From Clostridia bacterium (GTDB taxonomy: Bacteria; Bacillota; Clostridia; Oscillospirales; CAG-272): a stretch of 64,000 bases of DNA. The notes beneath the pieces are model-generated. The model was given only the letters and a program-made list of their open reading frames with translations, searched no databases and was not told where the DNA came from. The position numbers were made by a program, and so were the translations under genes. Below, one piece after another: positions 1-64,000 of this stretch (the first letter of the stretch is position 1; each line of letters begins with the position of its first letter). The DNA is taken from NCBI GenBank assembly GCA_017937845.1, contig JAGBCV010000064.1:1-64000 (forward strand). The letters run 5' to 3'.

Positions 1-1
1 A

Positions 2-625
2 GTATATGCGCACAATCCTGATACGGGAGAAACGGCACTCAAAGAGGTTGTTCAGACCTTCGTCAATGAAGCAGACGAACTCATTCATATCACAGTGAAC
101 GGAGAAGAAATTATAACCACAAATGAGCATCCGTTTTATGTTCCTGTAAAGGGTTGGACTGCGGCATGTCAGCTTCGTGCAGGGGATCGTTTGCAACTTG
201 TGAACGGCGAATATGTTGTTGTTGAACAAATTCAGCACGAAATCCTTGAATCGCCAATTAAGGTTTATAACTTTGAGGTTGAGGATTTCCACACTTATTA
301 TGTCGGAGAGCAAAGTGTTCTTGTCCATAATTTGTGTACAAAGTATAAATCTTTAAATCAAAATAATTATCGACATAATGCGCTTAAATATAATAATTCT
401 GATGGAAAGAAATTATTTGCTCATCATGTTTTTCCGCAACAATTTAGAGAAGAATTTGCAAAGAGAGGCATAAATATTGATAGTCCTATTTATATAAAAT
501 TATTAAATCAACAACAGCATACAGCGATCCACTCGGCAGGTTATAATTCAATGTGGAAAAAATTCTTTATTGATAATCCATTTGCAAGATACGCTGATAT
601 TATGAAATTTGCTGGATTATCATAG
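2..625 (+). CDS. Polymorphic toxin C-terminus: pretoxin HINT domain plus HNH-like nuclease tip (5' partial)
   Basis: The frame is open from base 2, so the N-terminus lies outside the window. The first ~110 visible residues are the end of a pretoxin HINT domain: TGE near the edge, then TNEHPFYV, GW..A..L..GD, and the closing VYNFEVEDFHTYYV...VLVHN. HINT domains of this type release the toxin tip by self-cleavage at the Asn. The last ~95 residues carry FAHHVFPQQF and HTAIHSAGYN..W, the spaced histidines of HNH/AHH-like nuclease tips. It is inferred to be a contact-dependent or secreted antibacterial DNase. The tip is more AT-rich than the HINT part, as expected for a swapped module. The large delivery region cannot be seen. 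Confidence 0.85.
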   Translation, partial: VYAHNPDTGETALKEVVQTFVNEADELIHITVNGEEIITTNEHPFYVPVKGWTAACQLRAGDRLQLVNGEYVVVEQIQHEILESPIKVYNFEVEDFHTYYVGEQSVLVHNLCTKYKSLNQNNYRHNALKYNNSDGKKLFAHHVFPQQFREEFAKRGINIDSPIYIKLLNQQQHTAIHSAGYNSMWKKFFIDNPFARYADIMKFAGLS

Positions 626-645
626 AACTAAATTTGGAGTTTTAT

Positions 646-1521
646 ATGACGATATTAAATTTAAAACAACAAATTATAAATGAGATAATAAATATTGAAA
701 CTTCTCGACATTTTAGCATAATCAACAAAATAGAAATCAATTCAAATCAATATTACGATTTTTTTGAAGAACTATATACTAAAAATTTAGTCGATTTTTC
801 TAAAGCAATATGTTTTCTTCGTGATCGTAACGATATAATCTATACTCAAATACAGGATCAAATAGAAAAATACTCTAATATATCTATTGAAAAGATAATG
901 ATACATATAATAAGATTATCGTTTTATTTTCACATAGATGTTTATGGAAATGTTGATACTTTAAAAACAGTTATAAATTCCCTTCGTTTTAACAAAACTT
1001 ATCAAAGAAATACCTCATTGGTTGATTTTATAGTGCTATCGGAATGTATTGAACTTATTATGAGTGTTTCTAAATCCTCAAAATTTAAAAAACATCAATT
1101 ATACCATGAAAATTATGAATTGGATAATGTATTTGTAAATTTAATTGGAGTAGATGAGGTAACAGATATAATTATGGCAAATATATATTATGTTTGTTAT
1201 CAATCGAAACTAGTATCATCATGTCCCTTTTATATAAAAATTGCACTTAAAGCTGCAAAAATTTGTGACAATTTAATTGGTGATGGAGGAGAACACTATC
1301 TAAAAACACATTCAAAATCGAAGTTGGAAAAAGATATTCATATATTAAATGATGTAGGATTATCTGCGTTAGCTGTCTTAATCAGTGAATATGTCAAACA
1401 ACTTCAATATACAAATAAGTTAAAAAAACAAATAACAAATTGTTTAGACTTGTACAATTATGAACACTATATCGAATGTTATTTATTGCATTATGTTAAT
1501 AAAACGAATAATAATATTTAA
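646..1521 (+). CDS. Probable immunity protein for the upstream toxin (unrecognised family)
   Basis: This 291-residue protein has no family I recognise. The sequence is Ile/Asn/Lys-rich and looks all-helical, without signal peptide or membrane span. It starts 20 bases after the toxin stop. A TTG at 634 would extend it by four residues, but GGAG at 636-639 is correctly spaced for ATG 646, so that start is chosen. The very low GC content matches the toxin tip and differs from the chromosome beyond 4.3 kb. Immunity is inferred only from being the next gene, on the same strand, after a HINT-linked nuclease tip. Confidence 0.7.
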   Translation: MTILNLKQQIINEIINIETSRHFSIINKIEINSNQYYDFFEELYTKNLVDFSKAICFLRDRNDIIYTQIQDQIEKYSNISIEKIMIHIIRLSFYFHIDVYGNVDTLKTVINSLRFNKTYQRNTSLVDFIVLSECIELIMSVSKSSKFKKHQLYHENYELDNVFVNLIGVDEVTDIIMANIYYVCYQSKLVSSCPFYIKIALKAAKICDNLIGDGGEHYLKTHSKSKLEKDIHILNDVGLSALAVLISEYVKQLQYTNKLKKQITNCLDLYNYEHYIECYLLHYVNKTNNNI

Positions 1522-1829
1522 AAAATCAAATCTTCACAACACAAACAAACAATATTTTCCATTCTATATGTTTAATAATTATAGAAATATAAAACGAAAA
1601 TATTGTCATAATTGAGAATATATATTTTTCTTATACCAGTATTTCCAAAAAATCAAGCGTTATAGCTTATAATCTCCCGAAACGGACGGTCAACTGACCG
1701 TCCGAGTTTCTTTTTAAGAGAAAGTTTGCAAAAGTTTCAGTTTTTTGTAACTAAAGGTCGAATTTTTGAATTGATATTATATATCGTTATTCTTAGATAT
1801 AAATCAAAATATAAAAGGGAGTAAAAATA
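1522..1829. other. AT-rich intergenic gap
   Basis: No convincing gene is visible. The gap contains the hairpin at 1683-1715 and, further on, a plausible promoter for the next gene: TTGATA at 1771-1776, 17 bases, TAGATA at 1794-1799. A ribosome site GGGAG then precedes ATG 1830. Confidence 0.5.
1683..1715 (+). terminator. Terminator of the toxin/immunity unit
   Basis: A perfect 10-bp stem (CGGACGGTCA at 1683-1692 paired with 1695-1704) is followed by a T-rich tract. Its GC-rich stem stands out in otherwise AT-rich DNA. Confidence 0.7.
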
Positions 1830-3018
1830 ATGAAAACTGAAAATAATGCGTATACTTACAAAAAACAACTTGAGAAAGCAAGAAAAGAACAAAATATAGT
1901 AAAGGTTCTATTTGATTTTCTTTCACTTCTGTCACCATTATTTATTGCTCTTCTGTCGTTAGACCCTTCTTTGGATATGCCATTGCCATTAGCGTTTAAT
2001 CGTATTTCAACATATTTGTATTATTTATTACTACTTGTTTCAATCTTTAACATTGTTCTGCATATAAAAAATGCAATATTTATTCGAAATGATGTGCATG
2101 ATATTTACGTTCCGCAATTTTTAGACCATATAGATCTATTTTCGAAAAACAAATACGATGAACTTTGCAAAGAGATTCATCATAATTCAAAAAAACTGGA
2201 ACAAGATGTTTTGCTATATAATGCACATGGTGTAATTAAGGATATGTTATTACATCTAAAACATCTAATTCATAATATTACCGATGTCGATTTAAGAAAT
2301 ATAAGTGTGAATTTCATCTATAAATATAAAGGTTCCGGTGAACACTGGCAAACAATTGACGGAACATCTTCCTGTTCAATTGGGACATTGGACGAATTGG
2401 TAACAAAAGGAGCCTCTACATATCATTATTTATATGCAAACAATTGTGAGTACGTGTTTTTTAACGATAAGGCTTCGGCAGATTGGCATATATACACCCA
2501 GTATGCGTGATGGAAGTAACAGAGCCGAATGGGGTTCTATTTATTGTAAACGTATTTTATGTACAATGCATCAAGAAAGAGTTGTTGATGGCATTATTGC
2601 TATTTCTTCATATAATGAAAAATTTTGCAGATCAAAATTTAAAAATAATATTTCTCAAATCGAGCATTTGATTGACGATGCGGTAACAAGTATTACGAAT
2701 TTGCTCCGTATTGAAATGGCTTCTTTATATTTGAGACATAGATATATTCAAAACACACAAATCGAATGCTTGCAGATGCTTAACAAAATTATAAATTCGA
2801 AATCGTATACATATAAAAAATGTTGCACTTGTGATTTGACCAAAGATGATATTAATAATATGGACGAAAGTAAACGCATTCAGTATTTAAATAAATATCT
2901 ATATCAATTTAAAAGAAATTATAATAAAACTCAACAGGGCTATTTTAAATACGATAATAATATTGATATTGATACGCTTGCAGCAATTGAATACAAGTAT
3001 CGAAAATTAAATAAATAA
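1830..3018 (+). pseudogene. Two-TM, GAF-like sensor protein interrupted by a one-base frameshift
   Basis: The first frame (1830-2510) encodes a soluble ~20-residue lead, two membrane spans (about residues 27-46 and 60-82), a helical linker, and the start of a GAF-like domain ending at ADWHIYT. The frame then runs into a stop. The +1 frame continues the same domain without a break: PSMRDGSNRAEWGSIY, then VVDGIIAISS, then about 130 helical residues to 3018. One base missing in the C run at 2497-2499 reconciles both parts into a protein of about 396 residues. The ligand and function are unknown. Neighbouring toxin and mobile-element remnants suggest a defence or stress role, which is inference. 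A sequencing error cannot be excluded. Confidence 0.7.
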
Positions 3019-3158
3019 AAACTCTAATATTAAAATTCATTACCGCTATCTAAGCTATCAAAATTGTATTAATAATTTAGAGATATGCAGTATAAAAAAT
3101 ATGATTGTTTTTGTAAAACTGAATCATTTTGTGCTATCAGTTCATCATGTAGTTAACT

Positions 3159-3344
3159 ATGTTGGAGAATGTTTTTACCGTAAAGTTGAACGACATTAAA
3201 CTTGAATTTGTTGAGAAATATATAGCAGATTGCATCAATGAATATGAAGAGAAAAGAAAAATTCTGTATCGTGCTATTTGTGATTATATTTCTAGTATGA
3301 CAGATTCTGATGCTATCAACGAATATAGAAAATTGCTGTGCTAA
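3159..3344 (+). CDS. Small hypothetical protein
   Basis: A 61-residue frame opens just after an in-frame stop and ends at TAA 3344. The product is helical and charged (KYIADCINEYEEKRK) with no signal or membrane segment, and I do not recognise it. No good Shine-Dalgarno precedes ATG 3159, which weakens the call. It lies between the broken GAF gene and a bidirectional terminator, so it may be a remnant of a longer mobile-element gene. Confidence 0.35.
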   Translation: MLENVFTVKLNDIKLEFVEKYIADCINEYEEKRKILYRAICDYISSMTDSDAINEYRKLLC

Positions 3345-3370
3345 CTAACAATAAAGATTAAAATCAAATA

Positions 3371-3414
3371 AAAAAAGAGAGAAATTGTTTTAATTTATCA
3401 ATTTCTCTCTTTTT
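3371..3414. terminator. Bidirectional terminator
   Basis: An A-rich flank, the stem AGAGAGAAATTG / CAATTTCTCTCT and a T-run make a terminator usable from both sides. It separates the + strand accessory genes from the minus-strand tnpV remnant. Confidence 0.8.
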
Positions 3415-3448
3415 GCATTATTTACTTATTACATTCTTGCACTGCTTT

Positions 3449-3821
3449 TTAAAGACAGAAGAGATTATGAAAAAGAATCTCCTTTGCAACGATTTCCTTC
3501 GCTTGGCTTTCCATCCTCTGCACCCATTTCATTTGATCTATGGCTTTAAGATTTTCGTCAACCCCTTCTGCTTTTGCAAAATCGACTATCAGAGAGGAGT
3601 ACATTTCCTTGGCTCCTGTATCAATATCCGCAAGATATTCAAGGATTTCGCCAGAACCGATTAAGAGAGAATAACGGCAAGGATAGTGCTCTTTGAGCCA
3701 TTCTTCATGTTGCCAACCAAATCTACCAATTTCTTTTTGTTCTGGTAATTCAATGTTGGGGATAAATACGCCGTTTACTTCTCGATAGGTGATGCCATGT
3801 TGTTCAAATAAGTTTTTTCAT
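3449..3821 (-). pseudogene. tnpV: TnpV-family transposon protein with an N-terminal frameshift
   Basis: On the minus strand the frame reads YREVNGVFIPNIELP, then IGRFGW, LLIGSGEILEYLADID, AEGVDENLKAIDQMKWV and a TAA at 3449-3451. This is the conserved layout of TnpV, a small accessory protein of clostridial transposons, and the length of about 123 residues fits the family. The apparent start, ATG AAA AAA CTT at 3821, has six A residues and runs into a stop after a few codons. Five A residues would give MKNLFEQHG in frame with the rest. The gene is therefore broken by one extra base in a homopolymer, or the base is a sequencing error. No transposase is present nearby. Confidence 0.8.
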
Positions 3822-3889
3822 GTTTTCAATTTTCCATACATTTATATTTTGTAAGCAATGTATGTGTGGATTGATTTCCTGTTGTATCC

Positions 3890-4024
3890 TTATTTATTGG
3901 AAACTCCCGACTCCCATCGGGAAACGGCTTGCGGTGTAACGCCGAGCGCCTCTGCAAGCGTTTCCTGTGTGCGCCCATCTCTGCGGCGGAGTTCTCGTAT
4001 TTTCGTACCTAAATTCAGTTGCAT
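3890..4024 (-). pseudogene. Truncated XRE-family regulator (HTH only)
   Basis: The 44-residue product begins [17 protein letters not shown] and contains a complete HTH_3 recognition segment ([19 protein letters not shown]). It stops after SGVSNK, where full-length relatives continue into a dimerisation or sensor region. The ribosome site AAAGGAG and a TATAAT promoter precede it, so it could still be expressed as a bare HTH peptide. It sits upstream of the tnpV remnant on the same strand, as in small clostridial mobile units. Confidence 0.75.
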
Positions 4025-4046
4025 ATCAGATTCTCCTTTATATGTT

Positions 4047-4060
4047 GTTCACCGGTGTAC
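4047..4060 (-). promoter_or_regulatory. Palindromic operator in front of the truncated XRE gene
   Basis: The perfect 8-bp palindrome CACCGGTG (4050-4057) extends to 14 bp with one symmetric mismatch pair. It lies between the -10 box and the ribosome site, the expected place for an autorepressor site. Confidence 0.5.
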
Positions 4061-4064
4061 TTTC

Positions 4065-4092
4065 ATTATAGCATATATCGGAGAAAAAACAA
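4065..4092 (-). promoter_or_regulatory. Promoter of the truncated XRE gene
   Basis: Read on the minus strand: TTGTTT (4092-4087), a 16-base spacer, and TATAAT (4070-4065). Confidence 0.6.
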
Positions 4093-4160
4093 TGATAAAA
4101 TAGTTGTTTTGATTTCAACTGTTGATTGAGTTTTTTGAAAAAATTCCGTCCCTCCGCGTG

Positions 4161-4255
4161 GTCATCCTGAGCGAAACACCGCCGGATTCCGCCTTAGGCG
4201 ATTTTGCTTGCGCAAAATTTCGACTTCGGGCTTCTCGCCCTACGCTCAGAATGAC
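4161..4255. repeat. MITE-like intergenic repeat with 13-bp imperfect inverted ends
   Basis: The ends are GTCATCCTGAGCG (4161-4173) and CGCTCAGAATGAC (4243-4255), inverted with one mismatch. Internal small hairpins include CGCCTTAGGCG and ATTTTGCTTGCGCAAAAT. It carries no gene. It fills the gap between the mobile-element remnant and rubrerythrin and resembles short palindromic repeats common in gut Clostridia. Confidence 0.6.
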
Positions 4256-4327
4256 ATGGCGGTGTGCAGTCGAATGGATCTCGCGGACATAGCCATCCAT
4301 TCTTTTGGCGTTATCGAACAAGTCCAA

Positions 4328-5023
4328 TCAATAATTGATGGCGCAAAGCTCGAAATAGCTTCTCGGATATTCGCAAACGGGACAGACCGACGGGGCGCTC
4401 GTGCCAACGACAACATGACCGCAATTTCGGCATTCCCAAACCTTAACCTCGCTTTTTTCAAAAACACTTGCCGTTTCGATATTATGAAGCAAGGCGCGAT
4501 AGCGTTCCTCGTGGCGTTTTTCGATATCCGCTACCATGTGAAATTTTTGTGCAAGCTCGGGGAAGCCTTCCTTTTCGGCGGTAACGGCAAAGCCCTCATA
4601 CATATCCGTCCATTCATAATGCTCACCCTCGGCGGCGGCTTTCAGATTTTCATCTGTTTTTCCGATACCGCCAAGCTCACGAAACCACATTTCCGCGTGT
4701 TCACGCTCATTGTCGGCGGTTTTCGTGAAAATATCCGCCATTTGCTCATAGCCTTCTTTTCTTGCGACAGAAGCAAAAAACGTATATTTGTTTCTCGCCT
4801 CCGATTCTCCCGCAAACGCCGCTTTGAGATTTTCCTCCGTTTTCGTGCCTGTATATTTGGATCTTCGCGGTGTTACCTCGGGAATTTCCGAAAAAGCATC
4901 CTCATCGGATTCCAAAAGCTCCATATATTCCGCGCCCTGCACGCCGCAAAGCGGACAATACGCCTCGTCGAGCGTATCCGATTCAAAAATGTGACCGCAA
5001 ACCTTACATCTGAGTTTTTTCAT
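4328..5023 (-). CDS. rbr: Rubrerythrin with rubredoxin-like domains at both ends
   Basis: This 231-residue non-haem iron protein reduces hydrogen peroxide in the cytoplasm of anaerobes. Residues 1-30 form a rubredoxin-like site (CKVCG ... YCPLCG). Residues ~62-195 form the four-helix di-iron ferritin-like domain, with [20 protein letters not shown] and [11 protein letters not shown] supplying the Glu/His ligands. Residues ~205-225 form a second rubredoxin site (CRNCGH ... CPVC). Classical rubrerythrin has only the C-terminal site and reverse rubrerythrin only the N-terminal one. The ribosome site AAAGGAG fixes the start. It appears to be transcribed alone. Confidence 0.93.
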
Positions 5024-5127
5024 ATGATCTCTCCTTTATATTTGAAAATCTTCATGACATAGGATTTCCAAATCCAAGAAAATCATACGTTTAACAAACG
5101 ATTAAGGCGAATACAATTCCCTGTTTA

Positions 5128-5156
5128 TTGACAAATCTGTTTATCCGTGTTACAAT
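5128..5156 (+). promoter_or_regulatory. Sigma-A promoter of the 5201 gene
   Basis: TTGACA at 5128-5133, a 17-base spacer, TACAAT at 5151-5156. Confidence 0.8.
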
Positions 5157-5200
5157 ATAGACACATATAAAAGTTATTTTGTCATTTGGAGGAACTTATC

Positions 5201-6472
5201 ATGTTGGATGCTTTCAACGAGCGTCTTTCCGCGATCAATCAAAAAATTGACCCTTTTCGTTATTATGTATTGCGGCTTTTGCGCGTATTCGTTTTTTATC
5301 ATGCGTTCGTTTTTGCCGCGGAAGCCAGCATTTCGCGGATGCCGTTCGGCAATCCCGATATCGTATCGGAATACAATCCGTTTCGGTTTCATTTCGCTTC
5401 CACGTTTTCTATCGTTCTCGTATATGCGATGGTCGCGGGCATCTTTATTTTATACGATGCGACTGCACGCCGTCGATTTGTAAAAGCGCCTCCTGTCGAA
5501 ACACATTATTTTTCGGAACATCTCGGCATTTTGCGCTCCTATGAGTTCCTATGCCATGCCGCGGCGATGCTCATTCTTCCGCTCATTTCCAAATCGAATA
5601 TTTTTGCACATCCCGTCTGTCTGTTTTTCGGTCGTGAGGGATTTTCGGAAATGGGTATCTATATCCGTTATCTTTTGACGGCTTTCCCTCTTTTTTTGCT
5701 GATAGAAATCATGTTCCGTTTAAGAACGAGAACATTTTGGCGTGAGCTTCGCGCTGATGAAGCCATCGATATGCACTTTGACCTTATCAAGATCGCGCTG
5801 ATTTGGGTGCTTATTGCGTTTGTTTATGGTTATATCGCACAGTTTTATCTGCCTGCCATTCCCATCGCTCTCGGCTTTTTTGCATATCCCATCACATGGG
5901 TCATCATCCTCGGCGTTCTTTTCGGTATCTTCCTTTTCCGACGCTTGCGCGCCATGAAGATTCGCAAAAAATTCATACAAAATTTAAGGCAGTTCTGCAA
6001 GGAATATCATTTTGAGCTTTCCCACATCAAGCATCCGTATCTCTCCATCTTCCGCAACGACCGTGGATATCATTTTACCGTGAAAGCTTATGGTAAGACC
6101 TACGCCTGCAAGATGCTCGCCGCCATCTCCAAGGACGCCAAAATGATCTTCCTCGATGAAAATATGGGGTATTTCAAGACCGAAATGAAGGTCAAAAACA
6201 GCGAGCTGACCCTTTACCGCAAGAAATTTTATTACGGCTTTGATGCGCCCGATGCTGACCATAAGGTTCTCATCGTGTCCCCCGCTCCGCATACGATGCT
6301 TGCCGTCAATACCAAGGTAGCTTTTGCCTCGGACGGCGTTACTTACGTGAAAGAAAGCAAAGATTTCAAATACGTGGATAACGCGACGAACGTATTTGGT
6401 CTTACCGTTTTTTCGGGTTCGGCGTTTATCAACGCGCTCGAACGGAATTGCCTGTATGTAAAGCCGGAATGA
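5201..6472 (+). CDS. Multi-pass membrane protein with a soluble C-terminal domain, unknown function
   Basis: This 423-residue protein is of a kind I do not recognise. Hydrophobic spans occur near residues 22-42, 68-88, 115-130, 155-175, 195-216 and 220-246. A basic stretch (RRLRAMKIRKKF) and a soluble domain of about 165 residues rich in beta-type sequence follow, perhaps facing the cytoplasm. An upstream TTG at 5186 is part of the ribosome site itself (TTGGAGG), so ATG 5201 is chosen. It has its own strong promoter and a terminator, so it is monocistronic. Nothing in the neighbourhood suggests a pathway. Confidence 0.75.
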   Translation: MLDAFNERLSAINQKIDPFRYYVLRLLRVFVFYHAFVFAAEASISRMPFGNPDIVSEYNPFRFHFASTFSIVLVYAMVAGIFILYDATARRRFVKAPPVETHYFSEHLGILRSYEFLCHAAAMLILPLISKSNIFAHPVCLFFGREGFSEMGIYIRYLLTAFPLFLLIEIMFRLRTRTFWRELRADEAIDMHFDLIKIALIWVLIAFVYGYIAQFYLPAIPIALGFFAYPITWVIILGVLFGIFLFRRLRAMKIRKKFIQNLRQFCKEYHFELSHIKHPYLSIFRNDRGYHFTVKAYGKTYACKMLAAISKDAKMIFLDENMGYFKTEMKVKNSELTLYRKKFYYGFDAPDADHKVLIVSPAPHTMLAVNTKVAFASDGVTYVKESKDFKYVDNATNVFGLTVFSGSAFINALERNCLYVKPE

Positions 6473-6486
6473 TTCCGAAAGCCACA

Positions 6487-6525
6487 AAAAACTCGCCCAA
6501 GTCCATCGGACTTGGGCGAGTTTTT
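6487..6525. terminator. Bidirectional terminator between convergent genes
   Basis: An 18-bp perfect stem (6487-6504 with 6508-6525) has a 3-base loop and A/T tracts on both sides. It serves the 5201 gene and glnA. Confidence 0.9.
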
Positions 6526-6532
6526 CTTCATA

Positions 6533-7957
6533 TCAAAGGTTATAATATTTATCAAATTCTGCGGGGTGCGGAATTTTGGAAAGCTCACTGCATTCTTCGC
6601 GTTTGGTCTTAATGAAGTTTTTGAGAAGCTCTTCGGGGAATACACCGCCTGCGGTGAGGTAATCATGATCAGCTTCAAGAGCATCGAGCGCTTCGGGAAG
6701 CGATGCGGGAAGATGATGGAGCTTTGCTTTTTCTTCATCGCTGAGGTGATAGAGGTTCACATCATACGGACCCCAACCGTTTGCATGAGGATCGATCTTA
6801 TTCTTCACGCCGTCAAGACCTGCCATGAGGATCGCCGCATAACAGAAATACGGGTTACAGGTCGCGTCGGGGTTACGAAGCTCGAAACGGCGTTTATTGG
6901 GCGATTTTGCATATGCGGGAATACGAATGACCGCGCTTCTGTTGGAGGTCGCATAACCAACGGTAACGGGTGCTTCAAAGCCGGGAACAAGACGCTTGAA
7001 GGAGTTCGTGCTGGGGTTTGTGAGCGCGCAAAGAGAAGCGATATGCTTGAGCAGACCGCCCATGAAATAGTGCGCGGTTTCGCTGAGATGTGCATAACCG
7101 TTATCATCGGAGAATACGGGCTCTCCGTCTTTGAGAAGGAGCATATGAACGTGCATACCGCTGCCTGCTTCGCCGTAAATAGGCTTGGGCATAAAGGTCG
7201 CGGTTTTGCCGTATTTGAGCGCGGTATTATGAATGATGTATTTGATCATCATGGTAGCGTCTGCCATGGTGGACATCTTACCGAGCTGGGGTTCGATCTC
7301 AAACTGACCCGATGCGGCAACCTCGGGGTGATGATAGTTGATCTCAATGCCCATCTGCTTCATCAAGAGGCACATTTCACTGCGACATTCATACGCAACG
7401 TCAAACGGCTTTGCGATATGATAGTTTTTCTGCTTCGGAACGATCACACCCTTGCCTTCCACAGCGCTATTCCAATAAGACTGCTTGGCATCGACGTTGA
7501 CGGCAATATTTTTACCGCTGACTTCCCAGCCTACCTGATCGAAAAGATAAAATTCAAATTCGGGCAAAATGAGCATCGTATCCGCGATACCGAGGTCATT
7601 CATATATTTTTCTGCCGCAAGAACGATGTTACGGGGATACTGCGGGAGCGGACGGTTTTCGGGGTTATCGATGATCATTGCGTTACCTGTCATCGAAAGG
7701 GTCGGAATCTCACAGAACGGGTCGATCACTGCGGTATCAGGGTCGGGAATGAACACCATGTCACTCTTTTCAACGACCGCATAACCGTAGTTAGATGCGT
7801 CAAAGCCGATACCACTTTTCATGGTATCTTCAGAAAAATTTTCTGCAAGAATGGTTACGTGGCGATATTGACCATTGATATCCACCATTTTGAAATCGAC
7901 CATTTTAATGTCGTTTTCTTTGATCATATTCATGATATCCTGAACAGTTTTTGCCAT
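6533..7957 (-). CDS. glnA: Glutamine synthetase type I
   Basis: This 474-residue enzyme makes glutamine from glutamate, ammonia and ATP, the main ammonium-assimilation step. The beta-Grasp N-domain includes VDINGQYRHVTI. The catalytic domain contains LPEFEFYLFD (metal Glu), the glutamate-binding NPSTNSFKRLVPGFEAP, and NRSAVIRIP with R-E-LRNPDATCNPY. The length of about 474 residues suits the GSI family. AAAGGAGAG precedes the start. It stands alone, with no glnR/merR-type regulator beside it, and has its own promoter. Confidence 0.96.
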   Translation of the reverse strand: MAKTVQDIMNMIKENDIKMVDFKMVDINGQYRHVTILAENFSEDTMKSGIGFDASNYGYAVVEKSDMVFIPDPDTAVIDPFCEIPTLSMTGNAMIIDNPENRPLPQYPRNIVLAAEKYMNDLGIADTMLILPEFEFYLFDQVGWEVSGKNIAVNVDAKQSYWNSAVEGKGVIVPKQKNYHIAKPFDVAYECRSEMCLLMKQMGIEINYHHPEVAASGQFEIEPQLGKMSTMADATMMIKYIIHNTALKYGKTATFMPKPIYGEAGSGMHVHMLLLKDGEPVFSDDNGYAHLSETAHYFMGGLLKHIASLCALTNPSTNSFKRLVPGFEAPVTVGYATSNRSAVIRIPAYAKSPNKRRFELRNPDATCNPYFCYAAILMAGLDGVKNKIDPHANGWGPYDVNLYHLSDEEKAKLHHLPASLPEALDALEADHDYLTAGGVFPEELLKNFIKTKREECSELSKIPHPAEFDKYYNL

Positions 7958-7999
7958 AAAATCTCTCCTTTATGTAATTTTAATATTTCTCTATAAATT

Positions 8000-8028
8000 A
8001 GGATATCATTTTTTTGTAATTTTGTCAA
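8000..8028 (-). promoter_or_regulatory. Promoter of glnA
   Basis: Minus strand: TTGACA (8028-8023), a 17-base spacer, TATCCT (8005-8000). Confidence 0.65.
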
Positions 8029-8088
8029 TAAAAAATCACAAATCTTCTTTTACCCTTTCGGAATGAACATATTTTTTTCTTCTCTCGC

Positions 8089-8117
8089 TTGACAATATGA
8101 AAACTTTGTGTTATAAT
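8089..8117 (+). promoter_or_regulatory. Promoter of tRNA-Leu(UAG)
   Basis: TTGACA (8089-8094), 17 bases, TATAAT (8112-8117), both consensus-perfect. The mature tRNA begins 12 bases later. Confidence 0.9.
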
Positions 8118-8128
8118 TGTCAAGCTAT

Positions 8129-8212
8129 GCGGGCGTGGCGGAATTGGCAGACGCGCCAGACTTAGGATCTGGTGTCCCCGACGTGCAGGTTCAAGTCCTG
8201 TCGCCCGCACCA
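8129..8212 (+). tRNA. tRNA-Leu (anticodon UAG), CCA encoded
   Basis: The acceptor stem GCGGGCG (8129-8135) pairs with CGCCCGC (8202-8208), followed by A and an encoded CCA. The anticodon arm is CCAGA-CTTAGGA-TCTGG, giving UAG. A long class II variable arm and a GGTTCAAGTCC T-arm agree with leucine identity. It is a single tRNA gene, not part of a cluster. Confidence 0.96.
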
Positions 8213-8255
8213 AAAAGAAACGACAATTTTCGGCAGAAGATTGTCGTTTCTTTTT
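8213..8255 (+). terminator. Terminator of tRNA-Leu(UAG)
   Basis: AAAAAGAAACGACAAT pairs with ATTGTCGTTTCTTTTT directly after the CCA end. Nearly the same hairpin follows tRNA-Leu(CAA) at 49.4 kb. Confidence 0.85.
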
Positions 8256-8382
8256 GGTTCTCTTCTCTTTTCTTTCTTCCCTGTTCTCTCTTCTCTCAAA
8301 TTGTCGTTTCCAGATAAAAAGATAAAAGAGAAGAAAGAAGAGAAAAGGTAGCTTTGCTTCGCAAAGCACAAAATATTGACAC
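8256..8382. other. Pyrimidine/purine-rich intergenic spacer after tRNA-Leu
   Basis: The spacer holds a CT-rich tract (about 8260-8300), a GA-rich tract (about 8325-8350) that can pair with it imperfectly, a second copy of ATTGTCGTTTC, and the small hairpin GCTTTGCTTCGCAAAGC. No gene is seen. A similar CT tract lies beyond the terminator of the other tRNA-Leu. Confidence 0.5.
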
Positions 8383-8418
8383 AAAAACACCGACCTACCT
8401 CTGTAAGTCGGTGTTTTT
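8383..8418. terminator. Terminator of the GT2 gene (bidirectional)
   Basis: AAAAACACCGAC (8383-8394) pairs with GTCGGTGTTTTT (8407-8418), next to the minus-strand stop at 8420. Confidence 0.85.
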
Positions 8419-8419
8419 A

Positions 8420-9139
8420 TCATTTGATTTCCTGTTTTTTGATGCGTTTTTTCATTTTTCTCACGTCGCGTATCATGCGGGTCGCATCCTGCAAGAGATT
8501 GACCGTAGATTCACGGTGATTGATGATCTTAACGGGCATTTCCGCGATCTTATAGCCGATTTTGGTGGCGATCATGATGACTTCAAGGTCAAAGGCAAAG
8601 CGGTCGACCTCACAGTTGCGGAAGATCTTCTTCGCCGCATCATGGCGAAAGCCTTTGATACCGCATTGAGAATCGGAAAGCTTGAAGCCTGCAATAAGTC
8701 CGATAAATTTCAAATACGTTTTAGAAGCGATCTTACGGATCCAAGTGTAGCCGTCATAACCATCTTTAGAGAGATTTCGAGAGCCTACGACAATATCCGC
8801 GCCCGTTTTTGTAAGCGTTTCGGCAAGGCGCGTGACCGCATCGGTGCCGTAAGCGTTATCGCAGTCGGTGAAGATGATATAATCGCCCTCGGCGGCAAGC
8901 ACACCCTGACGAACGGCGTATCCCTTTCCGTGATTGGGCTGATAGGTGACAAGACGGATTCGAGCATCCTTTTCATGCGCCGCCTTGACAGGCTCGGCAC
9001 AGGTATCGGAAGAGCCGTCATCGACAAAGATCAGCTCCCAATCCTCAAAGGTCGATGCCATATAGGAGGAAAAATCCTTGACCGCCGCTTCTGCAATCGA
9101 GCTTTCGTTATACATCGGAATGATTAAAGAAATTTTCAT
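8420..9139 (-). CDS. Glycosyltransferase family 2 (dolichyl/undecaprenyl-phosphate glycosyltransferase type)
   Basis: This 239-residue GT-A enzyme starts with SLIIPMYNESS, has the nucleotide-sugar motif FVDDGSSD, and the metal-binding FTDCDNAYG in place of DAD. The region GFKLSDSQCGIKGFRHDAA is typical of polyprenyl-phosphate mannose/glucose synthases. No C-terminal membrane anchor is present. The likely role is making a lipid-linked sugar donor for wall polymers or glycoproteins. The start is supported by AAGGAT ten bases upstream. Sugar and lipid specificity cannot be read from the sequence. Confidence 0.85.
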   Translation of the reverse strand: MKISLIIPMYNESSIAEAAVKDFSSYMASTFEDWELIFVDDGSSDTCAEPVKAAHEKDARIRLVTYQPNHGKGYAVRQGVLAAEGDYIIFTDCDNAYGTDAVTRLAETLTKTGADIVVGSRNLSKDGYDGYTWIRKIASKTYLKFIGLIAGFKLSDSQCGIKGFRHDAAKKIFRNCEVDRFAFDLEVIMIATKIGYKIAEMPVKIINHRESTVNLLQDATRMIRDVRKMKKRIKKQEIK

Positions 9140-9187
9140 AAATATAGATATCCTTTTGTTTTTTATCTCGTGGGCAAATGACCCGTT

Positions 9188-10300
9188 TTATCCGTCAATA
9201 TTATTGATATTGATCTTATTGTACGCCTTTACGTCATACGGCACGAGCGAGGTATTTTGTGTATAGCTTTCAAGAAGCATGGCATAACGGGAATAATGAG
9301 GGGTATAATAATCGGAACCCGCATAGGAATAATTGTATATCTCCTCTGCGATGCCGTCATCGCTGCAAATATACTCCATATCAAAGCCAAGTCGCTGATA
9401 GATGGCAAAATATGCAAGACGATTGCTTTCATCACCGCTCATGATCTCGCTGATGCCGTTTTCGTCCAAAGCCTTGATGGCGTTGACAACGAAGGTATTG
9501 ACGGAGTCGCCCGTAGACGAGCCGACGATATTGCCGTAAGCATCAAAATAAATTTCGCTCTGATAACCCTCACTGCCATATTCTGCGATCACGTCGTCAA
9601 TGTTTTCTCCTGCAAGGAGCTTTTCATTCGCCTTCGTGATAGCAAGACGCGCCGCTTCCTCTGCCGCGGCATCGCCCTTGGAATATACGACGATGACCTG
9701 CTTATAATGATTATAGCTCTGCGCCAGATAATCGGAGAGATCGCCGCCGATGACCGCCTTCAAGCGCTGTGTCAAAAGCGAGCGGTAATGGGAAAATTCA
9801 TAATATTCGGGAGTCGTACCGGCAAGACGCATGGTATTGCGGTAGATCTGCTCCGCATATTCTTCCTTGGTGCCGTCATAATCAAAGTCCGCGTCGTCGA
9901 TCTGATCGACGTATCCCTGAAGCTTATCGCGGTATTCCGCCTTGAAATCCTGCTTGTCCTGCTCGGTGATAGAGATACCGTGATCCTCAGCAAGCGCCAC
10001 AAGACCGTAAAATTCGATGATGGTATTTTCCGCGACCTCTTTGATGGCTTTGTTCTTTTCTTCCGTTGTCGCAAGCGTTTTGTTACCCTCGCTATCCTCA
10101 ACGATATCAGTCACGATACCTCTCAAATATACGAAAACGGTCTGATAAAGCTCATAGGGGACGCTGTATGTTTTTTCACCGCTTCCGCCATCGACCGTGA
10201 TGGAAAAAACATCCTCATGCTCTTTCGCGCAGCCTGTAAGCGGGAAAGCGAGTGTTGCAAGCGCAAGAATAAGACAGATCGCTCTTTTCAATTTCTTCAT
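9188..10300 (-). CDS. PrsA/SurA-like foldase lipoprotein
   Basis: This 370-residue lipoprotein has a basic N-terminus, a hydrophobic core and the lipobox LTGC at about residue 24. Residues ~50-190 resemble the SurA/PrsA N-terminal chaperone region (EFYGLVALAEDHGISITEQD). Residues ~205-310 look like a degenerate parvulin domain (QVIVVYSKGDAAAEEA, LLAGENIDDVIAEYGSEG). The likely role is helping secreted proteins fold outside the membrane. ATG 10300 is chosen over an upstream ATG because it places the signal peptide correctly. The GT2 gene follows on the same strand after 48 bases, so the two may be cotranscribed. Confidence 0.75.
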   Translation of the reverse strand: MKKLKRAICLILALATLAFPLTGCAKEHEDVFSITVDGGSGEKTYSVPYELYQTVFVYLRGIVTDIVEDSEGNKTLATTEEKNKAIKEVAENTIIEFYGLVALAEDHGISITEQDKQDFKAEYRDKLQGYVDQIDDADFDYDGTKEEYAEQIYRNTMRLAGTTPEYYEFSHYRSLLTQRLKAVIGGDLSDYLAQSYNHYKQVIVVYSKGDAAAEEAARLAITKANEKLLAGENIDDVIAEYGSEGYQSEIYFDAYGNIVGSSTGDSVNTFVVNAIKALDENGISEIMSGDESNRLAYFAIYQRLGFDMEYICSDDGIAEEIYNYSYAGSDYYTPHYSRYAMLLESYTQNTSLVPYDVKAYNKININNIDG

Positions 10301-10380
10301 TTTGCATATAACCCTTTCTGTGTTATGCTCCAAAACCGCATAAGCGGTATTGGAGCGTTCCTTATATGATTACTCATTTT

Positions 10381-10409
10381 ATTGTATCACAGAATCTTTC
10401 CTTTTGCAA
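10381..10409 (-). promoter_or_regulatory. Promoter of the foldase lipoprotein
   Basis: Minus strand: TTGCAA (10409-10404), 17 bases, TACAAT (10386-10381). Confidence 0.65.
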
Positions 10410-10425
10410 TCCAAAATTAAATATT

Positions 10426-11478
10426 TTACATATTGTTCGCAAATATTTCCGAAATCATGCGATTTTGTATCTGCTCGACCGCGGAAAAGTCCATATATCT
10501 GCCGTATATCGCTTCCAATTCGCCATGAAGTCTGCCTGCTTCGGCAAGAGAGGAGAGCGCGCCATCCAAAAGGCTCTTGCCGCATTTTTCCGCAAAGCGA
10601 AGCCTTGCTCTTCTTGCCGAAAGACGCTCCTTGGAGGAAAAGCGTGCGCTGTTGATGATCTTATCCGCACTTTGTGCCTCCTCCTCACACATCACGGCAA
10701 AGAGGATATCCTCTCCTTCCACGTAGATCGCCTCGATATGCTCGCTGACGAGCGGGGTCGCGCAGACGGTCATTTCGATGCCCTCGCGCAAAAGCGCGGC
10801 GTAAAGATGCTTCATAAAGAGATATTCCAGCCCGTTTTTCTCCGTCACCGCATAGATTTTTTTCGCTTTTTTCTGCAAGGTATCGAGCTTTACGCATCCG
10901 CGTGTGCCGATCGCCGATATGTAGATGCGTTTTTCCGCTCCTTTTTTCGTCCTTTTGAGCGCGAGAACCAGTCTGCCGACCGCCGCTTCCGCCTTACCCG
11001 AAAGGAAAACGGGCACGAGCAGATCGTCGGTTTCGTGAGAAAGTCTGCCTGCCGCGGCAAGAAAACGGTACGCCGTTCGGTAAGCATCTGCCTTGGCGTG
11101 GCAAAGCGCCATGATGTCATCCCTCTCCTTTTCCAGCCCCGCATAGTCAAACGCCTCGAAAAGACTCACGATGCGCTCCACAGCTCCGGGATATACGGGG
11201 TCCGTCATATGGGGCGCTGTGCCGTCCAGAACGGCAATACCAAGCGCGGGGATTCGCACGCCGTCCAAAGAATCGGTATCGGAGGAGCAATAGATGTATT
11301 CCGTTTCATATCCGCTCGCCTCGGCAGAAAAGCCGATCCTTTTCATCAGCGTCGATTTGCCCGTTCCGGGACCTCCCTTGAGAATATAAAGCCTTCGATG
11401 CTTCTCTGGCGCAAAATACGCGGGAAAAAGACTTTGAAAGCCATGCTCGGTATTTGCCGCCGCAAAAAATGTTGTCAT
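10426..11478 (-). CDS. P-loop ATPase of the PRK06851 type
   Basis: This 350-residue cytoplasmic protein has Walker A GGPGTGKST near residue 37 and a conserved early segment (TTFFAAANTEHGFQSLF). It resembles uncharacterised Firmicute P-loop proteins annotated as PRK06851, which often occur in spore formers, though no function is established. The strong ribosome site GGGAGGG selects ATG 11478. A longer upstream reading frame has no ribosome site. It appears to be monocistronic. The family assignment is from memory of motifs. Confidence 0.7.
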   Translation of the reverse strand: MTTFFAAANTEHGFQSLFPAYFAPEKHRRLYILKGGPGTGKSTLMKRIGFSAEASGYETEYIYCSSDTDSLDGVRIPALGIAVLDGTAPHMTDPVYPGAVERIVSLFEAFDYAGLEKERDDIMALCHAKADAYRTAYRFLAAAGRLSHETDDLLVPVFLSGKAEAAVGRLVLALKRTKKGAEKRIYISAIGTRGCVKLDTLQKKAKKIYAVTEKNGLEYLFMKHLYAALLREGIEMTVCATPLVSEHIEAIYVEGEDILFAVMCEEEAQSADKIINSARFSSKERLSARRARLRFAEKCGKSLLDGALSSLAEAGRLHGELEAIYGRYMDFSAVEQIQNRMISEIFANNM

Positions 11479-11599
11479 AAATGTACCCTCCCTGAAAAGC
11501 AAGTGTATTTTCAAAAACAGTTTATGCGCCGGCTTCTCGGCTCGACAAAAAAATTTCAAAAATATTTACGATTCATACGAAAATTTTCCAAAATGTACT

Positions 11600-11629
11600 T
11601 GACAGGCGGGGCTTGGTTGTAGTATAATA
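11600..11629 (+). promoter_or_regulatory. Promoter of rpsU
   Basis: TTGACA (11600-11605), 18 bases, TATAAT (11624-11629). Confidence 0.85.
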
Positions 11630-11686
11630 ATCGTCGAGAAATTTTATTCTCTTTGCACCTTTTTCATGCGGAGGGAGGGATTATGA

Positions 11687-11866
11687 ATGGCTGAAATTAG
11701 AGTGAAAGAAAATGAATCGCTTGACAGCGCTCTTCGCAGATTTAAGAGACAGTGCGCTCGCTCCGGAGTAATTGCCGAAGTTAAGAAGAGAGAGCACTAC
11801 GAAAAACCGAGTGTTAAGCGTAAAAAGAAATCTGAAGCAGCAAGAAAGCGCAAATTCAAGAGCTGA
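11687..11866 (+). CDS. rpsU: Ribosomal protein S21
   Basis: The 59-residue product begins [20 protein letters not shown] and ends in a Lys/Arg-rich helix ([16 protein letters not shown]), the complete S21 layout of a small-subunit protein near the anti-Shine-Dalgarno region. GGAGGGA lies ahead of ATG 11687. An ATG four bases earlier is out of frame. It has its own promoter and terminator, although rimM-trmD follow on the same strand. Confidence 0.95.
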
Positions 11867-11903
11867 TTGCAGCGACACATTTGGCTGATTACAGCAAACA
11901 TTG

Positions 11904-11935
11904 CCCCGCGAGCTTTGCGCTTCGCGGGGTTTTTG
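11904..11935 (+). terminator. Terminator of rpsU
   Basis: The stem CCCCGCGA (11904-11911) with TCGCGGGG (11922-11929) is followed by a T-run. Confidence 0.85.
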
Positions 11936-12003
11936 TTATTCTTCCGTTTATTTTCGTACAAAATGACAAAACTATACATATAAGATAAATAGAGGTGTTT
12001 CAT

Positions 12004-12525
12004 ATGGAAAAGAAAGCCTATCTGGAAATCGCAAAGATTATCAATACCCACGGCGTGCGCGGTGCAGTCAAGCTCGACCCTTGGTGCGATACCCCCGAAA
12101 CGCTCAAAAAAATCAAAAAGCTCTATCTCGAAAACGGTACGGTCTTCGACGTTTCCAACGTGAAAATGATCAACGGCGGCTTCGTCGTGCTTTCCCTTTC
12201 GGGTGTTGAGACCGTAGAGGATGCCGTCAAGCTCAAAAATAAGATCCTCCTTGCCAAGCGCGAGGATATTCCGCTCGCCGAGGGCGCGCATTTCATCTGC
12301 GACCTCATCGGTATGCCCGTCAAGGATGCCGAAACGGGTAAGGTATACGGTACGCTCCTTGAAGTCACCCAGCCTGCCTTGCAGGAGCTTTACGTTGTCA
12401 AGACCGAAAACGGCAATACCGTCATGGTTCCGAATGTCCCCGCCTTTATCCATCATATCGACGAAGAAGCCATCTATATGACCCCCATCGGCGGTTTCTT
12501 TGATGACGACTCCGTGGAGGCATGA
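12004..12525 (+). CDS. rimM: 16S rRNA processing protein RimM
   Basis: This 173-residue ribosome-maturation factor helps form the 30S head. The N-terminal RimM barrel begins LEIAKIINTHGVRGAVKL. The C-terminal PRC-like barrel has FICDLIGMPV, PALQELYVV and MVPNVPAFI. ATG 12004 is chosen, with AGAGGTG just upstream. The stop overlaps the trmD leader (TGATATG), so the two are translationally coupled, the common bacterial arrangement. rpsP and ffh, usual neighbours, are absent. Confidence 0.95.
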   Translation: MEKKAYLEIAKIINTHGVRGAVKLDPWCDTPETLKKIKKLYLENGTVFDVSNVKMINGGFVVLSLSGVETVEDAVKLKNKILLAKREDIPLAEGAHFICDLIGMPVKDAETGKVYGTLLEVTQPALQELYVVKTENGNTVMVPNVPAFIHHIDEEAIYMTPIGGFFDDDSVEA

Positions 12526-12526
12526 T

Positions 12527-13270
12527 ATGCGCTTTGACATTATGACGCTTTTCCCCGACCTTGTGGAAACCGTCCTTTCGGAAAGCATCATCGGCAGAGC
12601 CAGAAAAGCAGGCATCATCGATATCCATTCGCATAATATCCGCGATTATTCCAAAAATAAGCATCGTCACGTGGACGACACCCCCTACGGCGGCGGCAAA
12701 GGTATGCTTATGAGTCCCGTCCCCATCTACGATTGCTATTTAGACGTCATAGACCCCGCAAAAAATCCGTCCGAGCGGCGGCACGTCGTCTATATGTCCC
12801 CGCAGGGAAACGTGCTGACACAGGCAAAAGCGCGTGAATTTGCGGAAAAATACGACGATATCATCTTCCTTTGCGGTCATTACGAGGGCGTTGACCAGCG
12901 CATCATCGACGAGATCGTAGACGAGGAGCTTTCCATCGGTGATTACGTTCTGACAGGCGGAGAAATTCCCGCTTGCATCGTTGTGGATGCCGTTTCCCGC
13001 CTCATTCCGGGCGTTCTTGCCGATGCGGAGTGTTTTGAAAAAGAGAGCTTCACGGACGAAAATCTGCTTGAATATCCGCAGTATACGCGCCCGTATGAGT
13101 TCCTCGGCAGAAAAGTCCCCGACGTTCTCATAAGCGGTCATCACGCCAATATCGAAAAATGGCGCGAGGAGCAGGCGCTCGCCAAAACCAAAGCCGTACG
13201 TCCCGAGCTTTACGAGCGCAAAATGAAAGAAATCGCGGAAAATACCGCAAAAACGAAGAAAAAGAAGTAA
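12527..13270 (+). CDS. trmD: tRNA (guanine-37-N1)-methyltransferase
   Basis: This 247-residue SPOUT-fold enzyme places m1G37 on tRNAs to prevent frameshifting, using SAM. Visible signatures are MRFDIMTLFPD at the start, DDTPYGGGKGML, the knot region LCGHYEGVDQRIID, SIGDYVLTGGEIP, and VPDVLISGHHANIEKWR. The C-terminal lysine-rich tail is extended. It starts one base after rimM. Confidence 0.97.
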   Translation: MRFDIMTLFPDLVETVLSESIIGRARKAGIIDIHSHNIRDYSKNKHRHVDDTPYGGGKGMLMSPVPIYDCYLDVIDPAKNPSERRHVVYMSPQGNVLTQAKAREFAEKYDDIIFLCGHYEGVDQRIIDEIVDEELSIGDYVLTGGEIPACIVVDAVSRLIPGVLADAECFEKESFTDENLLEYPQYTRPYEFLGRKVPDVLISGHHANIEKWREEQALAKTKAVRPELYERKMKEIAENTAKTKKKK

Positions 13271-13283
13271 TTTCAGCGTAAAA

Positions 13284-13323
13284 GCGGGCGAGGACAATTC
13301 AAGCAATTTCTTTGGTATAAAAA
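13284..13323 (+). repeat. Conserved intergenic tail element, copy 1
   Basis: This copy reads GCGGGCGAGGACAATTCAAG followed by CAATTTCTTTGGTATAA. Related copies occur at 41479-41516 and 59511-59550, each shortly after a gene end on the + strand. Confidence 0.55.
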
Positions 13324-13324
13324 C

Positions 13325-13374
13325 GGGCGATTCGTGAATCGCCCCTACTATCTTGTTAATTCTAAAAGTTTATG
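13325..13374. repeat. GGGCGATTC hairpin repeat, copy 1
   Basis: The hairpin GGGCGATTC / GAATCGCCC with the tail CCTACTATCTTGTTAATTC recurs at 21675-21724, and as a shortened copy at 23636-23659. Confidence 0.65.
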
Positions 13375-13383
13375 TTTCTGGAA

Positions 13384-13582
13384 GCCTCTCACTCCGGGAG
13401 AGGTGGCACGCCGAAGGCGTGACGGAGAGGGTTTTTAGGTCAAAATTAGCCCTCTCAGTCAGCTGACGCTGATAGCTCTCGTAAGGGGTCCTCAAAACGC
13501 TGTTGCGTTTTGGGGTTCGCGCACGGAGGGCGAGCCTTTCAAAATGTCAACTTTTAAGTGGAACAAGATACTACACAAAAAA
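13384..13582. repeat. Composite intergenic repeats ahead of murJ
   Basis: Several palindromic modules sit side by side. CTCTC..GGGAGAGG with GCACGCCGAAGGCGTG is followed by a CAGTCAGCTGACGCTGATAG module and an AAAACGC-TGTT-GCGTTTT hairpin. The end of the stretch (TTTCAAAATGTCAAC...GGAACAAGATACT) resembles 23566-23611. No gene is seen. Confidence 0.55.
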
Positions 13583-15205
13583 ATGAAAGCGAGAAAACGA
13601 AGCATGACGAAAAAAGAAAACAAAACCGCCATTCTCACCGTTTTTCTCATGATCTTTGCGACCCTCTGCGCCAAAGCGACGGGAATGCTTCGCCAAATGA
13701 TGACGGCGAGCATTTTCGCCGCAGGCATGGAGGGCGTTGCTTTTTCGGCGGCGTCCAAAATTCCCTTTGCCATCTTCGATATGCTCTTTTCCACGGCGAT
13801 CTTGGGCTCTTTTTTGCCGATATACCGCGGAAATCTCTGCTCGGACGAAAAACGCGCAGACGCCTTTTCCGCCTCGTTTTTTACGTTTACGGGTGTTGTC
13901 ACGGCGCTCGTTTCCCTGCTTGGCACGCTTTTGGCGCGTCCGATATTGCTTTTTGCCGCGCCGAATCTCGATGCGCAAACGGCGGACCTTGCCGTTTCTC
14001 TCCTTCGCATCATGTTCCCCGCCATGATTTTTGCGGGGCTTGCGTATACGCTCATCGGCATCATGCAATCGCATGAAAAATATCTTCTGCCTGCGATGGT
14101 GAGCGGCATCTCCAACGCCGTTATTATCGCATATTTGGCGATTTTTCCTCCATTTTTGAGCAAAACGACCGCTATTTACGGGCTTTCTGCGGTTTATCTG
14201 CTTTCTTGGGCGGTTCAATTCTGTGCGCTGGCGCTTCCTTTGCTGAAAATACGCAAAATGCCCCATTTTTCGCTGAATTTTCGCAATTTTGACCTCATTT
14301 TGGCGGAAAAACGCGCAATTCCCGTCATGTTCGGCGCGTGGCTCATTCCCATGACGACGCTGATCGCAAACGCCTTTTCCTCCTATATCGCCCCCGAAAG
14401 CATCGAAGAAAACGCGCTGCAAGGCGCTGCCATCGTGGCTTATGAAAATGCGTTTTCCGTCTTTTCCATCGCGGGAGGGCTCATGACCTACGGCATCTGC
14501 AATTATCTTTTCCCCAAGCTTTCCGCAAAATTCGCAGGCGGCGACAAAGAGGGCTTCGGTGCTTCGGCGCGCATCGGACTTTTCCTTTCTCTCGCCGTCA
14601 CGCTTCCTATCGCCATCGCCGTTTTTCTGCTCTCGGATGAGATCGTCTGCGTGCTATATCTGCGCGGAAGCTTCACAGAAGGACTTGCGCGCGCCGCGGC
14701 ACAGAGCCTCAAGATGCTCTCTCTTGCGCTCCCTGCATATAGCGTCATCGAATTTCTTTCGCGCACCTCGTATTCCTGCGGGAAGGTGCAATATCCGATG
14801 GCGGGGGCGCTTTGCGGTATCCTTGCGATGCTTTCCTCCGCGCTTTTGTTTCGTCTGAACGATGCGCTTTCCGTTTCGACGGTCGCGCTTTCCGCCGTCC
14901 TTGGATTGACCGCTTCAGCGCTCACACAGCTTCTCTGTACGCGCACGCTCTTAGCGCAGACGGACCGCAAAGGAACGCTGACAAAAATACTCGTTTGGTT
15001 GATAGGTGTATCTCTTTCTGCATTTGTCATGCTGAGTATACAAGAAATTTTGAAAAAAATTTGGCAAAAGCCCACCGCTTTTCAAAATTTGGTGATAATT
15101 GCTATTGTTTTTCTGCTGGGATTTATGGTATATTTAGTATGGATATTTTTATTCCGTAAAATGATATTTTCCAAAACCTCATCCGGAAAGGAGGACACTT
15201 TCTGA
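13583..15205 (+). CDS. murJ: Lipid II flippase MurJ/MviN family
   Basis: This protein of about 540 residues has some 14 membrane spans. The N-terminal signature includes KATGMLRQMMTASIFA, ISKIPFAIFDML-like and AILGSFLPIY segments of the MOP-superfamily flippases, which move lipid II across the membrane for wall synthesis. An ATG at 13544 lies inside a dispersed repeat and lacks a ribosome site, so ATG 13583 is used. ATG 13604 is also possible, and none has a clear Shine-Dalgarno. The stop overlaps the next start (TGATG). A role in exopolysaccharide rather than peptidoglycan export remains possible given the ligase-like neighbour. Confidence 0.85.
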   Translation: MKARKRSMTKKENKTAILTVFLMIFATLCAKATGMLRQMMTASIFAAGMEGVAFSAASKIPFAIFDMLFSTAILGSFLPIYRGNLCSDEKRADAFSASFFTFTGVVTALVSLLGTLLARPILLFAAPNLDAQTADLAVSLLRIMFPAMIFAGLAYTLIGIMQSHEKYLLPAMVSGISNAVIIAYLAIFPPFLSKTTAIYGLSAVYLLSWAVQFCALALPLLKIRKMPHFSLNFRNFDLILAEKRAIPVMFGAWLIPMTTLIANAFSSYIAPESIEENALQGAAIVAYENAFSVFSIAGGLMTYGICNYLFPKLSAKFAGGDKEGFGASARIGLFLSLAVTLPIAIAVFLLSDEIVCVLYLRGSFTEGLARAAAQSLKMLSLALPAYSVIEFLSRTSYSCGKVQYPMAGALCGILAMLSSALLFRLNDALSVSTVALSAVLGLTASALTQLLCTRTLLAQTDRKGTLTKILVWLIGVSLSAFVMLSIQEILKKIWQKPTAFQNLVIIAIVFLLGFMVYLVWIFLFRKMIFSKTSSGKEDTF

Positions 15206-17112
15206 TGGATAAAGAGAAAAAAAGAGGAAAACGGAACCGTCCGGGCAATTCCCTATTCATTTCGGGACTCAATCGCTTTTCCGCGTGGGTCTATTCCTGT
15301 ATTCTCGCAGGCTTGTTCGGCTTTATCTTCACCTCATACCAGAAGCTATCGGACGGCTTTCGCACCTCGTTTCTCCTGACGAAGCTCCGCGGACTTTTCC
15401 GCAATATGAAAGAAAACCCCTTCAAGCGCGCCAAGCACAGCGTCGCAAAAATTTACGAGCAAAGCTTTTGTCTGACGTGGATCCGTCGATTTTTTCAAGG
15501 CTTCCTCACCATGCACGTCAATAATCTTGGGCTGATCTGCTTTTCCTATGGCTTTTGCGTGGTCATCATTCAGCTTTTGAAGCTCTATACGTTCAACGTC
15601 ATCATGGAAAATCCCTACAAATCGCTCATCGTCGGCATCATCGTAAGCCTGCTCGGTATTTTCATGTTCTTTTCCAAAAAGAGCATCGCGGGACTCCTGT
15701 ATGAAAGCAAGACCGCCCGCTTCATTCTCTTTGATCTCCTCGGCTTTCAGATGTACGGCATCGCGCAGGCGGCAAAGGTCGAGCCTCGCCGCATCTTCAA
15801 CGCCTCCTTGGTGCTGGGCTTGCTCCTTGGCGGACTCACCGTTTTCATCGAAGCCATTCGCATTCCCGCCTTTTTCGTCTTTCTGCTCGTATTCATTCTC
15901 GTTTTGAACTCCCCCGAGTCGGCGATCATTCTCGTTTTTCTCACGCTTCCGTTTTTGAAAACGATGCACCTCGTCTTCACGATGTGCCTCATCTACGTGT
16001 CGTTCCTTTTGAAGCTCATCTGCGGCAGACGTGTCTTCCGCTTGAAGCTCACGGATTTCGCGGCGATCGCCTTCATGATCTTCGTTTTCTTCGGCGGTAT
16101 CTATTCGGTCGACGCTTCGAGTTTTGAAAAGATGTGCGTATTCGTCTGCTTCATGATGGCGTATTTCGTCATCAAAAACACGCTCGGCTCTCCCGCGCTC
16201 GTGCGCCGTTGCATCTATGCGCTCATTACGTCCAGCGTCATCGTTTCGCTTTACGGGCTTTATCAGAACTTTTTCGGCACGTTCACGGCAAACGCATGGC
16301 TCGATACCAACACCTTCTCCGAAATCGAAGGCAGAGTCGTTTCCACGTTCCAGAACCCCAACGTCCTTGGCGAATATATCATCATGATATTCCCGCTCAT
16401 CTTGGCGATGATGGTCAGCGAAAAACAGCATAACAAGCGTTTTTCCTATCTTTTCGCGGCGATCATCAACTGCGCCTGCCTCGTTTTCACGTGGTCACGC
16501 GGCGCATGGCTTGGCTTTTTGCTTTCGCTGATCCTCTTCTTTGCCGTTTCGGGCAAGCATTTTTTGACTGCGGCTATTCTTTCCCTCCCCGTTCTCGGCG
16601 TTGTTTTGTATTTCGCCATGGATACGGTCATTCTTCACCGCTTCACCAACATCTTCGACAGCTCCGCCTCCTACCGCTTCAACATTTGGCGCGGTGTTCT
16701 CCGTATGCTCGACGATATCGGACTTCAAGGCATCGGCATCGGCGAGGGCGCGTTCCGCATGATCTACCCCGGCTACGCGCTTTCGGGCATCGAAGCCGCT
16801 CCCCATTCGCATAATTTGTTTTTGCAGATTTTGGTGGAAACGGGCGTCTTCTCTCTCATTGCATTCCTTGTCTTTTTGTTCTTCTATACGCAATGCTCTC
16901 TGAGCTTTTGCAAAAACGCATACAATCCCGCCAATAAGACCATCTGCCTTGGCATCTACGCAGGCATCTTCGCGTTCCTCGTGCAGGGGCTGACGGACTA
17001 CGTTTGGTATAATTACCGCATTTTCCTCCTTTTCTGGATGATCCTCGGGCTTGGACTTGCCCACATCCGAACGGCAAGCGCCACGGAGGAGGAATCCGTC
17101 CCGTTCGCATAA
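15205..17112 (+). CDS. O-antigen ligase/polymerase-like membrane protein
   Basis: This 635-residue protein has a poorly conserved N-terminal third with several spans, then a PF04932-type Wzy/WaaL core at about residues 280-600. The diagnostic segments are FQNPNVLGEYI, FTWSRGAWLGF (Arg in a periplasm-side loop), YRFNIWRGVLRML, GEGAFRMIYPGY and PHSHNLFLQILVETG. Such enzymes join or polymerise lipid-linked glycans on the outer face of the membrane. AAAGGAGG inside murJ and a one-base overlap show coupling. The glycan itself is unknown. Confidence 0.85.
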   Translation: MDKEKKRGKRNRPGNSLFISGLNRFSAWVYSCILAGLFGFIFTSYQKLSDGFRTSFLLTKLRGLFRNMKENPFKRAKHSVAKIYEQSFCLTWIRRFFQGFLTMHVNNLGLICFSYGFCVVIIQLLKLYTFNVIMENPYKSLIVGIIVSLLGIFMFFSKKSIAGLLYESKTARFILFDLLGFQMYGIAQAAKVEPRRIFNASLVLGLLLGGLTVFIEAIRIPAFFVFLLVFILVLNSPESAIILVFLTLPFLKTMHLVFTMCLIYVSFLLKLICGRRVFRLKLTDFAAIAFMIFVFFGGIYSVDASSFEKMCVFVCFMMAYFVIKNTLGSPALVRRCIYALITSSVIVSLYGLYQNFFGTFTANAWLDTNTFSEIEGRVVSTFQNPNVLGEYIIMIFPLILAMMVSEKQHNKRFSYLFAAIINCACLVFTWSRGAWLGFLLSLILFFAVSGKHFLTAAILSLPVLGVVLYFAMDTVILHRFTNIFDSSASYRFNIWRGVLRMLDDIGLQGIGIGEGAFRMIYPGYALSGIEAAPHSHNLFLQILVETGVFSLIAFLVFLFFYTQCSLSFCKNAYNPANKTICLGIYAGIFAFLVQGLTDYVWYNYRIFLLFWMILGLGLAHIRTASATEEESVPFA

Positions 17113-17202
17113 CCGCGGCAAACCGACCGCGTTCCTCGTTCTCCCGTCGGCGGCGGGGGATCCGTGGAAAAATATAACTTTCCGCCGGGAAATGAGCGTA
17201 TC

Positions 17203-17712
17203 ATGAACCTTGAAAAGAAAAAGACGCGCTTTAATTTTATTGACGTCGTCATCATTCTCATCATCCTCGCCATCATCGGCGCGGCGGCATATCTGATCGT
17301 TACCGATATGCAGACAAACAAGACCTCCCGTTTGACGGGAAACATGGACTTCACCGTCCGCATCTCCTCCGTAGATGAGGAAGCGCTCGCCCTTTTTGAA
17401 AGGGGCGTTATCGTAAAGGATTCCGTAACGGGCGCCGTCATCGGCGAAATTTTCGGAGTCAATGCACAGAAATCGCGCTATTACGGCAATATTGCGGCAA
17501 AGGACGATGACGGCTACGTCGTCCCCGTTTCGGAATACGAGGACAAGTACGACGTTTACGTCATCATCCGCGGCAACGCAGAAAAGGATCTGCGCGGTAT
17601 CCACTACATCAACGATACGAAGATCCTCATCGGTTCCACCGTATATTTTAAGATCCCCTCCTTTACCTCCATTTCGTATATCACGGATTTTACCCCCATG
17701 ATAACAGAATAA
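17203..17712 (+). CDS. DUF4330-type anchored protein, first of a tandem pair
   Basis: The 169-residue product has a basic N-terminus (MNLEKKKTRFNFID), one membrane span (VVIILIILAIIGAAAYLI) and an extracytoplasmic beta-rich domain. The pattern FTVRISSVDEEALALFERG, IVKD..TGAVIGEI matches DUF4330. A GTG at 17164 would add 13 residues, but alignment with the next gene favours ATG 17203. Its place after the ligase-like gene suggests the envelope-glycan machinery. The biochemical role is unknown. Confidence 0.75.
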   Translation: MNLEKKKTRFNFIDVVIILIILAIIGAAAYLIVTDMQTNKTSRLTGNMDFTVRISSVDEEALALFERGVIVKDSVTGAVIGEIFGVNAQKSRYYGNIAAKDDDGYVVPVSEYEDKYDVYVIIRGNAEKDLRGIHYINDTKILIGSTVYFKIPSFTSISYITDFTPMITE

Positions 17713-17742
17713 TTTGCGAAAAACATACGAAAGGAACACATT

Positions 17743-18231
17743 ATGCCAATTTCCGAAAAGAAACGATCGGGCGCGCATTTCAATCTTTTTGACGTGATCC
17801 TGATCCTCGTTATCATCGCCTGCATCACAGGCATCGCGCTTCACGCATATTTCACAAAGGACCTCACCGAAACCTATTCGGAGACCGCCAATATCTCCTT
17901 CGTCGTATCGGGCGTATCCGAGAAAACGGCAGACGCCTTTTGCGTCGTCGGTGCTTCCCTGTACGCGCAGGATTCCGACAGAATCATCGGCACACTTCTC
18001 GAGTCCTCCTATGCCCCCCTCTTTCTCGACCTTGAAAACGCCGAGGGACTCCTCGTCAAGGCAAAGCATCCCGACAAAAAGGAGATCACCGCAAACGCCT
18101 CCTTCACGGGTACGTGGACGGACGATGGCTTTCTGATCGGCGGTACGACCCTTGCCATCGTCGGAAAGGAAATGAAGATCTATACGGAAAACGCCGTTTG
18201 CACGATCGTCTTCACAAGCGTTTCCAAATGA
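17743..18231 (+). CDS. DUF4330-type anchored protein, second of a tandem pair
   Basis: The 162-residue paralogue of the preceding gene repeats the plan MPISEKKRSGAHFNLFDVI, one membrane span, then SFVVSGVSEKTADAFCVVG, DS.RIIGTLL. Only scattered positions are identical, so the duplication is old. GAAAGGAAC precedes the start and the gap is 30 bases, placing it in the murJ operon. The two may form a heterodimer across the membrane (inference). Confidence 0.75.
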   Translation: MPISEKKRSGAHFNLFDVILILVIIACITGIALHAYFTKDLTETYSETANISFVVSGVSEKTADAFCVVGASLYAQDSDRIIGTLLESSYAPLFLDLENAEGLLVKAKHPDKKEITANASFTGTWTDDGFLIGGTTLAIVGKEMKIYTENAVCTIVFTSVSK

Positions 18232-18303
18232 CCGCGCAAAAAGGAACGCCTTCCGTACGCGATAAATTTTTTTCATTTCCATCTATTTTTTCTTGAAAAC
18301 CTA

Positions 18304-18332
18304 TTGATTTTAGCATGAAAGATTGCTATAAT
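18304..18332 (+). promoter_or_regulatory. Promoter of the HPr-like gene
   Basis: TTGATT (18304-18309), 17 bases, TATAAT (18327-18332). Confidence 0.75.
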
Positions 18333-18400
18333 TATAATAATCATAGTCAGGGTGTTCGCACTTTTGAACACGACATCACAAATAGGAGCGCAAAAGAAAA

Positions 18401-18658
18401 ATGATTTCCAGAAATATAACCATCAAAAACAGCGTTGGTCTTTATGCAAGACCCGCAACATTCTTTATTCAGAAAGCTAACACTTATAAAAGCTCCATCT
18501 GGATGCAGAAGGATGACAGACGTGTCAACGCAAAGAGCTTGCTCGGCGTTCTCTCTCTTGCCATCTCCGGCGGTTCCACCGTTACTCTCATCGCTGACGG
18601 TCCGGACGAAGCGGAAGCAATCAGCGGTCTTGAGCTTCTCGTAAGCACAGAGATCTAA
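18401..18658 (+). CDS. HPr/Crh-like protein with Tyr in place of His15
   Basis: The 85-residue product is collinear with HPr: NSVGLYARPATFFIQKAN at the active-site end and VNAKSLLGVLSLAISGG around the regulatory serine. HPr is phosphorylated at His15 by enzyme I and at Ser46 by HPr kinase. Here codon 15 is TAT (Tyr), while Ser46 is kept at exactly position 46. Loss of His15 with retained Ser46 is the Bacillus Crh pattern (Gln15 there). The protein probably cannot pass phosphate in the PTS but could act as a CcpA corepressor or another regulator. It is monocistronic with a promoter and terminator. Confidence 0.88.
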   Translation: MISRNITIKNSVGLYARPATFFIQKANTYKSSIWMQKDDRRVNAKSLLGVLSLAISGGSTVTLIADGPDEAEAISGLELLVSTEI

Positions 18659-18676
18659 GCTTGCACCAAAATAAAA

Positions 18677-18722
18677 CGACGACAGATAACGCCGAGGATA
18701 TCTTGGCTTCTCTGTCGTTTTT
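18677..18722 (+). terminator. Terminator of the HPr-like gene
   Basis: An outer stem ACGACAGA / TCTGTCGT and an inner stem GCCGAG / CTTGGC are followed by TTTTT. Confidence 0.7.
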
Positions 18723-18737
18723 CGTTAAGGAGAATCT

Positions 18738-20585
18738 ATGGTAAATCCCGAATACGCCGCCAGACTTCGAGAAAAAGCGAACGCGCTCCCTCTTTCCCCC
18801 GGCGTCTATATCATGAAGGACAAGGGCGGAAAGGTCATCTACGTCGGCAAATCCCGCGCGCTCAAAAACCGCGTTTCTCAGTATTTTCACGAGAGCGCGA
18901 GCCACGGCGCCAAAACCGAACGCATGACCGCAAGCGTTTATGATTTCGATTATATCCTTTGCAATACGGAGATCGAAGCGCTGACGCTCGAAAACAGCCT
19001 CATCAAGCTCCATCATCCGCATTATAATATCAAGCTCAAGGACGATAAATCCTATCCCTATCTGAAAGCGACCGTAAACGAAGAATTTCCGCGCTTTCTC
19101 ATGACGCGCAAGCGGGAATCGGAAAAAGCGAAATATTTCGGTCCGTACACCAGCACCGCGACGGTCTACGGCATCATTTCGGCTCTGCAAAAGACATTTG
19201 GTCTGCCCTCCTGCCGCAAAACCTTTCCCAAAGACCGCGGACGGGTGAAAAATTGCATATATCGTCAGCTTGGCTGTATCGCTCCTTGTGACCCCGAGAT
19301 ATCCTCCGAGGTCTATAAGGAATCGTTTATGCAAGCCGTCTCGTTTCTTTCGGGAAATTACGAAGCCATCATCAAATCGTTGACGGAAAAGATGGAATTT
19401 GCCTCCGAAAATCTCGCCTTTGAAGCGGCGGCGGCATACCGCGACCGCATTCGCGCTGTACAAAAGCTCGAAGAAAAGCAAAAGGTCGTGGCAAGCCCCG
19501 ATACGGAGCGCGATATCATCGCATGGCACGTCGGAGAGCCCGTTTCCGCCATCTGCGTCTTTTATATCCGAGGCGGTAAGCTCATCGATACCGAGCTTTT
19601 CTATTTTTCGGGCGGTGAGATCTTGGATAGCGCCGCCATCGTGTCCTTTATGCTCGAGCTTTATACCAGACGAGAATATATTCCCAAGGAAATCAACCCC
19701 GCAGACGTTCTCTCCCCCGAGGATGCCGAAATCCTTTCCTCTCTGCTGACGGAAAAAGCGGGATACAAGGTCACGCTCCGCACGCCTTTCAAGGGTGAAA
19801 CGCGCCGTCTTTGCGATATGGCGAGAGAAAACGCCGCCATGCGCTCGCTTGAATACGCGAAATCCTCTGAAAAAAGCGAAAAATCGCTCGTGCGCCTTGC
19901 TTCTCTTTGCGGACTCGAAGCCATTCCCGAGCGCATCGAAGCCTTTGATATCTCCAATTTCGGAGATGAAGCCATCACCGCAGGTATGGTCGTTTATGAA
20001 AACGCCAAGCCGAAAAAGAGCGATTACCGTCTTTTTTCCATCAAATCCACCGAGCATCGCGATGATTACGCCTCCATGAGGGAGGCTGTCAGCCGTCATG
20101 CGGCACATCTTTCCGACGAGGGTGCAAAAATCCCCGATCTCATCCTCATCGACGGCGGTGAAAATCACAGAAATATCGCCGTTCAAGCCCTATATGATGC
20201 GGGATATCCCGATATTCCCGTTTTCGGTATGGTCAAGGACGAATATCATAAGACCCGCGCCTTGGTGGGGGATATGGGAGAGATCTCCATCGCCTCCGAG
20301 CAATCGGTCTATACTTTAATTTATAATATCCAAGAGGAAGTTCACCGCTTTACCATCTCCAAAATGAGCAATAAAAAGCGGAAAACGCAGAAAATTTCCA
20401 CGCTGGAGGACATCGAAGGCATCGGAAAAGCACGCGCAAAGGCACTTCTGACACATTTTGGCGGTCTTGCCGGCGTGAAAAAAGCCTCCGCGGGAGAGCT
20501 TCAAGCCATCCGCGGCGTCACTCCCGAGATCGCAGAAAACATCATCAACCATTTCAAAAATCAAAATAACGGAGAAAATATATGA
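18738..20585 (+). CDS. uvrC: Excinuclease ABC subunit C
   Basis: This 615-residue nuclease makes both incisions in nucleotide excision repair. A GIY-YIG domain (SPGVYIMKDKGGKVIYVGKS) lies at residues ~20-100. A UvrB-interacting UVR segment (ASENLAFEAAAAYRDRIRAV) lies near 225. The RNase H-like 5' nuclease half contains EAFDISNFGD and LILIDGG. A tandem HhH (LEDIEGIGKARAKALL ... IRGVTPEIAENI) closes the protein. TAAGGAG precedes the start. The length is normal. It overlaps rsmD by four bases. Confidence 0.97.
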   Translation: MVNPEYAARLREKANALPLSPGVYIMKDKGGKVIYVGKSRALKNRVSQYFHESASHGAKTERMTASVYDFDYILCNTEIEALTLENSLIKLHHPHYNIKLKDDKSYPYLKATVNEEFPRFLMTRKRESEKAKYFGPYTSTATVYGIISALQKTFGLPSCRKTFPKDRGRVKNCIYRQLGCIAPCDPEISSEVYKESFMQAVSFLSGNYEAIIKSLTEKMEFASENLAFEAAAAYRDRIRAVQKLEEKQKVVASPDTERDIIAWHVGEPVSAICVFYIRGGKLIDTELFYFSGGEILDSAAIVSFMLELYTRREYIPKEINPADVLSPEDAEILSSLLTEKAGYKVTLRTPFKGETRRLCDMARENAAMRSLEYAKSSEKSEKSLVRLASLCGLEAIPERIEAFDISNFGDEAITAGMVVYENAKPKKSDYRLFSIKSTEHRDDYASMREAVSRHAAHLSDEGAKIPDLILIDGGENHRNIAVQALYDAGYPDIPVFGMVKDEYHKTRALVGDMGEISIASEQSVYTLIYNIQEEVHRFTISKMSNKKRKTQKISTLEDIEGIGKARAKALLTHFGGLAGVKKASAGELQAIRGVTPEIAENIINHFKNQNNGENI

Positions 20586-21154
20586 GAATCATTACAGGCA
20601 CTGCCAGAGGCATGGCACTCACCACACTCGACGGCGAAGCAACTCGCCCTACACTCGCAAAAGTAAAGGAAGCGCTTTTCAGCGCGATCCAATTTGATAT
20701 CGAAGGCAGACGTGTGCTTGACCTTTTCGCAGGCTCGGGTCAGCTTGGTTTGGAAGCGCTCAGCAGAGGTGCTGAAAAAGCCACCTTCGTCGATTCCTCC
20801 AAGGAAGCGACCGCCATCATCACACAAAATGCACAGAAGACCCATCTTTATCAGAAATCCAACGTCCTTTGTATGGATTGGAAGCAATATATCAAATCCG
20901 CAGGCGGCAGAAGCAAATTTGATATCGTTTTTCTCGATCCCCCTTATCCGCTGAATCTTCTGCCCAAGGTCGTTTCTGAGCTTTACGATGCCGATATGCT
21001 TGCCGAAGGCGCACTCGTCATCTGCGAGGACGAAAAGGGCGGTCTTGCAAACGACGTGATGGTCGAAGCGCGTTATCACCTTAAAAAAGAAGCCCGCTAC
21101 GGCAGAGTTTACGTGACCATTCTCACGCCCATCATCGAAAATGAAGCAGAATGA
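20582..21154 (+). CDS. rsmD: 16S rRNA (guanine-966-N2)-methyltransferase RsmD
   Basis: This 190-residue Rossmann methyltransferase has the N-terminal RIITGTARGM, ATRPTLAKVKEALFSAI, the SAM loop VLDLFAGSGQLGLEALSRGA and the catalytic FLDPPYPL (NPPY type). It methylates assembled 30S particles. The start overlaps uvrC (ATATGA) and the stop sits one base before coaD. rsmD-coaD is a widespread pair. Confidence 0.95.
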   Translation: MRIITGTARGMALTTLDGEATRPTLAKVKEALFSAIQFDIEGRRVLDLFAGSGQLGLEALSRGAEKATFVDSSKEATAIITQNAQKTHLYQKSNVLCMDWKQYIKSAGGRSKFDIVFLDPPYPLNLLPKVVSELYDADMLAEGALVICEDEKGGLANDVMVEARYHLKKEARYGRVYVTILTPIIENEAE

Positions 21155-21155
21155 T

Positions 21156-21614
21156 ATGAAAATCGCGCTCATTCCGGGGACGTTTGACCCCTTTACCATC
21201 GGACATTTGGAGCTTGTCAAAATCGCATCCTCGCTTTTTGATAAGGTCGTCGTCTGCATTTTGGTCAATCCCAATAAGACCCATCTTTTCGATGAAGATG
21301 CCAGGCTTTCCATGATCCGCCGTTCTGTGGAGGCTTTTTCCAACGTGTCCGTCGATATCGACCACGGATATACCGCAGATTATGCGAAAAAAATCGGCGC
21401 AGAGTATATCGTGCGCGGTATCCGAAACGAGATCGATGCCAAATATGAAATGGAAATGGCGGATTTTAATCTGAAGCGTACAGGTGTCAGAACGCTTCTC
21501 ATTCCTGCCCCCGAGGAAATTGCAGGTATCAGCTCCACTCGCGTACGCGAGGAGCTAAAACAAGGCAATTCTGTGGAGGCGCTCGTTCCCGAAGAAATTA
21601 AGTCTGTTTTGTAA
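21156..21614 (+). CDS. coaD: Phosphopantetheine adenylyltransferase
   Basis: This 152-residue enzyme adenylates 4'-phosphopantetheine, the penultimate step to CoA. It has the nucleotidyltransferase PGTFDPFTIGHLELV (TxGH), VRGIRNEIDAKYEMEMA, and the C-terminal EIAGISSTRVREEL (ISSTxxR). ATG 21156 is used rather than a start inside rsmD because the conserved protein begins MKIALIPGT. It is translationally coupled to rsmD and followed by a terminator. Confidence 0.96.
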   Translation: MKIALIPGTFDPFTIGHLELVKIASSLFDKVVVCILVNPNKTHLFDEDARLSMIRRSVEAFSNVSVDIDHGYTADYAKKIGAEYIVRGIRNEIDAKYEMEMADFNLKRTGVRTLLIPAPEEIAGISSTRVREELKQGNSVEALVPEEIKSVL

Positions 21615-21623
21615 TGCGTTTTT

Positions 21624-21654
21624 GGGCGACCACAGGTCGCCCCTGCGTTTTTTA
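21624..21654 (+). terminator. Terminator of uvrC-rsmD-coaD
   Basis: GGGCGACC / GGTCGCCC with a three-base loop and a T-run at 21647-21653. Confidence 0.75.
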
Positions 21655-21674
21655 TTTTCAATGACTTAAATGAC

Positions 21675-21724
21675 GGGCGACTTTATGAATCGCCCCTACT
21701 ACCTTGTTAATTCTAAAACTTTAC
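21675..21724. repeat. GGGCGATTC-type hairpin repeat, copy 2
   Basis: This copy matches 13325-13374 over about 50 bases, including CCTACTAYCTTGTTAATTCTA, with changes in the hairpin loop. Confidence 0.65.
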
Positions 21725-21731
21725 TTTTTTA

Positions 21732-21754
21732 AGGCTCCCACTCTGAGGGAGCCT
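21732..21754. repeat. AGGCTCCC hairpin
   Basis: AGGCTCCC (21732-21739) pairs with GGGAGCCT (21747-21754). The remaining ~180 bases to the next gene show no gene. Confidence 0.5.
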
Positions 21755-21935
21755 CTAAAAATATAGATATCATCATAAGCATATTCGCGCAACTCGCAAG
21801 TATACTCTCCGAATAAGCAAGTTCCTTTCCGTTTGATGTATGGTTTCTCATTATTTTTCATGATAAAATGGAATCAGAAAGCAGGAGGCGACACCAAACC
21901 TCCAACCATATGAAACGAAAGGACAGGTATACTTT

Positions 21936-22676
21936 ATGAAAACCGTAGGAGAAAAAATCACAGAACTCAGAAAACAGAAGAACATGACCGAAGAAGAATT
22001 TGGCTCGATGCTCGGCGTTTCCGCAGAATCCATTGTCGAATGGGAAAACAGCGATGCGCTTCTTGACCATGACCTCATCTCCACCGTCGACGATATGTTC
22101 GAGGATACCGTAGATGAGCTTGCAGAACAGCTTCCCGAAGCGACCTTTGAAAATCTTTTGAAAAATATCTTTTCCCAGTTTGCCATGGCAGACGATTTCG
22201 CAGAATACAAGCAAACGATCGATTCCGATAACAGTACCGCCACGGCGCTTTACGCCGAAAGCGGCGCACTTTGGGGCAATCAAAACGTCGGTGTCATTTA
22301 CCGCAAAAGCGCAAAGGATTCCGTTTCGCTCTTGCAGGACGAGGATATCCGCGCATATCTTACAATGCTTGCCGATGAAAACGTATGTAAAATTCTTGGT
22401 TACATGGCAAAAAACACAAAGCCCTCTACTGCATCTGCCATTGCTTCCCAATGTGACATGACCGCAGACGAGGCGACAGCGGCACTTGAAATGCTCAAAA
22501 AATGCGCGCTGGTCAAAACAAAAATCGTCAAGATCGAGGATACGCCCGTTACCGTTTGGAAAAAGCACGGCTTCCACAAAATGCTCTTCGTTTACGCCAT
22601 CATGAGTCTTGCCAAGAAAGCGTTCACAGGCGAAGACAATTACTACTGCTTCCGCGGAGATTTTACTTGGTGCTGA
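21936..22676 (+). CDS. XRE plus winged-helix regulator, divergent HTH (tandem copy 1)
   Basis: The 246-residue product has an N-terminal XRE HTH (EKITELRKQKNMTEEEFGSM) and a C-terminal ArsR-like winged helix (residues ~150-205, NVCKILGYMAKNTKPS...). It ends in an aromatic tail, DNYYCFRGDFTWC. Compared with copy 2, the recognition helix is eroded (AESIVEWENSDALLDHD against AQSVSKWENNVSLPDIS), so DNA binding by this domain may be lost. The leader GAAAGGACAGGTATACTTT is shared with copy 2. The signal and targets are unknown. Confidence 0.75.
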   Translation: MKTVGEKITELRKQKNMTEEEFGSMLGVSAESIVEWENSDALLDHDLISTVDDMFEDTVDELAEQLPEATFENLLKNIFSQFAMADDFAEYKQTIDSDNSTATALYAESGALWGNQNVGVIYRKSAKDSVSLLQDEDIRAYLTMLADENVCKILGYMAKNTKPSTASAIASQCDMTADEATAALEMLKKCALVKTKIVKIEDTPVTVWKKHGFHKMLFVYAIMSLAKKAFTGEDNYYCFRGDFTWC

Positions 22677-22716
22677 TATCCCTCCACCCAACGAAACGAA
22701 AGATAGGTATACTTTT

Positions 22717-23490
22717 ATGAAGACCGTAGGAGAAAAAATCGCAGAACTCAGAAAACAGAAAAATATGACGCAGGAAGAATTTGGCTCGATGCTCGGTATT
22801 TCCGCGCAATCCGTTTCCAAATGGGAAAACAACGTATCTCTCCCCGATATTTCTCTGATTCCCATCATTGCCGATACCTTTGATATCGCCATTGACACGC
22901 TTTTTGACAGAAGCGCAACCGTCCCCTCCGTCAAAGCGGAAAATGCCGTTGAGATCGCATTTCATCATCTTTTGAAAACGAATGCTGCCTATTTCGACTT
23001 GCAAAACAAATTGGAAGAATACAAATCCATCATTTGTGAGGAAAATACGACCGCGACGGCGTTCTATACCGAAAACGGCGCGATCTTCGGCAATCAAAAC
23101 ATCGGTGTCATTTACCGCAAAAGCGCAAAGGATTCCGTTCCGTTTTTGAAGGACGAGGAGATCCGAGCGTACCTTTCCATGCTCGCGGACGAAAACGTAT
23201 GCAAGATTCTCGCATATATGGCAGAAAATGCAAAATCCTTTACCGCCGCCTCCATCGCCGCAAAATGCGGTTTGACAGCAAAAGACGCGACAGCCACGCT
23301 CGAAACACTCAAAAAATACGCACTTGTCATGTCCCGCGCCGTTGACCTCGGCGACGAAACCGTTACCGTTTGGGAAAAGTACGCTTTCCATAAAATCCTC
23401 TTTATCTATTCCATCATGGCGCTCGCCAAGAAAGCCGCGAGCGGAGAGGACAATTATTATTGCTTCTGCGGTGATTATACTTGGAGCTGA
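22717..23490 (+). CDS. XRE plus winged-helix regulator (tandem copy 2)
   Basis: The 257-residue product is paralogous over its full length to the preceding gene. It keeps a canonical HTH_3 (MTQEEFGSMLGISAQSVSKW), a linker, the ArsR-like winged helix near residues 155-215 and the DNYYCFCGDYTWS tail. ATG 22717 follows GAAAGATAGGTATACTTTT, a near repeat of the leader of copy 1, so the unit was duplicated with its leader. An earlier in-frame start lies inside copy 1. The two genes may be cotranscribed and heterodimerise (inference). Confidence 0.78.
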   Translation: MKTVGEKIAELRKQKNMTQEEFGSMLGISAQSVSKWENNVSLPDISLIPIIADTFDIAIDTLFDRSATVPSVKAENAVEIAFHHLLKTNAAYFDLQNKLEEYKSIICEENTTATAFYTENGAIFGNQNIGVIYRKSAKDSVPFLKDEEIRAYLSMLADENVCKILAYMAENAKSFTAASIAAKCGLTAKDATATLETLKKYALVMSRAVDLGDETVTVWEKYAFHKILFIYSIMALAKKAASGEDNYYCFCGDYTWS

Positions 23491-23517
23491 TATGTTTTTC
23501 TCGATCAAATGACACCT

Positions 23518-23680
23518 CATCCACCATTTTGCGAAGCAAAATGGTCCCCCTTCCCCCTCTGGGGAAGGCTAACAAATTGTCAACCTTTCGATGAAACAAG
23601 ACACTGCGATGATATAAACTTTACGAGGCAGTTTCGGGCGATTCGTGAATCGCGCCTACAAAAATTATAACCCATCACAC
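23518..23680. repeat. Composite intergenic repeats after the XRE pair
   Basis: The stretch contains the hairpin CATTTTGC-GAAG-CAAAATG, the CCTTCCCC..GGGGAAGG hairpin, and a segment (TTGTCAACCTTTCGATGAAACAAGACACT, in two parts) similar to 13534-13572. A shortened GGGCGATTC hairpin lies at 23636-23659. No gene is seen. Confidence 0.55.
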
Positions 23681-23718
23681 AAAAAACCGACTTTTGCAAA
23701 AGCAAAAGTCGGTTTTTT
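23681..23718. terminator. Bidirectional terminator
   Basis: A 17-bp perfect stem (AAAAAACCGACTTTTGC with its complement) around a four-base loop serves the minus-strand PHP gene and probably the XRE pair. Confidence 0.85.
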
Positions 23719-23721
23719 CAT

Positions 23722-23788
23722 CTGGGTCAAGGGGACATTGTCCCCTTGCGTCTCTTTTGGTTCTTTTCTCCACGGGGAGAAAAGAATC
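23722..23788 (-). repeat. Hairpin-pair element after a minus-strand gene, copy 1
   Basis: Read on the minus strand it gives TTCTTTTCTCC...GGAGAAAAGAA, CAAAAGAGACGCAAGGGG and a CCCC-pairing hairpin, directly after the stop codon. A similar element lies at 41555-41614. Confidence 0.6.
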
Positions 23789-25156
23789 TCAGTCAAAGAG
23801 GAAATATTTGCGGCGGAGCTTATCCATTCTGCCCGAAATCTGGCGAAGAAGCGCGCCTGCTTCTTCATCACCGCAAGCGTATTCCTTCATGAGTCTGCCT
23901 TCCTCGAAGCAGACCTCATCATGAATCGGGAAATAATGCTCATAGAGGAACCAGCAATATTTCATCATGCGAAGCGTACCGAGAACCTCCACGTGGTCTT
24001 TGATGTCTTGAATGGCAACATTATAGAAATCCTTGACCGCGCCGACGATCTCATCGCGGGTATTTTCGTGCGCGAGAACCATGGAGCGTGCAGAATGCCA
24101 ATCGGGATTATATGCGGTAGAGCCATGGGTATCGGTATTGCCGACGATGGGAACACGCTTGCCCTTGGCACAGTAATCGTGATATTTCTGCACCTGGAAG
24201 CCGTTCTGCTGGAAATAGGTCAGACCACCGAACACCTCAAACGCATCAAAGGGCTGTGTTTCAAACATATAATCTGTGAAATCCTCGGGGACTTGATATA
24301 CGTTGCTGATCCAATACGGATGCGCGAAAATGCCAAGACCATTGCCCTTTTTGATGTGATTGCAGATCCAAACACAAGCCGCATAGGGGAACTTTTCCAC
24401 ATTGTCGGGGATATCGAGCGTTTCCGCAAGCGCTTCGACCTCTGCGCGGTACTGCTCCTCGGTCATCACGTCGGGACATTCGCCGTTTATGGAGCGCCAC
24501 TTGGGGTCTGCGCCGCGATTGATATACTGCAAGGAGCAATCGAGAAGTCCGTTGATGCTGTAATCACCTGCAAAGTTGACGATATGGATATCGTTTCCGG
24601 GGAGATGCACCTCTTCACCCGGATAAAGCTTCAAATCAAGGTTCAGATCCGCATAGAAATTGCGCGTTTCCAGCGAGGGATAATACTTTCTGTGGTCGGT
24701 GATCGCCATGAAGTCATATCCCGCCTTGCGGTAGTTCGCCGCTACGATAAACGGATGCTCCTTGCCGTCGGAACGGGTGGAATGCATATGCATATCGCCC
24801 ATATACGGATATCTGCCGACAAGGTCTGCTTCGACCGCATACACGGAAAGCTGAACGATCCGCTTATCGTCTGCGTTGATACGGATATAATATTCGCTTT
24901 CCTTATGGAAGGTATGCGTGATATGGAAGCAACCGTCCTCGGATACGGTCATTTTATATTCCGCGTAGTTTTTACGGTTCGGATACGTCGCGGGCGCGCC
25001 CTCCGTCGTCGTATGAATGGCGATCAGATGCTCCTTTTCCTTTGCGAATGCCGCGTGACCGCCAAGAGGCTTCACCGTGATCGTGACCTCTTTTCCCGTG
25101 GGAATGACCTTGGGGAAGATATCGTAATTGATGAGTTCTCGTTTCATAAGTGCCAT
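23789..25156 (-). CDS. PHP-domain metal-dependent hydrolase
   Basis: This 455-residue protein has an N-terminal beta-sandwich (residues ~1-125), then a PHP domain. Metal-site motifs include DMHMHSTRSDG, AITDHRKYY, EEVHLPGNDIHIV, IFAHPYW and GNTDTHG. PHP proteins hydrolyse phosphoesters with two or three metals. The sandwich-plus-PHP layout suggests an extracytoplasmic-type or sugar-related substrate, but there is no signal peptide, so it is probably cytoplasmic. AAGGAG before ATG 25156 sets the start. The substrate is unknown. Confidence 0.8.
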   Translation of the reverse strand: MALMKRELINYDIFPKVIPTGKEVTITVKPLGGHAAFAKEKEHLIAIHTTTEGAPATYPNRKNYAEYKMTVSEDGCFHITHTFHKESEYYIRINADDKRIVQLSVYAVEADLVGRYPYMGDMHMHSTRSDGKEHPFIVAANYRKAGYDFMAITDHRKYYPSLETRNFYADLNLDLKLYPGEEVHLPGNDIHIVNFAGDYSINGLLDCSLQYINRGADPKWRSINGECPDVMTEEQYRAEVEALAETLDIPDNVEKFPYAACVWICNHIKKGNGLGIFAHPYWISNVYQVPEDFTDYMFETQPFDAFEVFGGLTYFQQNGFQVQKYHDYCAKGKRVPIVGNTDTHGSTAYNPDWHSARSMVLAHENTRDEIVGAVKDFYNVAIQDIKDHVEVLGTLRMMKYCWFLYEHYFPIHDEVCFEEGRLMKEYACGDEEAGALLRQISGRMDKLRRKYFLFD

Positions 25157-25193
25157 AATCGTACTCCTTATCTGAATTTCGTTCGTTATCCTC

Positions 25194-25222
25194 ATTTTAT
25201 CACAAGCACACCTTTTTGTAAA
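25194..25222 (-). promoter_or_regulatory. Promoter of the PHP gene
   Basis: Minus strand: TTTACA (25222-25217), 17 bases, TAAAAT (25199-25194). Confidence 0.6.
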
Positions 25223-25298
25223 GTCCCCTCACAAATTCTTCTGAAAAAGCATACGATATATAGAAAACGCCAATCGGCAGAACGGAGAATATTGCCAC

Positions 25299-25721
25299 AT
25301 GGACAATTTACAAAACGAAAAAAATTACGGCACGCTCATCGTTTGGGCGCAAAGCGCATCCGAGGCGATCCCCATCGAGGGCGCGACCGTCGTCGTCAGA
25401 CTCGCAAGAGAAAACGGAGAAAGCGACCTCTTTCGCGTTTTGACGACGGATGAGAGCGGACTCACCGTCCCGATTCGCATCGAAACGCCATCCCCTGCGG
25501 AATCTCTTTCCCCGGGCGGCAAAAAGCCGTATTCCGAAATTTCCACGGAGGTGACGGCAACGGGCTTTTACAGCGTCATCAATACGGGGATCCCCATCTA
25601 TCCCGGTATCACGTCCATTCAGCCCGTCCGCATGATCCCCATTCCCACAAGAGAGGACGGTACGCCTTTCCCGCCCCAAACCGTCATCATAAACGAGGGG
25701 CAAAATCTGCCAAAGCTTTGA
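25299..25721 (+). CDS. Small carboxypeptidase-regulatory-like protein of the peptidoglycan-binding cluster
   Basis: The 140-residue product is a single beta-sandwich-like domain: GTLIVWAQSASEAIPIEGATVVV, then TTDESGLTVPIRI and ATGFYSVINTGIPIYPGITS. This is the look of carboxypeptidase-regulatory or transthyretin-like folds. It has no signal peptide or membrane span. It is 12 bases upstream of the SpoIID-like gene and ends just before its ribosome site, so the two are cotranscribed. Function is unknown; a structural spore or wall role is inferred from its neighbours. Confidence 0.7.
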   Translation: MDNLQNEKNYGTLIVWAQSASEAIPIEGATVVVRLARENGESDLFRVLTTDESGLTVPIRIETPSPAESLSPGGKKPYSEISTEVTATGFYSVINTGIPIYPGITSIQPVRMIPIPTREDGTPFPPQTVIINEGQNLPKL

Positions 25722-25733
25722 GGAGGTGACACG

Positions 25734-27131
25734 ATGCCGCCCATCATTCCCGAATTTATCCGTGTTCATCTCGGTGCTCCCGATGCTTACGCGCAAAACG
25801 TGACCGTCAGCTTTCCCGATTACATCAAAAACGTCGCCTCCAGCGAAATCTATCCCACTTGGCCCGAAAATGCCATCCGCGCCAATATCTTAGCGCAGAT
25901 ATCCTTTGCGCTCAACCGCGTCTATACAGAATATTATCCCTCACGCGGTTATGATTTTGATATCACAAACTCCACCGCCATCGATCAATCGTTCGTAAAC
26001 GGGCGCGATATTTTTGAAAATATCAGCCGTATCGTCGATGAGATCTTCAACGATTATATCACGAGAGAAGGCAATATCGAGCCGCTTTTTGCGCTCTACT
26101 GCGACGGTGTCGAAACGACCTGCGGCGGTCTTTCTCAATGGGGAACGGTCACTCTTGCAAACGAGGGACTTACGCCCTTTGAAATTTTACAGCGCTTTTA
26201 CGGCGAAAATATCCGCCTTGTGGAAAACGCGCCCGTGGAGTCGCTCACCTCCTCCGTACCCGAAATCAATCTGCGGCTCGGCTCTGCGGGAAATGACGTT
26301 GCCTTCATTCAGCGGCGGCTCAACCGCATCGCCGTCAATTACCCCGCGATCCCCAAGATATCCTCCCCCGACGGCATTTTCGGCACGGAAACGGACAACG
26401 CCGTCCGCAAATTTCAAGAGATCTTCGGACTTTCGCCCGACGGTATCGTCGGCAGAGCAACGTGGTATCGGATTCAATATATCTACGGCGCCGTCAAGCG
26501 TTTGAACGAAATTCAAAGTGAGGGACTTCGCTATGAGGACATAAGCAAGGAATTTTCCCGTGTGCTTTCGCTCGGAGATACGGGAGAAGACGTGGGCGTT
26601 TTGCAATATTTCTTGCAGACGATATCCCTTTTCAATGCCGAAGTACCAAATCCCGGGTTCAGTGGCTTTTATGACGAGCCGACGCGAAACGCCGTCATCG
26701 CCTTTCAAACGCTTTACGGGCTTCCCGCAAACGGCATCGTCAACGACGCTACGTGGAATTATCTTTACGACGACTATCTCGGCATCATCCGCAGTCTGAC
26801 CCCCGAACAGATCGGTACGGCGGTCATTCCCTTTCCCGGAACGTTTCTGAAGCTCGGAAGTGAAGGTCCTGCCGTCGTTCAGCTTCAGGAATTTATCAAT
26901 ACCGCCGCGCCCTATTATACGGGCATCCCCGAAATCCCCGTCACGGGCGTTTACGATGAGGCGACGCGCGACGCGGTCTACGCCGTGGAATCGACCTTTG
27001 GTATTCCCATTGACGGCATCACGGGTCCTCTCGTTTGGGATGTGCTTGCCGATATCTACAACGACGTGGAATCGGCCGCTCCGCGCACGCCGGGACAATT
27101 TTCGGGCAATACACTTTCACAAAATCCATAA
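25734..27131 (+). CDS. SpoIID-like domain with three peptidoglycan-binding repeats
   Basis: In this 465-residue protein, residues ~15-170 match the SpoIID/LytB pattern (VSFPDYIKNVASSEIYPTWP, then YCDGVETTCGGLSQWG). The Glu of SSE aligns with the catalytic Glu of SpoIID, a lytic transglycosylase. Three PG_binding_1 domains follow (about 180-250, 275-345 and 370-440), each with DGIFG/TG.YDE..R.AV..FQ and GIV...TW. No signal peptide is visible, which is unexpected for a wall enzyme and suggests action in the mother cell or spore after lysis, or non-classical export. GAGGAGGTG gives a strong start. Confidence 0.8.
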   Translation: MPPIIPEFIRVHLGAPDAYAQNVTVSFPDYIKNVASSEIYPTWPENAIRANILAQISFALNRVYTEYYPSRGYDFDITNSTAIDQSFVNGRDIFENISRIVDEIFNDYITREGNIEPLFALYCDGVETTCGGLSQWGTVTLANEGLTPFEILQRFYGENIRLVENAPVESLTSSVPEINLRLGSAGNDVAFIQRRLNRIAVNYPAIPKISSPDGIFGTETDNAVRKFQEIFGLSPDGIVGRATWYRIQYIYGAVKRLNEIQSEGLRYEDISKEFSRVLSLGDTGEDVGVLQYFLQTISLFNAEVPNPGFSGFYDEPTRNAVIAFQTLYGLPANGIVNDATWNYLYDDYLGIIRSLTPEQIGTAVIPFPGTFLKLGSEGPAVVQLQEFINTAAPYYTGIPEIPVTGVYDEATRDAVYAVESTFGIPIDGITGPLVWDVLADIYNDVESAAPRTPGQFSGNTLSQNP

Positions 27132-27149
27132 CGCAGAAAGGAAAAACAT

Positions 27150-27677
27150 ATGCTTTCGGCAAACGATCGCAGATCGGAAATCTTGGAGCTTCAAAATATG
27201 CTCCGCATCATTTCACAAGCGGACGGTAGTATTCCGCTTATCAATCCCGATGGAATCTTCGGGCAGGCGACGGAAAACGCCGTTCTTGCTTTTCAAAAAA
27301 ATTTAGGGCTTCCGCCAAACGGTATCGTCGATTTTATGACGTGGGACGCCATCTTCCGCGCGTATATGAATGCTTCGCGCATCGTTTCGCTGCGTTCCAT
27401 TCAACCTTTCCCCGCGGGGAATTATGAAATCCGACCCGATGAACGCTCCGATATCGTATACATCATTCAATTTATGCTTTCCGCGCTTTCCGTCGCGTTG
27501 GATATTTTCGACGATATCGAGCCAACGGGCGTTTACGATAAGAAAACGGAAAACGCCATCACGGAATTTCAAAAGCTGAACGGACTCACACCAAACGGTA
27601 TCATCGACCGCAACACGTGGGATGCGCTTGCCCGTCAGTATAATCAAATCGCGGAAAATAGTTTGTATGGTGATTGA
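27150..27677 (+). CDS. Protein made of two peptidoglycan-binding domains
   Basis: The 175-residue product consists of two PG_binding_1 units: residues ~10-72 (LQNMLRII, DGIFGQATENAVLAFQ, GIVDFMTWDAI) and ~95-165 (YIIQFMLSAL, TGVYDKKTENAITEFQ, GIIDRNTWDAL). There is no catalytic domain, signal peptide or anchor. It is 18 bases after the SpoIID-like gene with GAAAGGAAA before the start, and is the third gene of the operon. It may supply extra wall-binding repeats to a shared complex. Confidence 0.8.
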   Translation: MLSANDRRSEILELQNMLRIISQADGSIPLINPDGIFGQATENAVLAFQKNLGLPPNGIVDFMTWDAIFRAYMNASRIVSLRSIQPFPAGNYEIRPDERSDIVYIIQFMLSALSVALDIFDDIEPTGVYDKKTENAITEFQKLNGLTPNGIIDRNTWDALARQYNQIAENSLYGD

Positions 27678-27916
27678 CTTTTTACAAAGAAATCCTCATC
27701 CTTAGGCATTGCGTTCCTAAGGACAGTTTTTGCAACGCTATGGCAGAAAGACGAACGGCTACAACCAGAGGCTCCCTCCGGGAGGGGTATACTTAGTTCA
27801 CCTGCAAGTGTGCATACTTACTCACCATCGAAGCGGTAGTGTAATAAAAACACCGTATATAGAAACCAAGTTATCGTTCTTGGCGGTGAATAATATACTA
27901 AACTTTCATATAAGGT
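27678..27916. other. Intergenic spacer with short palindromes
   Basis: The stretch contains CCTTAGG..CCTAAGG (about 27701-27722) and a CTCCCTCCGGGAGGG palindrome at about 27774. No gene or clear promoter is seen. Confidence 0.4.
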
Positions 27917-27949
27917 AAGCCCCTCATGCTGTTTTGCACGAGGGGCTTT
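27917..27949. terminator. Terminator of the M24 peptidase gene
   Basis: AAGCCCCTC (27917-27925) pairs with GAGGGGCTT (27940-27948), adjacent to the minus-strand stop at 27952. Confidence 0.65.
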
Positions 27950-27951
27950 GA

Positions 27952-28641
27952 TTATAATTCATTCAAGTTGCCATTATTAAAGCTGTATATGTTTTCTTTT
28001 TTGAATCCGTACAAAGAGTTGGGCAAGCTGATATGCGGTTCAAAAGTGAATGCTTCAACAGCAGACAACTTTTCCGTGTTTCCTTTTTCGATGTAGATAC
28101 GTTGTCTTTTGTCCTTAACTATGGAATGACCCAAGTTTCCAAGAAAATCAAGGTTGACGTACCCACAAGCTTTGATCTGATCATTTATGTAGTAGAACAG
28201 CTCCTCAAAAGTAGTGTCCTCATTCACGAAACCAAGCATAGCTTCATGCAGATAGGCTTCCATTTTGAGACCGTTTCGCCACTCATCATTCTGTATTCGC
28301 TCTACATCTTTGACGAGCCTGCCGTTTTCTACGATCAGCGTTCTAGCGTAGTCGCCCCAAATGCAGTTGGTTTGCGGGCTTAAATCTATTGTGATAATAT
28401 CGTTTGGCTCAATTATGTGGTCATCTGTTTTATACTCACGACCGGATACCGATACAGCGGTCTTATCACCGGCGAAAACAAAAGCACCCACATCCCAATA
28501 CCAAAAGGAATCCGCACCATGGGAGAGCATATATTCCTCACACAGCTTGCGAAGCCGGGCAAGCGTCATGCCGGGCAAAAGAACTGTTGAAGCATATTCA
28601 ATGGTGGCACGGTTCAAATTTTGCATTTCATGAATAGTCAT
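27952..28641 (-). CDS. M24 family metallopeptidase (Xaa-Pro/methionine aminopeptidase fold)
   Basis: The 229-residue product is a single pita-bread domain without the N-terminal domain of aminopeptidase P. The five usual metal ligands appear in order: Asp in ITIDLSPQ, Asp in WGDYARTL, His in NLGHSIV, Glu in FTFEPHIS and Glu in KKENIY. A peptidase acting on short peptides, or a pseudo-enzyme binding small molecules, is possible. The start at 28641 follows AGGAG at a long 13-base spacing. The codon use is more AT-rich than its neighbours, suggesting later acquisition. Confidence 0.75.
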   Translation of the reverse strand: MTIHEMQNLNRATIEYASTVLLPGMTLARLRKLCEEYMLSHGADSFWYWDVGAFVFAGDKTAVSVSGREYKTDDHIIEPNDIITIDLSPQTNCIWGDYARTLIVENGRLVKDVERIQNDEWRNGLKMEAYLHEAMLGFVNEDTTFEELFYYINDQIKACGYVNLDFLGNLGHSIVKDKRQRIYIEKGNTEKLSAVEAFTFEPHISLPNSLYGFKKENIYSFNNGNLNEL

Positions 28642-28767
28642 ACTCTTATATGTTACTCCTCTGCTTGGCGAAAAACATTGAATATTTATTATTCGGCAAC
28701 ACATTCTCGAAACTGCCCTTAAGAACGCGTACTATATCGGATGAGAATGTTTTGAATATCGTTCAAA

Positions 28768-29595
28768 TTATTCTACGGTAACGGTCTGGCAAGCGCCGAT
28801 CTTGAGAGGCTCGTCCTTATAGGATACCCAAACGTCGATATCGGTGGGATTATAAAGCATCTTGCCGTCTGCGGAACGGCGGATCTTCTTCATTGCCTGA
28901 ACGTAGTCGTAAATTTCAAGGTTTGTTGCCGCCCAATAACCATCGCGGTACTGGTAAAGATTTGCGAGGATCTCCTCGAATTTTTCCCATTGTACAGGGG
29001 CTTCGGCGTTGTCAAACTCATAGCTGTGTCCCCAGATATAGAGAACACCGCCCGCACGCCACGGCGCCTTGGTTACGTTATAAATGAATCTTCTGACTGC
29101 ATTTTCACATTCATTGTGATGTGTGGTCGGATGCCAAAGCTTGAAATCGTCGGGAAGCGTAAAGCCGTTATGAGATTGAACGGTTCTACCGTATACGATA
29201 GATGCAGTATCCATGGCGGTAAAGGTTTCAGCACCGTACGTGCCAAACGGATATGCCAAGCCGCGGATGATCGTACCCGTTGCCTTTTCGAGCGCTTCGC
29301 GGTCGCGCATGATCTCATCATACTGATCCTTGATGAGCATACGTTCGAGATGAGGATGGGTTACGGTATGACAAGCAATTTCATGGCCCTTTTCGATGAA
29401 AAGAGGACGGATCTCCTCCGCATGGATGCAACGGTTATTATAATCGTTGATTTGTCTGGAATTGAAATTGAAGGTCGCTTTCATTTCGTATTTGTTGAAA
29501 AGCTCCACAAGGCGTCTGTCCTGTGCGCAGCCGTCGTCATAGCTGAACGTGAGCGCATAGCGTTTTCCGTCCTTGTATCGGTCAAATTTAATCAT
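28768..29595 (-). CDS. Polysaccharide deacetylase family (NodB-like)
   Basis: This 275-residue protein has the NodB-homology motifs LTFSYDDGCAQD (catalytic Asp and metal Asp), HEIACHTVTHPHLERM (metal H-x4-H), AYPFGTYG, and the late IWGHSYEF region. No signal peptide is present, so the substrate may be intracellular or taken-up oligosaccharide rather than wall peptidoglycan. GGGAGGAA strongly marks ATG 29595. A much longer upstream extension of the frame is antisense to galE and is not real. It is divergent from galE. Confidence 0.85.
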   Translation of the reverse strand: MIKFDRYKDGKRYALTFSYDDGCAQDRRLVELFNKYEMKATFNFNSRQINDYNNRCIHAEEIRPLFIEKGHEIACHTVTHPHLERMLIKDQYDEIMRDREALEKATGTIIRGLAYPFGTYGAETFTAMDTASIVYGRTVQSHNGFTLPDDFKLWHPTTHHNECENAVRRFIYNVTKAPWRAGGVLYIWGHSYEFDNAEAPVQWEKFEEILANLYQYRDGYWAATNLEIYDYVQAMKKIRRSADGKMLYNPTDIDVWVSYKDEPLKIGACQTVTVE

Positions 29596-29631
29596 GATAA
29601 ATTCCTCCCTATCATTTGTATTCATATTTAC

Positions 29632-29660
29632 ATCATACCACAAATGAAAAAAAATTGCAA
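29632..29660 (-). promoter_or_regulatory. Promoter of the deacetylase gene
   Basis: Minus strand: TTGCAA (29660-29655), 17 bases, TATGAT (29637-29632). It diverges from the galE promoter 20 bases away. Confidence 0.65.
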
Positions 29661-29678
29661 GAGAATATCCGCAAACAG

Positions 29679-29708
29679 TTGACTTTTTTGTATAAAATGC
29701 GATATAAT
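29679..29708 (+). promoter_or_regulatory. Promoter of galE
   Basis: TTGACT (29679-29684), 18 bases, TATAAT (29703-29708). Confidence 0.75.
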
Positions 29709-29763
29709 GAAAATGTAAATTTATGCTTTGCACAGCATCTTGTGCAAGGAAAGGGGTATTATT

Positions 29764-30780
29764 ATGAAAATCTTGCTTACAGGCGGCGCAGGCTACATCG
29801 GTTCTCATACTGCCATCGAAATTGCGAAGCTCGGTCATGATATCGTCATCGCAGACAATTTCTCCAACAGTAAACCTGAAGCGGTCAACCGTGTCAAAAC
29901 CATCATCGGAAAGGATTTCCCGTTCTATGAGATCGACGTTGCGGACAAGTCTGCCGTTGAAAAGCTCTTTGCGGCTGAAAAGCCCGAAGCGGTCATCCAT
30001 TTCGCAGGCTATAAGGCAGTTGGCGAATCCGTGCAGAAGCCTATCGAATATTACAGAAATAACATCGATACCACACTCACACTTCTCGAAACCATGAAGA
30101 AGTATGATTGCCACAATATCATTTTCAGCTCCTCCGCTACCGTTTACGGTGCTCCCGACGAGGTGCCGATCAAGGAAACTGCGGTCGTTGGCAGATGTAC
30201 CAATCCTTACGGCTGGACAAAATATATGCTCGAGGTCATTCTCAAGGATGCGGCTTTCGCTGACCCCAATCTCTCCGTCGTTCTTCTTCGTTACTTCAAT
30301 CCCGTCGGCGCGCATGAATCCGGTCTTATCGGTGAAGACCCGCAGGGTATCCCGAATAACCTCATGCCGTTCATTTCTCAGGTCGCCGTCGGCAAGCGCG
30401 AATGTCTCTCCGTTTTCGGCGATGACTACGAAACCAAGGACGGTACCGGTGTGCGGGACTATATCCACGTCGTTGACCTTGCACGCGGTCATGCTTGCGC
30501 GATCGATTACGCGGCATCTCACAAGGGCGCAGAGGTATTCAACCTCGGTACGAGCGTAGGTTACAGCGTTCTCGATATGGTCCACGCATTTGAAAAGGCA
30601 AACGGCGTTCCCGTTCCTTATAAGATCGCTCCCCGCCGCGCAGGTGATATCGCAGAATGTTATGCAGACGCGACCAAGTCCCGTGAGCTTCTCGGCTGGA
30701 CCGCCGAAAAGACGCTCGAAGATATGTGCCGCGACAGCTGGAACTGGCAGAGCAAGAACCCGAACGGTTACGACGCTTAA
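29764..30780 (+). CDS. galE: UDP-glucose 4-epimerase
   Basis: This 338-residue SDR enzyme interconverts UDP-Glc and UDP-Gal with bound NAD. It shows LLTGGAGYIGSHTAIE (NAD), FAGYKAVGESVQKP, SSSATVYG (Ser), YGWTKYMLE (YxxxK), the sugar-binding LRYFNPVGAHESG, GTGVRDYIHVVDLARGH, and ECYADATKS. An A-G-G-A-A-A-GGGG leader marks ATG 29764. It is monocistronic. It could feed galactose catabolism or supply UDP-Gal to the glycosyltransferases at 33-35 kb. Confidence 0.96.
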   Translation: MKILLTGGAGYIGSHTAIEIAKLGHDIVIADNFSNSKPEAVNRVKTIIGKDFPFYEIDVADKSAVEKLFAAEKPEAVIHFAGYKAVGESVQKPIEYYRNNIDTTLTLLETMKKYDCHNIIFSSSATVYGAPDEVPIKETAVVGRCTNPYGWTKYMLEVILKDAAFADPNLSVVLLRYFNPVGAHESGLIGEDPQGIPNNLMPFISQVAVGKRECLSVFGDDYETKDGTGVRDYIHVVDLARGHACAIDYAASHKGAEVFNLGTSVGYSVLDMVHAFEKANGVPVPYKIAPRRAGDIAECYADATKSRELLGWTAEKTLEDMCRDSWNWQSKNPNGYDA

Positions 30781-30796
30781 TCTTGGAATATCACGC

Positions 30797-30827
30797 AAAA
30801 GACCGATGCCCCGCATCGGTCTTTTTT
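30797..30827 (+). terminator. Terminator of galE
   Basis: AAAAGACCGATGC / GCATCGGTCTTTT with a three-base loop and a T-run. Confidence 0.9.
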
Positions 30828-30874
30828 GAAACCAAGGCTTTATATTGAATATCGTTCAACAAAGGAGAAAAAGT

Positions 30875-31759
30875 ATGACAAGTCATTTTCAAGGTGTATT
30901 CCCCGCGCTGATCACACCGCTTACAAAAGAAGAAAAACTCAACGTTTCTGCCCTTGAAACGCTTCTACAATTTGAAATGAAAAAGGGCGCAGATGGTTTT
31001 TATATCGGCGGTGCAACGGGCGAAGGACTTCTTTTGGATATTCCCGAGCGCAAAAAGCTTTGCGAAAAATCCATCGAATTTATCGGCAAAGAAAAAACGA
31101 AGATCGTTCATATCACGGATATCAATTTCCGCAACACCATCGAGCTTGCCAAACACGCAAAGGCGTGCGGAGCGGACGCCATCTCCTCCATCGCACCGAT
31201 CTATTTCAAGTATGATGAAAACGATATATACAATTATTATAAAGAAATCGCGCAAAACGTAAACATTCCGCTGATCATTTATTATACTGCGGCGGCAGGC
31301 GTAAATATGAGCACCGACCTTTTCTGCCGACTTTTTGAAATCGATAACATCACGGGTGTGAAGTGGACCTCCTCGAATTATTACGAGCTGATCAAGCTCC
31401 GCGAGCGTTGTCCCGACGCGAACATCTTCAACGGTCCCGATGAAATGCTCGTTTGCGGTCTTTCCTCGGGCGCGGACGGCGGTATCGGTTCAACCTATAA
31501 CGTCATGTATCCGCTCATCCGCAGTATTTACGATCATTTCCGCGCAGGCAATATGACGGAAGCGCTTGAACAGCAGAAAAAAGCGGATAAGATCATCAAT
31601 GTCATGCTTCACTATTCCGTCATTCCCGTTTGCAAAATGATTTTGGAAGAAATGGGGATCGCGGTCGGTCATGCTTCATTCCCGATGACAAGATACTCCA
31701 AGGAAGAAAGAGCCGCCATCAAGGCTGAACTCCTTGCCTCCGGATTCTCTTTTGAATAA
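30875..31759 (+). CDS. nanA: N-acetylneuraminate lyase
   Basis: This 294-residue class I aldolase of the DHDPS family splits sialic acid into ManNAc and pyruvate. The start TSHFQGVFPALITPLT, the GGATGEG carboxylate-binding loop, IIYYTAAAGVNMS (Tyr137) and GVKWTSSNYYE (Schiff-base Lys163) favour NanA over DapA. GGAGAAAA precedes ATG 30875. No transporter, nanE or nanK lies in the window, so the pathway must be completed elsewhere. Host-mucin sialic acid use is inferred. Confidence 0.88.
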   Translation: MTSHFQGVFPALITPLTKEEKLNVSALETLLQFEMKKGADGFYIGGATGEGLLLDIPERKKLCEKSIEFIGKEKTKIVHITDINFRNTIELAKHAKACGADAISSIAPIYFKYDENDIYNYYKEIAQNVNIPLIIYYTAAAGVNMSTDLFCRLFEIDNITGVKWTSSNYYELIKLRERCPDANIFNGPDEMLVCGLSSGADGGIGSTYNVMYPLIRSIYDHFRAGNMTEALEQQKKADKIINVMLHYSVIPVCKMILEEMGIAVGHASFPMTRYSKEERAAIKAELLASGFSFE

Positions 31760-31775
31760 CGCTCAACAAAAACCA

Positions 31776-31807
31776 AAAGAGCGCGTCCCGCAAGGGACGC
31801 GCTCTTT
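31776..31807. terminator. Hairpin between convergent nanA and the hydrolase
   Basis: AAAGAGCGCGTCCC / GGGACGCGCTCTTT, a 14-bp stem with a GCAA loop and a short T tract. Confidence 0.7.
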
Positions 31808-31849
31808 GAGCTTCGCTCAGACTTTATGGATTTGAGCGATATCCAATAT

Positions 31850-32584
31850 TTATTGGTCATATTTCAAGATAAAATCGATGATCGGCGCAGGATCCGCAAG
31901 ACCGTGAGGATGATGATCACAGCCCACCTTGCCAAATACCGCAAGGGGAACACTCGTCTGTCTGTATGCCTTTTCCAAAACGTAGCCGTTTTCGGGATAC
32001 GGCACGACCGTATCGCTATCACCGTATACCATGACGACGGGTATCTGATGCTCGATCAGCATCGGGATCTTATCGATCGGATGACCGCGGAAGCCAATCA
32101 GCTCCGAGCGCGTCATACCGAGCGCATCGAGAACCTCCTTATACTGCGCCTCTCCGCAATTCACAACGCAATCGCCCATTCCAAACGGCCAGCTGAGAAA
32201 ATTCATCACAGGCGCATCCAAATACAAAACGCTGACCGCATCGGGATATTTCGCCGCAAACCCCACCGCCTGCAAGCCGCCGCAGCTCATGCCGACGGGA
32301 ACACATTTTGCCGAAACTCCATAGGCTTCCCGCAAGTATTTCGCAAAACGCATCTTGGCATCGGTGTCGATATCCGTGCCGATGCGATTGACGTTTTTGA
32401 GATATGCCAAATGATATCCACGGCGCAAAAGCTGTATTTCCAATGCAGGAAATGCACCGAAATACTCAGTCTTCAGCATCCAATGCGATGTTTTCACATC
32501 CTCAGGCGGAAAAATCAGCGTCGCATATCTGCCCTCAAATTCAAATTCGATTTGACGAAATTCGTCCTTCCATAGCTTTTCCAT
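31850..32584 (-). CDS. Alpha/beta hydrolase
   Basis: The 244-residue protein has the nucleophile elbow VGMSCGGLQAVG (Ser), an Asp in VYGDSDTVVPY and a His in GCDHHPHGL, giving a full Ser-Asp-His triad. There is no signal peptide. The fold resembles prolyl-oligopeptidase-like or xylan-esterase-like hydrolases, but the substrate cannot be judged. ATG 32584 is preceded by CGAGGGG. It is transcribed alone, convergent with nanA. Confidence 0.78.
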   Translation of the reverse strand: MEKLWKDEFRQIEFEFEGRYATLIFPPEDVKTSHWMLKTEYFGAFPALEIQLLRRGYHLAYLKNVNRIGTDIDTDAKMRFAKYLREAYGVSAKCVPVGMSCGGLQAVGFAAKYPDAVSVLYLDAPVMNFLSWPFGMGDCVVNCGEAQYKEVLDALGMTRSELIGFRGHPIDKIPMLIEHQIPVVMVYGDSDTVVPYPENGYVLEKAYRQTSVPLAVFGKVGCDHHPHGLADPAPIIDFILKYDQ

Positions 32585-32638
32585 AGTCAAAACCCCTCGC
32601 TATCATGATAACGTTCGTGAGGCGCGCCCACCGATATC

Positions 32639-32667
32639 ATCGTACCATATTTCAGTCTGGAAGTCAA
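32639..32667 (-). promoter_or_regulatory. Promoter of the alpha/beta hydrolase
   Basis: Minus strand: TTGACT (32667-32662), 17 bases, TACGAT (32644-32639). Confidence 0.6.
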
Positions 32668-32701
32668 GGAAGAACGAAAAAAGACAACATCATCCATTTT
32701 T

Positions 32702-32721
32702 TCAAAAAGTATACTTTTTGA
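32702..32721. promoter_or_regulatory. 20-bp perfect palindrome upstream of the GT4 promoter
   Basis: TCAAAAAGTA / TACTTTTTGA, centred on GTATAC. It lies about 35 bp upstream of the -35 box at 32757, with the same core as the palindrome downstream of the promoter. It is a probable operator. Confidence 0.65.
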
Positions 32722-32756
32722 TTTTAACAAAAATTTCATAAAATTTCATGTTTTTA

Positions 32757-32785
32757 TTGACTTTTTATACTGTACGATGTATAAT
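32757..32785 (+). promoter_or_regulatory. Promoter of the GT4 operon
   Basis: TTGACT (32757-32762), 17 bases, TATAAT (32780-32785), placed between two related palindromes. Confidence 0.8.
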
Positions 32786-32799
32786 TATCGATAAATTCC

Positions 32800-32831
32800 G
32801 AACTATCAAAAGGTATACCTTTTGATAGTTC
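32800..32831. promoter_or_regulatory. 32-bp perfect palindrome downstream of the GT4 promoter
   Basis: The left arm GAACTATCAAAAGGTA is followed at once by its exact reverse complement. It starts 14 bases after the -10 box, so it covers the transcription start or early leader. There is no T-run, so it is not a terminator. A repressor operator is the simplest reading. Confidence 0.7.
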
Positions 32832-32863
32832 CGGATAAAAATCACAGCAAAGGATGATTCATT

Positions 32864-33988
32864 TTGAAAAAGGTCTTGTTCGTTGCCAATGTTTTGAGAA
32901 AGCATATTTATCCATTTCATATGCCGTTTCTCAAAAAGTTGAAGGAAGAAGGCTATGAGGTCCATGTGGCTGCCGATAACGACGCGAATGATGAAGAAAT
33001 TCGTTCCGTTTGCGACGTTTATTATAATGTACCGTTTGCGCGTTCGCCATTTGACCCGCGAAATTTGAAAAATTATTGGATATTAAAGCGTTTGATGGAA
33101 CGGGAACACTTTGATATCATACATTGTCATACACCGATTGTATCCGCGCTCGTGCGATTTGCTTGTAAAAAGGTACGCAAAAACGGCACGAAAATCCTAT
33201 ATACAGCGCATGGCTTCCATTTTTATAAGGGTGCGCCTCTTTTGAACCGAATGTTGTATTATCCCATTGAAAAGCTCTGCGCTAAGCAAACCGACGTTCT
33301 CATTACCATCAACACCGAAGACTTTTCATTGGCAAAAAGAAAATTAAGCGCGAAAAATGTCGAATTTATCCCGGGTGTGGGCATCGATATCGCGCATTTT
33401 GCAAAAGACACCGATAACAAATCTCAAATACGAAAAGCTCTTGGCGTTCCGATGAACGCTTTTTTGTTGCTTTCTATCGGTGAGCTTTCCAAAAATAAAA
33501 ATCACGAGATTCTGATTCGCGCCTTGGCAAAGCTGAAAAATGAGGACATTCACCTACTGATTGCGGGCGAAGGGATATTACAGAAAAAATTGATGCGTTT
33601 GTCAAAACGATTCAAGGTCGACAAACAGATCCATTTTCTTGGCTATCGCTATGATATCGCAACGCTTTGTCATACGGTTGACCTTTACGCACATCCCTCT
33701 TATCGGGAAGGCTTGCCCGTTGCCTTGATGGAAGCGATGGCAAGCGGACTTCCCGTCGTTTGCTCCGATATCCGAGGCAATCGGGATCTCATCGACGAAA
33801 ACGGCGGCATACGCTGTGCGCCGTATGATGCCGACGCCTTTGCGAGAGCGATCGACTTCCATATACAAAATCCCGCGCTTTCTCAAAAAGAGGGAGAATG
33901 TAACCGTCAAAAATCGCTTAACTACGAAAAAGACGGCATCGACCGCGCCGTTTTGGAAATTTACCGACGCATGGAGGTATCGGTATGA
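32864..33988 (+). CDS. Glycosyltransferase family 4, first gene of the operon
   Basis: This 374-residue GT-B retaining transferase resembles EpsD/capsule type enzymes. The N-terminal acceptor domain begins KKVLFVANVLRKHIYPFH and contains DIIHCHTPIVS and TAHGFHFYKG. The donor domain has LLSIGELSKNKNHE and the E-x7-E motif YREGLPVALMEAMASG with IRGNRDLI. The start is TTG at 32864, preceded by AAAGGA; an ATG ten bases earlier is out of frame. It overlaps the next transferase by four bases. The likely role is adding two consecutive sugars in a surface glycan. Confidence 0.85.
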   Translation: MKKVLFVANVLRKHIYPFHMPFLKKLKEEGYEVHVAADNDANDEEIRSVCDVYYNVPFARSPFDPRNLKNYWILKRLMEREHFDIIHCHTPIVSALVRFACKKVRKNGTKILYTAHGFHFYKGAPLLNRMLYYPIEKLCAKQTDVLITINTEDFSLAKRKLSAKNVEFIPGVGIDIAHFAKDTDNKSQIRKALGVPMNAFLLLSIGELSKNKNHEILIRALAKLKNEDIHLLIAGEGILQKKLMRLSKRFKVDKQIHFLGYRYDIATLCHTVDLYAHPSYREGLPVALMEAMASGLPVVCSDIRGNRDLIDENGGIRCAPYDADAFARAIDFHIQNPALSQKEGECNRQKSLNYEKDGIDRAVLEIYRRMEVSV

Positions 33989-35010
33989 AGATTTTGCATC
34001 TGCTCAGCAGTGACCGCTTCAGCGGTGCGGAAAACGTCGCCTGCGCCATCATGCAAATGACACGTGATAAGGTCGAAAGCGTATATTGCAGCCCCGAGGG
34101 ACCGATTCGCAAGGCGGTAGAAGAGAAAGGATTCACTTTCGTTCCGCTATCATCGATGTCGGCTCTCTCCCGTATTTTACGCGAAGAAAAGCCTGACCTC
34201 GTTCATGCACACGACGTTCGTGCGAGCCTTGCCGCCTCACTTTTTTGCGGAAAGATCCCTTTCGTTTCGCATATTCACAGCAATTCACATGGCGCAAACC
34301 GTTTTTCTATCAAATCCTGTTTATATTTGCTTTCCGCGATGCGTGCAAAGCATATCCTTTGGGTCTCTCAAAGTACGTTTGACAGCTATTATTTTCATCG
34401 ACTTTTGCAAAAGAAAAGCTCCGTTTTGTATAACGTCATCGATATCCGAGCCGTACGGGAGAAAATGCAGACCGATACGAACATATATCCTTATCATATC
34501 GTATACGTCGGTCGTTTGACGTATCAAAAGAATCCGCAAAGGTTGGTAAACGTGCTTTCACAAGTGGCTTCTTGTAAGCCCGATGTCAAGGTCGCCATTG
34601 TCGGCGAGGGCGATCTGCTGGAGGAAACACAATCCCTTTGCAAAGAAATCCATTTGACCGACAACATCGAGTTTCTCGGATTCATGGAAAATCCGCTAAA
34701 GCTCGTCCGCGATGCCAAGGTGATGGTCATGACCTCGCGCTTTGAAGGTACCCCCATGTGTGCGCTGGAAGCCTTGGCGCTTGGTACGCCGATCGTCAGC
34801 ACGCCCACAGACGGACTTTGCGAGCTGATCGAAAACGGCAAAAACGGTTACCTTTCCGAAAAAGATGAGGTGCTTGCCGAGCATCTTCTGTCGCTCATTT
34901 GCTCACCCGAAAAGCAAATCGCGTTTTCTGAGGAAGCCAAGCGCCGTTCTGCAATATACAATGATTTTCGAGCGTATCGGGAGAAGATCACAGAGATTTA
35001 TTTCCGATAA
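33985..35010 (+). CDS. Glycosyltransferase family 4, second gene of the operon
   Basis: This 341-residue GT-B transferase starts MKILHLLSSDRFSGAENVA (acceptor-side Gly-rich loop) and continues with PDLVHAHDVRASLAA. The donor domain has IVYVGRLTYQKNPQRL, VAIVGEGDLLEE, and TSRFEGTPMCALEALALGTP (E-x7-E). ATGA overlap with the first gene shows tight coupling. No polymerase, flippase or priming transferase is next to it, so the pair may modify a glycan built elsewhere, possibly by the murJ/ligase operon (inference). Confidence 0.87.
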   Translation: MKILHLLSSDRFSGAENVACAIMQMTRDKVESVYCSPEGPIRKAVEEKGFTFVPLSSMSALSRILREEKPDLVHAHDVRASLAASLFCGKIPFVSHIHSNSHGANRFSIKSCLYLLSAMRAKHILWVSQSTFDSYYFHRLLQKKSSVLYNVIDIRAVREKMQTDTNIYPYHIVYVGRLTYQKNPQRLVNVLSQVASCKPDVKVAIVGEGDLLEETQSLCKEIHLTDNIEFLGFMENPLKLVRDAKVMVMTSRFEGTPMCALEALALGTPIVSTPTDGLCELIENGKNGYLSEKDEVLAEHLLSLICSPEKQIAFSEEAKRRSAIYNDFRAYREKITEIYFR

Positions 35011-35020
35011 ACGATATGCA

Positions 35021-35050
35021 AAAAGGAGAACGCTCGCGTTCTCCTTTTTT
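35021..35050. terminator. Terminator between the GT4 operon and mazF
   Basis: AAAAGGAGAACGC / GCGTTCTCCTTTT with T and A tracts on the two sides. Confidence 0.85.
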
Positions 35051-35070
35051 GACCCTATGCATTCTCATTC

Positions 35071-35481
35071 TTAAGCCGTAGCCGTCGTGGTGTTTTCCGT
35101 CGTAACGGCGGCGACAGCAGCCGGGGCTTCGGCGGGCTCGCCAAGCCCAAAGCTGATGGTGATGGCGTTATTGACCTTTTGCATAAGTACGTCATCGATA
35201 TGACCCATTTTTTCGCGCAAGCGTGTTTTGTCAATGGTGCGTATCTGTTCAAGCAAGATGACGGAATCCTTGACAAGTCCGAAGCGCTCGGCATATACGT
35301 CGATATGCGTGGGTAATTTGGCTTTTCCAAGACGGCTGGTGATGGCGGCGGCGATCACCGTGGGGCTGTAACGGTTACCAACGTCGTTTTGTACGATCAG
35401 AACCGGACGAAGTCCACCTTGCTCGCTGCCGACAACGGGACTGAGATCCGCATAGAAAATATCTCCGCGTTTGATGGTCAT
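35071..35481 (-). CDS. mazF: MazF/PemK-type endoribonuclease toxin
   Basis: In this 136-residue protein, residues 1-115 are the full MazF/NdoA fold: [33 protein letters not shown] (Arg), [10 protein letters not shown] (Ser/Thr), LPTHIDV and [12 protein letters not shown]. Such enzymes cut mRNA at short motifs. A tail of about 22 residues rich in Ala, Thr and Glu ([14 protein letters not shown]...) exceeds the usual length. ATG 35481 is selected over an earlier GTG. No full-length antitoxin gene adjoins it; only a 29-codon reading frame lies just upstream. Confidence 0.9.
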
Positions 35482-35487
35482 TTTGCT

Positions 35488-35577
35488 CACTCTTTCTTTT
35501 TCAGAACTTGATTCGGAAGAGGCGTATCTGCGCTTTCCATTCTTATTCTTTCCATTTTTTCATCCTTTTTAATCATG
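35488..35577 (-). CDS. Possible short peptide upstream of mazF
   Basis: A minus-strand frame of 29 codons ([20 protein letters not shown]...LKKKE) ends with TGA six bases before the mazF ATG. An internal ATG ([10 protein letters not shown]) has AAGGATG ahead of it. The peptide is charged and lacks an HTH or RHH fold, and is shorter than any known MazE. It may be a leader peptide, an antitoxin remnant or chance. Confidence 0.3.
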
Positions 35578-35779
35578 AAAACAAGGGAAAGCAGTTGTCA
35601 AAATTTGACAAAGACATGCCCCTTCATTTTCATCGTATGGCGCTCTTCGATTTTTGGTTCGCGCACGCATTTGGAAGCAAGTGGGAATTTAATCGCATAA
35701 TATGACATAAAATGAGAATATCTTTTGCGGAAAAAACGCATCTTTGGGTGTATCTTCGGAAATATTAGATGGAAAAGGC
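35578..35779. other. Intergenic region between mazF and pcp
   Basis: No gene is seen. On the minus strand TTGTCAAATTTTGACAA (about 35599-35615) is a palindromic run that may include a -35 element for mazF. Confidence 0.4.
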
Positions 35780-35808
35780 TTGATTTTTTGGATATCCTGT
35801 GCTATACT
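35780..35808 (+). promoter_or_regulatory. Promoter of pcp
   Basis: TTGATT (35780-35785), 17 bases, TATACT (35803-35808). Confidence 0.7.
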
Positions 35809-35869
35809 ACCATAAGATGAGGGAATCTGCAATTCTCCAAAACATACAGAAAAAGAGGGATTTTGATAT

Positions 35870-36481
35870 ATGAAAAAGATTTTGATCACAGGTTTTGAGC
35901 CCTTCGGCGAGGACACGCGAAATCCTTCGGGAGAAGCGGTGGAAAGGCTCATCGCATCGGATGGATATGAACTCAGAAAATTGATCCTTCCCGTAACGTG
36001 GAAAACGGCGTTCCCCAAGATCCGCGAGGTTTGGGACGAGTGGCAGCCGGACGGACTTTTGATGGTCGGTCTTGCCGCGGGCGCAAAGACGATACGCATC
36101 GAGCGCGTCGGCATCAATCTTTGCGGCATGACGAAGGACAATGACGGACTTTATGCAAACGGCTCGGCGGATACGCCGACGGAAGCGCCCGTTGTGGAAG
36201 GCGCACCCGACGGTTATTTTACAACGTACAACGAAAGAGCCATCGCAAGCGCACTTGCGGCGGCGGAGATCCCTGCGAAATATTCGTATTCGGCAGGCGC
36301 ATATATCTGCAACTATCTTCTGTTTTCATCTCTTGACAAATGCAAAAAAGAACATTCGGATATGAAGATCGGTTTTATCCATCTTCCGTATGCCGAGGGT
36401 CAGCGTGAAGATTTTCCGACCTTACCGCTGGAAACGATGGTTTCCGCGCTCAAAATCGCACTTGACCACCTCTGGGAGTGA
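35870..36481 (+). CDS. pcp: Pyroglutamyl-peptidase I
   Basis: This 203-residue cysteine peptidase of family C15 removes N-terminal pyroglutamate from peptides. It begins KKILITGFEPFGEDTRNPSG. The triad residues are visible: Glu in AAGAKTIRIERVGIN, Cys in SAGAYICNYLLF and His in GFIHLPY. The length is normal. It probably has a peptide-scavenging role in the cytoplasm. It is followed after 45 bases by a lipoprotein gene on the same strand. Confidence 0.95.
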   Translation: MKKILITGFEPFGEDTRNPSGEAVERLIASDGYELRKLILPVTWKTAFPKIREVWDEWQPDGLLMVGLAAGAKTIRIERVGINLCGMTKDNDGLYANGSADTPTEAPVVEGAPDGYFTTYNERAIASALAAAEIPAKYSYSAGAYICNYLLFSSLDKCKKEHSDMKIGFIHLPYAEGQREDFPTLPLETMVSALKIALDHLWE

Positions 36482-36526
36482 GCCTCAAAAGCACTCCCTG
36501 AAAATTTTCAGAAAGGATGGTTGTTC

Positions 36527-37282
36527 ATGAAACAGATGAAGCGATTCATCGCGCTGATTCTTGTGCTTTCTTTTTCGCTCTGCGTTTTGACCTCGTGCGA
36601 ATCCACGGAGCAAAGAGTGAATAACAAAGCGTATACGTATTTGAACGAAAAATACAAGGGTATTGAGTTTGAAATCAACGGATACAAACAAGATACGGAA
36701 ACCAGCGGCAAATATACGTTTGACGTGACCTGTCTGACGACAGGCTTGGACTTTGAGATCATCATGTCCTCCCTCGTCACGTCGGATAATTATTACGTCG
36801 TTCATGCCAATCAAAAGCTTCGCAACGAGCTTTTTGACATGATGGGCGCATCGCGTGAGCTGATTTGTGTCGATGATATACAATGCTTTGATTACTATCT
36901 CAGCGACAGCGGTACTTATCTTTTCAACGAAGACGTGGAAGTCACCTCGTATATGGCGGCAGACCTCAAGGAGATTCACCGCGTCAAGCTCGTCGGTATC
37001 AAGGATGCCAACGACGCCGCGCAGTGCGTATATCTGTTCTGTGATATTCTGAAAAGCAAAAACGTTATTTTGGATAAGGTCACATTTGAATTTGTTTTGG
37101 ATGATGATAAGATTCTTTTCACCACCAACACCAAAACCATTGAAGATACCGTGAATGGTACCGACTCCTTCTCCGCATTGGAAGAACTCTTTGAAATGGC
37201 GGAAACCTCCGTGAATTTTAATAATCTTTTCTATAAAGACCCCGATTCCGATGCTAAAGTGATTACATATATCCACGATTGA
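36527..37282 (+). CDS. Lipoprotein of unknown function
   Basis: The 251-residue product has a basic start (MKQMKRFIALILVLSFSL), a hydrophobic core and a lipobox LTSC near residue 24, so it is membrane-anchored on the outer face. The mature part is mixed alpha/beta without motifs I recognise. GAAAGGATGG marks ATG 36527. It lies in the same transcription unit as pcp and before a terminator. Confidence 0.75.
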   Translation: MKQMKRFIALILVLSFSLCVLTSCESTEQRVNNKAYTYLNEKYKGIEFEINGYKQDTETSGKYTFDVTCLTTGLDFEIIMSSLVTSDNYYVVHANQKLRNELFDMMGASRELICVDDIQCFDYYLSDSGTYLFNEDVEVTSYMAADLKEIHRVKLVGIKDANDAAQCVYLFCDILKSKNVILDKVTFEFVLDDDKILFTTNTKTIEDTVNGTDSFSALEELFEMAETSVNFNNLFYKDPDSDAKVITYIHD

Positions 37283-37300
37283 TTTGCTGAAATTCTCCGT

Positions 37301-37335
37301 AAGCACTCCCGATATCAAGATCGGGAGTGCTTTTG
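37301..37335 (+). terminator. Terminator of pcp-lipoprotein
   Basis: AAGCACTCCCGAT / ATCGGGAGTGCTT followed by TTTGTTT. Confidence 0.85.
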
Positions 37336-37388
37336 TTTGCTGACGATAGAATTTTCTGTCCTGAGCGTTAAATTTCATAGCACCGCAG

Positions 37389-37417
37389 TTGACATTGCTT
37401 TTCAAAAATGGTATAAT
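37389..37417 (+). promoter_or_regulatory. Promoter of the E2/E1 operon
   Basis: TTGACA (37389-37394), 17 bases, TATAAT (37412-37417): consensus-perfect, implying strong expression. Confidence 0.9.
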
Positions 37418-37480
37418 GTTATTTTGTATAAAAGTATTTTTACAAGGAACATATTTCGTCATGAAAGGATATATATTTTT

Positions 37481-38941
37481 ATGGAAAACACCGAATTTCT
37501 CTCCAACGACCGTTTGAAGATCTCCCCCCGTGCATACGCATTGGCGCTCCAGAACAATGTCGATATTCTCAAGATCATTCCCACAGGTCCCGAGGGCAGA
37601 ATCATCGAAAATGACATCTTGCGCGCCATCGAGGAACGCAACAAACCCAAATTTGAAGAAAAACCCGCAAAGCCCATCGTTCCGATCTCCGACGAAGCGG
37701 AAATGATCAAGACCGCAGAGGCGCTCCCCGAGGAAGAACCCGAGGAGGAAGAGATCGCAGAGCCCGAAAACGTACTGACAAACAAGGTTCCCGAGGAGCA
37801 GACAGAGGAAGCCGCAGAAGAAACGGAAACGACCGCAGAATCCACCGAAGACACCGAGGAAGCAGAAGAAATCACAGAAGATACCGCCGAAGAAGCCGCC
37901 CCTGAGATCGCAGAGGTCGAAGAACAGGCGGAAGAAGCCCCCGCAGAGGAAACAGCGCCCGAGGCTGAGCCCGAAGCAGAAGAAACTGCTGAAGAAGCTC
38001 CCGCAGAATCTGCCGAAGAACCCACAAACGAAACCTCAGAAGAAATCGTAGAGGATATCGACACGGTGGAAGAAACCGTCATCGATATCACCAAAGAACC
38101 GATCGAAGAAGAACCCAAGTCCGAAGAAGCAAGCGAAGAAAAGGAAGAAAGACCGATGGAAACCGCTATCGTAACTGCTCCCGTCACCGCGATCGCAAAC
38201 GAGGAAGCAAAAGAAGAACCCAAGGCAAAGGAAGAACCCGCAGAAAAGACCTTCCGTAGTGAAGACGCATACCGTCACACCGACGTTATCATCTCGCAAT
38301 CCGAAAACGCACCCACGAACACCCCCATCACCATCGAAATGTCCTTTGATGCGACCGCGCTCGTCACGCTCCGCGGTAAGGTCAAGGAATTTGGCGAAGC
38401 CATGGGACTCTCCTCTGTCACCATCAACGATATGATCCTCTTTGCTACGGCAAAGACGCTCAAAAAGCACAAGGCGATGAACGCGCATTTCCTTGGCGAT
38501 AAGATCCGTTATTTTGACGGCATTCACCTCGGCTTTGACGTTGACACCGAACGCGGCCCGCAGACCCTCACCGTCTTCGACGCTGACCGTCTTTCCCTCT
38601 CCTCCCTTGCAAAAATCACAGGCACGCTCGTTCGCGGTGTTCGCGCAGGCGGAGAAGCGCCCGAAAAAAATCAGCGTCTTGGCTCCTTCACCGTCACAAA
38701 CGTCGGCACACTCGGCGTGGAACGCTTCACACCCGTACTGACCGAACCGCAGACCGGTGTTCTTGCCGTTTGCGCGCTCACCAAGCGCATCAAGACCGAA
38801 GACGGCGAGGATATCGTATATCCTGCGATCCCTCTTGCACTCACCTTTGACCCCCGCGCCATGAGCACCGCAAACGCCGCAAAATTCCTCCGCGACCTTT
38901 GCGTATCTCTCGAAAACTTCGGTCTTCTCCTCATCAAATAA
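37481..38941 (+). CDS. 2-oxoacid dehydrogenase E2-like protein lacking lipoyl domain and catalytic His
   Basis: The 486-residue protein starts directly with a peripheral subunit-binding domain (residues ~10-50: RLKISPRAYALALQNNVDIL, GPEGRIIENDI). A Glu/Ala/Thr/Pro-rich linker of about 200 residues (55-260) follows, then an acyltransferase-type domain (261-486) with GLSSVTINDMIL and GSFTVTNVGTLG. The canonical catalytic motif F-D-H-R-x-x-D-G reads FDPRAMST at 456-463: His is Pro458 and Asp is Ser462. No lipoyl domain precedes the binding domain. It probably scaffolds the E1 protein encoded next door rather than transferring acyl groups. ATG 37481 follows GAAAGGAT. Confidence 0.85.
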   Translation: MENTEFLSNDRLKISPRAYALALQNNVDILKIIPTGPEGRIIENDILRAIEERNKPKFEEKPAKPIVPISDEAEMIKTAEALPEEEPEEEEIAEPENVLTNKVPEEQTEEAAEETETTAESTEDTEEAEEITEDTAEEAAPEIAEVEEQAEEAPAEETAPEAEPEAEETAEEAPAESAEEPTNETSEEIVEDIDTVEETVIDITKEPIEEEPKSEEASEEKEERPMETAIVTAPVTAIANEEAKEEPKAKEEPAEKTFRSEDAYRHTDVIISQSENAPTNTPITIEMSFDATALVTLRGKVKEFGEAMGLSSVTINDMILFATAKTLKKHKAMNAHFLGDKIRYFDGIHLGFDVDTERGPQTLTVFDADRLSLSSLAKITGTLVRGVRAGGEAPEKNQRLGSFTVTNVGTLGVERFTPVLTEPQTGVLAVCALTKRIKTEDGEDIVYPAIPLALTFDPRAMSTANAAKFLRDLCVSLENFGLLLIK

Positions 38942-38959
38942 TCGGCGGAGGTTTCCCAT

Positions 38960-41416
38960 ATGCCTATCAATTTGTATGTTGACCCAAACGAGGCGCTCGC
39001 AAAAGGCGCGATACGCTTTTGCGATATCCCCGTTTGCCGATACAGCTTGACCATCGAACACGAAAAACAAATCTATACCACACGCGAATTTATCCGTATT
39101 TATCACGATATGATGATGATACGCGAATTTGAGACCATGCTTTCCGACCTCAAGGAAAAGGGTGAATACTACGGCGTAAAATACAAGCTGAACGCCCCCA
39201 TCCACCTTTGCATGGGTGAAGAAGCCGTCGCCGTCGGGGAAGCCTACTGCATGGAGCCGAAGGATATCCTTTTCGGCACGCACAGAAACCACGGCACGAC
39301 CATCGCAAAAGGGCTTGCCGCCATCGAAAAGCTCTCTGAAAATGAGCTTATCGGCATCATGAGAAATTATCTGGACGGCGAGATCTTGGAGCCTGTCGCT
39401 TCTGCCGCAGGCAGTGACATCACCGTCAAGGACCTCGCCACCGATTATCTGCTCTACGGCGAGCTTTGCGAGATATTCGGTAAGCGCACAGGCTTCAACC
39501 GCGGACTTGGCGGTTCGACGCACGCATTCTTCAAGCCGTTCGGCGTTTACCCCAACAACGCCATCGCCGCAGGCTCCGTAGGATTTGCCGTCGGCGCGGC
39601 GCTCTATAAGAAAAACCGCGGTGAAAACGGCTTCGTCACCGTCAACATCGGTGACGGTGCGCTCGGCGCAGGCGCTGTCTGGGAAGCCATGAACATGGCT
39701 TGCATGGATCAGATTCGTGAAATCTGGAACAAAGACGGCGGACTTCCCTTGCTTTTCACCGTCGTCAATAACCATTACGCCATTCACGATCAGCCCATGG
39801 GCGAAACGATGGACTTCAAAAAAGCCGCTCGCATCGGCGCCGGCATCACCCCCGACCAAATGCACGCGGAGCGCGTGGACGGTACAGACCCGATGGCGGT
39901 CATCGACGCCATCGCACGCAAGAAGGAGCTTTTGGAGCGTGAGGAAGGTCCCGCTCTCCTTGAGCTCGTGGCATACCGTCTTAGTACGCACACGCTCGGC
40001 AAAAAAGCCGACGACCGCGCAAAAGCCGAAATCGCAGACTGGAAGGACCGCGACCCCATCAAGCTCTACCGCGAAAAGCTTCTCCGTGCAAGAATTGCAA
40101 CGGAAGCCGACCTCCATACCATCGACCTTTCCATCACACGCCGCTTGACGACCATCTGTAAGCTCGCGGCGGATATGAAGATCTCCCCAAGACTTACCCC
40201 CGAGGAAGCGGAAACCTTGACGTTTGCGGGCGATATCTCCAAAGCCCCCTTGATATCGGATAAGCCCGACGTGCTGATACCGCAGGAAAAATGCAGCCGC
40301 ATCGCTACGATCTCCGCGAAATCCCGTTACGGCTTCGATGAAAACGGCGACCCCATCGCAAAATCGATGCGTTACAACATCAAGGACGCAATCTTTGAAT
40401 CCATCTTCAGTCGTTTTTACACCGATTCTTCGTTCATCGCGTTCGGCGAATCGCAAAGAAGCGGTAATATCAACGGCGTTTTTGACGATATGGCGGAAGC
40501 CCTTCCCTATCACCGTTTCTTCAATACCCCCATCGCGGAATCCGCCATCGTTTCCTCCGCCATCGGCTATGCGATGTGCGGCGGACGTGTCGCCATCGAA
40601 ATCATGTACGCTGACCTTTTGGCGCACGCGGGCGATGAGATCATCAATCAGCTTGCCAAATGGCGCACGATGAGCGGCGGCACCTTGAAGCTTCCCGTCC
40701 TCATTCGCGTTCCCGTCGGCAAAAACGAGGGCGCACAGCTTTCGAGCGACCTTTCCTCCCTGATGGCAGGCGTTCCCGGGCTCAAGGTCATCTACCCCGT
40801 AACGCCCTACGACATGAAGGGTATGCTTTCCACCGCCCTGAACTGCGGCGACCCCATTCTTCTCTTTGAAAACGAATCCATTTATGATATCGGAGAATGC
40901 TTCCGCGAAAGCGGTGTTCCGACCGAGGAATACACCTTGCCTCTCGGCTCGGCAGACGTAAAGAAAGAGGGCTCGGATATCACGATCCTCTCCATCGGTA
41001 CGGCGCTTTACCGCGCACTGGAAGCGTCGACGATTTTAGAGGAACGCTATGCGATCTCCGCGGAGATCATCGATGCGCGCTCCCTCGTGCCGTTCGATTA
41101 TGAAACCTTGCTCACTTCCGTTCGCAAGACGGGCAAACTCGTCATCGTCGGAGATAGCAACGAGCGCGGCTCCATCATGCGCGATATCGCTTCCAACGTC
41201 ACGGAATTTGCTTTTGACGAGCTGGACGCACCGCCCGTCGTCGTCGGCGCAAGAAATCTCATCGTTCCGCCCTACGAAATGACAAAATCGCATTTTCCGC
41301 AGGCAGAAACGATTTTGGATGCGATCCACCAAAAGATACTCCCGCTTAAAAATTACACGCCCGCGACCAAGTTCACCTCGACGGAAAAGATCAGACGCGC
41401 AAAAGAGGGTATTTGA
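38960..41416 (+). CDS. Fused E1 alpha-beta TPP-dependent dehydrogenase-like protein
   Basis: In this 818-residue protein, E1-alpha (about 35-380) has the TPP motif GDG at 231-233 and NN at 270-271, plus AYRLSTHTLG where relatives have GHS. E1-beta (about 465-800) has AFGESQRSGNINGVF, FNTPIAESAIVSSAIGYAM, RVPVGKNEGAQ, VPGLKVIYPVTPYDMKG and a transketolase C-terminal domain. The usual GAQHSQ is GAQLSS: the E1-beta His used for lipoamide acylation is Leu594. Alpha and beta are normally separate genes. GGCGGAGG lies 18 bases after the E2 stop, so the two form an operon. No E3 or lipoate ligase is in the window. Substrate unknown. Confidence 0.88.
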   Translation: MPINLYVDPNEALAKGAIRFCDIPVCRYSLTIEHEKQIYTTREFIRIYHDMMMIREFETMLSDLKEKGEYYGVKYKLNAPIHLCMGEEAVAVGEAYCMEPKDILFGTHRNHGTTIAKGLAAIEKLSENELIGIMRNYLDGEILEPVASAAGSDITVKDLATDYLLYGELCEIFGKRTGFNRGLGGSTHAFFKPFGVYPNNAIAAGSVGFAVGAALYKKNRGENGFVTVNIGDGALGAGAVWEAMNMACMDQIREIWNKDGGLPLLFTVVNNHYAIHDQPMGETMDFKKAARIGAGITPDQMHAERVDGTDPMAVIDAIARKKELLEREEGPALLELVAYRLSTHTLGKKADDRAKAEIADWKDRDPIKLYREKLLRARIATEADLHTIDLSITRRLTTICKLAADMKISPRLTPEEAETLTFAGDISKAPLISDKPDVLIPQEKCSRIATISAKSRYGFDENGDPIAKSMRYNIKDAIFESIFSRFYTDSSFIAFGESQRSGNINGVFDDMAEALPYHRFFNTPIAESAIVSSAIGYAMCGGRVAIEIMYADLLAHAGDEIINQLAKWRTMSGGTLKLPVLIRVPVGKNEGAQLSSDLSSLMAGVPGLKVIYPVTPYDMKGMLSTALNCGDPILLFENESIYDIGECFRESGVPTEEYTLPLGSADVKKEGSDITILSIGTALYRALEASTILEERYAISAEIIDARSLVPFDYETLLTSVRKTGKLVIVGDSNERGSIMRDIASNVTEFAFDELDAPPVVVGARNLIVPPYEMTKSHFPQAETILDAIHQKILPLKNYTPATKFTSTEKIRRAKEGI

Positions 41417-41443
41417 GCGACGAGTCGCCACTGACGATTGCTC
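41414..41443 (+). repeat. TGAGCGRCRAGTCGCCRCTGA tail element, copy 1
   Basis: GAGCGACGAGTCGCCACTGA overlaps the E1 stop codon. A near copy (GAGCGGCAAGTCGCCGCTGA) follows the M28 gene at 54087-54106. Confidence 0.5.
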
Positions 41444-41478
41444 ACCTATCCGGCTTTCCATATATAAAGCATAAGCAA

Positions 41479-41516
41479 ACGGCGAAATCGATTTGAGCAA
41501 TTTCCTATGATACAAC
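41479..41516 (+). repeat. Conserved intergenic tail element, copy 2
   Basis: AACGGCGAAATCGATTTGAG then CAATTTCCTATGATA. Similarity to the 59.5-kb copy extends about 45 bases upstream (GCTCACCTATCC..., AAGCATAA). It lies directly before the terminator. Confidence 0.55.
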
Positions 41517-41554
41517 AAAAAGCACACCAAAGATTTTCCCTTGGTGTGCTTTTT
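41517..41554. terminator. Bidirectional terminator between E1 and the small membrane protein
   Basis: AAAAAGCACACCAA (41517-41530) pairs with TTGGTGTGCTTTTT (41541-41554). Confidence 0.9.
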
Positions 41555-41614
41555 ATCATGGGGCGATGCCCCTTGCTGTTCTTTTGTTTCTTTTCTCGAC
41601 GCCGAGAAAAGAAA
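41555..41614 (-). repeat. Hairpin-pair element after a minus-strand gene, copy 2
   Basis: On the minus strand it gives TTTCTTTTCTCG/CGAGAAAAGAAA, CAAAAGAACAGCAAGGGG and GGGGC..GCCCC, in the same order and position as at 23722-23788. Confidence 0.6.
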
Positions 41615-41935
41615 TCATTCTGCGATCTCAGCAGTCTTTGCTTCCGCTGCCTTGACTTCTTCCTTTGCTTCTGCCTTCACTTCGGCAATTTTTGCCTTGC
41701 TTTCTGCTTTGAGGGTCTTCGCCTGCTTGCGGAGCGCACGCTTCACTTCCATCTTGTGGAGGCAACGAACCGCACAAACGGTCGCGCCAACGCCTGCGGC
41801 AAACGCAATAAGACCGAGGGGCGTAATGGTGAGCTTCATCTTCATTTCCATTTCGGTTTCAGTGAGAGCCTTCCATGCGTCCTTTGCTTTGTTTTGAATC
41901 ATTTTCTTGTCGATTGCGGGAGTAATTTCCATCAT
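41615..41935 (-). CDS. Small one-TM protein with charged coiled-coil tail
   Basis: In this 106-residue protein, residues 1-30 are soluble, 33-56 form a hydrophobic span (ITPLGLIAFAAGVGATVCAV), and 60-106 form a Lys/Ala/Glu helix (KAESKAKIAEVKAEAKEEVK) able to make a coiled coil. GAAAGGAAC supports the ATG pair at 41935. The gene begins inside the last 77 bases of dacF in another frame, an unusually long overlap. Function is unknown. Confidence 0.65.
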   Translation of the reverse strand: MMEITPAIDKKMIQNKAKDAWKALTETEMEMKMKLTITPLGLIAFAAGVGATVCAVRCLHKMEVKRALRKQAKTLKAESKAKIAEVKAEAKEEVKAAEAKTAEIAE

Positions 41936-43286
41936 AATCAAGTTCCTTTCTTTGTGTTTTATCATTATTATGTTTTTTTCGGTCATTTTTATGATGACCA
42001 TTTTTTGTTGTTTTCAGTGCATTTACGAAAAAATATTTCCCGTAAACGATGACAGCCGTCAAAATCAGCAACACGATGAGCGTTATGATAAACGCAGGAT
42101 GCTTGACGGTATTTTGAAGCCCCAAAAGAAATGCGCCGCCCGCGCTTTCGCGCACTGCCGTTTTGGTGACCAAATGCGTACCGCCGATGGGTTCGCCGTC
42201 CAAAACGACGAGGATGGAGCCGACGATGACACCCTTTTTGACGGGGGCTTTCAGCGATTCCCAATCGAGCGAAACGGAATACGTGACCACCGAAAGGTCA
42301 AGGTCCACGTCCAAAAAGGAATATACCGTTTCATCGGGGACGACCAAAACGTGGTCGCTCTTTCCCGCCAAAACGGGAAGCTCCGCGACGATTTTGGACT
42401 TATCTAAAATTTTGCGTTCCAAATAATTGTTTCCTGCCCACGAAAGCAGTTTTTTTACGTCGGTATATCCGCCGATATTGCCCGATTCGTCTTTTTCTGA
42501 GCCCATCGCTACGCATATATAAGGATATGCGCCCTGCGACGATGCCGTTACGATCGCGTATCCGCCCGTTTCGGTATAGCCCGCAGAAATCCCTTCCGCA
42601 TATTTATAATAATATCCGCTCTGCGTCGTGAGCAAGGAATTTCTCGTATAGACCGTGACGGCGCCATGCATATTGGTGGCGGAAACGGTATACGCACGCG
42701 CGGAGCACATCTCCATAAAGGTCTTATTTCGATACGCATAGGCGGCGATCTTCGCCGTATCGGAGGCAGTCGTATACGCGGCGGCGTTATCAAAGCCCGT
42801 CGGATTGAGATATAAGGTCTGCTCCGCGCCGATCTCCCTTGCCTTTTGGTTCATCAGCGAAACGAAATCCACGATACTGCCTGCGATCTCGACGGCAAGC
42901 ACGTTTGCCGCATCGTTCATGCCCGCAACGAGCATGGCGTATAAGAGGTCGCGCACGGGTATCTCTTCTCCCGACTTGAGGTTCAGAACGGCACTGCCCT
43001 CAAGCCCTCTCAAAGCAGCGGTCGTGACCGTCACTTTCGTATCGAGTCGACCCTCGAAATGCTCGAGCGCAAGGATACCCGTCATGATCTTCGCCGTGGA
43101 AGCGGGCAAAATTTTCTCGTTTGCCCCCTTTTGGTAGACCAATCGGTCGTTCACGGTATTATAGACCGCGATATGGGGCGAGGCAAGCTCGTCCTCTTTT
43201 TCGTAAGGCTCGGCAAGAACAGAGAGCGGAAAAAGCAAAACGGCAAACAAAAGACAAAGAAAACGTCTGCAAGCTTTTTTCATCAT
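41859..43286 (-). CDS. dacF: D-alanyl-D-alanine carboxypeptidase family (DacF-like) with altered motifs
   Basis: This 475-residue S11 protein has a signal peptide (residues 1-25), the transpeptidase-fold domain with S63-T-A-K66, a beta-sandwich domain, a C-terminal membrane span (about 400-425) and a hydrophilic Asn/Lys-rich tail. Motif 2, normally SxN, reads G122-M-N124, and motif 3, normally KTG, reads S234-A-G236. The acylating Ser and Lys remain, but the partners differ, so activity or specificity may be changed. AAGGAG precedes the start, which overlaps ribF by four bases. Confidence 0.82.
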   Translation of the reverse strand: MMKKACRRFLCLLFAVLLFPLSVLAEPYEKEDELASPHIAVYNTVNDRLVYQKGANEKILPASTAKIMTGILALEHFEGRLDTKVTVTTAALRGLEGSAVLNLKSGEEIPVRDLLYAMLVAGMNDAANVLAVEIAGSIVDFVSLMNQKAREIGAEQTLYLNPTGFDNAAAYTTASDTAKIAAYAYRNKTFMEMCSARAYTVSATNMHGAVTVYTRNSLLTTQSGYYYKYAEGISAGYTETGGYAIVTASSQGAYPYICVAMGSEKDESGNIGGYTDVKKLLSWAGNNYLERKILDKSKIVAELPVLAGKSDHVLVVPDETVYSFLDVDLDLSVVTYSVSLDWESLKAPVKKGVIVGSILVVLDGEPIGGTHLVTKTAVRESAGGAFLLGLQNTVKHPAFIITLIVLLILTAVIVYGKYFFVNALKTTKNGHHKNDRKKHNNDKTQRKELDYDGNYSRNRQENDSKQSKGRMEGSH

Positions 43287-44218
43287 GCCTTCTCCTTGTG
43301 ATGCTCAAAATAAGCTTTTGCTTCCAAGATATTCTGATCTACGGCATTTTTCAGTTCGAAAACGCTTGCAAAGCGACGTTCTGCACGCAAAAAATGCAAA
43401 AATTCGGTCTTGACGGTCTTGCCGTAAAGGTCGCCCGCAAAATCCAGCAGATACGTTTCGCAGTTGACGGCATCGGTCCTTTCCACGGTGGGGCGCACGC
43501 CGACGTTGGCAACGCCGTGATAGATTTCACCGTCCACCGTCATACGAACGGCATACACGCCGAAGCGCGGAACGGCACGCAGTTGCGGAAAGGTTTGGTT
43601 TGCCGTCGGAAAGCCCAGCGTTCTGCCGAGCTTTTTGCCGTGAAGCACCTCCGAGGTGATGGCATACGGACGGGCAAGCATGGCTTCCGCCTTTTCCACA
43701 TCGCCTGCGGAAAGTGCGGCGCGAATCTCCGTCGAGCTGACGGTCATGCCGTCCATCGTATACGGCGGAACGATTTCGACATCAGCGCCGAGAGAAGAAA
43801 AGGTATCCCGCAAAGCTTCGGCGTTTCCCGAGGCTTTCATGCCGTAGCGGAAATTAAAGCCGCAAACGGCAGTGCGAACATGGCATTTTTCATATAATAT
43901 CTCCTTGGCAAAGGTTTCTTTGTCAAGTCCTCTGACTGAAGCGAAATCCGCAAGAAAAACGAGGTCAATGCCCATTTCGCGGAAGATCGCAAGGCGTTCC
44001 ATCGGGTCGGTCAAAAGGGATATCCCGCTCGTCGTGCGGGAGGACGGCTCGCAAAATGTCCAGACTGCGCTCCTTGTGGCGTTCTTTTTTTCGGCGGCGA
44101 TGCGAAGAAGCGCGCGGTGTCCGAGGTGGACGCCGTCAAAATTGCCGAGCGCACAGGAGATACGGTCGGTTTCCGAGAGTGTGATTTCTTTTTCTGTTTT
44201 CAGGTCTATGATTTTCAT
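43283..44218 (-). CDS. ribF: Bifunctional riboflavin kinase/FAD synthetase
   Basis: This 311-residue enzyme makes FMN and FAD from riboflavin. The N-terminal adenylyltransferase has ALGNFDGVHLGHRALL, VCGFNFRYGMKASG and VSSTEIRAAL. The C-terminal flavokinase has GKKLGRTLGFPTANQ, GVYAVRM, GVANVGVRPTV and VKTEFLHFLRAERRF. GGAG lies rather far (14 bases) from ATG. It sits between the LRR gene and dacF on the same strand; truB/rbfA, frequent partners, are absent. Confidence 0.95.
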   Translation of the reverse strand: MKIIDLKTEKEITLSETDRISCALGNFDGVHLGHRALLRIAAEKKNATRSAVWTFCEPSSRTTSGISLLTDPMERLAIFREMGIDLVFLADFASVRGLDKETFAKEILYEKCHVRTAVCGFNFRYGMKASGNAEALRDTFSSLGADVEIVPPYTMDGMTVSSTEIRAALSAGDVEKAEAMLARPYAITSEVLHGKKLGRTLGFPTANQTFPQLRAVPRFGVYAVRMTVDGEIYHGVANVGVRPTVERTDAVNCETYLLDFAGDLYGKTVKTEFLHFLRAERRFASVFELKNAVDQNILEAKAYFEHHKEKA

Positions 44219-44253
44219 GTGTGTTTATATATTCTCCGCTCGATGATATCCTT

Positions 44254-44910
44254 TCAAAAACGCGGAATATAGCAGAGCAGCTGCGCGTAATATCCGCTTT
44301 TGGAGAGCACCTTGTCGGCGGGAGAACCTTTTTCAAGATAGATGCGTTCAAGCTCCGTACAGCCCTCAAAGGCGTTTCGCGGAAGATGCTTGAGCGCGAG
44401 AGGAATGTTGATGCTTTTGAGCTTATTACAGCCATAAAAGGCTTGCTCGCCGATGCACTCCACACCGTCGGGAAGCTTGATATCTCTGAGCCCGACGCAA
44501 CCGTAAAAGGCGCGGTCACAAATCTCATAAAGCGCGGCGGAAAGGTCAACGCAAAACATATTTTTACATTCAAAAAAGCAATTTCGCCCGATCGAGCGAA
44601 CGGAATCCGCCATATGCACCTGCATGAGCTTTTCACAATACGAAAACGCATTGGTATCCAAGATCTCGATGCCATCCGCGATCGTGACCTCTTCCAAAAA
44701 ATTGCACTGCACAAAGGCGCGGGAATCGATCTTTTTTACAGGGATACCGCGGATCACGGCAGGCATTTCCGCTTTCGGAAGCAAGCTGTCGCGCGGACCT
44801 GTGATGACCGCGTAATCTCCTCGTTTTTCAAATTTGACGGGAATATCACGCGATTTCCAAAGCTCTGAAATTTTTGCAAAAAGTCCGTTCTTTTCGGGAT
44901 TCTCGCTCAT
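44254..44910 (-). CDS. BspA-type leucine-rich repeat protein
   Basis: The 218-residue product contains about six LRR_5 units of the form I..RAF..C..L..V.I...., for example IDSRAFVQCNFLEEVTIADG and IGEQAFYGCNKLKSINIPL. There is no signal peptide or anchor, unlike secreted BspA adhesins, so it may work inside the cell. GGGAGGG marks ATG 44910. It is the first gene of a minus-strand unit with ribF and dacF. Its partner is unknown. Confidence 0.82.
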   Translation of the reverse strand: MSENPEKNGLFAKISELWKSRDIPVKFEKRGDYAVITGPRDSLLPKAEMPAVIRGIPVKKIDSRAFVQCNFLEEVTIADGIEILDTNAFSYCEKLMQVHMADSVRSIGRNCFFECKNMFCVDLSAALYEICDRAFYGCVGLRDIKLPDGVECIGEQAFYGCNKLKSINIPLALKHLPRNAFEGCTELERIYLEKGSPADKVLSKSGYYAQLLCYIPRF

Positions 44911-44950
44911 ATATGACCCTCCCATATCGGTATTTTTTCTCTTACCCTTT

Positions 44951-44979
44951 AGTATATCATGAGTTTTTCGCTTCGTCAA
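44951..44979 (-). promoter_or_regulatory. Promoter of the LRR-ribF-dacF unit
   Basis: Minus strand: TTGACG (44979-44974), 17 bases, TATACT (44956-44951). Confidence 0.65.
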
Positions 44980-45027
44980 TGAGATAACATGATTTTTTAC
45001 AAATCTATTTTGCTTTCGTATACGGTA

Positions 45028-45056
45028 TTGATTTTTAACATCGATTGTGTTAAAAT
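45028..45056 (+). promoter_or_regulatory. Promoter of the ECF sigma gene
   Basis: TTGATT (45028-45033), 17 bases, TAAAAT (45051-45056). It is sigma-A-like, with no obvious autoregulatory AAC/CGT boxes. Confidence 0.55.
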
Positions 45057-45090
45057 ATAAAATAACAACTAACACAGAAAGGAGAACGCC

Positions 45091-45621
45091 ATGGAGCTTG
45101 ACAAATTATTTGAAAATGCGGACTGCGAAAAGGCGCTGATGAAGATTTCGGACGGCGACCATGATGCTCTGCGGGTCATTTATAAGCATATGAACCGTCA
45201 GATCTATGCGGTGGCATATGCTGTCCTGAGCGATTTCTCTCTTTCGGATGACGTCGTACAGGAAACCTACATCAAAATCATCGAAAAAGCATTCTCATAT
45301 CGAAAAGGCACGAATGCCCGCGCTTGGGTGCTTTCCATCGCCCGAAACATCGCTATCGATTATTATCGAAAGCGCAAATTTGAATGCGACACCGACGAGC
45401 TGACCGACGCGGGAATGCGTTTTGATGAATCTACGGTGCTTTCTTCCATGGAAGTGAAAAAAGCGCTGGACAGCCTCTCCGACGAGGAGCGACAGATCGT
45501 AACGCTCAAGGTCTACGCGGGACTCAAGCACCGCGAGATCGCAGAGCTTCTCGGCATCACGACCGAGGCCTGCAAAAAGAAATATCAGCGCGCGGCAGAC
45601 AAACTGCGCGAATCGTTATAA
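45091..45621 (+). CDS. ECF-type RNA polymerase sigma factor
   Basis: In this 176-residue protein, sigma region 2 spans about 25-95 (AVLSDFSLSDDVVQETYIKI, NARAWVLSIARNIAIDYYRK) and region 4 about 118-172 (SLSDEERQIVTLKVYAGLKH, REIAELLGITTEACKKKYQRA). GAAAGGAG sets the start. A 63-residue membrane protein follows, as expected for a sigma/anti-sigma pair, though that partner is far shorter than known anti-sigma factors. Confidence 0.9.
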   Translation: MELDKLFENADCEKALMKISDGDHDALRVIYKHMNRQIYAVAYAVLSDFSLSDDVVQETYIKIIEKAFSYRKGTNARAWVLSIARNIAIDYYRKRKFECDTDELTDAGMRFDESTVLSSMEVKKALDSLSDEERQIVTLKVYAGLKHREIAELLGITTEACKKKYQRAADKLRESL

Positions 45622-45657
45622 ACAGCATTTGATCGCAAAGACAGAAAGGAACTCACC

Positions 45658-45849
45658 ATGTTTGAAAAGAAAATCAAGGATTTTTTTAATTCGGTAACGG
45701 TTTGCGGAGAATTTCCCAAGAAAAAATCGGAAATCAGCCCCAAGCTTTCCGCATCACTCAAAATTACAGCGAGCATTGCCTGCGTGCTTCTCGGCGCTTT
45801 GCTTGCCGCGGCGCTCGTCGATAAGGTCGGAGAAGAAACGGACGATTAA
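45658..45849 (+). CDS. Small single-span membrane protein, possible sigma partner
   Basis: In this 63-residue protein, residues 1-33 are cytoplasmic-type and basic (FEKKIKDFFNSV, FPKKKSEISPK), 35-54 form one membrane span (ITASIACVLLGALLAAALV), and a short acidic end follows. GAAAGGAAC precedes the start, 36 bases after the sigma gene. It could hold the sigma factor at the membrane (inference). No zinc-finger anti-sigma motif (HxxxCxxC) is present. Confidence 0.65.
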   Translation: MFEKKIKDFFNSVTVCGEFPKKKSEISPKLSASLKITASIACVLLGALLAAALVDKVGEETDD

Positions 45850-45874
45850 ATTTTAGAATAAGGAGATACACCGC

Positions 45875-46432
45875 ATGAACAACATCAACTATCCGGAGCA
45901 ATTCAATAAGCACATCAAACGCGTCATCATCTCCAAGGAGGAGATCGATGCGAAGATCCAAGAGGTCGGAAAGCAGATCAGCGATTCCTACGACGGCAGA
46001 CCCATTCTGCTCGTCAGCATTTTGAAGGGCGCTTTCGTCTTTATGGCTGACCTTTGCCGCGCCATCAGCGTCCCCTGCGAGATCGGCTTTATGTGCGCAA
46101 AAAGCTATTACAGCGGAACGGTTTCCTCGGGTGCAGTCAAAATCACGATGGACTTGGAGCAGGATATTTCCAAATATCACGTCATCATCGTGGAGGATAT
46201 CATCGACACAGGCAGAACGCTCAATGACGTCGTGAAGCTCCTCAAAGCAAGAAATCCCCTTTCGCTCAGAGTCATCACCCTTTTGGATAAGCCTTCTCGC
46301 CGCCTTGTGGAGTTCAAGGCTGATATTTCCCTTTTCACCATTCCCGATTATTTCGTCATCGGCTACGGGCTTGACTGCGCGGAGCAGTATCGAAATTTGC
46401 CGTATATTGCAGAATATCAAGAACAGGAGTAA
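45875..46432 (+). CDS. hpt: Hypoxanthine (guanine) phosphoribosyltransferase
   Basis: This 185-residue purine-salvage enzyme has VSILKGAFVFMADL, the PRPP-binding VEDIIDTGRTLNDVV, LLDKPSRRLV and the C-terminal FVIGYGLDCAEQYRNLPYI. The length is standard. AAGGAG precedes the start, and the stop lies six bases before the permease gene, so uptake and salvage are cotranscribed. Confidence 0.96.
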   Translation: MNNINYPEQFNKHIKRVIISKEEIDAKIQEVGKQISDSYDGRPILLVSILKGAFVFMADLCRAISVPCEIGFMCAKSYYSGTVSSGAVKITMDLEQDISKYHVIIVEDIIDTGRTLNDVVKLLKARNPLSLRVITLLDKPSRRLVEFKADISLFTIPDYFVIGYGLDCAEQYRNLPYIAEYQEQE

Positions 46433-46438
46433 AGCCTC

Positions 46439-47803
46439 ATGTTGAATAAATTTTTCAAGCTCAAAGAAAATAACACCAATGTGAAAACAGAAATCACCGC
46501 AGGTCTTACCACGTTCATGACGATGGCATATATCCTCGCGGTCAACCCCAGTATCCTCAGCGACGCAGGCATGGACCCGACAGCCGTCCTCCTTGCAACC
46601 TGTATCGCTTCCTTTATCGGTACGGCTTGCATGGCGCTGATGGCAAATCTGCCGTTCGCGCTTTCCGCGGGCATGGGTCTGAACGCTTATATGGCATATA
46701 CCGTCGTTCAAGGCTTTGGATATCCTTGGCAGGTCGCGCTGCTCGCGGTCTTTGTGGAGGGCATCATTTTCATCGTGCTGTCTCTCACAAGCGTCAGAGA
46801 AGCCATCTTCAACGCCATTCCCATGCAGCTTAAAAACGCCGTTTCCGTCGGCATCGGTCTTTTCATCGCGTTCATCGGCTTGCAAAACGCAGGTCTTTCC
46901 GTCGGCAGTGACTCCACCCTCGTTACCATCACCAGCTTCACCGAAAATTTCTCGACCGCTGGCATCAGCGCCGTTTTGGCTATCCTCGGCACGCTCGTGA
47001 CCGCGATCCTCTATATCAAGAACGTCAAAGGCTCTATCCTGATCGGCATCCTCGGAACTTGGATATTGGGTATGCTTTGTCAGGCGACGGGCATCTACGT
47101 CCCCGATGCGGCGCAAGGCTTCTATTCTCTTTACCCCACGTTCGCCGTGACCGACTTCACGAAGCTTGGCGAGACCTTTGGTCAGTGCTTCCAAGTGGAT
47201 ATGAGCGGTGTCGGTATCTTTAATTTTATCGTCATCATCTTCTCGTTCCTTTTCGTTGACCTTTTTGATACGCTCGGCACGCTCATCGGTGTCAGCACAA
47301 AAGCCAATATGCTCGACGAAAACGGTAAACTCCCGAAAATCAAACCCGCTCTTCTTGCTGACTCTATCGCGACCTCCGCAGGCGCGGTTCTCGGCACCTC
47401 CACGACGACCACCTTCGTGGAATCCTCCGCAGGCGTTGCGGCAGGCGGCAGAACAGGTCTTACCGCTTTGACAACGGCATTTCTGTTTCTCATTTCCACG
47501 TTGTTTGCGCCCATCTTTACGGCGATCCCCTCCTTTGCAACGGCTCCCGCGCTGATCATCGTCGGTTTCCTGATGTTCACCAACATCACCAATCTCAAAT
47601 TGACCTCGGAAAATTACACCTCTGCCATTCCCGCATATCTTTGCATCATTGCAATGCCCCTCTTTTACAGCATCGCAGAAGGCATCTCCATCGGCGTCAT
47701 CTCTTACGTTATCATCAACTTGATCTCTAAAAAATGGAAAGAGATCTCTCCCGTGATGTATGTTCTCGCCGTACTCTTTATTTTGAAATATATTTTCCTT
47801 TGA
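46439..47803 (+). CDS. NCS2 family purine permease (AzgA/GuaAB-like)
   Basis: This 454-residue protein has about 12-14 membrane spans. Family signatures are KTEITAGLTTFMTMAYILAVNP, FALSAGMGLNAYMAY, DLFDTLGTLIGVSTKANM, and ADSIATSAGAVLGTSTTTTFVESSAGV. It imports hypoxanthine, guanine or adenine by proton symport. Its coupling to hpt supports hypoxanthine/guanine. No purine riboswitch is seen, since the gap before hpt is only 25 bases. Confidence 0.93.
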   Translation: MLNKFFKLKENNTNVKTEITAGLTTFMTMAYILAVNPSILSDAGMDPTAVLLATCIASFIGTACMALMANLPFALSAGMGLNAYMAYTVVQGFGYPWQVALLAVFVEGIIFIVLSLTSVREAIFNAIPMQLKNAVSVGIGLFIAFIGLQNAGLSVGSDSTLVTITSFTENFSTAGISAVLAILGTLVTAILYIKNVKGSILIGILGTWILGMLCQATGIYVPDAAQGFYSLYPTFAVTDFTKLGETFGQCFQVDMSGVGIFNFIVIIFSFLFVDLFDTLGTLIGVSTKANMLDENGKLPKIKPALLADSIATSAGAVLGTSTTTTFVESSAGVAAGGRTGLTALTTAFLFLISTLFAPIFTAIPSFATAPALIIVGFLMFTNITNLKLTSENYTSAIPAYLCIIAMPLFYSIAEGISIGVISYVIINLISKKWKEISPVMYVLAVLFILKYIFL

Positions 47804-47818
47804 TGCGATTTTCATCAA

Positions 47819-47857
47819 AAAATACGCCGAAAGCGTTCCGCTTTCGGCGTATTTTTT
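47819..47857. terminator. Terminator after the purine permease
   Basis: AATACGCCGAAAGC pairs with GCTTTCGGCGTATT, flanked by A and T runs, between convergent genes. Confidence 0.88.
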
Positions 47858-47876
47858 CGTTTTGGATATCAAAAGA

Positions 47877-48701
47877 TCATTTATAGAACGAATGATTTCC
47901 GATCTTGAAGGCAAATTCGCGGTTTTTGGAGATCCAAGAGCTTGTGGCAATGCGCGGATTCATAAAATAGAGGACCTCGGTCGAAACGGTCGTTCCCTCC
48001 AAAACCATTTTTGCGGCGCGGATACATTCGTCGGTCGGATAATTGTAGATCGCGCCCGTCGCAACGGGTGTGAACTGTACGCCGTATTTTTTGTCGAAGA
48101 TCACGCTGTAAATGGTATTCGGGAACTGCGGACTTCTCACGCGGTTCATGACGACGTTGCCGACGGCGATCTTACCGAGAAGCGGTTCGCCTCGGCTTTC
48201 CGCGTAGATGATGCGCGAAAGCCAAAGAACGGCGCCGTCCCAATAGACCTCGTCTGCCGACTTGCAAACGCCGCCGTTGTCTTTCAGCGTAACGCTGCGC
48301 GTGGAATCGTTCCATTTGACGTCCACGTTGAATATGTACGCAAGCGGACGAATGGGAACGTAAAGCTCGCCATCGATGATGCGGCAGGTCGTTTCCGTAT
48401 AAAAGCATCTGCCGTTCGCTTCTATGTAGGAGTTCCAAAGCTGAGCGGAAACCGTGATACCTCTTGCAGAAATCTTGTGAACGCCGCCGCTCGTGCTGAG
48501 AAGCGTACTGCTTTTGTCTACGGCTTTGCCGAAATCGACGAGCGAAACGTAGGTCTTTTCTTCAATGATCAAGCCGTCAAGGCTTTGGCTTCCCATCTGT
48601 ACGGGGATCTTCGTGCTTGCCGCGGAAACGGCAATACTGCCAAGCGTCAGAAAAATGCCCATAAACGTCATCAAAAGGAATAATCTGAATGTTTTTAACA
48701 T
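47877..48701 (-). CDS. SleB-type cell wall hydrolase with copper-amine-oxidase-N domain
   Basis: In this 274-residue protein, a signal peptide (1-28) precedes a stalk domain of the copper-amine-oxidase N type (VSLVDFGKAV ... YVPIRPLAYIFNVDVKWND) at ~35-145 and a Hydrolase_2 domain at ~165-274. The hydrolase holds IIYAESRGEPLLGKIAVGNV (catalytic Glu), NRVRSPQFPNTIYSVIF and YFMNPRIATSSW. Related proteins hydrolyse spore cortex or wall peptidoglycan. GGAGGTG selects ATG 48701. Confidence 0.9.
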   Translation of the reverse strand: MLKTFRLFLLMTFMGIFLTLGSIAVSAASTKIPVQMGSQSLDGLIIEEKTYVSLVDFGKAVDKSSTLLSTSGGVHKISARGITVSAQLWNSYIEANGRCFYTETTCRIIDGELYVPIRPLAYIFNVDVKWNDSTRSVTLKDNGGVCKSADEVYWDGAVLWLSRIIYAESRGEPLLGKIAVGNVVMNRVRSPQFPNTIYSVIFDKKYGVQFTPVATGAIYNYPTDECIRAAKMVLEGTTVSTEVLYFMNPRIATSSWISKNREFAFKIGNHSFYK

Positions 48702-48719
48702 ATTTTCACCTCCAAGATT

Positions 48720-48749
48720 ATCATACCATATGATCCAGCTCCGAGGCAA
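48720..48749 (-). promoter_or_regulatory. Possible promoter of the SleB-like gene
   Basis: Minus strand: TTGCCT (48749-48744), 18 bases, TATGAT (48725-48720). Confidence 0.45.
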
Positions 48750-48777
48750 TGCAATATGTTTTCCAAGGGTTCCTGCC

Positions 48778-49341
48778 CTATCCATTTATGAGAATATCTG
48801 CCTTTTCGGGAATGGAAAATGCGTCAAAATATCGATTTTCAAGGGGTATCCAACGGTTTACGAACATTGCGTACTTTTCCGCGCCGTTTCGTGCCAAAAT
48901 GCGCGATTTTCGCATTTCCTCGGGGATATGCAAGAAAATTTTCAGATCATAGACCTCACCGAAGGCGGGGTGATGGCTATACGAGCCCTCCACGATGAGA
49001 AGTCTTGTCTTTGGAACGGAAACACGCTCCCCGAGCGCCATTTCAGAGCAATCAAAGCGCTGATAGGAAAAGCCCTCCGTCTCACGCAGATGGGGGACGA
49101 CCTCCAAAAGGAAGCGTTCGCGGTCAAGGTTTCCGCCCGCCTCGGAAAGTCTTTTCTCGGTGCGTTGCTCGGGTCGCAAAAAGAAATCGTCCATATGAAC
49201 GACCGCGCCTCCGAAGCGTTTGGCGAGTGCACCTGCAAGCGTGGTCTTTCCCGAAGCCGCACCGCCGTCGATGGCGATGACAAGACGCTCGCTTTCCGCA
49301 AGCTTTTCTTCGATATGGGAATGTAATTCTGTGATTTTCAT
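48778..49341 (-). CDS. Uridine kinase-like P-loop kinase
   Basis: The 187-residue protein has Walker A AIDGGAASGKTTLAGAL, FGGAVVHMDDFFLRPEQRT, RFLLEVVPHL, LLIVEGSYSHHPAF and a lid region RILARNGAEKYAMFVNRWIP. This is the uridine kinase/phosphoribulokinase layout, but the true substrate is uncertain. AAGGAGAA before ATG 49341 sets the start. A longer frame upstream would run through the tRNA terminator and is rejected. Confidence 0.82.
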   Translation of the reverse strand: MKITELHSHIEEKLAESERLVIAIDGGAASGKTTLAGALAKRFGGAVVHMDDFFLRPEQRTEKRLSEAGGNLDRERFLLEVVPHLRETEGFSYQRFDCSEMALGERVSVPKTRLLIVEGSYSHHPAFGEVYDLKIFLHIPEEMRKSRILARNGAEKYAMFVNRWIPLENRYFDAFSIPEKADILING

Positions 49342-49418
49342 GGTGGGTTCTCCTTGGTTTTGTTTTTCTCGTAATGAGAGAAAAGTGAAGAATGAAAAGA
49401 GAAGAGAGAATAGAACAC

Positions 49419-49463
49419 CAAAAAGAAACGGCAATTTTCTCTCGAAAATTGCCGTTTCTTTTT
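49419..49463 (-). terminator. Terminator of tRNA-Leu(CAA)
   Basis: AAAAAGAAACGGCAATTTT pairs with AAAATTGCCGTTTCTTTTT. Almost identical to the hairpin after tRNA-Leu(UAG). Confidence 0.88.
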
Positions 49464-49549
49464 GGTGCCGGTGATCGGGGTCGAACCGATACGGTATCGC
49501 TACCACTGGATTTTGAGTCCAGCACGTCTGCCAATTCCATCACACCGGC
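49463..49549 (-). tRNA. tRNA-Leu (anticodon CAA), CCA encoded
   Basis: On the minus strand GCCGGTG pairs with CACCGGC, followed by A and CCA. The anticodon arm is CTGGA-CTCAAAA-TCCAG, giving CAA. A long variable arm and GGTTCGACCCC T-arm complete a class II leucine tRNA. Single gene. Confidence 0.96.
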
Positions 49550-49563
49550 GATGGACGATATCT

Positions 49564-49591
49564 ATTATAGCATATTTTTTTGAAAATGCAA
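49564..49591 (-). promoter_or_regulatory. Promoter of tRNA-Leu(CAA)
   Basis: Minus strand: TTGCAT (49591-49586), 16 bases, TATAAT (49569-49564). Confidence 0.7.
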
Positions 49592-49625
49592 TAGGTATTT
49601 TGAAAAAAATTGAAAAATATTTTTA

Positions 49626-49654
49626 TTGATTTCCTTTGATATATTTGATATAAT
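49626..49654 (+). promoter_or_regulatory. Promoter of the membrane M28 peptidase
   Basis: TTGATT (49626-49631), 17 bases, TATAAT (49649-49654). Confidence 0.75.
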
Positions 49655-49684
49655 AGAAATATATTGACCTTAGGAGGACGTTCT

Positions 49685-50614
49685 ATGACCGAGCTTTCGG
49701 AAAAAATCTTATCCTCGTATCAGGCACGAAAGACAAAAAAACAAAAAACGGCTTTTATTGAGTTTATGAAAAGCGAGATCCCCTCGCTTCGCGTGGAGGA
49801 GGGCGGCTTTCTCAAAAGCAGGAATCTCGTCGTTGGCGACGTGAAGCGTGCGCGAGTGGTCTTGGGCGCGCATTACGATACCTGCGCGGTATTGCCGTTT
49901 CCCAACCTCATCACGCCCAAAAATTTCCCGTTTCTCATTCTTTACGGAATCCTCATCGCCTTGCCCTTTATCGCGCTCATGGTCGGCACAGAGCTTTTGC
50001 TGAATTATCTGACCGATAATTTCTATTTTGCCTATTATACGGCGCTTCTTGTTTTTTTGGTGTCGTATTTCGGTGTTTTTATGCTGGGATTTCCCAATAA
50101 GCATACGGTAAACGACAACACCTCGGGTGTCATCACGCTTTGCGAGATGATGGAAATTTGCCGCGAGCAAGGCATACATGACATTGCGTTCGTCTTTTTT
50201 GACAATGAAGAAATGGGTCTGATCGGCTCGTCGTATTTCAGAAAATTGCACAAAAGCGAAATGAAGGATACGCTCCTCATCAATTTCGACTGCGTTTCGG
50301 ACGGCGATCATATGCTTTTCGTTTTGAATAAGCCCGCAAGCGAGCGATACGAAAAGGCTTTCGCGGAAGCCTTCGTTTCCTCGGAGAAAAAGACCGTCCA
50401 TCTCGAAAAAGCGCAGAATACCTATTACCCCTCTGACCAAAAGGGCTTCCCCGTCTCCGTTGCGGTATCCGCGATGAAAAAAGCGCGTGTTCTGGGGCTT
50501 TACCTCGACCGTATCCATACGAAAAAGGATACCGTCATGGACGAAACAAATCTTGCCTATATTTGCGATGGCACGACGCGCCTTCTGACGAAGCTCTCCG
50601 AGAATATCCCATGA
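49685..50614 (+). CDS. M28 family peptidase with two membrane spans inserted in the catalytic domain
   Basis: The 309-residue protein keeps the di-zinc ligands of M28: His/Asp in VVLGAHYDTCA, Asp in TVNDNTSGV, Glu-Glu in FFDNEEMGLIGS and Asp in LINFDCVSDGD. Between the first and second ligand groups lie two hydrophobic segments (about residues 84-108 and 118-140), which would place parts of the active site around a hairpin in the membrane. There is no signal peptide. TAGGAGG marks ATG 49685. It is probably an aminopeptidase or a peptidase for membrane-near substrates. Confidence 0.82.
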   Translation: MTELSEKILSSYQARKTKKQKTAFIEFMKSEIPSLRVEEGGFLKSRNLVVGDVKRARVVLGAHYDTCAVLPFPNLITPKNFPFLILYGILIALPFIALMVGTELLLNYLTDNFYFAYYTALLVFLVSYFGVFMLGFPNKHTVNDNTSGVITLCEMMEICREQGIHDIAFVFFDNEEMGLIGSSYFRKLHKSEMKDTLLINFDCVSDGDHMLFVLNKPASERYEKAFAEAFVSSEKKTVHLEKAQNTYYPSDQKGFPVSVAVSAMKKARVLGLYLDRIHTKKDTVMDETNLAYICDGTTRLLTKLSENIP

Positions 50615-50704
50615 TTTTTTGGAAAAAATGTCCCTTTTTATCCCCTTGATTCGTTATATCTTATTGAAATATAATATGCTTTGAAAACAAAACGCGTTTG
50701 AGTC

Positions 50705-50733
50705 TTGACAAACAGAATTTTTTTCTATATAAT
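50705..50733 (+). promoter_or_regulatory. Promoter of the acyl synthetase operon
   Basis: TTGACA (50705-50710), 17 bases, TATAAT (50728-50733). It leaves an untranslated leader of about 85 bases. Confidence 0.9.
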
Positions 50734-50826
50734 CAACGCGTAACCTATTTTCGGGTTCTCTTTTCAAAGTGTGATTTTACGAAAAAACGCGATTTGCGCA
50801 TATGCGTGAAAGAGAGGAATTTGTAT

Positions 50827-52518
50827 ATGAAAAAAGGTTTGCCCACCCACATGGTCTATCAGTTTGACAATCTTTATGACGGCGTTGTCAAGCAGGCGGC
50901 TCGCTACGGCGATAAGGATCGCTACGTTTACAAGGTAAAGAAGGAAGAGCGTCATTTTACGTTCAACGATATGCTCCGTCACGTCAACTGGCTTTCTTCC
51001 GCGATAAACACCCTTGGACTTTGCGAAAAATACGTAGGCGTTACGGGGGATACCCATCCCGTTTACGCCGCGACCTATCACGCAGTCGTAACGACGGGCG
51101 GTGTCATCGTTCCCCTTGACAAAGAGATCTCCGCAGAGCAGTTCGTCGGATTTGTCAATCTTTGCAAGCTGGAATTGCTCGTCTACACCGCATCCATGCA
51201 TAAAAAGCTCCTTCCGCTTTACGATCAGATGCCCACAGTCAAATATTTTGTCTGCGCGGATTTTGCAGGTGAAGCGCCCGAGGATTCTCGTTTTATGACC
51301 TACGAGGCATTCCTTGAAATCGGTAAAAAGGCTTACGAGGACGGCGACCGCACCGCGGAAACCACCGTTCAGGACAGAGATAAATGCTGTGCCATCATCT
51401 TCACGTCGGGTACGACCGGTACAAGTAAGGGCGTTATGCTTTGCCAGAGAAACCTTGTAACTGCGGCGCTCGATTCTGCCGGTATTATTGAGGTGGATGA
51501 CGGAGAATCTATCGTTTCCGTTTTGCCGATCCATCATACCTATGAGTTTACCATCACACATCTTGCCGCGCCGAATATCGGCGTTACCGTCAGCATCAAC
51601 GACTCCATCAAAAATACCCTTCGCAATTTTGCACACTATAAGCCCAGCATCTTGGTTTTGGTTCCGTTGTATCTCGAAACCATGCACAAAAAAATTTGGG
51701 CAGAGGTGGAAAAGAAGGGTAAGACGGGGCTCGTCAAAAAGATGATGCCCATTGCGAAGAAGCTCCCCTGGAGCATTCGCCGTAAGATCTTTAAGGATAT
51801 CATCGGCGCGTTTGGCGGCAATCTTTGGCTCGTCGTTTGCGGCGGCGCACCGCTTCGTCCCGAGCTTATCGAAGAATTTGGCGCGTTCGGCATCAAGGTC
51901 CTTGAGGGCTACGGCATCACGGAATGTGCTCCCCTCATTTCCTGCAACCCCATCCACTGGAGAAAGAAACGCTCCGCAGGTATGGTCGTTGCCCATATGG
52001 AAGCGCGCATCGACAAGGAAAATCCCGACGACGAAACGGGTGAGATCGTGACCCACGGCGACGCCGTCATGCTCGGCTACTATGAAAATCCCGAAGCGAC
52101 CGCAGATGTCTTCACAGAGGACGGCTGGTTCCGTACGGGCGATATCGGTTATATCGACGACGATAACTTCGTTTATATCACGGGCAGAAAGAAAAACGTC
52201 ATCATTGCCAGCAACGGCAAGAACGTCTTCCCCGAGGAGCTCGAGGAATATCTCGGCATTTCCGAATGGATCAGCGAATGTGCCGTGATCGGCAGAAAGG
52301 ACGAGGCGGGCGAGGCTCTCATCACCGCGCTCATCTATCCCGATTACGATAAATTCGAGGGTAAGACCGCAGAGGAGATCAAGGAGACCATCGATGCAGA
52401 GGTTGCGGAGGTAAACAAAAAGCTCCCGACCTTCAAGCATATCGGACTCGTGGAAATTCGTGAAACCGAATTTGAAAAGAATACATCGAGAAAAATTTTG
52501 CGTTATAAACTCAAATAA
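50827..52518 (+). CDS. AMP-forming acyl-CoA/acyl-ACP synthetase
   Basis: This 563-residue adenylate-forming enzyme has the P-loop IIFTSGTTGTSKGVMLCQRN, LPIHHTYEF, KVLEGYGITECAPLI, WFRTGDIGYID and the C-terminal hinge GRKKNVIIASNGKNVFPEE, with the catalytic Lys in KNTSRKILRY. Long-chain fatty acid or similar acids are activated with ATP. The adjacent acyl carrier protein suggests loading of ACP rather than CoA. GAGAGGAA marks ATG 50827. Confidence 0.9.
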   Translation: MKKGLPTHMVYQFDNLYDGVVKQAARYGDKDRYVYKVKKEERHFTFNDMLRHVNWLSSAINTLGLCEKYVGVTGDTHPVYAATYHAVVTTGGVIVPLDKEISAEQFVGFVNLCKLELLVYTASMHKKLLPLYDQMPTVKYFVCADFAGEAPEDSRFMTYEAFLEIGKKAYEDGDRTAETTVQDRDKCCAIIFTSGTTGTSKGVMLCQRNLVTAALDSAGIIEVDDGESIVSVLPIHHTYEFTITHLAAPNIGVTVSINDSIKNTLRNFAHYKPSILVLVPLYLETMHKKIWAEVEKKGKTGLVKKMMPIAKKLPWSIRRKIFKDIIGAFGGNLWLVVCGGAPLRPELIEEFGAFGIKVLEGYGITECAPLISCNPIHWRKKRSAGMVVAHMEARIDKENPDDETGEIVTHGDAVMLGYYENPEATADVFTEDGWFRTGDIGYIDDDNFVYITGRKKNVIIASNGKNVFPEELEEYLGISEWISECAVIGRKDEAGEALITALIYPDYDKFEGKTAEEIKETIDAEVAEVNKKLPTFKHIGLVEIRETEFEKNTSRKILRYKLK

Positions 52519-52548
52519 TTTTTAGAAAAACAGAAAGGAATTTTGGAA

Positions 52549-52782
52549 ATGACAATTTTGGAACAGATCACAGAAATGCTTGCAGAAAGCTTTGACCTTT
52601 CTCCCGATGCCGTAACCCCCGATGCAAGACTCGAGGCTGACCTCGGCATCAACTCTCTCGAGCTTGCTGAGCTCGCGCTCCGTTGCGACGAGGAATTTGG
52701 CGTTGAGATCGACGACGACGATATCCATCGCCTCATCACCGTTGGCGACGTTGCATCCTACATCGAAGAAAAGCAGGCATAA
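52549..52782 (+). CDS. Acyl carrier protein
   Basis: The 77-residue acidic helical protein has the 4'-phosphopantetheine site in LGINSLELAELALRCDEEF, with Asn before Ser where most ACPs have Asp. It ends in EIDDDDIHRLITVGDVASYI. GAAAGGA precedes ATG 52549, 30 bases after the synthetase. It lies away from any fab cluster, so it is probably a dedicated carrier for the acid activated by its neighbour. Confidence 0.92.
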   Translation: MTILEQITEMLAESFDLSPDAVTPDARLEADLGINSLELAELALRCDEEFGVEIDDDDIHRLITVGDVASYIEEKQA

Positions 52783-52827
52783 TCATATATCAGAATCATA
52801 CCATTTTATATTTATAGGAGGGTTTTC

Positions 52828-54081
52828 ATGGACATTAGCGGAAAGAGAATGTATGAGCTTCTCGAAAAAATGAATTTCGTTCGTCTTTCGACCTTTGAAG
52901 GCGAGAAAAAGGGCGCAGAGATCATTGCAAATGAGATCAAGGCGCTCGGCATCGAGCCCACGATCGAAGGCTTCAAGGCACCGCGATACGAGATCAAAAA
53001 AGCCAAATTGGAAGTAACGGCTCCCGTTTACAAGGAGTACGAGGTAACAGGCTACGGCTTCGCAGGCAACGCTGCCGCAGACGGTATCGAAGCGGAATTC
53101 AAGTATTTGGAAGCGCTCGATTCCATCGATCTCGTTGACGTAAAGGGTAAGATTATTTTCATGGCACAGGGTCTTCGTCCCGAAGCCTTCAAAACACTCA
53201 TCGAAGCAGGTGTCGTCGGATTTGTTTCCGCTCACGGTACGTTCCGCGAAACCAAAGACACGCTTGACCTCGATGAACGTATGCTCCGCCCGCAGCATAT
53301 TGAATACGGCAAGCTCCCCGGCGTTTGTATCAGCATGACCGACGCGCTGGAGCTCGTTTCCTCCAAGCCCGAAAAAGTCAAGCTCACGCTTGCACAGGAA
53401 GAGGGCGAGGGCGATTCTCAGAACGTCATCGCAGAGATCAAGGGTACGGAAAAGCCCGACGAGGTCATCATTTATACCGCGCATTACGACTCCGTCGTAT
53501 TCAGCCCCGGTATGTTCGATAACGCTTCCGGCTCTGCCACCATTCTTGAGCTTTTGCGTTATTACAAGGCAAATCCCCCCAAGCGTACCGTCCGTTTCCT
53601 TTGGACCGGCTCGGAAGAAAGAGGTCTTCTCGGCAGCAAGGCATACGTTGCCGCTCATGAAGAAGAGCTCAAAAACATCGTACTCTGCATCAACGTCGAT
53701 ATGACGGGTCCGCTCCTTGGACGCGACGAAGCAAGAGTTACGGGCGAGGAAGCCGTTTGCAATGCGCTCACGTATTTCTATAAAGAGATCGGTTATCCGA
53801 TGAACGTCAAGCAGGACATCTATTCCTCCGATGCGATCCCCTTTGCTGATAAGGGTATCCCCGGTATCAACTTCATGCGTGTTGCCGCAATGGGTACTGC
53901 ACAGATCCATAGCCGTTACGATACCATCAAGACGGTAACGGCGGAATCGATGGAACGCACTGCAAAGTTTATCGCCGCTTTCTCTGACCGTGTGATCAAC
54001 TCGGTATTCTTCCCGATCGAAAAGAAGATGCCCGAAAACATGGTGGAAAAGGTCGATAAATACCTCAGAAAGAAAAAATAA
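52828..54081 (+). CDS. M28 family aminopeptidase with PA domain
   Basis: In this 417-residue protein, N-terminal helices precede a protease-associated insert (about 70-190) and the M28 catalytic core. The ligands are present: AHYDSVVFS, MFDNASGSA, TGSEERGLLGSK, NVDMTGPL and the final His in AQIHSRYDT. No signal peptide is seen, so it is probably cytoplasmic. GGAGGG precedes the start, 45 bases after the ACP gene, possibly the same transcript. Confidence 0.9.
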   Translation: MDISGKRMYELLEKMNFVRLSTFEGEKKGAEIIANEIKALGIEPTIEGFKAPRYEIKKAKLEVTAPVYKEYEVTGYGFAGNAAADGIEAEFKYLEALDSIDLVDVKGKIIFMAQGLRPEAFKTLIEAGVVGFVSAHGTFRETKDTLDLDERMLRPQHIEYGKLPGVCISMTDALELVSSKPEKVKLTLAQEEGEGDSQNVIAEIKGTEKPDEVIIYTAHYDSVVFSPGMFDNASGSATILELLRYYKANPPKRTVRFLWTGSEERGLLGSKAYVAAHEEELKNIVLCINVDMTGPLLGRDEARVTGEEAVCNALTYFYKEIGYPMNVKQDIYSSDAIPFADKGIPGINFMRVAAMGTAQIHSRYDTIKTVTAESMERTAKFIAAFSDRVINSVFFPIEKKMPENMVEKVDKYLRKKK

Positions 54082-54086
54082 TCCAT

Positions 54087-54115
54087 GAGCGGCAAGTCGC
54101 CGCTGAGAATGGTTC
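54087..54115 (+). repeat. TGAGCGRCRAGTCGCCRCTGA tail element, copy 2
   Basis: GAGCGGC-AAGTC-GCCGCTGA follows the M28 stop, as the related copy follows the E1 stop at 41414. Confidence 0.5.
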
Positions 54116-54194
54116 AAAAAACGACCGCGAGTGATACGCACGCCAAAAGTCCACCGCTTTTGGCGATGCACGTCATTTTTCGGGTCGTTTTTTT
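54116..54194 (+). terminator. Branched terminator after the M28 gene
   Basis: An outer stem AAAAAACGACC / GGTCGTTTTTTT encloses an inner stem CGCCAAAAG / CTTTTGGCG. It ends in a T-run just before the next promoter. Confidence 0.65.
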
Positions 54195-54202
54195 GTTTTT
54201 TC

Positions 54203-54231
54203 TTGACGGAAAGAAAAAGTATGTGTATAAT
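54203..54231 (+). promoter_or_regulatory. Promoter of the heparinase-like operon
   Basis: TTGACG (54203-54208), 17 bases, TATAAT (54226-54231). Confidence 0.8.
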
Positions 54232-54279
54232 AAAAGCAAAGATATTTTGAAAAAATCCATCAGAAAGGATGTTTCCGCC

Positions 54280-56043
54280 ATGAAAATATTCAATAACGCT
54301 CCATTCCGTGTCAAGGACACCGAAAAGCTCGGCATATTCAGATCCTTTGCGTTTGCAAACGAATCCGAACGCCAAATCGCCATTGAGCTTGCAGACAATG
54401 CGCTCGACTATGAGATTCCGTTTTTGCCCGCCACCTTGTATATGGAATACGCCAGAAACGGCAACCGCACCCATTACGAGAACCCGTATCACGAGCGAAG
54501 AAGCAAGTTGCGCGCGCTCCTGCTCGGTTGTCTTGCCACAGGGGATGCGAAATATACCGACAAGATGGTCGATCTTGTGTGGGCGATCCTTGAGGAGACC
54601 TCCTGGGTCATTCCCGCTCACAACGTCGCGCATCCGTATGAACTCGCAGGAGAGCCCTTGCCCGATGCCTTCGGCGGAGATGACGTCGTCGAAATCGACC
54701 TTTTCGCCGCGGAAACAGCCGCACTTCTCGCTTTCGTCTATCATTTTGAAAAAGCACGCCTCGATGCGGTCACGCCCGTCATCTGCAAGCGCATCGAATA
54801 TGAAATAGACCGCCGTATTCTGCGCCCATATCGCACGAGAGAGATGCGCTGGATGACGAATTTTATCAACAACTGGACACCTTGGATCGTCAGCAACGTC
54901 CTTTCCGTTTCCGCGATCTTCGTCAAAGAATGGCATGAGCTTTCCTTCATCATCTCCGTTTCGATGGGATATCTCGACCGTTTTGCGGAAACCTACGGCG
55001 AGGACGGCGGATGCGACGAGGGTCCGAATTATTGGACAGCCGCCGTCGCCGCGCTTTTTGATGCCGTTTGTATTTTGCACGATATCACGGGCGGAACGCT
55101 CAATAAATTCCAAGACCCCATGCTCATTAGAATGTGCGAATACCTGCCCAACGTCTGCGTTTCCCCCGAGGAACGCCTTTACGCAAACTTTGCGGACGGT
55201 CCACGCCACGTCAACCTTGACCGCAGACTCTTCACGCGCATGGGCAAGCTGACGGGAAGCAAAAAGCTGCAAGCCTTCGCAAGTGCGCTCCCCGAGATTC
55301 CGTTTAAGATGACCCGACATTTCCTTTTCAGAGAGCTTTTGAGCCTCACCGAGTCCCTCCCCGAAGCAAACGAACGTCTTTCATTTGCGGATAAGACCTC
55401 GTTCTATCCCGATCTTCAGCTCGCCGTTTTGCGCAGAGATGACCTTTTCCTTGCCATCAAGGGCGGTCATAACCGCGAAAGCCATAACCATAACGATATC
55501 GGCAGTTTCATTTTGTACCGTGGTACGACACCCGTTATCGTCGATGCCGGTGTCGGCGTTTATACCAAGGATACCTTCTCTGAAAAACGCTATACCATCT
55601 GGACGATGCAATCCTCGTATCACAACCTCCCCGAGATCGACGGCATGATGCAGCTCCCGGGCAGAGAGCATCGCGCAGACAGCTTTACGCTGGACGGCGA
55701 CACCGTTTCCGTTTCGTACAGAAGCGCATATCCCAAGGATATGCCCGCCACCGCCGTCACCCGTACGCTCACCGCAACGGACGAAGGTATCGTCATTTTC
55801 GACGAGGTCAAGGGCGCAAAATCCGCCATCTTCAACCTCTTGCTTGCCGAAAAGCCGGAAAAGATCGCAGGCGGCTTCGCCGTCGGCACTTGTCACGTTC
55901 GTTTTGACGGCGATTATACCGTAGACGAGGTCGACCTTACGAGCGACGCAAGCCTTCACAACGATTGGCAGAGAGATGCGCTCTACCGCGTGCGGATCCC
56001 CACAAGCGGTACGCTCAAAACCGTCATCACCAAAGGAGAATGA
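54280..56043 (+). CDS. Heparinase II/III-like polysaccharide lyase
   Basis: In this 587-residue protein, an (alpha/alpha)-toroid at ~60-360 contains DEGPNYWTAAVAALFDA. A C-terminal beta-sandwich at ~365-585 contains the heparinase II/III signature AIKGGHNRESHNHNDIGSFI and SSYHNLPEIDG. Relatives cleave uronic-acid glycans by beta-elimination. No signal peptide is present, so it would act on imported oligosaccharides. GAAAGGATG marks ATG 54280. The next two genes are coupled to it. Confidence 0.85.
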   Translation: MKIFNNAPFRVKDTEKLGIFRSFAFANESERQIAIELADNALDYEIPFLPATLYMEYARNGNRTHYENPYHERRSKLRALLLGCLATGDAKYTDKMVDLVWAILEETSWVIPAHNVAHPYELAGEPLPDAFGGDDVVEIDLFAAETAALLAFVYHFEKARLDAVTPVICKRIEYEIDRRILRPYRTREMRWMTNFINNWTPWIVSNVLSVSAIFVKEWHELSFIISVSMGYLDRFAETYGEDGGCDEGPNYWTAAVAALFDAVCILHDITGGTLNKFQDPMLIRMCEYLPNVCVSPEERLYANFADGPRHVNLDRRLFTRMGKLTGSKKLQAFASALPEIPFKMTRHFLFRELLSLTESLPEANERLSFADKTSFYPDLQLAVLRRDDLFLAIKGGHNRESHNHNDIGSFILYRGTTPVIVDAGVGVYTKDTFSEKRYTIWTMQSSYHNLPEIDGMMQLPGREHRADSFTLDGDTVSVSYRSAYPKDMPATAVTRTLTATDEGIVIFDEVKGAKSAIFNLLLAEKPEKIAGGFAVGTCHVRFDGDYTVDEVDLTSDASLHNDWQRDALYRVRIPTSGTLKTVITKGE

Positions 56044-56046
56044 TCC

Positions 56047-56829
56047 ATGAAACGATTCAAGCTCGGTTTTACCACTGTCACGTTCCGAGGCAAAACGCCC
56101 GAACAGATCTGCAAGATCGCCAAGAAGAACGAGGTAGACTGCATCGAGTGGGGTACGGACGTTCACGTTCCGAACGTAGACGCGGCAAAGGAGGTTCGCC
56201 GTCTTTGCGATGAATATGGGCTTCAAACCCTCTCTCTCGGCGCGTATCACCGCATCGGAGTACCCAACGATACCCCCTTTACGGAAACGCTCGAGAGCGC
56301 GAAAATTCTCGGCGCAAAGCGTATCCGCGTTTGGCTCGGCAAAAAATCCTCTGCGGATTTCACAGAGGACGAGCGCGAAGCGCTTATGGCGGAGACCCGC
56401 TCGCTTTTACGCGTGGCGGAAGCCTATGATATTCAACTCGCTTTTGAATTTCACAGAAAGACCATGAACGATACGGGCGCTTCCTCCCGCAGATTCTTGG
56501 ACGAGATAAGCGAAAAGAATCTTTCGACCTATTGGCAACCCTTTTTCCATGAAACGCCCGAAAAGGACTTCCCTTTTGAAACGGACAGAGAAAATCTGCT
56601 CGCCGTTCTTCCGTACGTTTCCGCGGCGCATGTATTTTCTTGGGATGAAGCGGCAAACCGTTTCCCGTTCGCATGCCACAAGGAAGCATGGAAAACGTTC
56701 ATTCGCATTTTGAAGGATAGCCCCTGCGAGGCGCTCATCATGGAATTTGTACCGAACGACTCCCCCGTACAATTCATGGCTGACCTTGCGGTGCTTAGAA
56801 ACATCTTAGAAAAGGAGAATCTTGCATGA
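56047..56829 (+). CDS. Sugar phosphate isomerase/epimerase (AP endonuclease 2-like TIM barrel)
   Basis: This 260-residue TIM barrel has GFTTVTFRGKTPEQIC, EVDCIEWGTDVHVP, LGAKRIRVWLG, IQLAFEFHRKTMNDTG, AAHVFSWDE and EALIMEFVPND, the metal-binding Glu/Asp/His pattern of xylose isomerase-like proteins. Being three bases after the lyase gene, it probably acts on the sugar acid released by it. AAAGGAG precedes the start. It overlaps the TPR gene by four bases. Confidence 0.85.
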   Translation: MKRFKLGFTTVTFRGKTPEQICKIAKKNEVDCIEWGTDVHVPNVDAAKEVRRLCDEYGLQTLSLGAYHRIGVPNDTPFTETLESAKILGAKRIRVWLGKKSSADFTEDEREALMAETRSLLRVAEAYDIQLAFEFHRKTMNDTGASSRRFLDEISEKNLSTYWQPFFHETPEKDFPFETDRENLLAVLPYVSAAHVFSWDEAANRFPFACHKEAWKTFIRILKDSPCEALIMEFVPNDSPVQFMADLAVLRNILEKENLA

Positions 56830-57620
56830 AAAAACTCGGACGTTTCCTTTATTTACATGGCAGGACCATATATTATATCCTTGCCGTCGTCGTCGGCGTC
56901 GTTTGCGGACTGCTGATCGCAAACGATAGATTATCCATTGGCGGCGCGGCGCTTGCTGTCATTTTAACGGCATTGGTCCCGTTTTTCGTGATGAATCTCA
57001 TCGCCATTTCTTCTTATTCCAAACCGCTCGTGGATGCGCTCGACGTCGAACGCGACCCGTATCCGCTCCTTGAGGAATCAGAATATCTTCTCACAAAAAC
57101 AAAAAAAGGACTTCCCTATCTCACCAATATCATCAATTACAGCGCAGGTCTTATCGAAACGGGACAATTTGAAAAAGCGCTTGCCGTTTTACAAGCCGTA
57201 GACTTTTCCAAGGTTCCGAAAGCACCCCCACAGAGCATGCTCGCCTACTATATCAATCTTTGCTCGGCTTGCAATGAAATGGGACAGAAGGATCAAGCCT
57301 CCGCGTATTACAGCAAGGCGCTCGCCTCCTTCGCCATGATCAAAAACGAAGCTGTCAAAAAGCAAATGAAAAGCACCATTACGGTCCATACGATCGAGGA
57401 GCATTTGCGAAATGAAGATTACAAGGAAGCAGACAAGGTGCTCGCCTCATTTATTCCGAGCACCGGAAGACAGACCATAGACGCGGAAATGCTCCGCGCC
57501 AAGGTCCATATCGGACTCGGGGAACCCGAAAAAGCCAAAGAGCATCTGACCTTCGTCATCGAAAACGGCAATAAGCTCAACGTTGTGACCCAAGCCAAGG
57601 AAATACTCTCGTCCTTATAA
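56826..57620 (+). CDS. Two-TM protein with TPR-like repeats
   Basis: In this 264-residue protein, hydrophobic spans at ~15-33 and ~38-62 are followed by about four TPR-like helical pairs (INYSAGLIETGQFEKALAVL, INLCSACNEMGQKDQASAYY, EADKVLASFIP, AKVHIGLGEPEKAKEHL). The repeats probably face the cytoplasm and bind a protein partner. Why it is coupled to lyase and isomerase genes is unclear. AAAGGAG and an ATGA overlap support the start. Confidence 0.78.
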   Translation: MKKLGRFLYLHGRTIYYILAVVVGVVCGLLIANDRLSIGGAALAVILTALVPFFVMNLIAISSYSKPLVDALDVERDPYPLLEESEYLLTKTKKGLPYLTNIINYSAGLIETGQFEKALAVLQAVDFSKVPKAPPQSMLAYYINLCSACNEMGQKDQASAYYSKALASFAMIKNEAVKKQMKSTITVHTIEEHLRNEDYKEADKVLASFIPSTGRQTIDAEMLRAKVHIGLGEPEKAKEHLTFVIENGNKLNVVTQAKEILSSL

Positions 57621-57642
57621 GGGAAAAGGCTTACATAAAAAC

Positions 57643-57675
57643 AAAAAGACCGACGGGGAAATGTCGGTCTTTTTG
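57643..57675 (+). terminator. Terminator of the heparinase-like operon
   Basis: AAAAAGACCGAC (57643-57654) with GTCGGTCTTTTT (57663-57674). Confidence 0.88.
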
Positions 57676-57809
57676 TTATGGTATTGGGAGAAAAAATTAT
57701 GAAAAAATTGTTGTCGGAATGAGGACAAGCTAATTCCTACACTTTCAAGCATATTTTAACACATCCTCGTTGATATGTCAACAAGTTTTTTGATTTTTTT
57801 GAAAAAATC

Positions 57810-57838
57810 TTGATTTTTATTTTGGAATATTGTATAAT
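57810..57838 (+). promoter_or_regulatory. Promoter of the LysR gene
   Basis: TTGATT (57810-57815), 17 bases, TATAAT (57833-57838). A palindrome GTTGATATGTCAAC sits about 30 bases upstream. Confidence 0.7.
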
Positions 57839-57895
57839 ATTCTTACTATTTACAATTTCAATACCCATCATCAAATTCATCAATGAGGTGCTTTC

Positions 57896-58786
57896 ATGGA
57901 TCTGCGATGTCTTTCCACATTCATTCAAATCGCGGAGCTGGGCAATTTCACCCGCGCCGCCGACAAGCTCGGTTACTCCCAGCCGACCGTATCGTTTCAA
58001 ATCAAACAGCTTGAGCAGGAGCTTGGCGTAAAGCTTTTCGACCGCGTCGGTCATACCGTTTCCCTCACCGACGACGGACGCGAAGCCCTCGTTTACGCGC
58101 AAAATATCTGCCGCATGGCGCAGGAAATGACCCTTGGCGCATCGAAAAATTTCGAGCCCTCGGGAACGATACGGGTCGCGATGGCAGACTCGCTTTGCGC
58201 GCCTCTCGTGCTCAAAAGGTTCGTGGAATTTCGCGCGTTGTATCCGCAGATCGCCATCAAGATCACGACCGCCGGCACAACGGAACTTTTCCGTTTGCTC
58301 GACCATAACGAGGTCGATCTCGTCTGCACGCTGGACGCGCATATCTATAACACCACCTATATCATTCGCAACGAAGAAAAGCTCGGGGCGCATTTCGTTT
58401 GCTCACCCAAGCATCCGCTGGCGCAGGCGGAAACGCTCTCCGTCGAAGCGCTTTTGCAAGAGCCGTTTTTGCTGACGGAAAAGGGCATGAGCTACCGCCA
58501 GCTTCTCGACAGCAAGCTCGCCGAGGATTCCTTGGAGATCAATCCCATTTTTGAATGTGGCAGAGCCGATCTCGTCTGCAAGCTGACGGAGGAAAACGCA
58601 GGCATCTCCTTTTTGCCCGATTACGTCACGGAGAAAGCCGTACAAAGTCAAGCGCTCGTCCGTTTGCCCGTGGAAGATTTTGAGATCGAGCTTTGGAAGC
58701 AGATCTTATACCACCGCGATAAATGGATATCGCCGCAAATGAAGGTCACGATGGACTATCTCGCGCAGATATCGTTACAGGAATAG
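57896..58786 (+). CDS. LysR-family transcriptional regulator
   Basis: In this 296-residue protein, the N-terminal winged HTH (LRCLSTFIQIAELGNFTRAA, LGYSQPTVSFQIKQLEQELG, LFDRVGHTVSLTDDG) is followed by a periplasmic-binding-type effector domain (IRVAMADSLCAPLV, GTTELFRLLDHNEVDLVCTL, ENAGISFLPDYV). GAGGTG precedes the start. No divergent target gene adjoins it, so the regulon is elsewhere; the effector is unknown. Confidence 0.92.
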   Translation: MDLRCLSTFIQIAELGNFTRAADKLGYSQPTVSFQIKQLEQELGVKLFDRVGHTVSLTDDGREALVYAQNICRMAQEMTLGASKNFEPSGTIRVAMADSLCAPLVLKRFVEFRALYPQIAIKITTAGTTELFRLLDHNEVDLVCTLDAHIYNTTYIIRNEEKLGAHFVCSPKHPLAQAETLSVEALLQEPFLLTEKGMSYRQLLDSKLAEDSLEINPIFECGRADLVCKLTEENAGISFLPDYVTEKAVQSQALVRLPVEDFEIELWKQILYHRDKWISPQMKVTMDYLAQISLQE

Positions 58787-58898
58787 CGAAATATTTTCAA
58801 AATCATGTACAAAAATTTCCTAAAAGTACTTTTCTTTCTATATAAAATGTGATATAATAATCACAAGTATACTAAATAGAAAGGATTCCTCGTGCAAA

Positions 58899-59450
58899 AT
58901 GGTAATATATGTAAATCTCATTGAGAATGAAAATGATAAGGCTTTATTCGTCAAAATGTACCATGAACTAAACAAAAAAGTATATCTCAAGGCATATGAA
59001 GTTCTGCAAAATCGAGAAGATGCCGAGGATTCCGCGCAAAACACATGGTTTGACGTTGCAAAAAAGATAGAGCTTTTTCGGGATATGGAATATTATCCTT
59101 TATACATATTGGAAATCGCGCACGGCAAGGCGGTCGATATCCTACGCAAAAAGAACAGAGCACTTCTCTGGCAGGAAAAGAATATCGAAAACTTTTGCGA
59201 GGAAATCCATGAGGACTCCGTTTTTCTGCACCTTTTCACGCAGGAAAACGCCGAACTCGTCTATGATTGCGTGAGCCAGCTCGAGGAAGAGGAACGCCAC
59301 ATCTTGATGCTCTATTATTACTACGAAAAATCCACAAGCTATATTGCCAAGCTATACAATCTGAAGCCCGCGACGGTCAAAACCAAGCTTGCAAGAGGAC
59401 GCGGAAAGCTGCGTACCCTTTTGGAGGCAAAAAAGAACGCGCTTTTATAA
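58899..59450 (+). CDS. RNA polymerase sigma factor, ECF-like
   Basis: In this 183-residue protein, a region 2-like part spans ~15-85 (YEVLQNREDAEDSAQNTWFD, PLYILEIAHGKAVDILRKK) and region 4 spans ~125-175 (SQLEEEERHILMLYYYYEKS, TSYIAKLYNLKPATVKTKLA). A TATAAT at 58853-58858 has no good -35. The gene is AT-rich in its first half. It appears to be transcribed alone, without an anti-sigma gene. Confidence 0.85.
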   Translation: MVIYVNLIENENDKALFVKMYHELNKKVYLKAYEVLQNREDAEDSAQNTWFDVAKKIELFRDMEYYPLYILEIAHGKAVDILRKKNRALLWQEKNIENFCEEIHEDSVFLHLFTQENAELVYDCVSQLEEEERHILMLYYYYEKSTSYIAKLYNLKPATVKTKLARGRGKLRTLLEAKKNALL

Positions 59451-59510
59451 AGCGGACAACGCCCACCGAAAGCTGCTCGCCTATCTCAGCGTATCTCCAA
59501 GCATAACGAA

Positions 59511-59550
59511 ACGGCGAGGTCAATTCGAGCAAATTCCTATGGTATAAAAA
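59511..59550 (+). repeat. Conserved intergenic tail element, copy 3
   Basis: ACGGCGAGGTCAATTCGAG then CAAATTCCTATGGTATAA, directly before a terminator, as in the 41.5-kb copy. Confidence 0.55.
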
Positions 59551-59582
59551 AACCTTGTTTGCGATGCAAACAAGGTTTTTTT
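59546..59582. terminator. Terminator between the sigma factor and the next gene
   Basis: AAAAAACCTTGTTTGC pairs with GCAAACAAGGTTTTTT around a three-base loop. Confidence 0.9.
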
Positions 59583-59593
59583 GCGTCCGGATC

Positions 59594-60391
59594 TTATCCT
59601 TGAATGGGTGTAAATACCACGTAATTCGAGGAAAAGCCCATCTTCATGACCATTTCATAGGTTAGATTTGTCGTTCCTGCGGGGATATCGATATCGCCGA
59701 CGCCAAGACCGTTTGAAAGTGCGCCCGACATCTGAACGGCGCGTTCATCGATCTGAAACGTCTGCGTTTCTCCGTTTTTGAGCGCGCAGACCGCCTTGCC
59801 GTTGACGTAGCAAACGATGGGGACCGCCGAACCGACAAAGGATTTTTTGCGTACCACGGTGATCGTGCGCTGAATATCGGATATGTAGTCGTCCTCTGCT
59901 TCTTCTATGGGAGCATCCTTCTTTTCCTTGGCTTCCTTCTTTGCTCTGACGCCGTAAACAACGCCCATAATGATAGAACCGAGCGCCCAGATACGGAAAA
60001 GCAGATCGAGGATAAAGGAAAATTCACCTGCCGAAAGCATTGCGATCAGACTTTCCACGAAAAGAAGCGAATCCAAGATGAAAAATACGAGCGCGGCAAT
60101 CATCCAACCGACTCTTTTTTTGGAAAATATCCAGCAAAGAAGATACGGAACGATGGAGATCACTGCCATGACCATGGCAACGATCATATACAGATTATCG
60201 CCTGCTTCATAGGTAAGCTCCAAGCCGACCATCACGAGGATCTGCGGCAAAAAGGCAGAAAACAAGAAATACGTATCGCCAAAGGTCATACTGAATACGT
60301 TGACGACAGAGAAAAGAACGATCAGCAAAAGCGAGAGTCTGGCATTTTTATATTTCGCGTCGTTCTGAGAAATCAAAGTTTGTTGATTCAT
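59594..60391 (-). CDS. Four-TM membrane protein with C-terminal beta domain, unknown function
   Basis: In this 265-residue protein, four spans lie at about 18-36, 45-85 (two segments) and 95-145, followed by a basic/acidic linker (AKKEAKEKKDAPIEE). The C-terminal domain of about 95 residues (VPIVCYVNGKAVCALKNGET, DIDIPAGTTNLTYEMVMKMG) resembles small domains that display a value or bind a peptide. I do not recognise the family. AGGAGG gives a firm start. Confidence 0.72.
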   Translation of the reverse strand: MNQQTLISQNDAKYKNARLSLLLIVLFSVVNVFSMTFGDTYFLFSAFLPQILVMVGLELTYEAGDNLYMIVAMVMAVISIVPYLLCWIFSKKRVGWMIAALVFFILDSLLFVESLIAMLSAGEFSFILDLLFRIWALGSIIMGVVYGVRAKKEAKEKKDAPIEEAEDDYISDIQRTITVVRKKSFVGSAVPIVCYVNGKAVCALKNGETQTFQIDERAVQMSGALSNGLGVGDIDIPAGTTNLTYEMVMKMGFSSNYVVFTPIQG

Positions 60392-60420
60392 AATGTCAAC
60401 CTCCTATCCATTGATGTCAT

Positions 60421-60449
60421 TATTATACCAAGCCAAGAGAATATTGTCA
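60421..60449 (-). promoter_or_regulatory. Promoter of the four-TM protein gene
   Basis: Minus strand: TTGACA (60449-60444), 17 bases, TATAAT (60426-60421): consensus-perfect. Confidence 0.88.
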
Positions 60450-60486
60450 AGAGAGCATGGCAAATTTCAAGATTTACATATCAAAA

Positions 60487-62106
60487 TCATACGATATTCG
60501 CGGAGATCATCTCTGCCCAAGAGGGGATATAGGTGTCCTTCATCGGCAAAAGCTTTTCTTCCAGCTCTGCAATCTCAGCAATTTCGCCGTTCGCATAAGA
60601 AAGAAGTCTTTCCCGACAGCTTTCCAAACGGCGCGCAAGACCGCCAAGACGGGCATCGTGGATCTCAAAGCCGTAGGTCTTATTGATCGCGTACCACTGC
60701 TTGCGGAACGCCTTATAAAACACGTTCACGCGCTCGATACATTCCGCGTAGTCCGTTTCCGCCAAAGAGCGAAGACCTTCCTTGTCGCCCGCCTCGTAAA
60801 GCGCACGGGTCTTTTTCGCAAGCAAAAGCTTCTTGAAAAGCACATCCGAAAGACAAGCCATCGTTTCATACAAAAGTCCGTAGGTCTTGCTTTCCTTTGC
60901 GTGCGCGTGCAAGCGCTTGGCGTAAGCGTCCAAAAGCGAAGCATCGTCAGCCGCAAGGTTTGCGCTCATCGCGCCGAGGAACGGGTCATCGTAAAGATGG
61001 GTCTTGCAATAGTTACAAGCGCTATGCTGGAAATATGGAGATTCCACGGGAACGTCCTCACCGAAAATATAGTTTGGCAAATCGAGGTCCATGAAAGAAT
61101 CAAATTGTTCGCCCGTGATCTCATAAAATTTCGCTTTCATTTCCGCTTCCGACATATCATCGGCAAGCGCGGCAATATGCATCAGCGCAGGCAAAACCGC
61201 CTCATAGGCACATTCTCCGCCGTTATCGCCCCAAAGCGTGAAAAATGCCTCGCGCACACCGTTTTCGATGCAACAAGGGATCGCCACGGCGTTTCTCTTG
61301 ATGCTGTAACGGTTATGCGGAGAAAAAGTTTCCCAAGTCCATGCGCCGCCCGAAAACCATACGTTGGGAGAGAGATTTTTCGAGGATTTTATCATCGAAT
61401 CGTAACGCTTAACATCCGTTGCGAAATAATCCCAGTAGACCGTCGCGCAGTCCTTCGGCACGTTTTCCACAATTTCAGCGGGAAATTCCTTGACGTCCTC
61501 GGTGCAGAAAACGCCGGGCGCAAGGTTAAAGAAAAGGTCGTTGGCAAGGAGCATGGTGTCAAAGCCGTATTTTCTTGCGATCTCACAAACGCGGTTCAAA
61601 TGCTTCAAAAGGAGCGCATAGCGGTCGGTAAAGCCATGCTCGTCCAAATATTTGCCAAGACCGATATGATGCGCCTCGTCGTAGCCGAGATGCACGCGGC
61701 GCGAGGTAAAGGTCTTCGCCAGCGTTTTGAACATATTTTCGATCAGCTCATAGGTGCGCGGCTCATCGACGAGCAAAATATCGTCGATATCAAAAACCTT
61801 ATGGCGATACGCGCGCCAACGCTTCAAGGTCGCAAGATGCGCGAGCGTCTGAATAAATGGGATCAGCTCAATGCCTTTTTCTGCGGCGTAGCGGTCAAGC
61901 TCACGAAGCTCCTCCATCGAGTAGCGTCCGCGCTGATAGCCGAAATACGGCTCGTTTTCCACCTCATAGGTGTCCTCCGTATACAGCATTGCCACGTTAT
62001 AGCCCATCTTGGCGATCACGTCAAAAAAACGTTTGAGTCCCTCCACATTCGGTACGGCATCGCGCGAACAGTCGATCATCACACCCAAAGAATCAAAATG
62101 TTTCAT
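60487..62106 (-). CDS. GH20 GcnA-like beta-N-acetylhexosaminidase
   Basis: In this 539-residue protein, a GH20 TIM barrel begins directly (SLGVMIDCSRDAVPNVEGLK), without the usual N-terminal beta domain. Further signatures are YNVAMLYTEDTYEV, ELIPFIQTLAHL, VHLGYDEAHHIGLG (catalytic Asp-Glu pair), TVYWDYFA, and FSGGAWTWE, with a helical C-terminal half. GcnA-type enzymes release GlcNAc or GalNAc from the chain end. No signal peptide, so intracellular. GGAGGAG marks ATG 62106. Confidence 0.88.
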   Translation of the reverse strand: MKHFDSLGVMIDCSRDAVPNVEGLKRFFDVIAKMGYNVAMLYTEDTYEVENEPYFGYQRGRYSMEELRELDRYAAEKGIELIPFIQTLAHLATLKRWRAYRHKVFDIDDILLVDEPRTYELIENMFKTLAKTFTSRRVHLGYDEAHHIGLGKYLDEHGFTDRYALLLKHLNRVCEIARKYGFDTMLLANDLFFNLAPGVFCTEDVKEFPAEIVENVPKDCATVYWDYFATDVKRYDSMIKSSKNLSPNVWFSGGAWTWETFSPHNRYSIKRNAVAIPCCIENGVREAFFTLWGDNGGECAYEAVLPALMHIAALADDMSEAEMKAKFYEITGEQFDSFMDLDLPNYIFGEDVPVESPYFQHSACNYCKTHLYDDPFLGAMSANLAADDASLLDAYAKRLHAHAKESKTYGLLYETMACLSDVLFKKLLLAKKTRALYEAGDKEGLRSLAETDYAECIERVNVFYKAFRKQWYAINKTYGFEIHDARLGGLARRLESCRERLLSYANGEIAEIAELEEKLLPMKDTYIPSWAEMISANIV

Positions 62107-62142
62107 TTTTATATCTCCTCCGAGAAAAAATCTGTTGTATCC

Positions 62143-62171
62143 AGTATACCAAAGAAAGCTACGCTTGTCAA
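62143..62171 (-). promoter_or_regulatory. Promoter of the GH20 gene
   Basis: Minus strand: TTGACA (62171-62166), 17 bases, TATACT (62148-62143). Confidence 0.8.
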
Positions 62172-62177
62172 TAAAAA

Positions 62178-62296
62178 TCCCACGGAGAAGGCGTTGTGTT
62201 CTTAAGGACACAACATCTTCTCTATTTGCCTTCGGCAAGTTATATTCGGCTTGAGCCAAGTGATAGAAGCCTCCAACAAACATTCGTCGGAGGCTT
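62178..62296. repeat. Palindromic intergenic element and terminator
   Basis: GAAGGCGTTGTGT...ACACAACATCTTC is an imperfect hairpin (about 62187-62220). TTGCCTTCGGCAA and CGGCTTGAGCC are smaller hairpins. AAGCCTCC (62267-62274) pairs with GGAGGCTT to end the minus-strand XRE-TPR gene. No gene here. Confidence 0.55.
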
Positions 62297-62307
62297 ATGC
62301 TTTATGA

Positions 62308-63333
62308 TTAGATTTTTGATATAATATTATGAAAAATCTGATTTGTCTTTAATGAAGTAATCATTGTTTCTTTGAGTTTTTCATACGGATGCGCTAATTT
62401 TCCCGATTGCAAGACACTATGTCCATATTTTTGACACCCACATAAAATAGACTGACGCTGTGTACCATACGGAATTGCATCGTGCTTCTCAGCATATAAC
62501 AAAGCTTTTTCAATATAAATACGAGCCTCATCTGCATTTTCTGTGCGTATATAAATTTCTGCTATTTTTATACAAGTATCTGCTTTTTCTTTCAGTGCCG
62601 ATACATTATCTTCACATTCATATACGACATCGTAGAGTGCATTACTTTTTTTCAAAAGTTCTATTTGGTGCTGTGGAGTATAGTGATTGAGTAGTTTCAA
62701 TATTGATGCTTTGAAACGATAGCAAACTTTTGCTATATCCGTTTCTAAAATATGCGATAATTGCTCTTCACCCGTCAAAAGATCTGCCAAAACAGCTTGA
62801 CAAGTTTGTGCCACTGTAGGCAAACGACGAGCCGACTCGATTCCATCGTTTTCCCGTCCAGCCTTATAATAAGCATAACAAAGTTCTGTTCTCGCCCAAT
62901 TCAAAATGTGCGGATTGCGACAATTAGCCATGAGATACTCGCCAAGTTCTATGCTTCTTTTGGGATTGATATTTTGAGCGCCGTATACTATCCATGCCAT
63001 AAGCAAATGGTTATTCGGATACTTTTGTAATCCTTCTTCAGCTTTTTGTACCAATGCAACTTCATCACGCGCTATATCGTATTTGCGTAGTTCTTCTTGT
63101 AGAGTACCCACATATTCTTTCTCTTGACATAGATCGGCTCCCATTAAAGCATCTATGGTAATGCCGAAAAAGTTTGCAATTTTAGGCAACATTTCAATAT
63201 CCGGATAACACTCTCCGCGTTCCCATTTGCTTATGGTTTGAAAACTTACGCCCAAGCGTTCAGCGAACGCTTCTTGTGAAAGATTACTTTCACGTCTGTT
63301 TTTTCTTATATTTTCCGAAAGGTTAAGTGCCAT
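62308..63333 (-). CDS. XRE regulator with TPR-like sensor region
   Basis: In this 341-residue protein, the HTH_3 domain (ENIRKNRRESNLSQEAFAER, LGVSFQTISKWERGECYPDI) occupies residues 5-60. The remaining ~270 residues are helical repeats (EEGLQKYPNNHLLMAWIVYG, ARTELCYAYYKAGRENDGIE, ADTCIKIAEIYIRTENADEARIYI in parts) like TPRs of peptide-sensing regulators. Base composition is more AT-rich than its neighbours, a sign of transfer. TAGGAG precedes the start. Signal and targets unknown. Confidence 0.85.
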   Translation of the reverse strand: MALNLSENIRKNRRESNLSQEAFAERLGVSFQTISKWERGECYPDIEMLPKIANFFGITIDALMGADLCQEKEYVGTLQEELRKYDIARDEVALVQKAEEGLQKYPNNHLLMAWIVYGAQNINPKRSIELGEYLMANCRNPHILNWARTELCYAYYKAGRENDGIESARRLPTVAQTCQAVLADLLTGEEQLSHILETDIAKVCYRFKASILKLLNHYTPQHQIELLKKSNALYDVVYECEDNVSALKEKADTCIKIAEIYIRTENADEARIYIEKALLYAEKHDAIPYGTQRQSILCGCQKYGHSVLQSGKLAHPYEKLKETMITSLKTNQIFHNIISKI

Positions 63334-63380
63334 AACAATCTCCTAAATAATTTATATTCAGCGAGCTCTACTGTGTATAC

Positions 63381-63409
63381 ATTTTATCATAATGCTTAAA
63401 CAAATTCAA
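63381..63409 (-). promoter_or_regulatory. Promoter of the XRE-TPR gene
   Basis: Minus strand: TTGAAT (63409-63404), 17 bases, TAAAAT (63386-63381). Confidence 0.6.
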
Positions 63410-63499
63410 TAACGTAAATTTAGAAGCGCATTCGCCTAACACGGGATTTTTTCTATTTTTGGTTGATGTCACTTGTTGATATATTGATATATAGAAGAA

Positions 63500-63531
63500 C
63501 CTCGGCAAGGGGACTCCCTGCCGAGGTTTTT
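63500..63531. terminator. Hairpin with T-run downstream of the surface-protein gene
   Basis: CCTCGGCA and TGCCGAGG form a stem; the T-run is on the + side. A second hairpin, CCCACGGAG-AAAA-CTCCGTGGG, lies at 63557-63578, nearer the minus-strand gene end. Confidence 0.5.
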
Positions 63532-63599
63532 ATCTATTCAAAACTATCCTTTAGTCCCCACGGAGAAAACTCCGTGGGATTTTCGGTATATGAAAGAAA

Positions 63600-64000
63600 T
63601 TATTTCTTTTTCTTCATGACAAGTACGACAACGACCGCGATGACAACGACTGCAACAACGGCAATCACGATGCCGATCACAGCGCCGTTACCTGCATCAG
63701 CAGGTTCGGTCGCATCGCCGCCCGTGGGTTCGGTGACGTCTGCACCTGTCGTCGTAGCCTCTGCCGCAGAGCCTGTGGTGGTAACGACCTCAGGCGTGCC
63801 TGTTGTGGTTTCGGCTTCCTCGCTCTTCCATTTTGCGTAGATCTTGACCTCGTTTGTGTTTTCCACAACGGCTTCAAAATCGAAAGGAGTGGTGAGCGCT
63901 TCGTCCGCATACCAGCCGATAAATTCCTTGCCATCTTCCATGACCACGACGGGTTCACGGAAAGTTTCGCCAACGACGGCGTAAGCCGCAGGATTTACCT
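63600..64000 (-). CDS. Surface protein C-terminus: InlB B-type repeat, Thr-rich linker and membrane anchor (partial)
   Basis: The frame is open to the window edge, so only the last 133 residues are visible. They show a Listeria-Bacteroides (Flg_new) repeat end (EFIGWYADEALTTPFDFEAV ... IYAKW), a Thr/Glu/Ala/Gly-rich linker (ETTTGTPEVVTTTG), one membrane span (AVIGIVIAVVAVVVIAVVVV) and a MKKKK stop-transfer end. There is no LPXTG sorting signal; it is anchored by the membrane span. Likely a large extracellular adhesin-type or stalk protein. Confidence 0.85.
   Translation of the reverse strand, partial: VNPAAYAVVGETFREPVVVMEDGKEFIGWYADEALTTPFDFEAVVENTNEVKIYAKWKSEEAETTTGTPEVVTTTGSAAEATTTGADVTEPTGGDATEPADAGNGAVIGIVIAVVAVVVIAVVVVLVMKKKK

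Follow-up and report, generated by a model that had tools for sequence, protein, structure and literature searches.

Paired palindromes around a glycosyltransferase promoter in a Clostridia bacterium as likely inversion sites of a small serine recombinase

In the window, i.e., the whole 64-kb stretch (64,000 nucleotides) that was analysed, two overlapping genes encoding GT4 glycosyltransferases are preceded by a sigma-A promoter lying between two palindromes, and an alpha/beta-hydrolase gene diverges on the other side (Table 1). A MazF/PemK-like toxin gene (35071-35490, minus strand) converges on the glycosyltransferase operon at its far end. The earlier note had described two perfect palindromes with a common core and no T-run, bracketing a good sigma-A promoter, and all of these elements were re-found: the left palindrome (20 bp, half-length 10), the right one (32 bp, half-length 16), their common core, and the promoter. 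A terminator at the palindromes was also considered and rejected, as none was detected. The third-longest perfect palindrome of the 64-kb window measures 16 bp. Markov-2 simulation of the window (20 runs), used as the chance baseline, gave maximal half-lengths of 7 to 11 and a palindrome of at least 20 bp in 5 of the 20 runs, indicating that the 20-bp palindrome alone could be due to chance, whereas the 32-bp palindrome is improbable by itself, which bears out the earlier view that its symmetry is very unlikely to be accidental. Among 59 genomes, a glycosyltransferase match at E<=1e-60 was obtained in eight, including the window genome itself, and no close relative of the window operon was found, the best other glycosyltransferase match having 47% identity.

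Table 1. Features at the glycosyltransferase locus (window positions)
Feature	Position	Strand	Remark
Alpha/beta-hydrolase gene, divergent, would face the flipped promoter	31850..32590	-	
Candidate promoter of the divergent hydrolase, TTGACT-17-TACGAT, outside the segment	32639..32667	-	9/12, near chance level
Left crossover site (proposed), TTTTCAAAAAGT-AT-ACTTTTTGATTT, 12-2-12	32699..32724	.	Contains palindrome 32702-32721; half-sites TCAAAA 6/6
Proposed invertible segment, 104 bp centre to centre	32712..32815	.	Deduced from the site pairing
Sigma-A promoter TTGACT-17-TATAAT, inside the segment, towards the glycosyltransferases	32757..32785	+	11/12
Right crossover site (proposed), CTATCAAAAGGT-AT-ACCTTTTGATAG, 12-2-12	32803..32828	.	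Inside palindrome 32800-32831; half-sites TCAAAA 6/6
GT4 glycosyltransferase gene 1, TTG start	32864..33988	+	
GT4 glycosyltransferase gene 2	33985..35010	+	4-bp overlap with gene 1

A 106-nt RNA fold including the right palindrome gave a hairpin of -29.3 kcal/mol (z -5.5) at the start of the likely mRNA, and this hairpin may stabilise the glycosyltransferase mRNA. The same strong prediction would fit an element acting purely at the RNA level, in which the right palindrome is only a 5' leader hairpin with a role in stability or attenuation, the left palindrome being there by accident. We give this reading next to no credence, considering that the promoter is located downstream of the left copy, that the pairing recurs at all three places in the genome described below, and that no Rfam family was matched at gathering score. 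A riboswitch or other known RNA was likewise discarded, Rfam returning two microRNA models only, both far below their gathering scores.

The exact core AAAARGTATACYTTTT occurs at three places in the 2.25-Mb window genome (G000), two of these inside the window. The genome scan for the core palindrome that the earlier note had suggested thus gave three exact places, and wider patterns resolved three promoter-flanking pairs: five sites differ by at most two mismatches from CAAAAGGTATACCTTTTG, a gapped arm pattern yields a sixth, and the six form pairs in the window and on contigs C6 and C65, with centres 104, 157, and 116 bp apart, respectively. Each pair encloses a sigma-A promoter. At C65, where the left centre is GT and the right site is GTGTAAAAAAAT-AC-ACTTTTTGATAG, the promoter (TTGACA-17-TATAAT) is directed towards a 48-codon frame and a BspA-type leucine-rich-repeat protein, and at C6 the promoter (TTGACA-17-TAATAT) is directed into a terminator-like hairpin followed by a TMEM164-family gene. 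The 48-codon frame (L015, 5490-5633) has a strong ribosome-binding site and is situated between the pair and the BspA-type surface protein. In addition, a fourth, degenerate pair on C43 (L012, 1401-1522; right site 20373) has AG/CT centres 96 bp apart and a promoter outside the sites, and it is possibly an invertible or a decayed leader.

Beyond this genome, TCAAAANGTRYACNTTTTGA matched in six of the 395 genomes of the family and the reversed control in none. The sites are paired in G003, G159, G314, and G363, each of which has at least one locus where a pair adjoins a serine recombinase gene (product ~200 residues) at its 3' end; G321 carries a single exact site and lacks such a recombinase. 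Recombinases of this subfamily (E<=1e-40) were detected in 44 of the 395 genomes, including five of the six that are palindrome-positive. In G159, the recombinase-proximal site at one locus (L036, 998-1154, contig C23) overlaps the last codons (KKYTF) and the stop of the recombinase gene. Two further G159 loci (L027 and L040, contigs C12 and C36) have near-identical pair-bearing upstream regions before different signal-peptide-like genes, with the promoter directed away from the gene in both.

The window genome encodes seven resolvase-domain proteins, among which P0001 (208 residues, G000:C42) is the sole small one, with 57-66% identity to the four palindrome-linked recombinases. P0001 is unlinked to the window sites and has no adjacent site pair in this genome. 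All five proteins matched the PF00239 catalytic domain at 91.8-106.9 bits (cut-off 23.3), and Ser10, Arg8, Arg45, Arg68, and Arg71 are invariant in the five-sequence alignment; these are the catalytic serine and its accompanying arginines in gamma-delta resolvase numbering. Small serine recombinases are expected to end in a helix-turn-helix of ~50 residues; helix-turn-helix models matched at E<0.001, below the curated cut-off, in two of the five proteins and did not match P0001 at this level.

To survey the linkage more broadly, genome contigs were scanned with the recombinase, and the best 80 of 565 relatives were retained as loci. Pairs were searched between 100 bp before and 700 bp beyond the point where the recombinase match ends, the strict filter demanding 12-2-12 sites around GT-NN-AC with self-complementarity of at least 8/12 and pair similarity of at least 15/24, the centres not being used. 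In these best 80 of 565, strict pairs were found at 39 loci (shuffled sequence, 0) and relaxed pairs at 48 (vs 0.15 in shuffles), and 32 loci had no pair even under the relaxed filter. The centres of 37 of the 39 strict pairs are reverse-complementary and asymmetric (GT/AC 28, AC/GT 5, AA/TT 2, and AG/CT 2) and the other two are symmetric AT/AT, with none direct or mismatched. Among the relaxed pairs, 45 are inverted, two symmetric, and one mismatched (GT/CC at L119, ~500 bp from the gene). A linked pair is also present in Hominisplanchenecus murintestinalis (L079), a cultivable commensal. Of 30 loci obtained by the family search, some on contigs shared with the 80-locus set, 15 had a pair, all matched. 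The tree and the half-site analyses were based on 62 loci, a set that excludes near-duplicate recombinases, L119, and loci at which no recombinase frame was recognised; L105 is an N-run artefact. On this quick 62-recombinase tree, which has many weak branches and from which L119 had been excluded beforehand, the centre type changed about nine times, with both sites matched each time. As serine recombinases require identical 2-bp overlaps (accessible part of PMC11607074), matched inverted centres are the signature expected of strand exchange between inverted sites.

Paired ends that recur within one genome at spacings of ~100-160 bp could also belong to a small non-autonomous mobile element, of which the pairs would be remnants. 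This origin appears highly improbable, given that the inner sequences of the three pairs in the window genome are unalike except for the promoter (compared by eye, unscored), that resemblance to another locus is confined, among the 39 segments, to the four-MAG group and a single weak pair, and that the pairs hold a fixed place between the recombinase and its next gene. Homologues of the recombinase were also found in 496 plasmid records and five phage records; the four plasmid loci read carry no site pair, and an AT/AT pair is present at one of the two phage loci read. A lone exact site occurs in 20 viral contigs, mostly without a partner. Three near-identical viral-classified contigs from three metagenomes (L173, L174, and L258) have a pair before a zinc-ribbon-like frame, and two of them were also retrieved with the recombinase. 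Two phage contigs (L251, 5834-6093; L252, 4694-4879) are related and each carry a single TCAAAAAGTGTAC site, and they differ by an adjoining stretch of ~60 bp.

The sites vary together with the DNA-binding end of the recombinase. Across the 62 loci, half-site distance correlated with the distance of the C-terminal DNA-binding segment (r=0.63), and this correlation held with the catalytic domain removed (partial Mantel 0.59); neither value was reached in 2000 permutations. The corresponding value between half-sites and the catalytic domain, with the C-terminus accounted for, was 0.04. Recombinases with an F-YRR (29 loci) or F-YRK (six loci) helix have half-sites near TCAAAA (means 5.66 and 5.46 of 6, respectively), and those with F-RYR (seven loci) have half-sites resembling TTACAGAAA (ACAGAA-like), which score 3.46 of 6 against TCAAAA. 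The nine of 62 rows without a helix call also have TCAAAA-like half-sites (mean 5.44). The helix of P0001 reads ATFYRRLRQYR and all four half-sites of the window match TCAAAA at 6/6, and we infer that P0001 is tied to the window sites because its F-YRR helix and their TCAAAA half-sites agree.

Spacing and promoter direction are also patterned. Among the 39 strict pairs, the distances between centres fall into clusters at 106, 115, 125-127, 135-139, 145-148, 156-160, and 165-169 bp, with further spacings at 177 and, once, 223 bp. The circular mean length near 10.5 bp was 0.74, unequalled in 5000 jittered sets, and 0.69 with the 48 relaxed pairs; spacings following a period of ~10.5 bp suggest that the sites tend towards one helix face. 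The 104-bp spacing of the window is slightly off the 106-bp class. A promoter score of at least 10 was obtained for 46% of the 39 segments vs 8.6% of shuffled segments. The better promoter is directed towards the recombinase in 32 of the 39 (away in four, ties in three), and the next gene, often beginning 25-120 bp past the pair, is oriented away from it in 39 of 47 loci, one more locus having no frame. With the promoter pointing towards the recombinase and the next gene away, most reference assemblies would be in the OFF orientation. The promoter direction at the window and at C65 predicts the ON orientation for both. Furthermore, the genes directly behind the recombinase-linked pairs at L086 (961-1200) and L107 (3285-6455) match phage-defence models (TIR-like PDC-S66 and HKD+Snf2, respectively), suggesting that defence genes may be phase-variable via such pairs.

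The evidence also has to be weighed against paired operators, in which a dimeric repressor, or a recombinase that does not exchange strands, binds both palindromes and loops the promoter shut. The earlier note had proposed cooperative repression of this kind, and two symmetric sites about ten helical turns apart around a promoter are compatible with it; helical phasing would suit looping too. Moreover, the flipped orientation was found neither in the four rabbit MAGs, whose segments and flanks were blasted among the 80 loci, nor in the three viral contigs with alignable flanks, L106/L169, or the two G159 copies (11 genomes of the G159 genus searched), so that relatives with alignable flanks yielded no flipped copy, which is the chief gap in the case for inversion. 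Contig ends close to the sites were weighed as a possible indication of heterogeneity, an argument that was dropped because they are about equally common on the other side of the gene. Nevertheless, paired operators are rather unlikely and looping is not the best reading: a repressor needs no matched, inverted centres, for which reason strand exchange is preferred, the gene adjoining the pairs is a serine recombinase, and the half-sites track its DNA-binding helix. The earlier proposal that a factor acting at the palindromes switches the glycosyltransferase operon on and off is therefore supported in outline, and its repressor gives way to a recombinase as paired sites adjoin serine recombinase genes. 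DNA inversion is thus the more likely mechanism than repression, and a static repressor loop is possible at the window locus alone.

The palindromes and their pairing, the enclosed promoters, the linkage to recombinases elsewhere, the matched centres, the phasing, and the co-variation of site and DNA-binding domain are all computed observations, and on their strength we hold with considerable confidence that the two palindromes are inverted, hix-like sites at which a small serine recombinase acts, and that they enclose a 104-bp invertible promoter of the GT4 genes. The acting enzyme is probably the unlinked P0001 of the same genome, which would work in trans on at least three promoters. P0001 dimers would bind both palindromes and then form a tetramer, which would cut at the central AT and rejoin the strands after rotation, the cut-and-rotate mechanism being established for serine recombinases (accessible part of PMC11607074). 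Flipping of the 104-bp segment in this species would turn the promoter towards the glycosyltransferases or towards the hydrolase. In the assembled orientation the promoter would drive the two GT4 genes (ON), and in the flipped orientation it would face the hydrolase and leave the operon without a strong promoter (OFF or low). Because the AT centre is symmetric, polarity is lost at the window pair; its AT/AT centres are compatible with inversion, and slow or mixed outcomes are possible. Symmetric hixC is reported to show better binding and 16-fold slower inversion (accessible part of PMC2427008). Another recombinase of the window genome, either a tyrosine or a large serine enzyme, could invert the segment instead, considering that P0001 is unlinked to the sites, that six more resolvase-domain proteins are present, and that the invertases tied to Clostridia invertons elsewhere are tyrosine recombinases (accessible part of PMC11892184). 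We judge this improbable, since none of the other six resolvase-domain proteins is small and the helix class of P0001 goes with TCAAAA sites.

On balance, we lean towards a wider reading of inversion, in which a widespread Clostridia family of small serine invertases flips mini-promoters whose sites lie on one helix face, the recognition helix predicts the half-site, and the enzymes can serve promoters beside their own gene as well as distant ones, phase-varying surface glycans, BspA-type proteins, and phage-defence-like genes. The family would also include cases from one MAG each of Erysipelotrichaceae and Synergistaceae and from viral contigs. Should this reading hold, many uncultured Clostridia of gut and rumen would have a simple phase switch that is recognisable from one assembly by two palindromes whose centre dinucleotides are matched and inverted. 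Having the recombinase, its site code, and the gene under control together would then make heterogeneity in glycans, surface proteins, or defence directly testable, and the family would supply compact serine invertases with separable site specificities.

A description of this family was not found in the literature as represented by titles and the starts of abstracts, subscription papers lying mostly outside reach, nor does it appear in the accessible parts of a review (PMC11868660) and a genome-wide survey (PMC5903667); some of the loci may already figure in earlier catalogues of invertons. In the accessible text of a gut-community study (PMC11892184), the Clostridia inverton group most strongly tied to an invertase group pairs with a tyrosine recombinase, and the phrase "serine recombinase" is absent. 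RecV and other tyrosine invertons act on invertible promoters or leaders of Clostridia surface genes (accessible parts of PMC5903667 and PMC11892184), but they belong to another recombinase superfamily, the genes linked here being serine recombinases. Sin/Tn552-type resolvases are close in sequence, with 2r0q as the closest solved sequence to P0001 (E=1e-28) and plasmid homologues ~51% identical; in contrast, a Mu-type transposase gene is the neighbour of two of the four plasmid homologues read, and a site pair is absent from all four. The 12-2-12 crossover sites resemble those of Hin/hix in Salmonella, a system that also includes a Fis-bound enhancer, of which no counterpart is known here. 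Symmetric hixC has its TATCAAAA arms and central AT in common with the window sites. In E. coli, a short promoter placed between hixC sites is inverted by Hin (accessible part of PMC2427008), and the hin gene is located inside its own segment (accessible part of PMC5903667), whereas the recombinase gene here is outside the segment or unlinked, the segment is only ~0.1 kb, and the 104-bp window segment contains no gene. Mpi, the serine master invertase of surface-polysaccharide promoters in Bacteroides fragilis, acts in trans on scattered promoters of surface functions (accessible part of PMC4747536), similar to the action in trans on several scattered surface promoters proposed here. The NCBIfam Mpi model NF009949 matched all five proteins at 42-53 bits, far below its cut-off of 272. 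Unlike Mpi, the system described here lies in Clostridia, its sites are near-perfect 26-bp palindromes, and the related recombinases often directly adjoin a pair.
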